Shown here: in pieces, positions 1-38,642 of the stretch
Layout: each line of letters starts with the position of its first letter
Position numbering within the stretch: position 1 is the stretch's first letter
IMG/VR virus record: IMGVR_UViG_3300046836_000508
Coordinates: 1 to 38,642 of that record
Length of the DNA: 38,642 nt
From: a virus
Reading direction: 5' to 3' (one strand)
Translations under genes and position numbers: made by a program
The notes under the pieces: model-generated
The model's input: the letters and a program-made list of their open reading frames with translations, nothing else
Database searches by the model: none
What the model was told of the DNA's origin: nothing

Positions 1-1752
1 CGTGATTTCATGCAGAGAGTTGGGGAGTATGAAGAACTCCAGATTGTCGGCGAAGGCTCGTGCGCGTGTGATTTTATCGTGCATGGAGGGGAAGTCTGGA
101 TTCTCACCAGGTAAGTGAGAAGGAACAATCTGCGATGGATCATAGTCAAATACTTGCGGAGTCACGCCGTCGATGCCGACGATCTGCATTACGCGAGGTG
201 TCGTGTAGTACTGGAGTACATTGTATTTCGTCATTATACCAAGGTCGCGCATGGGCGGTTCCATCGAACGGGACATGTCTTCGATGATGGGACCGTTGGC
301 TTCGAGGATCTTTTCGATGTCGTCCATGGAACCGACTGCGCGGAGCTTGGCAAGGGCTTGCATGTCAGAGATGGCCATTTGAGAATCGAGGGCGGATTCG
401 AGATATTGAATCATGGCCATCGATTCGGGCGTGATCTTTAAGACCTCGGGCGGTACAACAGGTCGGAAGGGCTCGCCGTCCATGGCAGAGCCGTCATAAC
501 CGATACGCGCTCGAGGCATCATGGGATCGAAGGCTTTGGCTTCCTTGGCAGCGACGGCGTTGGAATCGAACGCTAAGGGCATATCTAATTGCGCGGCCGC
601 TTTATCCATATTGCCGCGAGCGAGCTGCTTAATCGCTTCGTTGATCTCGAACCCATCGTTGACCAAAGAGAAGCCAAGTGGTTCCCATGGATATTCGTCA
701 AGAGCAAAGGATACGCCGGGGAACATGCCATGCCAATCGAAGCCGGGTCCGTCATACATGACCACTTGATCAGAGGCGATCATTAAACGGCGGTAAGGGT
801 AGAGACGTGCATCATTTTCGTTGGCTTTACGGTAAGTAGGAGAGCCGGATTTCGGATCGCTGCCGGTGGGAATGTCCTGACCAACGTAGGGAACCGTATA
901 CGCCCAGGAGGAACCAGGCTCGCCCATGGGGATGGGATTCTTCGTTGTGTTGATGGAGAGATCGATGATGTAGGTGCGGCGAATCGGCACGAGAAGATCG
1001 GAGAGTTGCGGGCCCGTATCACCGCGCGGACCCTTGCCGAAGATGCGCTGCACGATGTTGCCGGTTGCAGCCTTGCGTACACCATCGTTGGCGAACCAAT
1101 AGCGCGAGGAGGATGGACGCAGGCGAGATTGGAACTTGGGAAACATGCCATGCGCCATCGCAACCGGCATCATGTCGAGAATAGTCATGGCGTAGGCGGA
1201 TTGGAAGTCGTTGGAAGAGGGAAGTTGCAGAGGAAGGATACATGGGGCGCCGTAGGTGAAAAGTTTGATGTCACCGCGCCCCGTGCCGTACATATCACGG
1301 CGATACATCGGCACAACCCAGCCGCGGCAGGTGGCGGCAGCATATTGGAGGGCCTCTTTAATGGAACGGTCGGCGAAGGCGCGCAGATACCACGCGCGCG
1401 TAACCTGATTCATCATCAAGGCTTGCGATTTGTAGGCTGCATTCTCAGAGTTGTAACCCCACATGGGACGGAGTTTGGCGAGCGTTCCGGTCACTTCGCG
1501 GATGTTGCGCTTGAGACGGTTCGGATTGACCTTGGAACGGTAGGATGCGGCGGCGCCGTAGATGTCATTGCCGGAAATGACGTCGAGAGCACGCTTGTAG
1601 TTGCCTGTGCGGAAGCCACGCTGAGATTTCAACCACGCTTCGCCCTCTTCGCAGGCTTCATCGAGCCAGCCGATCTTACGTTCCTCACGAACAGCAGCTG
1701 GAGGACATTGCCACTCCTTATTCTCAGGTGAGGATTCGTTCCAGTCGGCCAT
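1..1752 (-). CDS. Phage portal (head-tail connector) protein, 3' end beyond the window
   Basis: An open frame of 584 codons runs from the ATG at 1752 to the window edge without a stop. AGGAG lies six bases before the ATG, and the start overlaps the stop of the upstream small gene. The N-terminal part is helical and rich in Asn and Arg (SKVNPNRLKRNIREV), followed by mixed alpha/beta sequence and a helical C-terminal part with acidic stretches (SMDDIEKILEANG). This layout, and the position downstream of the large terminase, fit a portal, the dodecameric ring through which DNA is packaged and ejected. The assignment rests on overall character and context rather than one diagnostic motif. A coat or minor head protein is the main alternative. 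Confidence 0.72.
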   Translation of the reverse strand, partial: MADWNESSPENKEWQCPPAAVREERKIGWLDEACEEGEAWLKSQRGFRTGNYKRALDVISGNDIYGAAASYRSKVNPNRLKRNIREVTGTLAKLRPMWGYNSENAAYKSQALMMNQVTRAWYLRAFADRSIKEALQYAAATCRGWVVPMYRRDMYGTGRGDIKLFTYGAPCILPLQLPSSNDFQSAYAMTILDMMPVAMAHGMFPKFQSRLRPSSSRYWFANDGVRKAATGNIVQRIFGKGPRGDTGPQLSDLLVPIRRTYIIDLSINTTKNPIPMGEPGSSWAYTVPYVGQDIPTGSDPKSGSPTYRKANENDARLYPYRRLMIASDQVVMYDGPGFDWHGMFPGVSFALDEYPWEPLGFSLVNDGFEINEAIKQLARGNMDKAAAQLDMPLAFDSNAVAAKEAKAFDPMMPRARIGYDGSAMDGEPFRPVVPPEVLKITPESMAMIQYLESALDSQMAISDMQALAKLRAVGSMDDIEKILEANGPIIEDMSRSMEPPMRDLGIMTKYNVLQYYTTPRVMQIVGIDGVTPQVFDYDPSQIVPSHLPGENPDFPSMHDKITRARAFADNLEFFILPNSLHEIT

Positions 1753-1925
1753 CAGGCGCTCCTGCCGTTTGCTAAAACTTCAAGGATGTGTTCGCACCAA
1801 CCGCGCCATGTATATTCAGATAAATTAGCGTTACATTGACAGCCACTCTCGCCACTCTCGCCGCCACAACCACCATCTAAAGGTTGATGATATTTCATCA
1901 GTTCAATGAGTTCTTCTTTCGACAT
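1752..1925 (-). CDS. Small Cys/Gly-rich protein, 57 aa
   Basis: It runs from an ATG at 1925, whose A is the last base of the upstream gene's TAA, to a TGA whose A is the first base of the portal ATG. It is therefore coupled to both neighbours. The middle is DGGCGGESGESGCQCN, with Cys at 20, 29, 31 and 44 (a possible metal site), flanked by a short acidic helix and an aromatic tail. I do not recognise a family. The tight one-base overlaps on both sides are the best evidence that it is translated. Confidence 0.6.
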   Translation of the reverse strand: MSKEELIELMKYHQPLDGGCGGESGESGCQCNANLSEYTWRGWCEHILEVLANGRSA

Positions 1926-2401
1926 TAAAAGTTTACTCGATCCAAATCGACGCGCTCGGAATCCACGGGACGGTCTTTCGGAGTGTCCATTTCACGCGCA
2001 TGCAGATAAGTGACGAACTCCATGTATTTCGCATGGAACTTATGACGTTTGTCGATATCGTATTTCAGATATTCACGGATGAAGTCTTTTTCATAGGGTA
2101 AGGTTTGCGAGGATACCAATGCAGCGTATAGGCGATCACGAACGGCATCGTGGTGTGGCCCGAACACCATCTCGTCATGTAGTACTTCTACGGAACGATC
2201 GGCAACCTCTTGCTCGTGAAGTGTTTTATGCAGGCGATCAACTGCGGGAAGCGAATCAGCGCCATCCCGCTCGTAGCCGGGAGGTGTAGGACAACCTGTA
2301 TAGGGCTCCATGAGCAGCCAACCCTGCGGACGTGTCGGATCAGCGTAATTACGAAAGAAAATAACGGTTTCGATGGTGCCAAACTTGCGTGCGATTCCCA
2401 T
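1925..2401 (-). CDS. Hypothetical protein, 158 aa
   Basis: The ATG at 2401 is preceded by AAGGAGCCAC, a good ribosome binding site. The first third is beta-like with aromatic residues (ETVIFFRNYADP, GWLLMEPYTGC). The rest is highly charged and helical, with several His residues (FGPHHDAVRDRLY, KYDIDKRHKFHAKYMEF). I do not recognise a family. It lies between the glycosyltransferase fusion and the portal gene in the leftward late operon, so a virion or virion-modifying role is possible but unproven. Confidence 0.6.
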   Translation of the reverse strand: MGIARKFGTIETVIFFRNYADPTRPQGWLLMEPYTGCPTPPGYERDGADSLPAVDRLHKTLHEQEVADRSVEVLHDEMVFGPHHDAVRDRLYAALVSSQTLPYEKDFIREYLKYDIDKRHKFHAKYMEFVTYLHAREMDTPKDRPVDSERVDLDRVNF

Positions 2402-2422
2402 GTGGCTCCTTTGTATACCACT

Positions 2423-4195
2423 CTATATGTCGATTAGTCCACAAGGACGGTAGTTATCCTTGAGATTGATGAGATGCGCAACGGTCCAACAAACTCGATT
2501 GGCGTTCGGTTCGGTCGTGTAGAGTCGGGTGGCTTGGAAGCGCGCGGGCGTATCGATGTACTGCGCCCAGTTGCGGTTAATGTAGTAGAGGAAGGAGTTT
2601 TCGTTCCAGAAAGTGATGTGGCGAGGGTCCTGGTAGGCACCGCGGCCGTCGGTGGATGGTACTTGGCACATGAGCCAGCCGCCGGGACGCAACACGCGGG
2701 ATATTTCCTTCATTGTTTGCATAGGATTTGGCAACATAGCAAGGGAATCTGTCGCGCGAATCACACTTGCGGAACTTTCAGGGAAATCATCTATGGTCCA
2801 TGTCGCGATATAACCATCTCGTGCGCTAGATTTGCAGCCTATCTCAAGTTTTGGGAACTGGAACTTACTATTCATTTCAGCCCATCTATCTACAATCCGT
2901 TCGATGTATTTATCGTAGACTGAATAGACTCCTCTTTGGATATCATCGTTGAAACGTAACCATGAGTTTTGTCCATGAACCCTGTAGACGTAGAGTGGCT
3001 TGTCGATGTGCAGCATCTTTGTGGCAAGGTACATGCGACAACAGAGATCGGAGTCATCGAGAATGGTCATGGACTGGTCATAACCACCTATTTGTTGGTA
3101 GATGGAGCGGCGGAATGCGCGCAGGTGGTCGGGTCCGTACCAAATGCGCGATACAGATTCAGGGGTTGGCGGGAACGACACAAATTCATCGAGTTTCTTG
3201 CCGCGGAAGGTGACCTCACGATATCGCCAGCCGAAGGATTCATCGTAGCGAGGCATCGGATCGAGCGATTCGGTGACATGGAGGGAATTCGAGTAGACGA
3301 AGCCGATAGCTTCATCCTCGAAGGCGTGCTGGACCTCGGCGATCGCGGTGGGCATCAGGAGATCATCATGGTCGAGTTCGAGAAGAATGTCTCCAGTGCA
3401 TTGTTCGCAAGCATAGGATTTCAGTGCGCCGACACGCTCGGGGGATTTGTATAGAACCATTGGCTTGACTCGTGAATCGCCAAAGTTGGTGGGCACGCCA
3501 CCGTTGTTGTAAGCGATGATCCATTCGTGGAAGTCTTGATCTTTGATGGAATCGTAGGTATCGCGCAGGTAAGCATTGGAATGTGAAGCAGTGTAGATGC
3601 TCACACGGTTGCCAGACTTCACCTCGACTAGTACACTGCCGGATGCTCCCATAACCATAATCGAACGCATATCTGGAAACACTTGGTAATTAGGGAATTG
3701 CTTGACTAATTGCTCGATGAACACGCCATCACAATCATAGCGATCCAGGTCTGGCCAGCGAGCAATCCCACGCTTGACTAAGATACTTCCAGTGTCCGCT
3801 TTCATTATTCCCGGTGGATCATTGAAGAAGTGCTTGCCGAATTGTGGATCGGCATGGTCAATGGGAAAGAGTGCCCAGTCAGATGTGACGCACTTCATGT
3901 CTCTCAACACATTGTCATCGGCAAATACGTTGTCGTCATCTAGATGGTAGATGTAATCACCCTTAACTAGAGAGTAGGCGTTATGCCGGCAGGTATGGCC
4001 CCAATTGCGATGTGGACGATCGCAACGGATGATGCGGCGTTGCGGATGTTCGATGCGAACGAGGATGTCGGTCGAGAGTTCCGTATCGACCATAATGAGA
4101 TGTTCCCACGAGCTATTTGTCTGACGATCGACTGACTCGCAGCATTTCAGTAGAGATTCGCGCAGGACGGTTGGTGTGATTATGGAATATCTCAC
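2423..4195 (-). CDS. Three-domain protein: GT2 glycosyltransferase - GT2 glycosyltransferase - SAM methyltransferase
   Basis: The start chosen is the GTG at 4195, which overlaps the upstream TGA by four bases. An upstream start at 4333 would read 46 codons out of frame through the preceding gene. Residues about 1-190 form a GT-A fold beginning RYSIITPT, with a nucleotide-sugar/metal motif DDDN at 86-89. Residues about 197-440 form a second GT2 domain with DHDD at 275-278, DDSD at 380-383 and the typical closing YRVHGQNSW. From about 449 there is a partial class I methyltransferase (KLEIGC; LRPGGW at 502-507). GT2 enzymes move sugars from nucleotide-sugar donors. The substrate is unknown. Nearby collagen-like and beta-rich virion proteins are candidate targets, which is inference. 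Confidence 0.82.
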   Translation of the reverse strand: MRYSIITPTVLRESLLKCCESVDRQTNSSWEHLIMVDTELSTDILVRIEHPQRRIIRCDRPHRNWGHTCRHNAYSLVKGDYIYHLDDDNVFADDNVLRDMKCVTSDWALFPIDHADPQFGKHFFNDPPGIMKADTGSILVKRGIARWPDLDRYDCDGVFIEQLVKQFPNYQVFPDMRSIMVMGASGSVLVEVKSGNRVSIYTASHSNAYLRDTYDSIKDQDFHEWIIAYNNGGVPTNFGDSRVKPMVLYKSPERVGALKSYACEQCTGDILLELDHDDLLMPTAIAEVQHAFEDEAIGFVYSNSLHVTESLDPMPRYDESFGWRYREVTFRGKKLDEFVSFPPTPESVSRIWYGPDHLRAFRRSIYQQIGGYDQSMTILDDSDLCCRMYLATKMLHIDKPLYVYRVHGQNSWLRFNDDIQRGVYSVYDKYIERIVDRWAEMNSKFQFPKLEIGCKSSARDGYIATWTIDDFPESSASVIRATDSLAMLPNPMQTMKEISRVLRPGGWLMCQVPSTDGRGAYQDPRHITFWNENSFLYYINRNWAQYIDTPARFQATRLYTTEPNANRVCWTVAHLINLKDNYRPCGLIDI

Positions 4196-4749
4196 TGAGC
4201 ACACCAAATCGTATCGCAGGCTACTCGTGCATCGGGGATAAGGCTGCGCACCGCGGCGGCTACTTCTGGGCAACGTGGATCGTTGAAGTCGTGGCCACAA
4301 AGGAGTCCGGTCGGGCGCAGGAGAGGTCGCCATGTGAAAATGTCCTCACACACAGAGTTGTAAGAGTGGTCTGCATCGAGAAAGATCATGTCGAAGGTTA
4401 GCATGTTCGATTTGAGCAGGCTGGCTGCGGCCTTGGAAGTCATGCGCAGCGCTAGGAGCTTGCCGCCGAGATGGTCGCGCAAATTGTATTGGAACTCTTG
4501 CAAGAGCCAGTCAGGACGCGAGTAGAGTTCGAGTTCACGGTCAGCGACGGTCCAGCTGTCTTCATATCCGATCGCATTGTCGTCCCAGGTATCCACGGCG
4601 AAGATATGCCCGCGCGTGTTGTCGGCAAGAACTTTCGTTGTGCGGCCACGCCATGAGCCGACTTCCACAATAGAGAAATATCCCTTGGCAGTGTCAGCCA
4701 GCCAGGCGAGTTCTTTTTCGCTCATCCATCCAGGGATGCTAGTACTCAA
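4192..4749 (-). CDS. Class I SAM-dependent methyltransferase (Methyltransf_24-like)
   Basis: The sequence shows the SAM-binding motif I EVGSWRGRT near residue 29, the acidic AVDTWD near 51, and FLDADHSYNSV near 123, the metal/SAM signature of the Methyltransf_24/CmcI-like group. The family usually begins with an IPGW motif, which is present just after the chosen TTG at 4749 (GGAG nine bases upstream). An ATG at 4725 is the alternative. An earlier start at 4851 would lie inside the previous gene. It ends in a GTGA overlap with the glycosyltransferase fusion, so the two are probably translated together and may modify the same glycan or protein. Confidence 0.8.
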   Translation of the reverse strand: MSTSIPGWMSEKELAWLADTAKGYFSIVEVGSWRGRTTKVLADNTRGHIFAVDTWDDNAIGYEDSWTVADRELELYSRPDWLLQEFQYNLRDHLGGKLLALRMTSKAAASLLKSNMLTFDMIFLDADHSYNSVCEDIFTWRPLLRPTGLLCGHDFNDPRCPEVAAAVRSLIPDARVACDTIWCAQ

Positions 4750-6022
4750 GTGAAATGTCTCCGGTGGATTCCTGTGCGATACCACCAGTGAGGCTGTTTT
4801 CCATTTGAATGTGACCTGCGGCTGGCTGAACTGCCCATTTAAAGGTGGCAACGTGCATAATCCAGGCGACAGATGTGGTTAAGGTTGCGAGTCCTTGGTA
4901 GGCAGCTCCCACTTGCACGCTACGATCGAACATGCATTGCCCTTCTGCGTTGGTCTGTCGTTTCACAAAGTTGGTTCCCGCACTGACGCTGACACCTAAG
5001 TCGTCTTCAATGCAGACAATGAGTTCACAAGGAACGGCTGTAACCGCAGTCAGGTTACTGGTAATGGCTGTACCTGTTCCAGTGTTAGGCGCGGATGGAG
5101 AAGCATCGAATGCGCTGGTGGCCATGCCTCCATATTCTGCGACGGATACGCCGCGACCGTTGGTGTTCGATGCGGATTTGGTTAAGGTGACAGTGGTGGC
5201 TGATCCTCCGATGATGTTTTGCGCGTACCAGAAGTATTCACGCTGTACAGAGCCCCAGTTGGTGGGATTGCCGGGAAATCCGGTGAAGGTGTCCACTTTA
5301 TCATCGGCGATGGTCATCGTTTCGGATTGGACGGATAAGCCTCCACTGACCACAAGGAGATTTCCCGCAGCGCTGATTCCGGGGAGAGATGCAGCGACTG
5401 TGTTTCCGCTGACAGAAGTGAATACTTGATTGGCAAACTGAACCAGCTCCGCTTCGGTCTGGAAGGTTATGTTCTCGGTGAATTGCACCCAGGTATCACC
5501 GTCAGCGGCTGCGGTCTTGCCGCCATAGTCGAGGGTGACGGTTTGGCTGCCACCCATCGTGCCGACGTTGGTGACATACCAGGTGATTACAATGCGGTCG
5601 TTGACGCCGATGATGGTGGAGGTGGGGGCAGCATCAGTCCAGTTCTGAACTGCGGCGGAAGTGGTGAGTTCAACGCCCTTAGAAGTATCAGAGATGACGG
5701 TTCCGTCTGACCAACGAGAGTGAATGCAACGCATTCCGGCATTGGCGAGGTTGTTCGATTCCAGTGCCCAGCAGTTGTTGGTAATGGTGCCTGAGATGGT
5801 GACGGCTGCGGCTAAGGGAGGAGAAATAAACTGGAGGATGGCTCCGCCGGCCGTCTTGGTACATTGAATTTTTGTGCCGGATGCGACGGTATTGGTAATG
5901 GAAGTGATGAAGGTGAGAACTTGAGCGGTCACGCTGGCATAGCTGTAAGTTGGATTGGACGCAAATTGATTGGTCAGATTGGCGGAGGACTGGAACTGTT
6001 TCATAAAGAGCTTGGTGGCCAT
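4739..6022 (-). CDS. Beta-rich putative virion surface or tail-associated protein, 427 aa
   Basis: Almost the whole sequence is Thr/Ser/Ala/Val/Gly-rich with short alternating hydrophobic stretches, as in beta-sandwich decoration or fibre proteins. It has no signal peptide after MATKLFMKQF. The segment FENITFQTE- to -VSVAEYGGM resembles the repetitive strands seen in metagenomic phage surface proteins. It lies between collagen-like fibre genes and sugar- and methyl-transfer genes. The assignment is by composition and location; no catalytic motif is visible. The ribosome binding site before the ATG is weak. Confidence 0.6.
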   Translation of the reverse strand: MATKLFMKQFQSSANLTNQFASNPTYSYASVTAQVLTFITSITNTVASGTKIQCTKTAGGAILQFISPPLAAAVTISGTITNNCWALESNNLANAGMRCIHSRWSDGTVISDTSKGVELTTSAAVQNWTDAAPTSTIIGVNDRIVITWYVTNVGTMGGSQTVTLDYGGKTAAADGDTWVQFTENITFQTEAELVQFANQVFTSVSGNTVAASLPGISAAGNLLVVSGGLSVQSETMTIADDKVDTFTGFPGNPTNWGSVQREYFWYAQNIIGGSATTVTLTKSASNTNGRGVSVAEYGGMATSAFDASPSAPNTGTGTAITSNLTAVTAVPCELIVCIEDDLGVSVSAGTNFVKRQTNAEGQCMFDRSVQVGAAYQGLATLTTSVAWIMHVATFKWAVQPAAGHIQMENSLTGGIAQESTGDISLEY

Positions 6023-6025
6023 TTG

Positions 6026-6391
6026 TTATCTGGGGAAGTCTGAACTTAACCCACCCTCGATGAGAATAGCGGTGGTGACTGCGCTTCCAGCGATGACAAG
6101 CTGCGCTTGTATGGTCTGTCCCACGACAGGCTGCGCGCCGAACTGGAGATATTGCGGTCCTCCAGTGGCGAATCCAGCATCGGCGGTGACGGATGCGATC
6201 GGCACGAAGATACCGGAATCGAGACGGTAGAATCCTACCTTCATGGTGAAGTTGGGAGCGACCGTTCCAGTAGGAGTGAAGGTCATGCGGATGATGTCGA
6301 AGGGATTGGCTGAGAGAACGAGATTGGGAGAAGCGAATGAGCCGATGGCGAGAGTTTGCGAGGTGCGGGAGAATAGAGTTGTCTTTGCCAT
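6026..6391 (-). CDS. Small beta-rich virion-like protein, 121 aa
   Basis: The ATG at 6391 follows AAGGAG with ten bases between. The sequence (ASPNLVLSANPFDIIRMTFTP, then MKVGFYRLDSG) is low in charge and predicted to be beta-strand rich, like head-decoration or fibre-tip proteins. It is three bases upstream of the 427-residue beta-rich gene, so the two may form one structural module. No specific family recognised. Confidence 0.55.
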   Translation of the reverse strand: MAKTTLFSRTSQTLAIGSFASPNLVLSANPFDIIRMTFTPTGTVAPNFTMKVGFYRLDSGIFVPIASVTADAGFATGGPQYLQFGAQPVVGQTIQAQLVIAGSAVTTAILIEGGLSSDFPR

Positions 6392-6405
6392 CTTTGGTTC
6401 TCTCC

Positions 6406-6492
6406 TTACATTCCTTTGAACATGGCGTTGAACGCTTCGCGGAAGATACGTTTCAGTTCACGGATCTGCTTTTGAATTGTGTTGGTGGTCAT
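6406..6492 (-). CDS. Basic amphipathic micropeptide, 28 aa
   Basis: The ATG overlaps the TGA of the collagen-like gene (ATGA), and GGAG lies eight bases upstream. The product is a single basic amphipathic helix ([16 protein letters not shown]) ending at TAA just before the ribosome binding site of the next gene. Its size makes it uncertain. The overlap, ribosome binding site and helix periodicity support real translation, perhaps as a coupling leader or a small structural peptide. Confidence 0.42.
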
Positions 6493-7931
6493 GCGATACG
6501 CTCCACTTTGAGATAGGAATTGGCGAGGATGGCGGGCGTAACGGTGGCTTGTTTCCCTTGGATCTGGATACCGAATACACTGCCCGCGACGGTATTGGTC
6601 GTGAAGACACCATCACATTCCATCCAGCTATTGCCGACCGCACCACCGCCCTGCGCGCCTTGGATGCCAAAGCCAACAGCTAAGTAGGATTGGAATCCTG
6701 TGGCGGCGGCAACCGTTCCTTGCGGTCCCATGCTGACTTTTACGTTCATGGCGCTGCCTTGGTGGGCGCCGGATTGCGTGCATTGGAATCCCCACTGGTA
6801 GCCTTGGATGCCCACACCTTGCACGCCAATGATGGCATTGAAATGGTAGGTCGCAGATGCAGCGAGCACGGCCGTGGTTTGGCAGCCTTGAATGGAAGTG
6901 GGAGTAGTGGCGGTGGCGGAGAACTGAGCGCCTTGCACGAAGAATGCCGCCGATGGAAGATTGAAGTTGGAACCGCTGCGCGCGATGACGAGTTGATCGG
7001 AAAGAGTGCCCGGTAAGCCAGAAGACATGGCGGAGATTTTTGTGTCGCCTGCGTTACCGGCGGCTTGTGGTCCTTGCACACCTTGGGCCCCCTGCGCACC
7101 CTGAGCACCGGTTGCTCCCTGCACACCTTGCACACCTTGAACTCCCTGTGCGCCGGTCGCTCCCTGTGCTCCTTGTGGACCGGTAGCGGAGAAGCTGGCG
7201 GCAGAGTTCGCATTGTTTGTGAGAATCGCGCCCGAGAGTGGTGTGACAGTGTAATCGTAGTAGTTGGTTTGCTGCGAGGCTGCGGTCACGCTGAAAGTTG
7301 CGAAAGTCGCGGGCGTGGATTCTTGGAATGTTTCGAGTGTGGTGCCGTTTACAATGAGCGCGAGTGTGGCAGTGAGATCGTTTGTGTTGCGATCTTGGCG
7401 GGTGATATAGACGTGCGTGATCGAGCCAAAAGTTGCGTTGTTGAAGCGGATCTGACCGTTATTGGAAGTTGGTGTGGTGGTTGTAGTGCTGAAGGTATAG
7501 AGGAGCGAGACTCCTCCGGTAGAACCTTGGCTGCCCTGTGCGCCTTGTACGCCCTGAGCGCCTGTGCTGCCTTGCGCTCCGGTTGCACCTTGCACCCCTG
7601 TAGCGCCTTGGGCTCCGGTGGCCCCCTGTGAACCAGTCGCACCTTGAGCGCCCGTTGCGCCCTGCGCGCCAGTACTACCTTGAGCACCCTGCGCGCCAGT
7701 TGATCCCGTTGCGCCCTGAGCGCCCGTAGAACCCTGGGCTCCCGTGGACCCTTGCGCCCCTTGAGGTCCAGTTGAACCAGTCGATCCAGTTGCTCCTTGG
7801 ACTCCCTGTACGCCTTGCGGTCCTTGCGCGCCAGCGGCACCATTCGTACCCTGCGGTCCCTGCGGTCCCTGGGGACCTTGCGTTCCACCGCCGCCGCTGC
7901 CGCCCGGTGCGATGTAGTCGGTTATGCCCAT
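6489..7931 (-). CDS. Collagen-like fibre protein with two Gly-X-Y tracts, 480 aa
   Basis: Residues about 19-140 are about forty uninterrupted Gly-X-Y triplets dominated by GAQ, GAT, GST and GPQ. Residues 141-250 form a globular beta-rich insert. Residues 251-291 are a second collagen-like tract, and 292-480 a C-terminal domain with hydrophobic strands. Gly-X-Y tracts of this kind form trimeric collagen-like rods in phage tail fibres and decoration proteins. Pro is low and Gln/Thr high, typical of bacterial and phage collagens that lack hydroxyproline. The ATG follows the upstream stop by a few bases, without a strong ribosome binding site. Confidence 0.85.
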
Positions 7932-7935
7932 TGGA

Positions 7936-8373
7936 TTACTGGATAACCATGGTTACGAGCACGCCATCTCCGGCGTTGTCGGCGTCTACGAGGAGTTTGT
8001 AGGGCGACCATACGTTCAGGTTGATGAAGGCGGAGGAGAGGAAGAAAACCGCGCCGGGGACCATGGGTAGGATGAGCGAGCCCATGTCGTCGCGGTTGCC
8101 TGAACCGGTGGGCGTCGGTGCAATGAGGATGTACACGTTGCCGGTATTGAGTTGCGTGCCATGCGCTGCGCCGGGTTTCTGAGCGGTGATGATGAACTCT
8201 TGACAGCGTGGAGTGTATTCGGCGGAAGTTGTGGAGGTGGGAGCGTCGGGCGCGTTGTCGTTCGTGGGATCTACCAGAGACATGAACGAGACGGGCGTGC
8301 CGGGAGTAACGACGGCAATAAAACCGAGCGGCCAGAGAGGGCCATTGGGATTCTTCTGGATGGAGTTGGCCAT
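7936..8373 (-). CDS. Putative virion protein between two collagen-like genes, 145 aa
   Basis: The ATG at 8373 overlaps the TAA of the upstream collagen-like gene (TAATG). The protein is beta-rich with few charges ([35 protein letters not shown]) and ends VLVTMVIQ. Its size and position fit a small decoration or fibre-associated protein. I recognise no family. Confidence 0.55.
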
Positions 8374-8645
8374 TAGCGAGTCGCCAAGTAAACAATTTCA
8401 AGAAGTTGAACGATCAGGAGCAGATAGGTCATGTATTGGATGTGGACGGGAGCATCCTTGCCGGGAAGGCCCTGATCGCCAGTGAATCCGCGCGGGCCGC
8501 GCTCGCCATCCTTGCCCGATATACCTCTGACTCCTGGCATTCCAGGTTCACCACGATCGCCGGCAGGTCCTATCGGTCCAGCGGGACCCGTGGTGACCGT
8601 TTCGATCGTGCGAATCTCTTTCGGCTGCGGATAGACGATATTCAT
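8373..8645 (-). CDS. Short collagen-like protein with C-terminal hydrophobic helix, 90 aa
   Basis: Residues about 20-66 are Gly-X-Y triplets ([19 protein letters not shown]) richer in Pro and charged residues than the larger collagen gene. They are followed by APVHIQ and then a strongly hydrophobic segment ([16 protein letters not shown]) at the C-terminus. The hydrophobic end could trimerise the rod, insert into a membrane, or anchor it in the virion. No good Shine-Dalgarno precedes the ATG, which starts 16 bases after the terminase stop. Confidence 0.7.
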
Positions 8646-8661
8646 GCGTGGAAACTGTATA

Positions 8662-10887
8662 TCACCGACGTCGATTTGTGTAAATGAGATCGTTGAGGGT
8701 GAGTTCAGAGGAGTTACGGAGTTGGGATTGGGTGATGACTTGGCCGCGATAGGGTGAGAGGTCTATAGGAGGGGCGGAGACGAGTTCGGTTAGGCGGTTA
8801 TTAGAGCGCGATGCGAGTTTATCCATGTCATGCGGGCAGAAAATGGCGATGGCGGCCGCGAAGATGCGGTCATCGTGCTCGTCTTCCTCGTGCTCGAGCT
8901 TTTCCTTGCCGGTAGCGGTCACGTGGACCTCGAAATGTTTCATTTCGTTGATCAGCCAGGGAGAATTGATCTGCGACCAGTTGTTTTTAGCGCAGGTGAT
9001 GTAGTTGACAAGAAGAAGTGGGCGTGACCAGGCAGTAGTGAACCAGCCATTGCGGGTCGCCATGCGCTTACTTTTAGCGGGATTCTTACCATCATAACGT
9101 GAGAAGCGATTGAAGTTCTTGTAGCCCATTTGTTTCATCTGATTCTGTGCGGTGTCGCCTACAGCGGCTAATTGTTCGATCGAAACCAGAGGTTCTTTCC
9201 AACGCGTGACACCTTGCTCCATGTACTGAGCGTAGTAGGCAGCGATGCAGAGGATGAAGGAGAATGCTTCTACGTGGTTCACATAGGGAGAAGCGAACTC
9301 AGCGCATTGCTGATCTTGCTGAGTACCCTCGCCGACTGACCAGACGGAGATGACCGTGGAGTCGGCACCCTTGCCTTGCGATGTGTCCACGCCAATGGAG
9401 TAGGTAACGCCGGGAGTGGGTGGGTGGAAGACGATTAGCTTACCGGAAGCATCCTCGGGAACGGATTCATTTAAGGGAGTCGAGAATCTCAGTGGAATCA
9501 GTTCCCAACGGTAGGTTTCTGCGCGCATGGAGGAGTAGCGAACGGGGATGCGCTCCAAATCATAATCAATGTCGTCCGTGGGAGGTTCGTGAGCGGATTC
9601 AATGGACTGGCCGGATAGACCGTATACTCGGTAGTCTCGAATACGATGGTCGTCGAGTAACTGGATCGTCTCGTGTCCGAAGACGGATTCACTGCTGCGT
9701 TGGAGCGCTTCTTCATCATCACCTGCCATTTCTTGTAGGAAAATAGACTCGATACCCTTGTTCTTGTGTTCTTCGTGATCGACCTCCCAGAACCATTGCT
9801 GATAGGAAGGCATGCGGTATTTATTGTCGGTGGAGAGTTCACCGGTGGCACGCTGGTGGTTGATGAGATGGCGCTCAAGCAGGGGATTGGAACGCACGTA
9901 GAGTTCCGCCTTGGCGACATGCTCGCGCGTTTCCTTGGTGGGACGCCAACTTGGTGGAGCAGGATGAGTGCGGCGCCAAGTGGGTGTGGGCCAGATGTCT
10001 ACGCCGCAGAACCATGGCAGAAAGATAGGGCAGAGACGCGAACGATTGTCTGACCAGTTGGCTTTGGCGTGCCGCCAGGTGTCTGGCCACCAGCCTTTGT
10101 CACCCTCGCCGGTGGATTCAAGCACGCCGAATACGCTGGGAGAAGCGTGAACCGCCTTGAATAGAGACGCTTCGATTTGCTGTGCGGCATTGGTGAAAGA
10201 TGCGCATTCAGAGAGATGGTAGATGGTAGGTGTGGTGCCGCGCGCAATGCCAGAAGTCTGAGCACCGTGCTGGAAGGATACGCCGGATGCGGTGTGGCCG
10301 AATACCAACATGCCGCGGTCGGATTCCACTCGACGCGTCGAGTCAGGGCGCAGCCATCGTGGCAGCATGTCGTAGGCGAGGAAGAGCATGTTGCCCATGA
10401 GGCCAGTTTTTGTTTGGTCGGCGCTACCGATGATGGCGTTGATGCCGTAGGAGAAGATTACTCTATGAGCAATTAAGAGTTCGATGAGGGTAGAACAGCC
10501 CAGCTGGCGCGCCTTGAGGATCATAATCTCGATGGCGGCATCGCGCGATTCAAGGTCGCAGATGATTTCGTAGAGGATGTGCTGGGGAACGCGGAAGGAG
10601 AAACGGTGGATGATGTTCTCTTCATCCTTGAGGAAAGCATAGCGGGTGAGAAAGTAGGATGCGTCACACAGGATCAGGACCTGTTCATTGAGCATCCAGT
10701 CCGACTCAAACTCGGTGAGGTTCTGCGTGGAAGTAGGCTTGCCGTAAGAGTCGTAAACGTACATGTTCGAGGCAACGAGGTGACGTTCGAAGTCGTCGAT
10801 CTCGGCGGGAGTGTGAGGCTCGAAGGAACGCTGGTAGATGAGTTCAGCTTCGTGGATGCGCTCTCTTATTTTATTGAGGGCGTACAT
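8662..10887 (-). CDS. terL: Terminase large subunit (packaging ATPase-nuclease)
   Basis: The N-terminal ATPase has a variant Walker [10 protein letters not shown] at 125-133, the Walker B region IYHLSE at 222-227 and a coupling motif ESTG near 258. The C-terminal RNase H-like nuclease has [13 protein letters not shown] with D501, SIEQ with E571 and HDDR with D672/D673, the expected acidic cluster. It cuts concatemeric DNA and pumps it into the capsid through the portal. At 741 residues it is long for the family; the first ~110 residues are an N-terminal helical extension. The ATG is immediately after the stop of the preceding gene. Confidence 0.93.
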
Positions 10888-11622
10888 TTATTCGTCTTCG
10901 TCTTCAATGGGAACCATTTCTATTTCGCGGGTGGGAATTGGATCGGTTGGCAGAATTGGATCGGTTGGCATAGGCAGTTCTCGCACAGGGGCCGGCGTAA
11001 GGGCGGCGCGGCGCTCATTGAAGCGATCGACAAGAGTGCGGATGGTGCGCTCGGGTGGTGGAGCGGCGACGATAGCATTCTGCACAGTAGGACTGGATTG
11101 TGCGTCGGCACGCGCACTGGCTGCTACGTTCACCGTGGTATGCGCACCCCTGGGGGACTCGATAAAGCCGGTAGCTTTGTGCAGGGCCATGCGGTCGGCG
11201 ATTCCCATGGGAGTTAAGGCCATCTTCACAGTGTGTTGAACGACACCCATATGGGATACCGCGGCAACGATGCGATCACCTTGGGCGCCGATACGCACGG
11301 CAGCGGCAGTGACCATCTCGAGTACGCGATGAGGAGCGACGTTGACCGAGAGGCAGAGCGCTTCTATGGGAACGAGTTTACGCTGGCCGGGAGTGAGTTT
11401 TTCTCTCGCATTGAGGATACGGCGCGCGTCTGGATCGGGCGATGCGGCAAGGTAATAGAATGGGTCAGAAGGAATGTTCATGGGAGATTCAGCAATGGCG
11501 GCACAGATGCGACGCAGGTCAGGCGTTACGCGTGGGGCCTGCTGGACATCGGTGGGCGTGACGAGGAGTTTGGCGAGAGCTTTGTGGTAGAGATCACGGG
11601 TAATGGGAGCGCGGCGGTCCAT
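10888..11622 (-). CDS. Candidate terminase small subunit, 244 aa
   Basis: It lies directly upstream of and abutting terL (TAA then ATG). Its middle looks helix-turn-helix-like (KLVPIEALCLSVNVAPHRVLEMVTAAAV), followed by a low-complexity linker and a very acidic C-terminal tail (IEDEDE) after two copies of PTDPI. Small terminases recognise the packaging site and often have an N-terminal DNA-binding domain and a tail that contacts TerL. The assignment is mainly positional. Confidence 0.5.
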   Translation of the reverse strand: MDRRAPITRDLYHKALAKLLVTPTDVQQAPRVTPDLRRICAAIAESPMNIPSDPFYYLAASPDPDARRILNAREKLTPGQRKLVPIEALCLSVNVAPHRVLEMVTAAAVRIGAQGDRIVAAVSHMGVVQHTVKMALTPMGIADRMALHKATGFIESPRGAHTTVNVAASARADAQSSPTVQNAIVAAPPPERTIRTLVDRFNERRAALTPAPVRELPMPTDPILPTDPIPTREIEMVPIEDEDE

Positions 11623-11625
11623 GGA

Positions 11626-11829
11626 TTATGACCACTTCTCTTTCATTAACTCAAAGAATGGACGATCAATGACAACAGGAGCTTCGGCAAGATGATCTTC
11701 AGCCATTTCCCATGCTTCTATGTAAATCTTATCTCTCTCAGTGGCGATTCCTTTTTCCACTCGATCATAACAACCTGCAATGACTACCTTCCATAGCTCA
11801 AGTTGCCACTCTTTTTCATTGTATTTCAT
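11626..11829 (-). CDS. Hypothetical charged helical protein, 67 aa
   Basis: The start chosen is the ATG at 11829, whose A is also the last base of the upstream TGA. An earlier in-frame start at 11868 would overlap the upstream gene by 40 bases. The product is mainly helical, with many Glu, Lys and Trp (WQLELWKVVIAGCYDRVEKG; WEMAEDHLAE). It lies three bases upstream of the putative small terminase gene. No family recognised. Confidence 0.55.
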   Translation of the reverse strand: MKYNEKEWQLELWKVVIAGCYDRVEKGIATERDKIYIEAWEMAEDHLAEAPVVIDRPFFELMKEKWS

Positions 11830-12074
11830 CAGCTTAACCCTATATCTGCGGCCATTCGCTTTATCCAAGCAGAATCAACAAAAAAGGTATCCATCCATAC
11901 GCCTTCACGAAGCCCTTCCAATGTAGCTGTATTGATTGCATCGAATGTTGATTCGTGGACGGCCGGGATGACAATATCGGATGGAAAACTGAACACACGG
12001 AATGGAAATGTGCGCACCGCTGCGGCGGCGGTTATACCGCCTACTGTGAGCGATAAGAATCTGCGTCTATCCAT
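11829..12074 (-). CDS. Small protein with Tat-like signal sequence, 81 aa
   Basis: The N-terminus MDRRRFLSLTVGGITAAAA matches the twin-arginine pattern (RRxFL followed by a mildly hydrophobic stretch) and is followed by a possible cleavage region. The remaining ~55 residues are acidic and helical (HESTFDAINTATLEGLREG) and match nothing I know. No strong ribosome binding site precedes the ATG. Exported Tat substrates are rare in phage head operons, so the resemblance may be chance; it is what the sequence shows. Confidence 0.5.
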   Translation of the reverse strand: MDRRRFLSLTVGGITAAAAVRTFPFRVFSFPSDIVIPAVHESTFDAINTATLEGLREGVWMDTFFVDSAWIKRMAADIGLS

Positions 12075-12077
12075 GGC

Positions 12078-12215
12078 TCAGTTATTTCTTGGATCTGCAA
12101 AATCCCATTTGAGATATCTATGTACTCTCACTAGGGCAAAGTTTCTAATCGGCTTACACACCTTAAACATATCAGCTATTTCTGCCCAGAACCTCGTGTA
12201 GATATTATAGATCAT
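12078..12215 (-). CDS. Small basic/aromatic protein, 45 aa
   Basis: The ATG at 12215 shares its A with the upstream TGA. The product starts MIYNIYTRFWAEIADMF and is rich in Arg, Lys and aromatic residues (RVHRYLKWDFADP). It fills the only gap in this leftward gene chain, which together with the coupled start supports it. Function unknown. Confidence 0.5.
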   Translation of the reverse strand: MIYNIYTRFWAEIADMFKVCKPIRNFALVRVHRYLKWDFADPRNN

Positions 12216-12445
12216 CAGCTTAACTCAGCTTCCCGTTCCGCACGGTCACGTTCATAGATTTCTTCGGCAGCCTTGGTGTCCATTTGAAAGAACTCAGTGG
12301 GACGCGGCTTGCGCACAGTTGTCTTCACTTTGTGATCCGATTCGGCAATGCGTGCGAGGGATTCGGTCGCATCGGCTAGGCGCTCGAGCGCACGTACGCC
12401 ACGGCGGAAGTAGACAACGGCACGCAGACTGGCGAATAGAGCCAT
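12215..12445 (-). CDS. Hypothetical protein with N-terminal hydrophobic helix, 76 aa
   Basis: The ATG at 12445 overlaps the upstream TGA by one base; a GTG twelve bases earlier is less likely. MALFASLRAVVYFRRGVRA is a short hydrophobic/basic helix. It is followed by a heptad-like helix (LERLADATESLARIAESD), a basic linker and a Glu/Arg-rich C-terminus. It could be a small scaffold- or membrane-associated protein. No family recognised. Confidence 0.55.
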   Translation of the reverse strand: MALFASLRAVVYFRRGVRALERLADATESLARIAESDHKVKTTVRKPRPTEFFQMDTKAAEEIYERDRAEREAELS

Positions 12446-12948
12446 CAGCGCTTCCACTCTGCCAGGGCAGCTTCCGTCACATCATCAATCACAATATCAC
12501 CCGGATCCACGTTGGCATTGGCGGGATAACGAACCATGTTGATGATGGTTGTGCCGTCTTGCTGAAGGACGGCGACGGGAATGGGTAGGTTGGCGCGCAG
12601 TCGCTCCGCATTGGGCGAGGAAATGTTGCGCGAGAGAGAGGTTGCACCTATAGCGGATTCCTCTGATGGCGATGTGAGGGGAGGCGTTTCCACCGCGGCG
12701 AGTGGAGGGTTGATAGCAATCTCAGCGGTAGCATGCGGGCGCGAAACGATGTGAGATTCCGAGCGCGGGTGATGTGGGTTATCGATGTAGAGAGCGAGGG
12801 TGAGGCGGTAACCCATACGGCCGTAGGCGACATAATCGGAGAGCATGCCCTCAGCAGCGAGCAGAGTGTCGCAGTCGGCACGGATGAGTTGCTTGACTTC
12901 ACCTCCGCTTAGAGCGGTGTTGGCGATGCGTTCGTTATTGGTTGGCAT
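12445..12948 (-). CDS. Hypothetical protein, 167 aa
   Basis: An N-terminal helical region (VKQLIRADCDTLLAAEGML) is followed by a beta-like piece (GYRLTLALYIDNP), a Pro/Ser/Glu-rich linker at about 80-110 and a C-terminal strand region (IPVAVLQQDGTTIINMVRY). It overlaps the upstream gene by 40 bases. No family recognised. Its place in the chain before the terminase genes suggests late expression. Confidence 0.58.
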   Translation of the reverse strand: MPTNNERIANTALSGGEVKQLIRADCDTLLAAEGMLSDYVAYGRMGYRLTLALYIDNPHHPRSESHIVSRPHATAEIAINPPLAAVETPPLTSPSEESAIGATSLSRNISSPNAERLRANLPIPVAVLQQDGTTIINMVRYPANANVDPGDIVIDDVTEAALAEWKR

Positions 12949-13238
12949 TGTGCGATTTTCCCTTTCACTTTGCGGATTCTACCATGCTCGGCATACATGA
13001 TGCGGCGCTTGACGGCCCAGTCGAGTTCGTGTTGGAACTCTTCATCGGAGATGGTGGGCGAGTCGAGATCGAAACGGAAGATAGTTTTCTGACGGATGTC
13101 GGCGCGCGTAAGGGCAATGATGCGCTGGGCATGGAGCTCACGCAGGGCGTGGAGATGGGCGGTGGGATCGTGGAAGCGGCGCGCATGGGCAGTGCAGATG
13201 GCACGCCAGCAATGCTCCCAACGATTGGAGATGAGCAA
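12909..13238 (-). CDS. Hypothetical Trp/His-rich protein, about 109 aa, start uncertain
   Basis: The stop is clear but the start is not. TTG at 13238 avoids a long overlap but has no ribosome binding site. ATG at 13349 has an AGGG nearby but overlaps the upstream gene by 92 bases in another frame. From 13238 the sequence reads LLISNRWEHCWRAICTAHARRF, then a helical region and an acidic/basic C-terminal half (FDLDSPTISDEEFQHELDW). Family unknown. Confidence 0.5.
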   Translation of the reverse strand: MLISNRWEHCWRAICTAHARRFHDPTAHLHALRELHAQRIIALTRADIRQKTIFRFDLDSPTISDEEFQHELDWAVKRRIMYAEHGRIRKVKGKIAQCQPITNASPTPL

Positions 13239-13257
13239 ACGCAGGGACCAGGAACAG

Positions 13258-14250
13258 TTAGTCGCTGCGATCGGTATCGTCGGGTAGGTCGTCGGAGAGG
13301 GGATCTGGGACGTCGGGAAGGTCGGACGGTCGTTCTTCCATGCGCGCATCCCACCCTTCGACGACGGTTTCAATGTTGACGGGCTCATCAGTAACCTCGG
13401 TTGGGGATTCTACGTTCTGGATATAAGCAGGTGGATTGGAATATAGCTGGCCAGGTCCGAATGATTCAGGCTGTGCAGGCGGCTCATCAGAAACTCCACC
13501 AATGCGAATAATTTCCTCGGCGATTAGACGATTGCCTTCTTTTATTGCGCTTTTCATATATTCATCACTGAAACTGGATGAATGTTCCGGTTGCGGCGGT
13601 TCCTGTGAGAGTTGGCGCAAGCGTTCGGCAAGCGGTCGCGCGGGTGACGAATAGAGATGATACTCGTACGTAGGCGCCGGCAAGGGTACGGATGGAGCTG
13701 GTAGAGGAGGTAGAGATGCTGCCGAAGCAGCAAGGTTAGCCGGCGCGCGCGCCGCGGGCGCATTTCCCAGTCGCGGCAGGTCCAGCGGTGGAAGCTGCGA
13801 TGGCCCAGGCTGAGTGGGAACCTCGACAGGTGTGGCAAAATAGACACGTTTATTAGGAGTCCCAGGAGGACGACCTCGAGGGCGCCCAGTTGGCTTGTAC
13901 CAAGATTTGGCAGGCTTATCCTCTGGATGGCGATCGCGCATGGTGCGCGGCGCTTTGAACCAGCATGGTGATTTGCAACGTTGGCAGCGAGTAGGCGGAA
14001 GGGAGCCACCTTGCCAGCGATGATGGCAGCGTAAGCATTTCCATTCCGTCCGCGCATCCTTCGAGATGCCGAGTTTATATTCAATGCTGGCGATGTCACG
14101 GGTAATGGACGCTTGGTGCGTCTTTAGAGTAGTCAATCTATCGTAAAGGTATGTGTAATCAGTTGATTGCGGCGGTTCCGTGGACGCTTCCGGCTCCATG
14201 CCGGTCAGCTCCTGCACAATGCAATCGATCGGATCCACCTCGTTATTCAT
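13258..14250 (-). CDS. Zinc-ribbon and AT-hook DNA-binding protein, 330 aa
   Basis: From the ATG at 14250, a short coiled-coil region (~35-65) is followed by a four-Cys zinc ribbon (WKCLRC, CQRC; C72, C75, C89, C92) and an AT-hook-type basic motif GRPRGRPPG at 122-130. The rest is Pro/Ala/Ser-rich and ends in a very acidic tail (DDLPDDTDRSD). This is the first gene of the leftward unit. Its ATG lies only seven bases past a TATAAT box and lacks a Shine-Dalgarno, so its mRNA is probably leaderless. It may control late transcription (inference). An upstream TTG at 14274 would lie upstream of that -10 box. Confidence 0.72.
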   Translation of the reverse strand: MNNEVDPIDCIVQELTGMEPEASTEPPQSTDYTYLYDRLTTLKTHQASITRDIASIEYKLGISKDARTEWKCLRCHHRWQGGSLPPTRCQRCKSPCWFKAPRTMRDRHPEDKPAKSWYKPTGRPRGRPPGTPNKRVYFATPVEVPTQPGPSQLPPLDLPRLGNAPAARAPANLAASAASLPPLPAPSVPLPAPTYEYHLYSSPARPLAERLRQLSQEPPQPEHSSSFSDEYMKSAIKEGNRLIAEEIIRIGGVSDEPPAQPESFGPGQLYSNPPAYIQNVESPTEVTDEPVNIETVVEGWDARMEERPSDLPDVPDPLSDDLPDDTDRSD

Positions 14251-14257
14251 AATCCAT

Positions 14258-14288
14258 ATTATATACACTATCAATTAAGGAAAGTCAA
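14258..14288 (-). promoter_or_regulatory. Leftward sigma70-type promoter, probably leaderless
   Basis: On the minus strand TTGACT (14288-14283) is followed after 19 bases by TATAAT (14263-14258), or after 17 bases by TATATA (14265-14260). Seven bases separate TATAAT from the ATG at 14250, so transcription should begin at or within a few bases of the start codon. Confidence 0.7.
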
Positions 14289-14454
14289 TATTGAATGTGA
14301 AAAAATATACAGAAAAATGTAAAAAAATAAAAAATGAGCGCACAGGGAAATAGCACGTCTCCGTCATCACTCTCTATGGGATACGGACAACTCAGCGACT
14401 ATGCTGGCCTATGCGCGGACAGCGCCTACCGTTAGCCTATTAATGAGCATTGTC

Positions 14455-14496
14455 GGCGCAGTGAGCGCGTGTATGCGTAGGCGCATTGAGCGCGTG
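14455..14496. repeat. Iteron-like tandem direct repeat, 17 bp twice
   Basis: GGCGCAGTGAGCGCGTG at 14455-14471 recurs at 14480-14496 with one mismatch, a 25-bp period. A second short direct repeat, ATGCGCGGACA, is at 14411-14421 and 14536-14546. Such spacing is typical of repeated binding sites for an initiator or regulator. Confidence 0.55.
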
Positions 14497-14575
14497 ATCC
14501 CGAGTGTAGGTATGTGCTCCTCGTCGCCAGTTCACATGCGCGGACAATGTACTCGGACTATGCGCCACCACATAC

Positions 14576-14596
14576 GGTAGAACTACCATATATGGT
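14576..14596. promoter_or_regulatory. Overlapping palindromes, candidate operator
   Basis: GGTAG-AA-CTACC (14576-14587) overlaps the perfect palindrome ACCATATATGGT (14585-14596). A related CTACCCATATG occurs near 14679. This lies between the two divergent promoters, so a dimeric repressor site is plausible. The protein is unknown; the RHH protein at 26028 is a candidate. Confidence 0.5.
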
Positions 14597-14742
14597 GGAT
14601 GTAACGAAACTATCCCATCTGGGTAGTTATGTAACATCGGACCACTATGGAAATGTTTTTCTCTTTGGTAACCTTTCTACCCATATGCGTATCTCTAAGC
14701 ACGTCGCATTCCAACTATATTCTCTATAACATCAATTAACTA

Positions 14743-14771
14743 TTGACAAGAATAATGCATAATGGCAGAAT
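14743..14771 (+). promoter_or_regulatory. Rightward sigma70-type promoter
   Basis: A perfect TTGACA (14743-14748) is followed after 17 bases by CAGAAT (14766-14771). The predicted start near 14778 leaves a ~50-base leader with a GGAGGG ribosome binding site before the first gene. The -10 element is weak. Confidence 0.5.
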
Positions 14772-14826
14772 CGCACTGTCAGCATATGGCAGACATAGTA
14801 GTCAATCTGAACTGGAGGGTAACAAG

Positions 14827-15159
14827 ATGCAAACGAAACAGACAGTAAAGGATGTGACAGTGTTCGTGGCTGCATGCTGGTGGCGCGACAATGATCCATT
14901 CACGCGCATTGTCGGCAATGACGCGCACAAGGTCCGTACGGCCGCTATGTCGGCTATGCGCGATGCGGCTAAGGATGCCCTGCAAGGCGATTCCGATGAA
15001 GATACCACGATTGAAACCTACCTTGACGAACTGTGTTGGTCTGGTGTTCACCAGTTCAGCCTAACCGACCTTGTCAAAGATTCTGAAATACCACAATTGC
15101 AGCCGGATTATGACGAGCTCGTGTCTGGCGATAAGGACGCCATTCTTTACCTGTCCTGA
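14827..15159 (+). CDS. First rightward gene, hypothetical acidic protein, 110 aa
   Basis: The ATG at 14827 follows CTGGAGGGTAACAAG, a strong ribosome binding site; an upstream TTG at 14743 would overlap the promoter. The protein begins with a beta-like Trp pair (TVFVAACWWRDNDP), then a long helix (HKVRTAAMSAMRDAAKDAL), and has an acidic C-terminal half. It heads the early gene array. No family recognised. Confidence 0.7.
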   Translation: MQTKQTVKDVTVFVAACWWRDNDPFTRIVGNDAHKVRTAAMSAMRDAAKDALQGDSDEDTTIETYLDELCWSGVHQFSLTDLVKDSEIPQLQPDYDELVSGDKDAILYLS

Positions 15160-15160
15160 G

Positions 15161-15204
15161 TCTACTGCTAGAGCGCATCCGCGTGGTGCGCTCAGTGGAG
15201 TAGA
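15161..15204 (+). promoter_or_regulatory. Intercistronic hairpin
   Basis: TCTACT (15161-15166) pairs with AGTAGA (15199-15204), and GAGCGCA (15171-15177) with TGCGCTC (15187-15193), around a nine-base loop. No U-run follows, so it looks like an mRNA processing or stability element rather than a classical terminator. Confidence 0.5.
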
Positions 15205-15229
15205 TTCAAATTGAACTGGAGGGAACGCA

Positions 15230-15430
15230 ATGGAAACGCTAAAGCACACATTGCCTAAATATCTCAGTGGTCTATGTTCTATGTGTATGTTCGGCACACG
15301 GGATTCCAAGTCCTGTGAGAAGTGTGGCGAGACAGTTTGCATGCACATCTATCGTTCGCACCACGGGAAGTATTGTAAGAATCCAGTACAGCGTGTCGAA
15401 TACGTGCCCGATGGCGTGGTGCGGCCATGA
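15230..15430 (+). CDS. Small Cys-rich zinc-finger-like protein, 66 aa
   Basis: ATG after CTGGAGGGAACGCA. Cys pairs CSMC, CEKC and a CMHIYRSHH Cys-His cluster suggest one treble-clef or zinc-finger unit. The end overlaps the next gene by ATGA. No exact family recognised; DNA or protein binding is the likely role. Confidence 0.62.
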   Translation: METLKHTLPKYLSGLCSMCMFGTRDSKSCEKCGETVCMHIYRSHHGKYCKNPVQRVEYVPDGVVRP

Positions 15431-15636
15431 ATACACTTGTCGCATTCCAACAAGCTCATGCCCGCTTACTTGAAGCGCAGAGGCAAGCTCTAGTTATTCA
15501 AGGGTTGATCTACTGTCTGTGCGGTGAATTGTTCCCTAGCGGGAAGATTGACCGTTACCTTGGAATGACTGTGCATTATGCCAATAATCGTTGCAGTCAG
15601 TGTGCCGATGGCGTGGCCAAGGATGGTGCACAGTGA
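15427..15636 (+). CDS. Small protein with C-x-C and C-x-x-C pairs, 69 aa
   Basis: The start is an ATGA overlap with the previous gene. A helix (QAHARLLEAQRQALVIQGL) precedes YCLCGELFPSG and a second pair CSQC near the C-terminus, consistent with a zinc ribbon split by a linker. No closer assignment possible. Confidence 0.58.
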   Translation: MNTLVAFQQAHARLLEAQRQALVIQGLIYCLCGELFPSGKIDRYLGMTVHYANNRCSQCADGVAKDGAQ

Positions 15637-15848
15637 ATACTCCCAAACTAGGACGTACGCAGCGTGAAGTATTCGAGCAAGCCAAGGCCGCACTAAAACT
15701 CTTTGAGGCTGAACACGGCAACAAGTATACGTATTCTGATTCCAAGGCCGCACGTGCGCGGAACAACCAACGCGCTAAGTTACAGGATGCTGTAGCGTCT
15801 GCGTATTGGACCGATGAAATGGAGGCCGCAAATGGACAATACAAGTGA
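15633..15848 (+). CDS. Hypothetical helical protein, 71 aa
   Basis: GTG at 15633 overlaps the previous TGA (GTGA). The product (PKLGRTQREVFEQAKAALKL) is one long charged helix followed by a basic segment (KAARARNNQRAK). The GRTQ motif near the N-terminus recurs as GRTRQ in the next gene, hinting at related origin or shared leader sequence. Function unknown. Confidence 0.55.
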   Translation: MNTPKLGRTQREVFEQAKAALKLFEAEHGNKYTYSDSKAARARNNQRAKLQDAVASAYWTDEMEAANGQYK

Positions 15849-16077
15849 ACATGCTGCTTATGATGCGAATGTTAAAGAGGGAAAGTCACTAGGACGTACG
15901 CGACAGGCGAAAGCACGCAAGGTGCGCTTTACGCTAGTCGAAGAAGAATGCTGTTCGTACTACGTGGTGTCCGCTCGCCGTAAGACCACTGGCAAGTTTG
16001 AGCGTATTGGAGTCTGCCATCCGGCTGCGCGTGCGGATGTGTCCAATGGCAAGTATGAATTGATTCAGTGGGATTAG
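15832..16077 (+). CDS. Hypothetical basic protein, 81 aa
   Basis: ATG at 15832 follows GGAGGCCGCAA and lies inside the end of the previous gene. A basic segment (GRTRQAKARKVRF) is followed by a beta-rich domain (FTLVEEECCSYYVVSARRK; KFERIGVCHP). Three Cys residues could bind metal. No family recognised. Confidence 0.58.
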   Translation: MDNTSEHAAYDANVKEGKSLGRTRQAKARKVRFTLVEEECCSYYVVSARRKTTGKFERIGVCHPAARADVSNGKYELIQWD

Positions 16078-16087
16078 TCCCGCGCAT

Positions 16088-16121
16088 TCTGCCCGCTACG
16101 GTGGGCAGACTAGGCTGGATT
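16088..16121 (+). promoter_or_regulatory. Leader hairpin and conserved GGCTGGATT element
   Basis: TCTGCCC (16088-16094) pairs with GGGCAGA (16103-16109) around eight bases. AGGCTGGATT follows at 16112-16121 and recurs at 16370-16379, each upstream of a TTGG(G)AGGG ribosome binding site. This marks a repeated leader cassette. Confidence 0.45.
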
Positions 16122-16152
16122 GATGGCCTAACTCGAATTGGAGGGCACGAAC

Positions 16153-16371
16153 ATGGACATACCCAAAGGACAGATTAGTTGGCTGGTAGGACGTATGCAC
16201 GTTTCAACGTCCGATAATGCGGTGCGGGCCGATATTCGCAAACGATGCACCGCTCCCATGTGGACAGAGGAAAAGATTGTTGAGGCTGAACTGTACGCGC
16301 TGTCAGTGTTTCACGAGGATCAAGATTTGTATCGGGATGTGGTCAACGGGAATATTGGACGCGAACGATAG
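16153..16371 (+). CDS. Hypothetical small protein, 72 aa
   Basis: ATG at 16153 after TTGGAGGGCACGAAC; an earlier in-frame ATG at 16138 would place the ribosome binding site inside the gene. The sequence (ISWLVGRMHVSTSDNAV, EEKIVEAELYALSVFHEDQ) is mixed alpha/beta and acidic at the C-terminus. No family recognised. Confidence 0.6.
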   Translation: MDIPKGQISWLVGRMHVSTSDNAVRADIRKRCTAPMWTEEKIVEAELYALSVFHEDQDLYRDVVNGNIGRER

Positions 16372-16405
16372 GCTGGATTAACTGGCCGATTGGGAGGGAT
16401 GGAAC

Positions 16406-16798
16406 ATGCAATCTGTAGGACACAAAGCACACATCGCGCAGCACATTAGTCACAATAACTGCCCGGAATGTCGCGCTGATAACGAACGTCAGTTTGTGCG
16501 ACTGACGCCGTGGCGCGAATACCAGCTTGTAGGCGATTACCTTTCCTATGTGAAACCACGTTTGCAAGCGTGCGCTGTAGACAGTTCAACGGACGCAAAA
16601 GTCTGGTATCGCCAATTCCGCAAAGCACTACACATCCGTATTAGCTTGCGTGTTCCCATTGCCGGCAGAAAACAATGTGACAGTTACCTAGAACGCATCG
16701 CGCAGTTTCGCAATCGCGGTACGGGCGCGTGGGGATGCCACGATGCAAGCTATCTGCGTCAGTTCACACAACGTGGAGCCTCGTGCCTAGATCAATGA
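16406..16798 (+). CDS. Hypothetical Cys/His-containing protein, 130 aa
   Basis: ATG after GGGAGGGATGGAAC. The N-terminus has several His and a C-x-x-C pair (HISHNNCPECRADNE), resembling a one-sided zinc ribbon. The rest is basic and aromatic (KVWYRQFRKALHIRISLRV). It overlaps the next gene by ATGA. Function unknown. Confidence 0.58.
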   Translation: MQSVGHKAHIAQHISHNNCPECRADNERQFVRLTPWREYQLVGDYLSYVKPRLQACAVDSSTDAKVWYRQFRKALHIRISLRVPIAGRKQCDSYLERIAQFRNRGTGAWGCHDASYLRQFTQRGASCLDQ

Positions 16799-17070
16799 AA
16801 GTTAAACCGCCATTTCGCTATACGTTCTGGCGTGTGACGAGCAAGCACGGCCACGCGGAATTATCGAATACCCATAGGCCAATTGCAAGGATTGACAATG
16901 GAAAAATGTATAGCTTGGTGACAGAAAGTGTAGACATCATTCAATCTAAATTTGAAAAGGCAATGGCTGAGTGTGAAGAGAATTATAAAGCTGCGTGCCG
17001 AAAGTTAGAAGATTGGTTTAACACGGACGTACTGGCTGAAATCGAAGCTCGCAAGGATAAGAAGGATTGA
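16795..17070 (+). CDS. Hypothetical protein with C-terminal coiled coil, 91 aa
   Basis: The ATGA overlap defines the start. A beta-like N-terminal half (KPPFRYTFWRVTSKHG) precedes a long charged helix (SKFEKAMAECEENYKAACRK) ending in Lys-rich sequence. The base composition is more A/T-rich than its neighbours. No family recognised. Confidence 0.58.
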   Translation: MKVKPPFRYTFWRVTSKHGHAELSNTHRPIARIDNGKMYSLVTESVDIIQSKFEKAMAECEENYKAACRKLEDWFNTDVLAEIEARKDKKD

Positions 17071-17122
17071 CATCTACCGCAACCCGCGCGGGGAAGACGG
17101 GATGCACGATAGGAGATGCGAC

Positions 17123-17341
17123 ATGACTAAGAAACACTTTATTGCGCTGGCGGATCGAATTAAAGATGCAAACAGAACTGCCGAAAATGATTCTACAATG
17201 AAGGGATACCGTTTCAGCCTGCAAAACATCAACGTGCTGGCCGACTTCTGCCAGTCGCAGAACCCACGTTTCAACCGCAAACGCTGGCTGGCCTACATCG
17301 CTGGTGAGTGTGGGCCGAATGGCGGGAAGGTGACGCGATGA
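17123..17341 (+). CDS. Conserved small phage protein (MTKKHF family), 72 aa
   Basis: ATG at 17123 after AGGAGATGCGAC. The pattern KKHFIALADRIK at the start and NPRFNRKRWLAYIAGECG at the end is that of a small protein found in many phages and prophages, whose C-terminal helix reads NPRFDRxRFL. Its function has not been established as far as I know. It is probably an early accessory gene. Confidence 0.7.
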   Translation: MTKKHFIALADRIKDANRTAENDSTMKGYRFSLQNINVLADFCQSQNPRFNRKRWLAYIAGECGPNGGKVTR

Positions 17342-17448
17342 GCGAACGAAGCGGAAGCAACGGAGCGCAATCTGTCCGCGTACGTTTCCTGCTGTGGGCT
17401 GCGTGGGGTGTGAGCGTGGCTATTCTAGGATGGGGGTTAATGCGATGA
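17338..17448 (+). CDS. Single-span membrane micropeptide, 36 aa
   Basis: The ATGA overlap with the previous gene fixes the start, and the stop overlaps the next start by ATGA. A polar N-terminus (SERSGSNGAQ) is followed by one membrane segment (FLLWAAWGVSVAILGWGL). It would be a tiny inner-membrane protein; function unknown. Confidence 0.5.
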   Translation: MSERSGSNGAQSVRVRFLLWAAWGVSVAILGWGLMR

Positions 17449-17486
17449 CATATCCAAAAGAACGTGATCCCTGGAGGAAGCCATGA
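17445..17486 (+). CDS. Thirteen-residue coupling peptide
   Basis: A 13-codon frame (MTYPKERDPWRKP) joins its neighbours by ATGA on both sides and contains the GGAGG ribosome binding site of the next gene. It may act only to carry ribosomes across; evidence is positional. Confidence 0.3.
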   Translation: MTYPKERDPWRKP

Positions 17487-17647
17487 ACAGTCAAGACGAT
17501 CCGCGCGTCACAATCGAAGAACGGTGGACTAAAAGGGAAGATGGCACCGTATTTCGCAAATGGCGCGTCAATGGTGGCATTTGGCACATCGAAGAAACTG
17601 CCTTATCTGACATTCCCTTTGCTCGAATGGAGGATAGCCATGAATGA
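17483..17647 (+). CDS. Hypothetical small protein, 54 aa
   Basis: ATG at 17483 after TGGAGGAAGCC. It is a compact beta-like sequence (RWTKREDGTVFRKWRVNGG, then IWHIEET), charged, with three Trp. It overlaps the next gene by eight bases. No family recognised. Confidence 0.5.
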   Translation: MNSQDDPRVTIEERWTKREDGTVFRKWRVNGGIWHIEETALSDIPFARMEDSHE

Positions 17648-17840
17648 CGATCCGCATATTCAACAGTTGCAGGACTGGAGCCAAGTCAATGAGCCGGAAC
17701 CATGCGAGCGGGAGCTGGCCGAGCTGGACGCAGCGATAACGGAAGCTGAAAAACTCACAGGGCATGAGGCGACACTGTATCGTGTGCGGCAGCTGCACGC
17801 GCAGATGATTAGAGACATGCTCAACGAGGGTAAGCCATGA
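17640..17840 (+). CDS. Hypothetical acidic helical protein, 66 aa
   Basis: ATG at 17640 follows GGAGGATAGCC; a longer in-frame reading from 17541 would run through the previous gene. The product is acidic and helical (CERELAELDAAITEAEKL) with a second helix (RVRQLHAQMIRDML). It ends in an ATGA overlap. It may form a helical hairpin. Function unknown. Confidence 0.55.
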   Translation: MNDDPHIQQLQDWSQVNEPEPCERELAELDAAITEAEKLTGHEATLYRVRQLHAQMIRDMLNEGKP

Positions 17841-18229
17841 GTCGAAACAACTTCATTGCAGGATTGCGGGACCTGGCGGACTTCCTGGAATCTAATCCTG
17901 ACTTCTACGTTCCACCCAAGAATAAAACAATTACCTTTCTACGTGGGGCCAAGGTACCCACATCTGAAATTGGCGACCACGCAAAAATGCTCGGTAAGTG
18001 CCGCAAGATTAACAAGCGCAATACCATTGGGCTGGAGCGTAAATTCGGTCCTATCACCTTGAAAGTTGAGTGGTGGCATTATCAGGTGTGCACGCGCGTT
18101 AAAACAGGAACCCGCGAGGTTGTGGATCGGGAATACTGGAAGGCTCCCACGATCACGCGAACGGAAACAGAGTATAAATGGGTGTGTCCTACATCGTTTG
18201 TGAAGGCTTGCTGCGAGGGTGAATCATGA
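17837..18229 (+). CDS. Conserved phage protein of the LADFLE-N-P type, 130 aa
   Basis: ATGA overlap with the previous gene. GLRDLADFLESNPDFYVP at the start is shared by many phage proteins of unknown function. The remainder is a beta-rich basic region (FGPITLKVEWWHYQVCTRV, EYKWVCPTSF). No catalytic motif is visible. Confidence 0.62.
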   Translation: MSRNNFIAGLRDLADFLESNPDFYVPPKNKTITFLRGAKVPTSEIGDHAKMLGKCRKINKRNTIGLERKFGPITLKVEWWHYQVCTRVKTGTREVVDREYWKAPTITRTETEYKWVCPTSFVKACCEGES

Positions 18230-18399
18230 AACCTATTCCCATCAATCGTAAAGTGATGACGCTATCCGAAATGGACTTCCTTGTCCTGCTGCTGGGGGCA
18301 GCGCGTAACCAAGCCGCACGTAGCTTGGACTTCTCTGTGGCGCAGGCGATTGACGATGAAGTGCACGCTATCGTCGCGCGGATGGTGGCGAAGGAATAA
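18226..18399 (+). CDS. Hypothetical helical protein, 57 aa
   Basis: The ATGA overlap fixes the start. There is a hydrophobic helix (MDFLVLLLGAARNQAARSL) and a C-terminal helix (IDDEVHAIVARMVA). It has no Cys and does not look membrane-spanning because of its Arg and Asn content. Function unknown. Confidence 0.5.
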   Translation: MKPIPINRKVMTLSEMDFLVLLLGAARNQAARSLDFSVAQAIDDEVHAIVARMVAKE

Positions 18400-18402
18400 G
18401 CC

Positions 18403-18735
18403 ATGAATCGTGAAGAAGAACGCAGGATCATAGAACGTGGTCGCAAGATTATGAGAGACAATGGATTTGGAGATGTTTTGACTCCATTAACTGTGCCAAG
18501 AGAGGAAGGTCACACAATGATCGAATACGAACTGGAACTGGAAGATCGAGAAGAACGCGAGCTGCGCCTCGAATATGAACGCGAATACGAGCAGCGGGCG
18601 ATCCGCCGGCGGTTGTGGTGGTATAGGCATGGAGCAGCCATTCAGGAGACTGCCTGGGTGGTCGGCGCGCTGGTAATGCTGGCAGGGGCTGTCTATTTCG
18701 TTCTATCAGGCTATAGGGGCCCATTAGGCTATTAG
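18403..18735 (+). CDS. Charged coiled-coil protein with C-terminal membrane anchor, 110 aa
   Basis: Very acidic/basic helices (REEERRIIERGRKIMRD; ELELEDREERELRLEYERE) are followed by a membrane segment (TAWVVGALVMLAGAVYFVL) near the end. The tail-anchored architecture suggests attachment to the inner membrane. An internal ATG at 18517 with GGAAGG upstream could give a shorter form. No family recognised. Confidence 0.6.
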   Translation: MNREEERRIIERGRKIMRDNGFGDVLTPLTVPREEGHTMIEYELELEDREERELRLEYEREYEQRAIRRRLWWYRHGAAIQETAWVVGALVMLAGAVYFVLSGYRGPLGY

Positions 18736-18741
18736 AGCCTC

Positions 18742-18996
18742 TCAGAGCGTTCGCTGGGTCCGGTAGCCACTTTGTACTGGCAGGCGCCCAGCGGATGTGC
18801 TGGCGGGCACCCTAGCGTGCCTGGTGATATGCGTACGGCGGTGCGCTTCCGCGAGTAGCGCATCCAGCTCCCATTCGGCCGGGGGATGGAACGGTGGGAC
18901 CGACCGCGGCGGGCGCGTCGAGCATTGGCACAGGACGAGCGTACAGCCATCGTGATCGTGCAGAGCAAGCAGGTGAGGACAGTTTGGACAGGTCAT
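18742..18996 (-). CDS. Probable leftward zinc-ribbon protein, 84 aa
   Basis: On the minus strand, ATG at 18996 has GGAGG eleven bases upstream; an in-frame ATG at 19014 is the alternative. The product begins TCPNCPHLLALHDHDGCTL then VLCQC, a Cys/His pattern like that of many tiny phage and actinobacterial zinc proteins. A Trp/Leu helix (AEWELDALLAEAHR) follows. The plus strand of this 360-base stretch has no plausible gene. It is opposite in direction to its neighbours, hence moderate confidence. Confidence 0.48.
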   Translation of the reverse strand: MTCPNCPHLLALHDHDGCTLVLCQCSTRPPRSVPPFHPPAEWELDALLAEAHRRTHITRHARVPASTSAGRLPVQSGYRTQRTL

Positions 18997-19098
18997 CGGA
19001 TGGGATGCCTCCATCTGAGAGGATATGCAAGGTAGGCAGGTAAACGCAATACAGGTAATGCCCGTTATTGGTGCAATCAAGTGAAGAGGAGGTAAATC

Positions 19099-19215
19099 AT
19101 GCTGGTGTTCATCGTATTCGGTGTGCTGGGAGTGCTGTTGTTCGCGGTCTATAAACCTGTACTGGGCAGCCTGTGCTGGCTGATCGCACTGCTCGGCCTC
19201 GTGGCGGCACTATGA
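19099..19215 (+). CDS. Membrane micropeptide with two spans, 38 aa
   Basis: ATG follows a full AGAGGAGGTAAATC ribosome binding site. Two hydrophobic segments (VFIVFGVLGVLLFAVY and LCWLIALLGLVAAL) are joined by KPVLGS. The stop overlaps the next start. Small two-span membrane peptides occur as holin or antiholin accessories, but this one is far from the lysin. Confidence 0.5.
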   Translation: MLVFIVFGVLGVLLFAVYKPVLGSLCWLIALLGLVAAL

Positions 19216-19304
19216 GCAGCCGACAGATCGCCCGCTTCCTTTTATGGACGGCAGTGCTCACAATTTTCAGTCTCATTGCCCTCATTTTTGAAACCATCAT
19301 TTAG
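19212..19304 (+). CDS. Single-span membrane micropeptide, 30 aa
   Basis: It starts within an ATGA overlap. Basic SSRQIAR precedes one hydrophobic span (FLLWTAVLTIFSLIALIF). It ends at the base where the terminator hairpin begins. It probably works with, or is a second component of, the preceding micropeptide. Confidence 0.5.
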   Translation: MSSRQIARFLLWTAVLTIFSLIALIFETII

Positions 19305-19361
19305 GGCGCGGACCTCAGCCCCCTTTCCTATATAGGGGGAATTATTCTGTGCTCCGCGCCC
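19304..19361. terminator. Hairpin, probable bidirectional terminator 1
   Basis: GGGCGCGGA (19304-19312) pairs with TCCGCGCCC (19353-19361), with an inner CCCCC/GGGGG pairing around 19318-19340. TTCT follows on the plus strand. It lies between convergent genes. Confidence 0.55.
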
Positions 19362-19393
19362 TTCTATCTATCTCATAATAATAGGCATCTTAA

Positions 19394-19433
19394 GGCGCGG
19401 ACCACCCTAGTACCAGTTCCTGTGCTCCGCGCC
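19394..19433. terminator. Hairpin, probable bidirectional terminator 2
   Basis: GGCGCGGA (19394-19401) pairs with TCCGCGCC (19426-19433); stem and flank TGTGC match the first hairpin. On the minus strand it follows the end of the leftward ATPase gene. Confidence 0.5.
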
Positions 19434-19463
19434 GTAGTACCGCGTAAGAAAAGCGAATACTTT

Positions 19464-20339
19464 TTACCCCCCAATTACCCACTCGCAAAACTCGGTTTTG
19501 AGGGTGTCGGTATTCACTTTCAGGTAGAGGGGATGAATGGGCTTGCCGCGGCGAAGGGTAAAATCTACCCGGATCTGACCCTTGGGAATGTTCTTGCCGG
19601 AGGGACGAATCATAATGAAGGTGTCACCCTTACCGTAGATCGCGGAGGATCCTCGGAGGTTGTCGGGGCCGATCCGGTCGGAATCCTTCTGTGGCTTCGC
19701 AGTGTGATGGCTGATCATGCTGCCAAACTCGAACCGCTCGCGCAGCCAGTCAAGCCCATGCATCGCGCGACTCATGTCCTGGGCGCTGTTCTCATCCCCG
19801 GTATGGAACTCAATTAAGGGATCGAAGGCCACTACATCTGGCGATACGCTGTCAATCAACTTGGCGATGTGATCACGGCCGGGAATGGTGTCGAGCTGCA
19901 TCGAGTGGTCACAACTGTGGGTGAATATCTTTTCCAGGCATAAGGTCCGCTCGGGAGAAGGAAGGGTTGCCAGTAGTTGCCGGAATCGTATTTGCAGGTC
20001 GTATTCGCCTATTTCCTGCTCCAGCATGAGAACTCGCTTGCTGCCATTGACCAGGAACGTGGGAGTCCGCTCCTTTTCCCGTACCGCCTTGGTAACGCCA
20101 AATAAGGGCGTCCCTGTCGCCAGGTGGTAGCAAAATGAGTTGAAGATGAAACTCTTATAGGACTTGGGAGGGCCGGCGAGGATCATCAGAGAGCCCTTGT
20201 TGAGCAATCCACAACTGATGATGGCATTTATGTTCTCATCGAATGTCTTATTGAGGAGCTGCTGGAGGGAAATCGGTAGGTTGCGCTTGATGCCACCAGC
20301 CACAACTTGCAGTGCTGGCGTTGATTTAGGCTCATCCAA
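19464..20339 (-). CDS. RepA/DnaB-like hexameric ATPase (AAA_25, RecA fold)
   Basis: From TTG at 20339 (291 residues). Walker A variant AGPPKSYKS (55-63), Walker B VVAFDP (169-174), SHHT (210-213) and LRGSSAI (228-234) are the ordered motifs of RepA-type and AAA_25 replicative helicases. It probably unwinds DNA at the phage origin. The TTG has GGAGAG close upstream, inside a hairpin. A longer reading to 20456 would cover the promoter. It is leftward in an otherwise rightward block and has its own promoter. Confidence 0.8.
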   Translation of the reverse strand: MDEPKSTPALQVVAGGIKRNLPISLQQLLNKTFDENINAIISCGLLNKGSLMILAGPPKSYKSFIFNSFCYHLATGTPLFGVTKAVREKERTPTFLVNGSKRVLMLEQEIGEYDLQIRFRQLLATLPSPERTLCLEKIFTHSCDHSMQLDTIPGRDHIAKLIDSVSPDVVAFDPLIEFHTGDENSAQDMSRAMHGLDWLRERFEFGSMISHHTAKPQKDSDRIGPDNLRGSSAIYGKGDTFIMIRPSGKNIPKGQIRVDFTLRRGKPIHPLYLKVNTDTLKTEFCEWVIGG

Positions 20340-20346
20340 TGGAACT

Positions 20347-20372
20347 CTCCCGCGAAAGAGTGAAGGCGGGAG
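20347..20372 (-). promoter_or_regulatory. Hairpin enclosing the ATPase ribosome binding site
   Basis: In the leftward mRNA the seven-base stem CTCCCGC/GCGGGAG (20366-20372 with 20347-20353) closes a 12-base loop. Its 3' arm contains the GGAG that serves the TTG at 20339, so translation could be limited until the stem opens. Confidence 0.55.
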
Positions 20373-20421
20373 CGTTCGCGGCGCCCCCGCCCCTTTGCGA
20401 CCGCACGTTGATACCGGGAAC

Positions 20422-20449
20422 ACTCTACACCCTATCCAAGGCTTGTCAA
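20422..20449 (-). promoter_or_regulatory. Leftward promoter for the ATPase gene
   Basis: On the minus strand TTGACA (20449-20444) is followed after 16 bases by TAGAGT (20427-20422). The predicted start near 20415 leaves a ~75-base leader with the hairpin described above. Confidence 0.5.
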
Positions 20450-20507
20450 CAGACAAAATGGACTAACGTTATGTACTAATACTCAATGTTTATGCGGCTA
20501 TCAGCAG

Positions 20508-20516
20508 TTATCCACA
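20508..20516 (+). promoter_or_regulatory. Consensus DnaA box TTATCCACA
   Basis: A perfect TTATCCACA is present in the region between the helicase gene and the rightward recombination operon, next to A/T-rich repeats. One box alone is weak evidence. Confidence 0.5.
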
Positions 20517-20554
20517 GCTATCTCAACTATTTTCCTATTTTCCTGTTATTCCCC

Positions 20555-20584
20555 TTGACAGATATTCTTGTCTAGGCGTATAAC
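20555..20584 (+). promoter_or_regulatory. Rightward sigma70 promoter, leaderless
   Basis: TTGACA (20555-20560), 18 bases, TATAAC (20579-20584). Nine bases separate the -10 box from ATG 20594, so the transcript should start at most a few bases before the codon; no ribosome binding site is present. Confidence 0.7.
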
Positions 20585-20593
20585 TCTCCCCGT

Positions 20594-20797
20594 ATGGTGA
20601 AACCACAATATCTGAAAGCGTTAAGAACTCGCAGGGACATGCGGCGCGCGCTTGGGTTGTGCATCTTCTGTGGAGTGAAATCGAAGGGTTCGAGCATGTG
20701 CGGTAAGCACCGGAAGATGGAGAGGGAACGAAAGAGGAAGGCGCTGGGGTGCGAACCATGGAAAGCCGGCAAAAGAGGGCGCCCGCCGATCTTATGA
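20594..20797 (+). CDS. Small zinc-finger/AT-hook protein, 67 aa
   Basis: A very basic protein with a Cys pair CIFCG at 23-27, CGKH near 36 and a C-terminal AT-hook-like GKRGRPP. It probably binds DNA. It is the first gene of the recombination operon and is leaderless by promoter position. Together with the zinc/AT-hook protein at 13258 and the RHH protein at 26028 it forms a set of leaderless DNA-binding genes. Confidence 0.68.
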   Translation: MVKPQYLKALRTRRDMRRALGLCIFCGVKSKGSSMCGKHRKMERERKRKALGCEPWKAGKRGRPPIL

Positions 20798-21228
20798 ACT
20801 CTCTCACATTTTTCGTCCTAGGCGTTCCGATCGGTAAAACCTATGGCTTCTCCAAGGGCGGTCATCAGTATATGAAGGCGCATGTGAAACGGTGGGAGAA
20901 GACGGTGGCGTTGGCGGCACAGGCGGCCGCGGGAGCGGCATTCCAGCCTTATGAAGGGTTTGTGGAAGAGAGCATGTACTTTAGCTTTCCCATACCGGAA
21001 TCAAGAATGTGCAAGGTGGTCGGCTTACATCCTGAGAATTGCAAAAAGATCCATCCTGGCGATCTGCATGGGCAGGATCCCGATACCTCCAACCTTGTGA
21101 AGTCGGCAGAGGATGCGATCAAGAGGCTGCTGTTCATAGACGATAACAGAGCCATGTTGGGGAGCTGTTCCAAGCATTGGTGTGCGCCGGGGAATGAGGG
21201 AGTGGAGATCACGGTGAGGTTTCTATGA
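20794..21228 (+). CDS. rusA: RusA-like Holliday junction resolvase
   Basis: The start is the ATGA overlap at 20794; 144 residues. The motif DPDTSNLVKSAEDAI, with D95, D97, N100 and D107, followed by LFIDDNR (D116, D117), matches RusA, a dimeric Mg-dependent endonuclease that resolves four-way junctions. The length is typical. Its last four residues, VRFL, and their DNA recur in the small junction at 21332. Confidence 0.85.
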   Translation: MNSLTFFVLGVPIGKTYGFSKGGHQYMKAHVKRWEKTVALAAQAAAGAAFQPYEGFVEESMYFSFPIPESRMCKVVGLHPENCKKIHPGDLHGQDPDTSNLVKSAEDAIKRLLFIDDNRAMLGSCSKHWCAPGNEGVEITVRFL

Positions 21229-21335
21229 CCGATTACGCTGCTTCCTTCATGTTGATCTGTCTGGGGATGTTGTTATTTGGATTATGCGTAGTCTTAGTAG
21301 CACTAGCAAGGGCTCTATGGAAGGGAAAACTGTGA
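21225..21335 (+). CDS. Membrane micropeptide, 36 aa
   Basis: The ATGA overlap with rusA fixes the start. The span FMLICLGMLLFGLCVVLVALA is one membrane helix, with a basic end (RALWKGK). The stop overlaps the following duplicated junction. Function unknown. Confidence 0.5.
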   Translation: MTDYAASFMLICLGMLLFGLCVVLVALARALWKGKL

Positions 21336-21361
21336 TCTACATCTCGGTGAGGTTCTTATGA
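21332..21361 (+). repeat. Chimeric junction: start of the Cas4-like gene joined to end of rusA
   Basis: GTG ATC TAC ATC TCG GTG AGG TTC TTA TGA would encode MIYISVRFL. Bases 21333-21345 equal 21625-21637 (start of the Cas4-like gene), and 21345-21354 equal 21212-21221 (end of rusA). It overlaps both neighbours by GTGA and ATGA, so it looks like a recombination scar rather than a functional gene. Confidence 0.6.
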
Positions 21362-21627
21362 AGAAAACGAAAAACTTAATAAACAAGTTACCGGATGGAA
21401 GGGTAGAAGTTATCTTTTGCAGACCAGCAATGTTTTCTTTTATGTCCATGTTGGTATTTGGATTTGAATCTTCAACTGAACTTATCGCTAACAATAAAAA
21501 CCAATGGCTTGGCTATCGTTCAAGTCTACAGTCACACGATTATTTTATAAGACTGGTTTTCGGCAAGGATAAAAAATCAGCCGAGAAAGCAATAGCGGAA
21601 TCTCATGCGGCAATAGAGAAGAAATGA
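21358..21627 (+). CDS. Hypothetical A/T-rich protein, 89 aa
   Basis: ATG is in the scar's ATGA. The DNA is visibly more A/T-rich than its neighbours. The product is basic at the N-terminus (KKTKNLINKLPDG), then beta/alpha (VEVIFCRPAMFSFMSMLVFGF) with a Lys-rich helix at the end. It lies between the two duplicated sequence pieces, so it may be a recent insertion. Function unknown. Confidence 0.55.
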   Translation: MKKTKNLINKLPDGRVEVIFCRPAMFSFMSMLVFGFESSTELIANNKNQWLGYRSSLQSHDYFIRLVFGKDKKSAEKAIAESHAAIEKK

Positions 21628-22553
21628 TCTACATCTCTCCATCGCAATTAACCACCTGGGCAAATTGTAGGGAATCTTATCGTCAATCCTACTTACTCGG
21701 CCCATCCGCCCATCCTTCCGTATTTATGGCGTTCGGTTCCTGCATTCACCGCATGGCATTCGCTTACTGGGCGGGTTGGGAATACGAGAAGGCTTTCTCT
21801 TGGGCGGTACAGCCGGCTCTGTACGATAAAACGGAAGCGGAATGGAAGGTGAAATTTGAAACTGAAGAGTCTCCTTACACTACCGTGGTTTATCCTCATG
21901 GCTTGCTGGCTCGTAATTCCTTTCTTGATCGAGCACAACTATCAGCTAAGGAAATCGATAAATGGAACGAACGATTGGATTCATTGGCTAAACTGACGAC
22001 GCACTACTTTTCACATCATGGAACGGCACATGAAAAATCTAGTTCCACACGCGCTAATGTGAATGAGAAGATCATCCAATTCCGATGCGACCAGAACGAT
22101 ATCGTACTCTGTACCGGCATCATTGACCGCATCTCTGACGGTAAGTTGGTCGACACCAAGACCGTCACTCCCGTATCCCGTGATTGGAAAGTGAAAGAGA
22201 AAGAATCCAATATCCGTAAGCCACAGATGAACTTCTACCTCGAATGGTGCCGCAGGAACAAGATTGAGATTGAGAAGGTGATTATCGAAGCGGTAGTGCG
22301 GCCGTATAAGGGATCGGAACCTGATCTGGTGGAGCTGGATATAACCGATGCGGTATTCGCTCAGCATGAACGGTTCTTACAGCAAATGAACTGGGCCATA
22401 TCTGAGATGGTGAATTATATCCAGACAGTGAGGGATGCTGTGCCTTGGCCTATGAATCGGGATGCGTGTGAAGGAAAGTATTCAGCTTGTGACTTCGTAT
22501 CCATTTGCGATCAGAAAAAGGCTGCGGATGAGTTTGTGAGGGTAGCGTTGTGA
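21624..22553 (+). CDS. RecB/Cas4-like PD-(D/E)XK nuclease, 309 aa
   Basis: It starts SPSQLTTWANCRESYRQSY, typical of RecB/Cas4 nucleases, with H42 in GSCIHRMAF. TGIIDRISDGKLVDTKT gives D168, D177 and K179 of the catalytic core, with Q201-x3-Y205 behind it. C15 together with C282, C289 and C295 form a probable 4Fe-4S cluster. It likely trims DNA ends for the neighbouring annealing protein. The start overlaps the previous gene by ATGA. Confidence 0.82.
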   Translation: MIYISPSQLTTWANCRESYRQSYLLGPSAHPSVFMAFGSCIHRMAFAYWAGWEYEKAFSWAVQPALYDKTEAEWKVKFETEESPYTTVVYPHGLLARNSFLDRAQLSAKEIDKWNERLDSLAKLTTHYFSHHGTAHEKSSSTRANVNEKIIQFRCDQNDIVLCTGIIDRISDGKLVDTKTVTPVSRDWKVKEKESNIRKPQMNFYLEWCRRNKIEIEKVIIEAVVRPYKGSEPDLVELDITDAVFAQHERFLQQMNWAISEMVNYIQTVRDAVPWPMNRDACEGKYSACDFVSICDQKKAADEFVRVAL

Positions 22554-22873
22554 TTTATCTAGCAACGCCATACACACATAAAGACACGACGATAATGGAA
22601 ATGCGTTTTAAAGAAACCTGCAAGCTGGTTGGTAAATTAATGGCTGCTGGAGAAGTTGTATTCTCCCCAATAGTTCACATGCACCCAATAGCGGTTGTGT
22701 GGGAATTGCCGCGAAATTGGGAGTTTTGGGAAAAGATAGATAGAGAGTTCATATCGGTTTCTAGCAAGGTATTTATAGCAATGATGGATGGATGGAACGA
22801 ATCTGTTGGTGTTCAAGCAGAAATAAAGATTGCCGTGGAAATGAACAAACCAATTTCTTACATAGAACCTTAA
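22550..22873 (+). CDS. DUF1937-like putative nucleoside 2-deoxyribosyltransferase, 107 aa
   Basis: GTG at 22550 overlaps the previous TGA. It begins MIYLATPYTH, the signature of the nucleoside 2-deoxyribosyltransferase-like/DUF1937 fold, with an R at 19, FSPIVHMHPI and a late SVGVQAEIKIAVEMNKPI block. Such proteins may alter nucleotide pools; the activity here is unproven. Confidence 0.7.
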   Translation: MIYLATPYTHKDTTIMEMRFKETCKLVGKLMAAGEVVFSPIVHMHPIAVVWELPRNWEFWEKIDREFISVSSKVFIAMMDGWNESVGVQAEIKIAVEMNKPISYIEP

Positions 22874-22874
22874 A

Positions 22875-23282
22875 ATGGATACTACAGTTCATTTCAGTTC
22901 GGCAACAGATCGATGGGCTACACCAACCGATGTATACGATGGACTGGATGCTGAATTTCATTTCAATTTTGACCCGTGCCCATTAGATGGAACTACAAAT
23001 GGCCTAGCCACACTGTTTGTTCATTGGAGTGGTAAACGAGCATTCTGCAATCCACCATATGGCCCCGGTATTAAGAATTGGCTACTCCTTGGCCTAGCAG
23101 CGGAAGTTGCAGTGTTCTTACTCCCCGCTCGCACAGATACACGCTGGTTCCATGAGATTGTGTTACCAAAGGCTACAGAGATTCGATTCATTAAGGGCCG
23201 ATTGAAGTTTGGGGATGCAGTTAACTGCGCTCCGTTTCCGAGTATGGTGGTTATATTTGAATTTAATGGAGGAGAGAAATGA
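22875..23282 (+). CDS. Phage Dam-type N6-adenine DNA methyltransferase
   Basis: HFSSATDRWATPTDVYDGL opens the protein as in the phage N-6-adenine methyltransferase family. NFDPCPLDG (SAM site) and CNPPYGP (NPPY at 59-62, catalytic) follow, and the C-terminal half keeps VAVFLLPARTDTRWFHE. At 135 residues it is somewhat short but complete. It methylates adenine in DNA, perhaps to resist host restriction. It starts two bases after the previous stop. Confidence 0.85.
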   Translation: MDTTVHFSSATDRWATPTDVYDGLDAEFHFNFDPCPLDGTTNGLATLFVHWSGKRAFCNPPYGPGIKNWLLLGLAAEVAVFLLPARTDTRWFHEIVLPKATEIRFIKGRLKFGDAVNCAPFPSMVVIFEFNGGEK

Positions 23283-23560
23283 AAGTACGCATTGGAAGAG
23301 ATGAACGATGGCCGGACTACTATGTTGATTTGGAACCAGACGGCGAGATTGAACTTTCCGATGAACTATACCAGCGCCATCTGAAAGCATCGGAAGAATA
23401 CAATGCGGTTCAATATGAACTGGAGAAACTCGTAGAGGAACGTGCAAAGTGCAATCGGGAAGAGACGATGGCGGCGGCAAAAGAGTTTATGCAACCCGGT
23501 AGTTGGAAACGTCCCACCACTGAATCAATCCTTGCGGATTTAAGGAAGGAATCAAAATGA
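23279..23560 (+). CDS. Hypothetical charged helical protein, 93 aa
   Basis: The ATGA overlap fixes the start. A beta-like start (MKVRIGRDERWPDYYVDLE) precedes a long helix (KASEEYNAVQYELEKLVEE). It is coupled to the RecT-like gene. No family recognised. Confidence 0.55.
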   Translation: MKVRIGRDERWPDYYVDLEPDGEIELSDELYQRHLKASEEYNAVQYELEKLVEERAKCNREETMAAAKEFMQPGSWKRPTTESILADLRKESK

Positions 23561-24333
23561 CCGATGATGTGAAGGGAATACTGGCAGCGGAGCGTAGCGC
23601 ACAGACGCAGATGACACAGGATCGTAATCAAGCTCTGCAAGGTATCACCGACTATGAGTTCTCCAATAACTCACCCATGGCCATGGCGACCCTTATGAGC
23701 CGTACCATTCAGAATCCTTCTGGAGGGTTCATATCACTCGAGCAGTCCTTGGTGCTGGCTCTCTATTGGAAGGCGACTGGGCTCGAACCGTACAAGGGTG
23801 AAATCTACATTCTGCCGAGTGGGAAGATCGGCATCTCGCTCGAGGGGGAGCTCAAGCTGGCAAAGAAGGAAGGTCATAAGCTGGGAGTGCCGCAGTTTAA
23901 GCCAGTGGAGCGGCCGTGGCCGGCGGGGATGCTGATGCAGAGGAAAAATCCAGCTAAGGGTGGGACGGATCTAATCGACTTCAAGCTCGACTTTGATCCC
24001 GGCATTGAATGCACGATCCTAGTGGACGGGGAGCCTTCCGTTTATACCGCCTGGTTCACTGAGTGGTTCATGCCATATAACCCAAACTGGTGGTCACGGC
24101 GCACGCATATGCTCATGGTGCGCGCGGAGTCGCACGCTCTGGCATTCGGTACGGGCATATCCGTTAGCCAGGAAACGGGAGCGGAGAGCCAGCCGGAACC
24201 GAAGATTGCAAAGACGGAGGTGGTCGCTCCGAAGAACATTCCACCAACGAGTGCAAATATTTTCAACAAGGCCGCCGATGTTCTTTATCCTAACGCAGAA
24301 GACTCGGTGGCCATGCGTCAAGGAAGTAAGTAA
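23557..24333 (+). CDS. RecT/Bet-like single-strand annealing protein, 258 aa
   Basis: SLEQSLVLALYWKATGLEPY- then KGEIYILPSGKIGISLEG matches the core of RecT/Bet annealases. MLMVRAESHALAFGTG is the family's C-terminal helix. A flexible tail follows (~215-258). It would pair complementary DNA strands with the RecB/Cas4-like nuclease and RusA nearby. Overlap ATGA with the previous gene. Confidence 0.75.
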   Translation: MTDDVKGILAAERSAQTQMTQDRNQALQGITDYEFSNNSPMAMATLMSRTIQNPSGGFISLEQSLVLALYWKATGLEPYKGEIYILPSGKIGISLEGELKLAKKEGHKLGVPQFKPVERPWPAGMLMQRKNPAKGGTDLIDFKLDFDPGIECTILVDGEPSVYTAWFTEWFMPYNPNWWSRRTHMLMVRAESHALAFGTGISVSQETGAESQPEPKIAKTEVVAPKNIPPTSANIFNKAADVLYPNAEDSVAMRQGSK

Positions 24334-24341
24334 AGGTTTCT

Positions 24342-24423
24342 GCGGGGATCGCCTGCCGTGCTCCTGAATTGTTACCAGGCAACGCGGTTAGAGCTTAAGA
24401 AAGTATAGCTGGACGATCCCCGC
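24342..24423 (+). ncRNA. Large stem-loop before the putative SSB gene
   Basis: GCGGGGATCG (24342-24351) pairs perfectly with CGATCCCCGC (24414-24423). Inside, GCCTG (24351-24355) can pair with CAGGC (24376-24380). No U-run follows. Probably a structured 5' leader element. Confidence 0.5.
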
Positions 24424-24466
24424 CATCCATTTCTAGAAGTAAATTCAAATGGAGGTTAGAAAGACA

Positions 24467-25099
24467 ATGGGAAGACGCACAGAAGGCATGGAGCAGCAAC
24501 CAATTAAACCTTGGAAGCGTGGGTGGTATGCGGCATCGGTCGTACCGGATTACACGCTGCCAAATAATGGCATTACCTTTACCACGCAGGACCGCGCCAC
24601 CGACAAGCCTGGCATTCATCAGCTGCAAATTTGCCTGGCGGTCGTGGATGCAGATCAGAATCCCCCGGTCAAGTACGTGAACTATTCGGTTTATTACAAT
24701 GCCGAAGCGTTCTTCGACGATGAGCGCTTGGCGGAGCTCAAGGCCATGGCCGCGCAGTATAAGAACGGCAAGTGGCCGGATGGTCAGGCGCAGAATGAAT
24801 ACATCAAGGCGGGGGAGATCGGATCGCTCGAGAAGGCGCTCAACAAGGATCAGGACTTCCAGAAGTCGGACGGTGGTGGGATTGATGTTTCCACGATCAC
24901 TGAATCAGCATGCGATGTGCTGTTGAGCATCTTTCGCAAGGATCCTGCCAGTGGTTACACCAAGGAGGTTCCCAAGGATTTGATGGACACTTACTTCGCT
25001 ACCGGAGAAGGATGGAGCAAATGGTTTTACGGAGTTACCAAGTTTGCTCCATCGGAAACCATGGCGAATAAAGTTCCCAAGAAAGCGAAATCGGCCTAG
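24467..25099 (+). CDS. Possible single-strand-DNA-binding-type protein, 210 aa
   Basis: ATG at 24467 with GGAGG eleven bases upstream; an ATG at 24449 precedes the ribosome binding site. The N-terminal half is beta-rich (GWYAASVVPDYTLPNNGIT; HQLQICLAVVDAD), the rest helical. It follows the annealase, where phages often encode an OB-fold SSB or a DUF669-type protein. The assignment is from context and fold impression. Confidence 0.5.
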   Translation: MGRRTEGMEQQPIKPWKRGWYAASVVPDYTLPNNGITFTTQDRATDKPGIHQLQICLAVVDADQNPPVKYVNYSVYYNAEAFFDDERLAELKAMAAQYKNGKWPDGQAQNEYIKAGEIGSLEKALNKDQDFQKSDGGGIDVSTITESACDVLLSIFRKDPASGYTKEVPKDLMDTYFATGEGWSKWFYGVTKFAPSETMANKVPKKAKSA

Positions 25100-25109
25100 T
25101 CGATCTCGT

Positions 25110-25169
25110 GGCGGCATCGGAGCTCGTGGGCTCTACTGGAGAGTAACCCACAACCAAGACGATGCCGCC
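25110..25169 (+). ncRNA. Large stem-loop after the putative SSB gene
   Basis: GGCGGCATCG (25110-25119) pairs perfectly with CGATGCCGCC (25160-25169). Inside, GTGGG pairs with CCCAC, and CTCT with AGAG. It has no terminator-like U-run. Confidence 0.5.
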
Positions 25170-25238
25170 GCGAACCACCTTGCAATGGGACTTGCATTAT
25201 ATCAGGTTTGGAACTCCGCTTGCGTCTTGGGGAATAAA

Positions 25239-25290
25239 CTCCCGCTCATGGGCCGAAGGCCCAGTCTTGAGCGGAATCCCCCGCCGGGAG
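25239..25290 (+). promoter_or_regulatory. Alternative RNA structures over a ribosome binding site
   Basis: CCGCTCATGGGCC (25242-25254) pairs with GGCCCA and TGAGCGG (25258-25274). Alternatively CTCCCG (25239-25244) pairs with CGGGAG (25285-25290), which is the ribosome binding site of the next gene. The two folds share CCG and cannot form together. Confidence 0.45.
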
Positions 25291-25297
25291 GCGAATG

Positions 25298-25399
25298 ATG
25301 ACTTGGATACTCAGTATGTTGTTCCCTTACCGTAAGACATGGGCAGAGGATACGAGAGAACGGATCATAAAGCTGAGAGCGAATGGAGGGAAGCCATGA
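25298..25399 (+). CDS. Hypothetical small protein, 33 aa
   Basis: ATG at 25298 follows GGGAGGCGAATG, six bases from GGAGG. A short hydrophobic start (MTWILSMLFPYRKTWAEDT) is followed by a basic helix. The stop overlaps the next start by ATGA and carries its ribosome binding site. Confidence 0.42.
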   Translation: MTWILSMLFPYRKTWAEDTRERIIKLRANGGKP

Positions 25400-25659
25400 T
25401 CGCAAGGGTAATCGCTATTGAAAGTGGGGCCAACTACATCGACAAGCGGCGCAGAGTGCGGCTGTCGATCGAGGGCGCCACCATCGGCTATGCGGAGCTC
25501 AAGGTCACTGAGGAAGCGCTGGGAGTGATCGCAGTCAGCCTGGATGATGTGCTGGAAGTTGAGTTCCATTCATTGACCATGCACCAGCGTAGACAGAGAG
25601 ATGCGGAAAATCAGGTGACTCCAATCTCTCTCATCAATGATACAGGTGAGGCAAATTGA
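25396..25659 (+). CDS. Hypothetical protein, 87 aa
   Basis: ATG at 25396 after AATGGAGGGAAGCC. Beta-rich N-terminal region (RVIAIESGANYIDKRRRVRL), then an acidic helix (KVTEEALGVIAVSLDD). No family recognised. Confidence 0.55.
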   Translation: MIARVIAIESGANYIDKRRRVRLSIEGATIGYAELKVTEEALGVIAVSLDDVLEVEFHSLTMHQRRQRDAENQVTPISLINDTGEAN

Positions 25660-25660
25660 A

Positions 25661-25987
25661 ATGATCCGCCTACTCGCACATGAAGCACAATCCATCGCCG
25701 ATCTCGTTATCGAATATGAATCTGATCTGTTCGAGCGGGATGTTACCTCAACTGAGGATGACGATGGTACTGTGCATGAACGCGAGAAACTCACTGAACG
25801 TTTAGGCAATATCGTTCGTATCGCCGAGTTCACCGAGCGTGTAGGCGCCATCTACGTCCAAGCTGAACGCAGATACCACTTAGAACACGCGCAGTCTCTA
25901 CTTAAACGCGAAGCCCGCGCTGAACTGGACGCACCACGCATACGCAATGAGCGCATCGCACGCAAGAGGCCATCTATTTCACGGTAA
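25661..25987 (+). CDS. Hypothetical helical protein, 108 aa
   Basis: ATG at 25661 with GAGG nine bases upstream. It consists of long charged helices (EAQSIADLVIEYESDLFER; VGAIYVQAERRYHLEHAQ) and a basic C-terminus (IARKRPSISR). Possibly a coiled-coil DNA-associated protein; unproven. Confidence 0.55.
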   Translation: MIRLLAHEAQSIADLVIEYESDLFERDVTSTEDDDGTVHEREKLTERLGNIVRIAEFTERVGAIYVQAERRYHLEHAQSLLKREARAELDAPRIRNERIARKRPSISR

Positions 25988-25991
25988 GCAC

Positions 25992-26021
25992 TTGACAGCC
26001 ACTTGCTGACGGAGATATATT
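25992..26021 (+). promoter_or_regulatory. Rightward sigma70 promoter, leaderless
   Basis: TTGACA (25992-25997), 18 bases, TATATT (26016-26021), then CATTCC and the ATG at 26028. The predicted start is the A of ATG or a base or two before it. No ribosome binding site. Confidence 0.68.
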
Positions 26022-26027
26022 CATTCC

Positions 26028-26219
26028 ATGCCAACACTACGAGATAGCAATCCAAACTTTGAACCGAAGTCAGAACGAATCACGGTAAGGCTCAGCGCTC
26101 GCGTGATGACGCGGCTTGATCGTGCGGCGGTAAAGCTGGGACAGTCCCCAGGGGAAGCGGTGCGGTTGATGATCCTGCGGGGAGTGGAGAAGGTAGAGCA
26201 AGAGGGAAGGATATTCTGA
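26028..26219 (+). CDS. Ribbon-helix-helix (CopG/Arc-like) regulator, 63 aa
   Basis: SERITVRLSARVMTRLDRAA is the beta strand and first helix of an RHH DNA-binding fold, followed by LGQSPGEAVRLMILRGVEKV, the second helix. Dimers bind palindromic operators. It heads the accessory block and is the third gene here with a promoter that abuts its ATG. It may control itself and the block behind it. Confidence 0.78.
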   Translation: MPTLRDSNPNFEPKSERITVRLSARVMTRLDRAAVKLGQSPGEAVRLMILRGVEKVEQEGRIF

Positions 26220-26575
26220 TGAGACTAAGTGATGCAATGGCACTGGGAAGGACGATCGAGGTACCGGGCGATGCCTATTCGTTTGAATCATGCGCTGTCG
26301 GTATAGGCATGGCGGCATTTGGAATTGAGAAAGGACATCGGGGTATAGAAGCAACGGAACGATTTCCTTGGCTCGAGGATATAGATCCCAAGAGTCCCAA
26401 TGAAAGCGAATTTTATAAATCCTTCCGGTGGACGATTAGCAAATGGTACTTCGGTGTTAGTAGGGGAGAAATGACCTTCGATGAACTCATCGACAAAGTT
26501 CGTGCTATCGAGCCACCCGAATCAACCACTGAAACAACCATAGAAGATATTCCGATGGTTGAGGCGGCCAAATGA
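26219..26575 (+). CDS. Conserved phage protein, 118 aa
   Basis: TGATG overlap. MRLSDAMALGRTIEV followed by SCAVGIGMAAFGI resembles a group of phage proteins that open MKLSDAIRxG with a SCALGA block. The C-terminal half is acidic. The function of the group is unknown to me. Confidence 0.58.
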   Translation: MRLSDAMALGRTIEVPGDAYSFESCAVGIGMAAFGIEKGHRGIEATERFPWLEDIDPKSPNESEFYKSFRWTISKWYFGVSRGEMTFDELIDKVRAIEPPESTTETTIEDIPMVEAAK

Positions 26576-26742
26576 GCGTAGTGGAAGAGCATATCGATCA
26601 ACTAGTCACCGAGGGCATTGCCGAGGTCTTACGGATGCTCATCGTTGGCCATGCCAGCCGCGGAGAGAAGACCTTGCCAGAGATCAATTTGAAGGTGACG
26701 GGATATTGGGTGAAGGAAGTGATCCGTATTGATATCAAATAG
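26572..26742 (+). CDS. Hypothetical protein, 56 aa
   Basis: ATGA overlap with the previous gene. A helix (EEHIDQLVTEGIAEVLRML) and a beta hairpin (NLKVTGYWVKEVIRIDIK). No family recognised. Confidence 0.52.
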   Translation: MSVVEEHIDQLVTEGIAEVLRMLIVGHASRGEKTLPEINLKVTGYWVKEVIRIDIK

Positions 26743-26757
26743 GAGACGTTTGTCCAA

Positions 26758-27108
26758 ATGAAACTAAAAGATGAAGCGCTATGGAATAAGGGACTCGCCA
26801 ACAACACTGATCCTTACGGTCGCGCTGTATTCGACTACGCCAAGGCTTGGGCTGAGTTAATGGAGAAAGAAATAGAGGAAGGTAAGCCTCTAACAGCAAT
26901 TGCCAAGGATACCTCACACGAGGCCGATACCGAAGGAATCACAGGATTCATGTATGGCTGTGCGGTATCCACGTTGGCAGCTTGCTGGATTTATGGTGAG
27001 GACCTTCGCCTCTGGCATAACTTGGATACTCAGATAGGTGATGAAGGAGAACGTGCCAACCAATCTGGAGGAATTCTAAATCCTGCGGTTTTAAATATTA
27101 GTAAATAA
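26758..27108 (+). CDS. Conserved hypothetical phage protein, 116 aa
   Basis: TDPYGRAVFDYAKAWAELME, then HEADTEGITGFMYGCAVS and YGEDLRLWHNL, define a protein recurrent in phages of many hosts; function not known to me. A GGAG lies twelve bases upstream. Confidence 0.68.
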   Translation: MKLKDEALWNKGLANNTDPYGRAVFDYAKAWAELMEKEIEEGKPLTAIAKDTSHEADTEGITGFMYGCAVSTLAACWIYGEDLRLWHNLDTQIGDEGERANQSGGILNPAVLNISK

Positions 27109-27117
27109 CAAGCTCCC

Positions 27118-27179
27118 CTACTCCATTCCTATTGGAGTAGAGGTACCGTGTGGGGGCCGAGCGGTGGGAGGCTATCGGC
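27118..27179 (+). promoter_or_regulatory. Two leader hairpins
   Basis: CTACTCCA (27118-27125) pairs with TGGAGTAG (27133-27140). GCCGA (27156-27160) pairs with TCGGC (27175-27179). The 90-base leader carries no gene and no U-run. Confidence 0.4.
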
Positions 27180-27201
27180 TTCATACTCTCAGGGAGAGCA
27201 A

Positions 27202-27453
27202 ATGACATTTGACAATGTGCTGTTTAAGGGTGGTGGCCACATCGGTGGGCACATTCACATAGGTGCCATTACCAGATTGCGGCATCACCACTGGACTGGA
27301 ACTACCGATAATGTCCCGCGTACGGACGGAACTGGCAGTGGTTTAGAACCTCCGCCGAGTCCGAAAAAGCGTGTGGTCAGCTGGGCGAAGTTCACAGCGA
27401 AACAACTCAAGAAGGAAGTCGCAATATTGAAGGATAAATTCAAACGGAAGTGA
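27202..27453 (+). CDS. His-rich N-terminal protein with basic tail, 83 aa
   Basis: ATG after GGGAGAGCAA. GGGHIGGHIHIGAITRLRHHH gives seven His in about twenty residues, a possible metal site. The C-terminal half is a Lys-rich helix. No family recognised. Confidence 0.5.
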   Translation: MTFDNVLFKGGGHIGGHIHIGAITRLRHHHWTGTTDNVPRTDGTGSGLEPPPSPKKRVVSWAKFTAKQLKKEVAILKDKFKRK

Positions 27454-27467
27454 TTCAAGGAGGATTC

Positions 27468-27701
27468 ATGGCAGCACGAGGCAGCAGAATAGGTAGAGTC
27501 TGTCAGTTCTTTCGAGAAACCGATATTGATGAAGCACGTGTTGCGCTCACGATCGTGAAAGAGATCATGGAAGCACGTATGGGTGGCAACACAACGAAGA
27601 TCAAGGACAAAGTGATCCGTAAGAAGCGTCGTACGAAAGCACAAATGGAAGCACAGAGGGTGATGGAAACCGAAGCACCGGGAATGGCTGCAAGCGCATA
27701 A
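27468..27701 (+). CDS. Hypothetical basic protein, 77 aa
   Basis: ATG at 27468 has AAGGAGG just upstream. A GTG start at 27450 would overlap the previous gene by GTGA but put the ribosome binding site in the coding region. Helical with a basic segment (RKKRRTKAQMEAQRV). Confidence 0.52.
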   Translation: MAARGSRIGRVCQFFRETDIDEARVALTIVKEIMEARMGGNTTKIKDKVIRKKRRTKAQMEAQRVMETEAPGMAASA

Positions 27702-27735
27702 GCATGCAATGTCAAATCATTGAAAGGATACTCCC

Positions 27736-28002
27736 ATGGATCTAATCAAAAAGGTTACAGACGCATTCGACAAGATCACGAATAAACAACCAGCTATACC
27801 TCCAATCATTATGAGCCCGTATGGACCTGTATCCGAGTCTGCCCGCCGTCAGGCTGCCTACAACATGCGTGATGACTACGCCTTGCGCCTACGTGTCGAA
27901 CAGCTCATTGCAGATCAGTTCTTTGCGGGGAACCTTGAAAAAGGAATCATCGAAGCTCGCCGCCGTTACCCTGAGGCATTTCAAGATGATGATAAGTCCT
28001 AA
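27736..28002 (+). CDS. Hypothetical protein, 88 aa
   Basis: ATG after GAAAGGATACTCCC. It contains [18 protein letters not shown] and a helical C-terminal half ([19 protein letters not shown]). The end overlaps the HNH gene by 17 bases. Function unknown. Confidence 0.55.
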
Positions 28003-28462
28003 AAGAATACCCTTAGATCGTAAGGGTATTGAGAAACATTTCAATGCTCGTGTGGCTATTTCTCCCAATGGATGCTGGGAGTGGACTGGCTTACTTGGAA
28101 AAACTGGATACGGTAGATTCACTCTCAAACATCGCAAGATATTCTATGCACATCGTGTGGCTTGGTTAGTTATTGCAAGAAGAAGGATTCCAGTAGGTAA
28201 GCAGCTAGATCATCTTTGTCGCAATCGACGTTGTGTAAATCCAGATCATTTAGAAGTAGTTACGAGCCGGGAAAATACTATGCGTGGAGAAAACTTTTGC
28301 GCTAGGCAAGCAAGGCAGACACATTGCATTCGTGGTCATGCTTTTAATGAGGTGAATACTTACATCAATCCGAATAATGGAGAACGTCACTGCAGAAAAT
28401 GTGCTTGTATTATTCAGAAGAATCGCCGAAAAAGAATGGGAGATAATGCCGATGCTCGATAA
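27986..28462 (+). CDS. HNH homing-type endonuclease with zinc-binding tail, 158 aa
   Basis: NGCWEWTG, a conserved AHRVAWLV, then [19 protein letters not shown] make the HNH core, with the catalytic His in LDHLC and NPDH. A second Cys/His group (THCIRGH, CRKCAC) binds structural zinc. GAGG lies nine bases before ATG 27986. Free-standing HNH enzymes move as selfish genes in phages; no intron was noticed. Confidence 0.85.
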
Positions 28463-28715
28463 GTTTGGAACAAAGATATCCAAGGGCGCCATGCTCTGGT
28501 GGCTCAGCAAGGAACTTCCTGTCCATGTGATCGATGTTATCGAGCCCACACTCGTCAACAACGACAACCCTCCTATGCTCATCCTGGCGATCCGCGTGCC
28601 TATTGGAGGTGTCGATCAGCGGCGAGAGGCGGTGCTGGGAGACTTCCTGTGCGTGGTGGATTCAACTGCAAGCGATCAGCTGCTCGATCGGCTAGAGCAG
28701 GCGAGAAAACAATGA
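28452..28715 (+). CDS. Hypothetical protein, 87 aa
   Basis: ATG at 28452 with GGGAG nine bases upstream; ATG 28446 also possible. The sequence [20 protein letters not shown] is followed by beta strands ([22 protein letters not shown]). Overlaps the HNH gene end. No family recognised. Confidence 0.52.
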
Positions 28716-28969
28716 GCCTGCGAAAATGTTGCGATGTTTGTGACAAGTATATGTACACCAAGGAAGGTGTACCCGAAGAAGGGGCCATCATCGAACAATG
28801 TGGAGAAGAGTTATTGCAAAAGTTGGATGATCTTATCCCAGGATTTGATGGCATGTCTGATGATCTAGACATCTGCTCTGAGTGCATCGTTGAGGTCGTG
28901 AAAGAGTTGCGTATCCGCGGCAACCGTCCCACGCAATCCAAGAAACCAGATATGGATAACTTAAAGTAA
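28712..28969 (+). CDS. Small Cys-rich protein, 85 aa
   Basis: ATGA overlap. KCCDVCDKYMY near the start and ICSEC near residue 60 form two C-x-x-C pairs, a probable zinc site; the C-terminus is acidic to basic. No closer assignment. Confidence 0.55.
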   Translation: MSLRKCCDVCDKYMYTKEGVPEEGAIIEQCGEELLQKLDDLIPGFDGMSDDLDICSECIVEVVKELRIRGNRPTQSKKPDMDNLK

Positions 28970-28980
28970 GGAGTATTCGT

Positions 28981-29508
28981 ATGAAATATCTATTGTCTAT
29001 TGCATTACTCATTATGTTCGCGCCGGCCGCGCATGCCGATCAAATCAATCACATTGAACTCTCTGGTGCCTGGGGCAATCAAGCCACCTTCCAAACGGCC
29101 TTCAACTGGGATGTAACCACCGAGAGCCTTGTAGCCGATACCATGACCACACAGGACACAGGCATAGGCGCACTCACGCTGGCATCTATTAGCCCTACCC
29201 GTGCCACATGGCTAGGCGACTTGGGCTACCTACAATTTTATCCGCATGACCATGGCATATTCGCGGCATTCGATATGGTGGGCGAGTGGACGACGGGAGC
29301 GTTGTTTGAGCTGTGGAAGTACAACGGGGCATTCTACTTTCCCAATGGCAGCGCCACGGCGAGTTCGGGGAGTTTAATCGTCACTGATCCACCGGATGTG
29401 CCTGTCTCCACGCCCGAGCCAAGCGAGATTGGGCTAGTGTTGGCTGGACTGGGACTTTTAGCAATACTGTACAAATTGAAAGGAGATACAAATGGACTCA
29501 CTATTTGA
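28981..29508 (+). CDS. Secreted protein with PEP-CTERM-like sorting signal, 175 aa
   Basis: A classic signal peptide (KYLLSIALLIMFAPAAHA, cleavage near 19/20) leads a beta-rich domain. The C-terminus has the PEP motif TPEPSE at 144-149, a hydrophobic span (IGLVLAGLGLLAILY, 150-164) and Lys residues. PEP-CTERM proteins are cut and anchored by exosortases in some Gram-negative bacteria. A phage carrying one suggests a protein shown on the host surface. The Lys cluster is weaker than usual. ATG after AAGGAGTATTCGT. Confidence 0.7.
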   Translation: MKYLLSIALLIMFAPAAHADQINHIELSGAWGNQATFQTAFNWDVTTESLVADTMTTQDTGIGALTLASISPTRATWLGDLGYLQFYPHDHGIFAAFDMVGEWTTGALFELWKYNGAFYFPNGSATASSGSLIVTDPPDVPVSTPEPSEIGLVLAGLGLLAILYKLKGDTNGLTI

Positions 29509-29713
29509 AGTTCATATGTTGAACGAGACAGGCAAGCAGAAGGCCAATGATATTGCTCAGGCATTCGACAACTGTTTGATGGCGATAACATCTTCAACTT
29601 TTGGATCGCTCTGCCCTCAAGGGCGTGAGTTGGCCATCGTAAAAACTAAACTAGAGGAAGCCTGCTTCTTCGCCAAAAAGAGCATGGCAAACGTACCGGA
29701 AAATCAAGCATGA
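29492..29713 (+). CDS. Candidate Acb2/Tad1-type nucleotide-sponge protein, 73 aa
   Basis: The sequence has FEVHMLNETGKQKANDIAQ then GRELAIVKTKLEEACFFAKK-SMA. This two-helix pattern, with the late RE-A-KTxLEEA-FFAKK block, resembles the Acb2/Tad1 hairpin family, whose members bind cyclic dinucleotides to block CBASS or Thoeris defence. The assignment is from memory of the pattern and needs a search. The gene overlaps the previous stop and has its own GGAG. Confidence 0.55.
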   Translation: MDSLFEVHMLNETGKQKANDIAQAFDNCLMAITSSTFGSLCPQGRELAIVKTKLEEACFFAKKSMANVPENQA

Positions 29714-29901
29714 AGACCAAGTTTAGAATAGGACAAGTAGTCATGGTGCGCGACCAAAGTTCTGAATATCCGGTAAAACTTGTCAAGGAAACGAACATTG
29801 GTAATGCAGAAGAAAAGGGCAAGCGATGGTTCGATACTTTGAACCACGTGGAGTACGAAGTCAGAATGCGCCCGCTAACCAAACGCGAAATAGGACGATG
29901 A
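29710..29901 (+). CDS. Hypothetical small basic protein, 63 aa
   Basis: ATGA overlap. The pattern KFRIGQVVMVRDQSSEYPVK is an SH3-like or beta-barrel strand set (KxGxxVxVxD). No specific family. Confidence 0.55.
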   Translation: MKTKFRIGQVVMVRDQSSEYPVKLVKETNIGNAEEKGKRWFDTLNHVEYEVRMRPLTKREIGR

Positions 29902-29947
29902 TCGTGCTCGGTGGACTGAGTGCGCTAGTCATTTGGAGGAAACGGAC

Positions 29948-30067
29948 ATGGTTCTTGTCGTTATATCCTTCGTTATTTTTGCAGCCATGATCGATATAGG
30001 GATTTACAACATATACAAGGAATTAAAGCGCATGAACGACCGCGAGGACGACGATGCCAAATCCTGA
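29948..30067 (+). CDS. Membrane micropeptide, 39 aa
   Basis: GGAGGAAACGGAC precedes ATG 29948. One membrane segment (LVVISFVIFAAMIDIGIY) and a basic-to-acidic tail. Function unknown. Confidence 0.5.
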   Translation: MVLVVISFVIFAAMIDIGIYNIYKELKRMNDREDDDAKS

Positions 30068-30092
30068 ACCATCCGAGGTAGGCCATGAGTGA
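30054..30092 (+). CDS. Twelve-residue leader peptide
   Basis: ATG at 30054 has GAGG six bases upstream. MPNPEPSEVGHE ends inside the start region of the next gene. Its DNA is largely shared with two later junctions (see the 18-bp repeat). May be a coupling leader. Confidence 0.3.
   Translation: MPNPEPSEVGHE
30064..30081 (+). repeat. 18-bp direct repeat, copy 1
   Basis: CTGAACCATCCGAGGTAG here recurs at 30316-30333, flanking the Lar-like gene; CGAGGTAGCTG recurs again near 30487. Confidence 0.6.
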
Positions 30093-30315
30093 ATGGGCAC
30101 ATACACGACAGCGGAATGATTTGAAGATTTGTCCATTTTGCGGTACGGCAGCAATCGAACAGGCTCGGTTAGCAGATAACACAACTATGATGCATTGGCG
30201 CATTTCTTGCGGGAATCCATTTTGTAATTTGCAGTGCGCGACTAACGTTTGCGCCGACAAATTAAATGCAGAACATTTTTGGGAAGAGCGCGCAGCTTCC
30301 CCGGAGACGAAATGA
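30085..30315 (+). CDS. Lar-like zinc-ribbon protein, 76 aa
   Basis: CPFCGTAAIE, W-RISCGNPFCNLQCA and a terminal A-EHFWEERA match the restriction-alleviation (Lar) type zinc ribbon, which weakens type I restriction in enterobacteria. A role here is inference. Start ATG 30085, inside the leader peptide. Confidence 0.55.
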   Translation: MSEWAHTRQRNDLKICPFCGTAAIEQARLADNTTMMHWRISCGNPFCNLQCATNVCADKLNAEHFWEERAASPETK

Positions 30316-30485
30316 CTGAACCATCCGAGGTAGCTGTATGTCCCATGTGTGGCGACGAACGTAAGTCCAACGACGCTCACGAATACCAGTGTCCCCGGTG
30401 TGGTGGCTACGGATTCGATTGTTGCGTGGCCGGAAATAATTGTATTTGCGTGAATTGCGAGGAAGATGATGCCAACGAATCCTAA
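30312..30485 (+). CDS. Double zinc-ribbon protein, 57 aa
   Basis: ATGA overlap. CPMCG, CPRCGG, CC and CICVNC give four Cys groups in 57 residues, so one to two zinc ribbons. Starts TEPSEVAV, echoing the leader peptide. No family recognised. Confidence 0.6.
   Translation: MTEPSEVAVCPMCGDERKSNDAHEYQCPRCGGYGFDCCVAGNNCICVNCEEDDANES
30316..30333 (+). repeat. 18-bp direct repeat, copy 2
   Basis: Same 18 bases as at 30064-30081. Both encode the residues -EPSEV of a gene start in the same frame. Confidence 0.6.
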
Positions 30486-30750
30486 CGAGGTAGCTGCGGC
30501 GAAGGAACGGTTGAACATAGACCGCACAAGCACAATAGTTCCGTCCAGCGTAGGTGCGGATATAACGACCCTCCTCGCCTCCCACGAAGAACTCACCGCG
30601 AAGCTGGCTGAGGCGGATAGTACTTTTAGCGATTTAGAAAAAGTTAACGATGAACTCTTGGCATTGACTGGGAAGATTACAGACGAGCGCGACGAACTCG
30701 CACGCCAACTGGCCATCTGCCGTCAAATCCAAGAGAGCGAAGCGAGGTAA
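30469..30750 (+). CDS. Coiled-coil protein, 93 aa
   Basis: ATG at 30469 with GAGG six bases upstream. MPTNPNEVAAAK opens it, then a long coiled coil (LASHEELTAKLAEADSTF, EKVNDELLALTGKIT). No family recognised. Confidence 0.55.
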   Translation: MPTNPNEVAAAKERLNIDRTSTIVPSSVGADITTLLASHEELTAKLAEADSTFSDLEKVNDELLALTGKITDERDELARQLAICRQIQESEAR

Positions 30751-30753
30751 GGG

Positions 30754-30972
30754 ATGGAATGGCAATATGGAATCAGACCAGCAGACGGTGGCGATTCAAG
30801 AAAACTGGTAACACTGGAACAGGATGGCTTCGTATGGGTCGGTATTCGTCATTGGAACTCGGCAAAAGGTTACTGGGTTAACAACGATAGTCCAGAAACA
30901 GCTACGGTTTTAGCTTGGGCAGAATTACCTAAGCCAGCATTGAAAAGATTCATTGGTGGAAAATTGACTTAG
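30754..30972 (+). CDS. DUF551-like small protein, 72 aa
   Basis: MEWQYGIRPADGG and the end TVLAWAELPKP, with W-V-IRHWNS between, resemble DUF551-type proteins common in phages, of unknown function. Weak homology impression. Confidence 0.5.
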   Translation: MEWQYGIRPADGGDSRKLVTLEQDGFVWVGIRHWNSAKGYWVNNDSPETATVLAWAELPKPALKRFIGGKLT

Positions 30973-31013
30973 CGGACACGCCAGGACGAGAGCGAAGCGG
31001 GAGGATTGAAAAA

Positions 31014-32090
31014 ATGAGCGAACCGAAGCTGGATTCATTGGTAGAACGCATCCTTGATGCGCTAGACCAACCAGAAGCATTCAAACTCTGGCAAGACGGG
31101 AAGGCTGCCGTAGCACTAACAAACTTTGTTCTTCCAATCATCCAATCGGACTTTGACCGCGAACTCGCCCTGCGCGTGGGGATTGCGCTGGGAGCGGCAG
31201 AGAAAATATTAAACGATAAGATTGCCTGTCTTGAACCAGCCATTAACAGCGAAGCAGTATACAGAATTGCGAATTATTCTATGATTGCTCAAGCCATCCA
31301 CGCCATTCCTCGCGACGCCAGCTTAGTGGAGCAGCATGACGCGGAGATACGGAAGCCGTACGAGTTGGCGCTCGAAAAGTTCCGTAGCATTCTTGCCGAT
31401 GGTGTAACCGCAATCAAGAAAGTTCTCGACGGGCGTGATTGGCTTGGCGAGAGTCGAGGGCCTTACGAATGGGACGACGACCGTTGGATGAAAGAGTTTG
31501 GCGCTGCCGTGGAGGAAATAAGTACGGCGCTAAAGCCACTAGAAACTGAGGCGGCTGATTTATCTATGTGTCCGACAAATTGGGCTGACGTAGTAAAGGC
31601 TCGCACCGACACAACATCTAAGGAGAAAGTGGATGCAGAACTCGCCCTACGCGAAGCGGCGTGGCGGGAGGCGGTATGTAGGGTACTAGAGGAAGTATCC
31701 GACTTTTCCATTCCACCAGATACGTGCATCAATGCGGATCAAGAGGAAGGCTATCACGACGGAGTTTGTAACTTCTTCAATAAGGCACATCATCGTCTAC
31801 GCGCACTCCCCTCCTCCACCGAACTGTTGGCGCAGCGCGAGAAGGATGCCGGGGCGCGGGCATATGATTCCGTAATTCATATGTTGCAATCCATGCAAAT
31901 ATGTTGCGTTCCGAACCAAGTTGATAGGGGGGCGGTTATTTCCCAGGTAAGATTGATGCGTGACGATCTACTTAAAGAATCCATTGGGGGTGTCACTTAT
32001 AGCCCACCTGTTCCTCCAAGAAGCACAGATGTGGCGGCCCCCAGTGGGTATAGTGAAGAGATTCAAAGAGATGGGGAAGGTTCTGGCTAA
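31014..32090 (+). CDS. Long helical hypothetical protein, 358 aa
   Basis: ATG after GGGAGGATTGAAAAA. Almost entirely helical and acidic (DRELALRVGIALGAAEKIL; KVDAELALREAAWREAV), with a Pro/Ser-rich end. The last rightward gene, 16 bases before the leftward lysin gene; no terminator fits there. No family recognised. Confidence 0.6.
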   Translation: MSEPKLDSLVERILDALDQPEAFKLWQDGKAAVALTNFVLPIIQSDFDRELALRVGIALGAAEKILNDKIACLEPAINSEAVYRIANYSMIAQAIHAIPRDASLVEQHDAEIRKPYELALEKFRSILADGVTAIKKVLDGRDWLGESRGPYEWDDDRWMKEFGAAVEEISTALKPLETEAADLSMCPTNWADVVKARTDTTSKEKVDAELALREAAWREAVCRVLEEVSDFSIPPDTCINADQEEGYHDGVCNFFNKAHHRLRALPSSTELLAQREKDAGARAYDSVIHMLQSMQICCVPNQVDRGAVISQVRLMRDDLLKESIGGVTYSPPVPPRSTDVAAPSGYSEEIQRDGEGSG

Positions 32091-32106
32091 GCCGCAGGAG
32101 TGAAGC

Positions 32107-32577
32107 TCATACCCAGTCGATTGGAAACTGCTTCCACACTTCATCCACGCCGGCGTCCCGGTAGGTTTGCTGCATCTCATCGGTCGGCTTGGCAGGAACC
32201 TCACTCAGCTCGACGTGTGGCGTATCCTTCCAACTAGCACCGCTACGTAATCCGAATGAAGGCGCAAGCGCAACCAGCCTGTCGAATCCTTTACTTGTCC
32301 AATCTGCTTTGCCATCTACCAGAAACGTGAAATCGACCGCATAACCTAGAACATGATTCGACTGTGCGCCCTTTGCGTTGGTGTACGTCACGCCGATCTT
32401 ATTACCGTTCGCATCCCTCCCCTTCTGCCAGATCGCATCCTGATCAGCTACACTGGCAAGCCCCCGCGTGACGCGCGGCGTGAATCCTTCTCCCTCTAGC
32501 GCACTGATGAGCTTATGCACCCGATCGGCTAAGACCGGATGCACCAGCTTCAATCGTTCTTCTGTGAAGGGATCCAT
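32107..32577 (-). CDS. M15/VanY-like peptidase endolysin, 156 aa
   Basis: TRGLASVADQDAIWQKGR (R38), SNHVLGYAVDF (H75, D82) and DTPHVEL (H121) give the zinc site of L-alanyl-D-glutamate or D-Ala peptidases. It cleaves peptidoglycan cross-links at the end of infection. No signal peptide, so it needs the holin. ATG immediately follows the upstream TAG. Confidence 0.88.
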   Translation of the reverse strand: MDPFTEERLKLVHPVLADRVHKLISALEGEGFTPRVTRGLASVADQDAIWQKGRDANGNKIGVTYTNAKGAQSNHVLGYAVDFTFLVDGKADWTSKGFDRLVALAPSFGLRSGASWKDTPHVELSEVPAKPTDEMQQTYRDAGVDEVWKQFPIDWV

Positions 32578-32751
32578 CTATCCGCGCTGCGCTTCAAGTG
32601 CGGGTTTGGTTATCAAGTCAGCGCGATGCTTATCCCATGCATCGATCGCCGCAGAGGTCGCGTCAATAATATCTTGGGGAGCTTTGGACTTGACCAGCTG
32701 AGCGAGTAGCGGTTTAGCAAGGGCGAGTGCGAGTTCAATAGCGAGAATCAT
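32578..32751 (-). CDS. Small helical protein before the endolysin, 57 aa
   Basis: ATG overlaps the upstream TAA. A hydrophobic helix (ILAIELALALAKPLLAQLV) without a full membrane span, then an amphipathic C-terminal half. Possibly a lysis accessory. Confidence 0.55.
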   Translation of the reverse strand: MILAIELALALAKPLLAQLVKSKAPQDIIDATSAAIDAWDKHRADLITKPALEAQRG

Positions 32752-33146
32752 TAAATTACCCCCTTGAGGTCCGCTGCGGTCTGGTTGTAATTAGCAATAG
32801 CAGCCTTGAGTTTATCGGTGGCCTGCTGTAACGCGGGCGTGCCCTTGGCTGGCGGAGTACATGCGCCTCCTGATTCAAATGCAGGACTGGAACAGTAGAC
32901 CTCGGTCGCGTCAATCAACGTATCCTTGGCAGCGGTGAGCTTGTTATTCGCTAGACAGGGTTGCGCCGTAACCACCTTGCTGATTCCACTCGTGGCATCG
33001 AACATGCACTCGGGATGCTGCGAGCGGAATGAAACGAGAGCCGCTTTACTGGTCACGATGATATCGTAGGCATCACGCTCAACTGGGGTACATCCGGTAA
33101 GCGCCAGCACACATAGCAGCACTGGCGCTATCAATAAACGCTTCAT
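32751..33146 (-). CDS. Lipoprotein, possible spanin-type, 131 aa
   Basis: MKRLLIAPVLLCVLALTGC has a lipobox LTGC with Cys 19. The mature part is helical (KLTAAKDTLIDATEVYC; LQQATDKLKAAIANYNQ). Position next to endolysin and holin candidates could fit an outer-membrane spanin, although the length and Cys pattern are not diagnostic. Good AAGGAG site. Confidence 0.62.
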   Translation of the reverse strand: MKRLLIAPVLLCVLALTGCTPVERDAYDIIVTSKAALVSFRSQHPECMFDATSGISKVVTAQPCLANNKLTAAKDTLIDATEVYCSSPAFESGGACTPPAKGTPALQQATDKLKAAIANYNQTAADLKGVI

Positions 33147-33157
33147 TGAGTCTCCTT

Positions 33158-33610
33158 TTATACTACTGGCGTTGGTGTCGGTACGTTGATAACCAGTGTC
33201 GCGCTCTGAGCCGTCACCGCGCTCACCGTCAGCGAATCCGATGCGGTCAGGCCGTTCCCATCGTCCGCGCCGGAAATGTTGGCCACGCCGGCCGCGACAT
33301 ACGTTAGCTGTCCACTGGCAGGATCAACCGTCGCCACCGCTGGATTGTCCGACGTATACGTTACCTTCCCCACTGGCGGTACGACAATCCCCCGTCCATT
33401 GGGTAGGCTGAATTCAGTGAATACCGCTACTCCAGGATCTTCGTTCAAATGCACTGTGACCGGCATGGGTTCTCCTTTTGAATCGATGAATTTAAGTGTG
33501 GCCGAGACTGCGCGATGCTTGCAAACACAATGAGCAATATGTCTGAGGAGACGAACCTCCTCCTCGAGTAGCTGAATGATCTTACGTTCGTACCTGTGAT
33601 CGAAGAACAT
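33158..33610 (-). CDS. Ig-like (Big_2) domain protein, 150 aa
   Basis: A short helical start (IIQLLEEEVRLLRHIAH) precedes a bacterial Ig-like fold: GKVTYTSDNPAVATVDPASG and YVAAGVANISGADDGNG. Such domains decorate phage surface and tail proteins. Located in the lysis region. Confidence 0.68.
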   Translation of the reverse strand: MFFDHRYERKIIQLLEEEVRLLRHIAHCVCKHRAVSATLKFIDSKGEPMPVTVHLNEDPGVAVFTEFSLPNGRGIVVPPVGKVTYTSDNPAVATVDPASGQLTYVAAGVANISGADDGNGLTASDSLTVSAVTAQSATLVINVPTPTPVV

Positions 33611-33614
33611 ATTC

Positions 33615-33800
33615 CTAGAAGAAACTTGCCAGAACTAAGAAGAACAATCCCAACCCAATTAGCTTGGTACGATATGGTTCTACTGGAGCAGGCCATCCGA
33701 ATCCAGCGATAGCAAATAGAACTAGGGCAAATACTCGAAAGATCAAATTGAGAGGAGCCCCACCACCTGTGCGTTCAGTCAACTGTAACAATGCGAACAT
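33615..33800 (-). CDS. Two-span membrane protein, holin candidate, 61 aa
   Basis: Two hydrophobic segments (LIFRVFALVLFAIAGFGW and LIGLGLFFLVLASFF). GGAGAATTC before ATG. Size and location fit a small holin or antiholin; other membrane proteins nearby compete. Confidence 0.5.
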   Translation of the reverse strand: MFALLQLTERTGGGAPLNLIFRVFALVLFAIAGFGWPAPVEPYRTKLIGLGLFFLVLASFF

Positions 33801-33809
33801 GAATTCTCC

Positions 33810-33959
33810 TTATACTCTAATCATTCCCAGTAGGTAAAGAATCAGAATGATGATGAGCAAGGTTCCGACTACTCCCGCTCCACCACCCGGCCCCCAGTTG
33901 GTATAGCCTAAGCCTCCACCACCGATCAGAAGAATCAGAACGATGAGTAAGATGATCAA
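33810..33959 (-). CDS. DUF3309-like small membrane protein, 49 aa
   Basis: TTG start with GGAG five bases upstream. Sequence IILLIVLILLIGGGGLG, then WGPGGGAGVVGTLLIIILIL matches the pattern of DUF3309-type membrane proteins (hydrophobic-Gly-rich-hydrophobic). Function unknown; possibly lysis-related. Confidence 0.55.
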   Translation of the reverse strand: MIILLIVLILLIGGGGLGYTNWGPGGGAGVVGTLLIIILILYLLGMIRV

Positions 33960-33961
33960 AT

Positions 33962-34237
33962 TTATCTCCTAAGATGCGTCAGAATGGGCCCAATAATCTC
34001 ACGTAAGATCCAGCCGACCGCGCCCAGCGCCATGCCCAGCACGGCACGCTCAATCCACTCCCAGCGACGCTTGCCGCCCTGCAACGTCTCCTCTTTAAAC
34101 GTATCGGCTGCCTTCTCCACTGCGCGATCCCGCTTAATCTCCTCAACGTCGAGTGAAAGCTGTGCCACTAGATCAATGACTTCATCGAGCCTTCTGGACA
34201 ACCAGTAAAGCTCCTGAATCTGTGTTGGATCGGACAC
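33962..34237 (-). CDS. XhlA-like coiled-coil membrane protein, 91 aa
   Basis: GTG at 34237 shares its G with the previous TAG. A coiled coil (ELYWLSRRLDEVIDLVAQL) and a C-terminal span (AVLGMALGAVGWILREII) resemble XhlA-type holin-associated proteins. A longer reading to 34441 would run over another likely gene. Confidence 0.6.
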   Translation of the reverse strand: MSDPTQIQELYWLSRRLDEVIDLVAQLSLDVEEIKRDRAVEKAADTFKEETLQGGKRRWEWIERAVLGMALGAVGWILREIIGPILTHLRR

Positions 34238-34425
34238 TAATCGCTGCCCGGCTTTTCGGAAAGGATTCTGGAGTCTGATCGTTGCTGGAGAAATGTGATC
34301 TTGTCGTAGATCGTATGGAACAGCTCTAATAGCTGACGGCTCGCTTCGGTATTCTTCCCCTCCAGTATCCTTTCCATCTCCTTCAATTCGTCCTCCGGGT
34401 TCCTTTTTAGGGCGTTCTGATTCAA
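34237..34425 (-). CDS. Hypothetical helical protein, about 62 aa, start uncertain
   Basis: TTG at 34425 opens a charged helical frame (DELKEMERILEGKNTEASRQ, then LLELFHTIYDKITFLQ) with heptad spacing. An ATG at 34377 is an alternative. The competing frame here is less protein-like. Ribosome binding site not clear. Confidence 0.48.
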   Translation of the reverse strand: MNQNALKRNPEDELKEMERILEGKNTEASRQLLELFHTIYDKITFLQQRSDSRILSEKPGSD

Positions 34426-34465
34426 GGCTCATCGCCACCATTCTGAGGGCAATATTTGGGCCAGC

Positions 34466-34894
34466 TTACCCGCCCTTATTAGATTCACCCAAGGCAGCTT
34501 GTGGAACGACAACATTGCCAGAAGCATCGACCCGCGCGGGAATGGAAGGACCAGCGATCGCTGCTGACACAATTCCCGGCTTATTCGTAGTTGCCTGATA
34601 CACCGTCTCCTGTAAAGCGTACTGGTTGAGCCAGTGCCACCCGCCATGCAGCAAAGTCCAAATGCCAATGTTCATAATGATAAGAGTATGAGTCCCGGTA
34701 GATGCGTCCTTCGTCCAAGACCACTCGATCCCAAGCGACACAGCAGCAGCAGCGACGATGCTGACAACTCGATTGAGGGTAGCGCGACCTTGTTCTACGA
34801 GAGGAAACCACTTGGCGGATTTGAGCTTCTGCATCAGAAATACAACGACCGCAGACGACGTGAACTGGGTCATCGCCACATTGCTGATATCCAT
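34466..34894 (-). CDS. Probable holin, 142 aa
   Basis: GGAGG precedes ATG 34894. Up to three hydrophobic regions: SSAVVVFLMQ, VVSIVAAAAVSLGIEW and TLIIMNIGIWTLLHGG. The architecture, with WSWTKDAST between spans, resembles membrane proteins next to endolysins in other phages. It would form pores for endolysin release. Confidence 0.6.
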   Translation of the reverse strand: MDISNVAMTQFTSSAVVVFLMQKLKSAKWFPLVEQGRATLNRVVSIVAAAAVSLGIEWSWTKDASTGTHTLIIMNIGIWTLLHGGWHWLNQYALQETVYQATTNKPGIVSAAIAGPSIPARVDASGNVVVPQAALGESNKGG

Positions 34895-34952
34895 TACCAT
34901 CCTCCGTGTTCACGTAGATGAGAGCAGCCGAGGATGGCGGCTGCCGCTTAGT

Positions 34953-35480
34953 TCACTGGATCGTTATCGTAATCTTGCAATGCGTTGCGTCAGTCTTCAC
35001 GCAGACCATCGTTCCAGCCGGACCTTGAGGACCAGTCGCCCCGGTAGCGCCAATAGGACCTTGCGGACCGATCGGACCTTGTGCTCCCGTGGCACCCGTC
35101 GCTCCGGTAGCGCCGGTAGGACCCGTTGGCCCAGCTGGCCCCTGTGGCCCTGGAGGCCCAGGCGGTCCCACCGTTCCACTCGGCACCGTCGCACTGACTG
35201 CATTGCTAGGTATGCTATCCCCGGCCGTTGTGACCGCCACCACGGTATACACATACGTGCTGCCAGCAATCACATTGGGATCCGAGTACACTGCGGTGTT
35301 AGCGGCTACAGTGGCCAGCACGACCCCATCTCGGCGCACCTTCTGTCCAGTCGTGGTGATCCCGCTAGGCTGCACTCCCAGTGTCCAGCCGATATTCACC
35401 GCATGCTGGGCGGAGACTGGAAGGGTATATATAAGAGCTAATATAAGAGCTAGAGTTGCCAACTCAAATGAGCGTCTCAA
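34953..35480 (-). CDS. Secreted FnIII plus collagen-like protein, 175 aa
   Basis: TTG at 35480 overlaps the previous TGA and has AAGGAG seven bases upstream. Signal peptide ([16 protein letters not shown]), an FnIII-like beta domain (~28-103), and a Gly-X-Y tract ([16 protein letters not shown]) near 104-158, then a short Cys-containing end. Third collagen-like gene in the window, and the only one with a signal. Confidence 0.75.
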
Positions 35481-36472
35481 ACCTTAACTCCTTCTACAAC
35501 ATTCTCCTTACGTGTATACAGGCCAATGGTAATTAAATCAACGACTTTCGATGCGCCCACGGCATAACAAGCATCCTGCCAGATGCAGGGTACTAGTCCG
35601 TCACAGGCGCCGCGGGACATGGGTATCTCCGTCCAGTCGTACCCTTCCCTCTCCATCGCCCGCATGCGCCGTGCCTCAGCCAACATCTGCCGCACGGTAT
35701 CCTCACACACGGCATCACTAGGCGCATTCACCGTCACATGATGCACGACGTCATCGATTACCCTATCTCTGATCATCGCCTCAACCCAATCTTCTGGGGT
35801 GATATCTCCTGCGTCAGCCAAATACAGTGGCGTCCACTTTTGATAGGACGAGCCGTCCTTATGCTTGAAATGCACGCCGTGGATATTCGCCACACTGGGA
35901 TGCCGCCAGCCCCGGGCCCACTGGCTTGCACGCCTACCCTTGCGCATCTGCCCAATCTCTATGACATGCAGCATCATCGGCGCCCGCAGCACCGCCATAT
36001 CCCCAAACGCATGCCAGCCGTGCATCTCCCGTGCCAGCGCATCCTCATTCCATTTGTCCACGGTAATCCAGCGATGTAGCGTGCCTGAATCGTCCATCCA
36101 TGAGGTTGTCTGCCACGAGGTCAGATCATCCAGAAAGACCACTCCCGCCGGCTTGACCGTAAGCAGCACCAACGTTGCAACCGCGCGCGGTATCGTCTCC
36201 AGCATCGCGCACCAATCCTTCGCTACCTGATAGGTATTCGTTCCATACGGCTGATCGAGGCCGGGGTTAGCCGCAGCCTCAAGGAACTGCGTGCGCGCTT
36301 CGTCAGCTTCCGCTACCGGATCTCCGCCATTCGATAGCTTATAGATGGCACGAGAGAGGAGCCGATCGAATAGCGTCTTTGGACGATGATGATGGGCATA
36401 CCAATCTAATTCGATGAGGTGACGGCGGCGGCAATCTTGAAAGTGCGTGAGCGCCGTCGCGGAGAGGATCAT
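35477..36472 (-). CDS. RecB/Cas4-like protein with degenerate catalytic site, 331 aa
   Basis: Starts [15 protein letters not shown] (C14), and ends with C290, C296 and C302, the Fe-S cluster pattern of Cas4-type nucleases. The core reads [20 protein letters not shown]158 and E172 are present but the expected Lys is Gly 174. It may bind DNA without cutting. Second copy of this fold in the window. Overlap ATGA with upstream gene. Confidence 0.62.
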
Positions 36473-37914
36473 GGTTTAGGCGGCGGCAACTGTGCCCATA
36501 CAGGTGTTCGTGGAATCTGTTTGACTATTGCAGGTGAGGAACTAGGCGCGCCTGCCTGTCCAGCATATTGTCCTTGAAGGACAACTCTCGGACCCGCTAC
36601 TGGGGTAGGAATATCTGGCGAGTTCTTAAGTGCGAGTAATGCATCTTCAAGGTCTGCACCAGCATTCCCCTTGAATATATTGGCTACTCCAGATGCCCAT
36701 CCTCTACCTTTCAAACTGACTCCAGCACGAGGGCGAATCTCTAATCGCTGACGTTCAAGCGAGTTCATTCCACTTTCTATTTGCCGATTGATTGCTGACA
36801 GAGCTGCATAACGACGTTCGTATCCGGCAACACCTGGTTGATCTAGCGATTGTAGTTTTCCATTTATACTGTCACTGAGAGCGCTATCTAGTCGTTGCAG
36901 ACTTGCCTTAGTAGCAGACTTCTGCGCGGACACATATGCTGCCTCCGGCCGCGCTGCCGACAACTCTCGTAGATGTGCATTGACTGCTCGTGCAAGTTCC
37001 GCAGCATCCTCAATAGGAACCTGCGCGGTAGGATTTCCCGCTAATTTAAGAGCTGCTGCGCGGGCGCCAGAATCAGCCGTCTGTGTTCGTGCGATATACT
37101 TAAGCGCTTGCTGCATGACTTGCGGATTTTCAGTCAAACCAATCTGTGCGCCTGCCTTCTTGGCAATGTTAATCTGACCCATATACTCGTTATTGAACAT
37201 ATCCTTCAAGCGCTGGTCAATCGCTTCATTGACCTGTCGAAAGTACATCTCAGGATTTAGGATTCCACCTTTGGTACGTTCAGGAATCGCACCACTCTTA
37301 ACCATGTTTTGAAGATCCCCAAGTGCTGCGACTACGTTATCCCGATAGTTGGGATTCTCTGATGGGACTGCGCGGAAGATTCCTTCTACTGCACTCTGAA
37401 TTTTGGGACCAATCATCCAGCCAAGTCCCTTGCCAATCCCTTGCACAGCCAGATCGCCGCCCTTTTGTGCCGCAGCGTATTCCAATCCAGTCGTAGCGGC
37501 CTCGTTTAGATTGGCTGGCTCATCTGTCAAGAAAGGCTTTCCGAGTACTCCGGCGGCTGCACCCATACCTGCACCGCCAGGGCCGCCAACAGTCCCACCA
37601 ACAGTCGCGCCAATCCCTGGGAGGAATCCAGCTTCGTTATTCTTGGCAGATTTTACTTGAGATGGAAAGTCAGGCATTGCAGCGCGAGCCTTCGCACCTG
37701 ACACCGCCGCACCCATCGTGTCGTACTGGATAGGCGTCGTGCCTAGATCATTGGAATTTAGTACAGGACCACCTGGACGAGCCTGAAACGCACCAGGAGT
37801 GCCGGGAGGTTTGGATGACGCAGCGGACTCAACTGCTCCAAGATCCGAAAGATCATCACTAACCGAAGGCTTCGCTCCCAGATCCGACAGATCATCCGTG
37901 GTAGCTTGTGGCAT
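36469..37914 (-). CDS. Putative internal virion/ejection-type protein, 481 aa
   Basis: N-terminal DDLSDLGAKPSVSDDLSDLG is a duplicated acidic repeat. Then a Gly/Ala-rich hydrophobic stretch (IGATVGGTVGGPGGAGMGAA) and long helices. This resembles podovirus internal proteins ejected into the host envelope, but no enzymatic motif is seen. Start overlaps the upstream TAA. Confidence 0.52.
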   Translation of the reverse strand: MPQATTDDLSDLGAKPSVSDDLSDLGAVESAASSKPPGTPGAFQARPGGPVLNSNDLGTTPIQYDTMGAAVSGAKARAAMPDFPSQVKSAKNNEAGFLPGIGATVGGTVGGPGGAGMGAAAGVLGKPFLTDEPANLNEAATTGLEYAAAQKGGDLAVQGIGKGLGWMIGPKIQSAVEGIFRAVPSENPNYRDNVVAALGDLQNMVKSGAIPERTKGGILNPEMYFRQVNEAIDQRLKDMFNNEYMGQINIAKKAGAQIGLTENPQVMQQALKYIARTQTADSGARAAALKLAGNPTAQVPIEDAAELARAVNAHLRELSAARPEAAYVSAQKSATKASLQRLDSALSDSINGKLQSLDQPGVAGYERRYAALSAINRQIESGMNSLERQRLEIRPRAGVSLKGRGWASGVANIFKGNAGADLEDALLALKNSPDIPTPVAGPRVVLQGQYAGQAGAPSSSPAIVKQIPRTPVWAQLPPPKP

Positions 37915-38642
37915 TATTGCACCATCGTTGCGCCGCGATCCTTGGCAGCCTGAATCTTCTTAGGATCATTCGGCACATCCCACGCTTTACCCTTGTACAT
38001 CATTTTCACGGTGCCGCCACTCGTTGCGCCACCCCCAGCAGCAGGCAACGCAGGAATCCTCGGTGCAATCTTCTTGATCCCCGGCTGCGCAGACTCCAGC
38101 GTATTCATCTGCTTATTGATCTTGCTAATCTGTCCTTTGGCATATTCCTTGGAAATGGGAAAGTCAGGAGTCATTCCACCGATGGCATCGCGAACCTTAT
38201 CGGTAGCATTTCCCATACCACCGACGCCACGTAATACCATCATGGATTCCTGCGCAGAAGCCACACTCTGTGCATAATCCTGCTGAGCCTGCGATAAAGT
38301 TCCAGCAGCTTGTGATTTGATCCATGACTCAATGGCAGATTTTGGATCGGTGGACCTCATTGCCAAGATCATCTGAGCGCGTTGCGTTCCGGTGAATCCT
38401 TCCTCTGGCATATTCTCTACCGCATTGGTAAGTTGATCGATGGCTTGGTGCATTTCTGTAAACTGTCCCCTACGCAACATCAACTTGTCACCCTCGTTGA
38501 AATTGGCGGGGTAGTTCTCAGGGTGAGAGATGATGTCCCATGCACTGGCAACGGTAGCGTTTCCGTCCTTGTCGATAATGGGAGTTACGCGATACTTCGC
38601 TTGATATTCAGCTCGTGCGCGAGCCGATGAAAGAACACGCTC
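37914..38642 (-). CDS. Putative virion-associated protein, 5' end beyond the window
   Basis: Open frame of 242 codons to TAA at 37914; no start before the window edge. Helical with Gln/Ala-rich parts (SQAQQDYAQSVASAQESMM), then a basic C-terminal motif. In-frame sequence to the edge includes ASAWDIISHPENYPANF. It lies just upstream of the possible internal virion protein. Confidence 0.5.
   Translation of the reverse strand, partial: ERVLSSARARAEYQAKYRVTPIIDKDGNATVASAWDIISHPENYPANFNEGDKLMLRRGQFTEMHQAIDQLTNAVENMPEEGFTGTQRAQMILAMRSTDPKSAIESWIKSQAAGTLSQAQQDYAQSVASAQESMMVLRGVGGMGNATDKVRDAIGGMTPDFPISKEYAKGQISKINKQMNTLESAQPGIKKIAPRIPALPAAGGGATSGGTVKMMYKGKAWDVPNDPKKIQAAKDRGATMVQ

Follow-up and report, generated by a model that had tools for sequence, protein, structure and literature searches.

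A soil phage, represented by a whole IMG/VR virus record of 38,642 nucleotides (IMGVR_UViG_3300046836_000508, analysed here over its full length as the window), encodes a protein with a Sec signal peptide at its N-terminus and a PEP-CTERM-type sorting signal at its C-terminus, and the same two signals recur on unrelated cores in sister phages. On balance, we favour the explanation that the gene has an accessory role for the phage, its protein being exported, sorted by a host exosortase and active in altering the cell surface.

The open reading frame starts at an ATG closely preceded by an AAGGAG ribosome-binding site (table 1). Its N-terminus, MKYLLSIALLIMFAPAAHA followed by D, has recognizable n, h and c regions and an A-x-A site before Asp20. 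The protein ends in STPEPSEIGLVLAGLGLLAILYKLKGDTNGLTI; its final 32 residues, TPEPSEIGLVLAGLGLLAILYKLKGDTNGLTI, run from P-E-P through a transmembrane helix to basic residues (TPEPSEIGLVLAGLGLLAILYKLK plus 8 residues), although the basic part is weak, consisting of K-L-K before the 8 extra residues. Reading of the sequence thus bears out each element of the original prediction for this gene, namely the signal peptide, PEP motif, hydrophobic span and lysine, from which export and membrane anchoring are predicted to follow. The Thr/Ser/Asn-rich core contains no Cys, 12.1% Thr and 1.6% Lys plus Arg, compared with about 11% Lys plus Arg in other ORFs of these phages. Low Cys, few basic residues and high Thr were described for PEP-CTERM proteins by Haft et al. 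(PMC1569441), and both the composition and the architecture of the window protein, including the absence of an internal helix, fit that published profile. Searches of Pfam and the PDB found no known domain in the core, and an AlphaFold2 model (pLDDT 40) gave a mere hint of an all-beta structure and was set aside rather than put through a fold search. The cores of PEP-CTERM-tagged phage proteins likewise yielded no phage-family match in PHROGs.

Table 1. Coordinates of the features discussed, in the window unless another record is named.
Feature	Position	Strand	Evidence
PEP-CTERM-type secreted protein gene, 175 aa	28981..29508	+	ORF, RBS, HMM scans, homologues L002 (100%) and L003 (82%)
Sec signal peptide, residues 1-19, MKYLLSIALLIMFAPAAHA	28981..29037	+	sequence; anatomy kept in L003 homologue at 53% aa identity
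Mature core, residues 20-143 (124 residues)	29038..29409	+	composition, purifying selection, no Pfam/PDB match
PEP-CTERM-like tail: TPEP, hydrophobic helix, YKLK, short extension GDTNGLTI	29410..29505	+	TIGR02595 aligned 29410-29463, 17.5 bits
Overlapping downstream gene, 73 aa, Acb2/Tad1 hairpin family	29492..29713	+	PF24729 35.7 bits, cut-off 27; PDB 9ptq 'Acb2 homolog 43' E 1.7e-6
Upstream small gene	28712..28969	+	ORF reading; ends 11 nt before PEP-CTERM gene
Terminase large subunit, defines phage clade	8662..10887	-	PHROG 2; Tunturi_1/2 31% identity over 94%
G065 exosortase and PEP-CTERM gene pair	L107:4735-5250 and 5247-5909; G065 54443-55617	-	PF09721, TIGR04178

Against TIGR02595 (cut-off 16), the window protein scored 14.0 bits in a whole-protein hmmscan and 17.5 bits in a six-frame scan; against PF07589 (cut-off 20.7) it scored 17.6 bits as a whole protein. 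The HMM search proposed with the original prediction therefore gave a divided answer, with TIGR02595 narrowly exceeded in the six-frame scan and both models narrowly missed by the whole protein. The homologous tail in a related phage (TPEPAEIAMICVGLLGLAAWRKRCAS, locus L003 of phage G002) reached 16.5 bits (hmmscan) and 20 bits (six-frame) with TIGR02595, above the cut-off both times, and 18.0 and 21.3 bits with PF07589, above the cut-off in the six-frame scan only. A generic PEP-CTERM tail used as a tblastn query against phages found no match, which is uninformative because the query is short and of low complexity. The sequence evidence supports a PEP-CTERM-type signal in the window tail, with borderline HMM scores for this copy.

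An assembly artefact is ruled out by a second assembly that also contains the gene: a 65-kb record from a different sample (G001, locus L002) represents the same virus, with 99.995% identity across the 19.7 kb compared. Together with the complete viral record, the phage operon and the related phage, this upholds the claim that the protein is phage-encoded. No homologues of the window protein were found in 50,697 phage records or 72,556 plasmids, and searches of genome contigs with this protein and with the large terminase (TerL) found no relatives and hence gave no prophage or host link for the window phage.

Comparison of the window and L003 cores (85.5% nucleotide and 93% amino-acid identity) gave dN 0.056, dS 0.67 and dN/dS of about 0.09 (Nei-Gojobori), showing purifying selection on the core. 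The signal peptide (51% nucleotide identity) and the post-PEP tail (38%) are too diverged for a dS estimate. TPEP is identical in the two proteins, and the helix and basic end are retained despite the diverged tail sequence, while similarity at the DNA level ends at the PEP codons. This pattern suggests that a conserved core has been given new ends for export and sorting.

Terminase alignment took in 80 viral contigs, and 50 records were scanned for PEP-CTERM signals. Three phages (G012, G013 and G014) exceeded the TIGR02595 cut-off of 16 in the six-frame scan, with 14.2-14.8 bits in whole-protein hmmscan, and the tail of G011 (TPEPGTLAVSAIALALFVLVYYHSTRR) fell below that cut-off (PF07589 19.3) but is clear on reading. 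In all, six distinct phages in or near the window terminase clade combine a signal peptide and a TPEP-CTERM tail on two or three unrelated cores. G012-G014 have a common second core, for which profile comparison with the window family aligns the tails only (E 7e-6); in G013 and G014 the tails extend further beyond the helix than that of the window protein. The third core, in G011, matches the window core with an E value of 0.08 at best, which is not significant, although a distant relation is conceivable. On the TerL tree, the tag-positive phages fall in three separate clades among negatives, which points to repeated acquisition of tagged genes; G002 is outside the tree because its fragment carries no terminase. 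Among about 30 outer, Tunturi-like records, none had a PEP-CTERM match over the cut-off. In G011, the PEP-CTERM gene with the third core is overlapped at its end by another gene (L119:1593-2207, +), whose product starts with a twin-arginine-like signal, MNRREFTGHLAMGAFVATAAV, possibly making this a cassette of exported proteins. The window also has a Tat-signal-like ORF near the terminase (11829-12074, -; 81 aa, starting MDRRRFLSLTVGGITAAAA) with no Pfam or PADLOC match.

The combination of signal peptide, C-terminal PEP, helix and basic residue was sought among the 4470 ORFs of 60 aa or more in 16 phage genomes. Seven ORFs were returned, six of them real and one, in G018, a spurious antisense ORF; permuted control tripeptides not overlapping TPEP occurred 0-2 times in the same architecture. 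A scan for this architecture that was blind to the motif picked up the window protein and its homologue, together with a third TPEP protein and a spurious ORF. In the earlier scan of 50 records, a hit in G037 was rejected, its frame having no PEP. The comparison with other phages proposed originally has thus come out in favour of the prediction, and, since sister phages tag different proteins alike, these phages probably use a host exosortase.

The gene lies in a packed run of small plus-strand genes and overlaps by 17 nt a homologue of Acb2, placed in the Acb2/Tad1 hairpin family by a PF24729 score above the cut-off. Members of this family are cyclic-nucleotide sponges against CBASS. The packed operon and this neighbour put the gene in an accessory, counter-defence-type region, and guilt by association with the adjoining anti-CBASS gene makes an accessory role in host takeover or phage competition likelier. 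In L003, the gene following the homologue encodes a C5 cytosine methyltransferase and the Acb2 neighbour is not kept. Homologues of the window Acb2 protein were observed in G005, G008 and G018, and no PEP-CTERM gene was found in those three. Elsewhere in the window, near the tail genes, lies a glycosyltransferase-methyltransferase fusion (2423-4333, -; PF00535, PF13489).

No exosortase was found in the window phage. In INPHARED, the proteins most similar to its terminase, portal and major capsid protein belong to Tunturi_1 and Tunturi_2 (approx. 31-33% identity), and for the portal and capsid proteins these phages supply the only matches. Both are podoviruses of Tunturiibacter (Acidobacteriota, Terriglobia; PMC11924767), which suggests an acidobacterial host, with 31% identity being a weak host predictor. 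Plasmid records of Acidobacteriota were searched for exosortases, and a plasmid of Paludibaculum fermentans (Terriglobia) carries one beside an XrtA-system deacetylase; the pathway therefore exists in the class to which the hosts of the nearest isolates belong. Four Granulicella plasmids had neither gene, which says little, and no PEP-CTERM match was found on these four or on the Paludibaculum plasmid, a set that was small and included no positive control. The exosortase-bearing host of the original prediction thus gains only indirect support, from an XrtA-type locus in the class of the cultured relatives' hosts; the phage itself contributes no exosortase.

Searching with a DNA pattern that represents VPEP[ST]T-type tails added 16 viral contigs, and the PEP-CTERM ORFs on all of them exceed the cut-off. 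Six of the 16, including contigs of 228 kb and 157 kb, match the large-terminase model PF03237 (five over its cut-off); some of the remaining ten may derive from host genomes or from regions flanking prophages. The 228-kb contig (L104:2509-3171 and 4179-4835, +) and the 157-kb contig (L108:3074-3883, +) encode one or two PEP-CTERM proteins each (TIGR02595 22-28 bits), and the former also has a TROVE/Ro60-like candidate ORF, identified by eye (L104 9137-10582). A phage unrelated to the window phage (G065, IMGVR_UViG_3300020061_000007, 61.7 kb; terminase, major head protein, tail spike and integrase by PHROGs) encodes an exosortase of its own (PF09721 124 bits, TIGR04178 68 bits), in which the catalytic Cys, Arg and His are intact and the Cys, Asn-x-x-Arg and His-x-x-x-Gly residues align with those of cellular exosortases. 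The exosortase gene overlaps the stop of a PEP-CTERM gene and lies beside the integrase, making G065 a temperate phage with a candidate lysogenic-conversion exosortase cassette. This exosortase has no match in INPHARED, and alignment and motif scans for further phage exosortases gave one degenerate remnant only, with a motif that would miss G065 itself.

In the mechanism we propose, the product would leave the cytoplasm through the host Sec pathway and stay anchored in the inner membrane through the C-terminal helix, so that TPEP faces the periplasm. The host exosortase would recognize the TPEP tail, cleave at PEP and remove the helix, a step we consider probable. The core would then reach the infected cell's outer envelope or exopolysaccharide layer and alter the cell surface to the benefit of the phage. 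We regard the case for such a surface role as evenly balanced. Display on the infected cell is what the signals suggest, and blocking of other phages, as originally proposed, is plausible; the leading guess is superinfection exclusion or receptor masking, although superinfection exclusion specifically is a guess we would not expect to be right.

The protein might instead be an ordinary periplasmic protein anchored by its C-terminal helix, with TPEP as a rigid hinge and no exosortase involved, which could act on DNA entry (Imm-type superinfection exclusion) or in lysis; a u-spanin role is ruled out by the sequence, which has no lipobox. The borderline HMM scores of the window copy, the short extension beyond the helix and the lack of an exosortase in the phage all fit such an anchor. 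A hinge sits less easily with the excess of PEP over permuted motifs in proteins built this way, with its retention where the flanking tail has been replaced, or with its recurrence on unrelated cores in sister phages, and we consider this explanation rather unlikely.

Two further explanations were weighed. The gene could be a captured host passenger, useless to the phage, given that the cores lack phage-family matches and that host PEP-CTERM genes are often duplicated and lost. However, it has its own ribosome-binding site in a packed operon and overlaps the Acb2 gene, whereas host PEP-CTERM genes mostly form single-gene operons; purifying selection on the core and repeated acquisition on the TerL tree also make a passenger improbable. 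Slightly more improbable still is a decoy, with which the phage would flood the host exosortase with substrate, leaving host PEP-CTERM surface proteins unsorted and the matrix or envelope weakened. A non-optimal tail would suit this purpose, as would different cores bearing similar tails if the tail alone matters, but a dN/dS as low as that of the window core indicates strong purifying selection, making the core more than a carrier. The reading we prefer therefore remains that of an exported, exosortase-sorted accessory protein.

Superinfection exclusion proteins such as T5 Llp and T4 Imm and Sp are lipoproteins or membrane/periplasmic proteins that need no exosortase. They are small, exported and act at the envelope of the infected cell, as may the window protein, for which alone exosortase dependence is proposed. 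The Acb2/Tad1-hairpin sponges act in cytosolic counter-defence, and their link to the PEP-CTERM protein is by position only. With the bacterial PEP-CTERM system (TIGR02595/PF07589; exosortase EpsH/Xrt) the window protein shares a signal peptide, a unique core, the tail of PEP, helix and basic residues, and the low-Cys, few-basic, high-Thr composition. It differs in that a phage encodes it, as a single copy in each genome and within a packed operon, whereas the bacterial genes are numerous paralogues in single-gene operons; its tail score is also borderline. A limited literature search found no description of phages using the exosortase pathway. A passage in one report describes TIGR03118-family proteins with a putative exosortase tail in hot-spring viruses as horizontal transfers (PMC11003980); these too are virus-encoded proteins with exosortase-type tails, from another family and habitat, and the passage is silent on mechanism, phage clade and gene neighbourhood. 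That mention, made in passing, stops short of a phage-borne exosortase pair and of a tag that recurs on unrelated cores within a single lineage of phages.

More tentatively, and with doubt outweighing confidence, a soil phage lineage may systematically hijack the host exosortase, displaying in the envelope independently acquired cargoes with host-matched signal peptides and PEP-CTERM tails, while some temperate phages, such as G065, bring their own exosortase. If so, the exosortase pathway would serve phages as well as their hosts and would offer them a route to remodel the surfaces of soil bacteria such as Acidobacteriota. PEP-CTERM proteins on viral contigs that otherwise lack an explanation would thereby acquire a use, and a single phage substrate, or the G065 exosortase-substrate pair, would offer a simple test system for a poorly understood sorting pathway.
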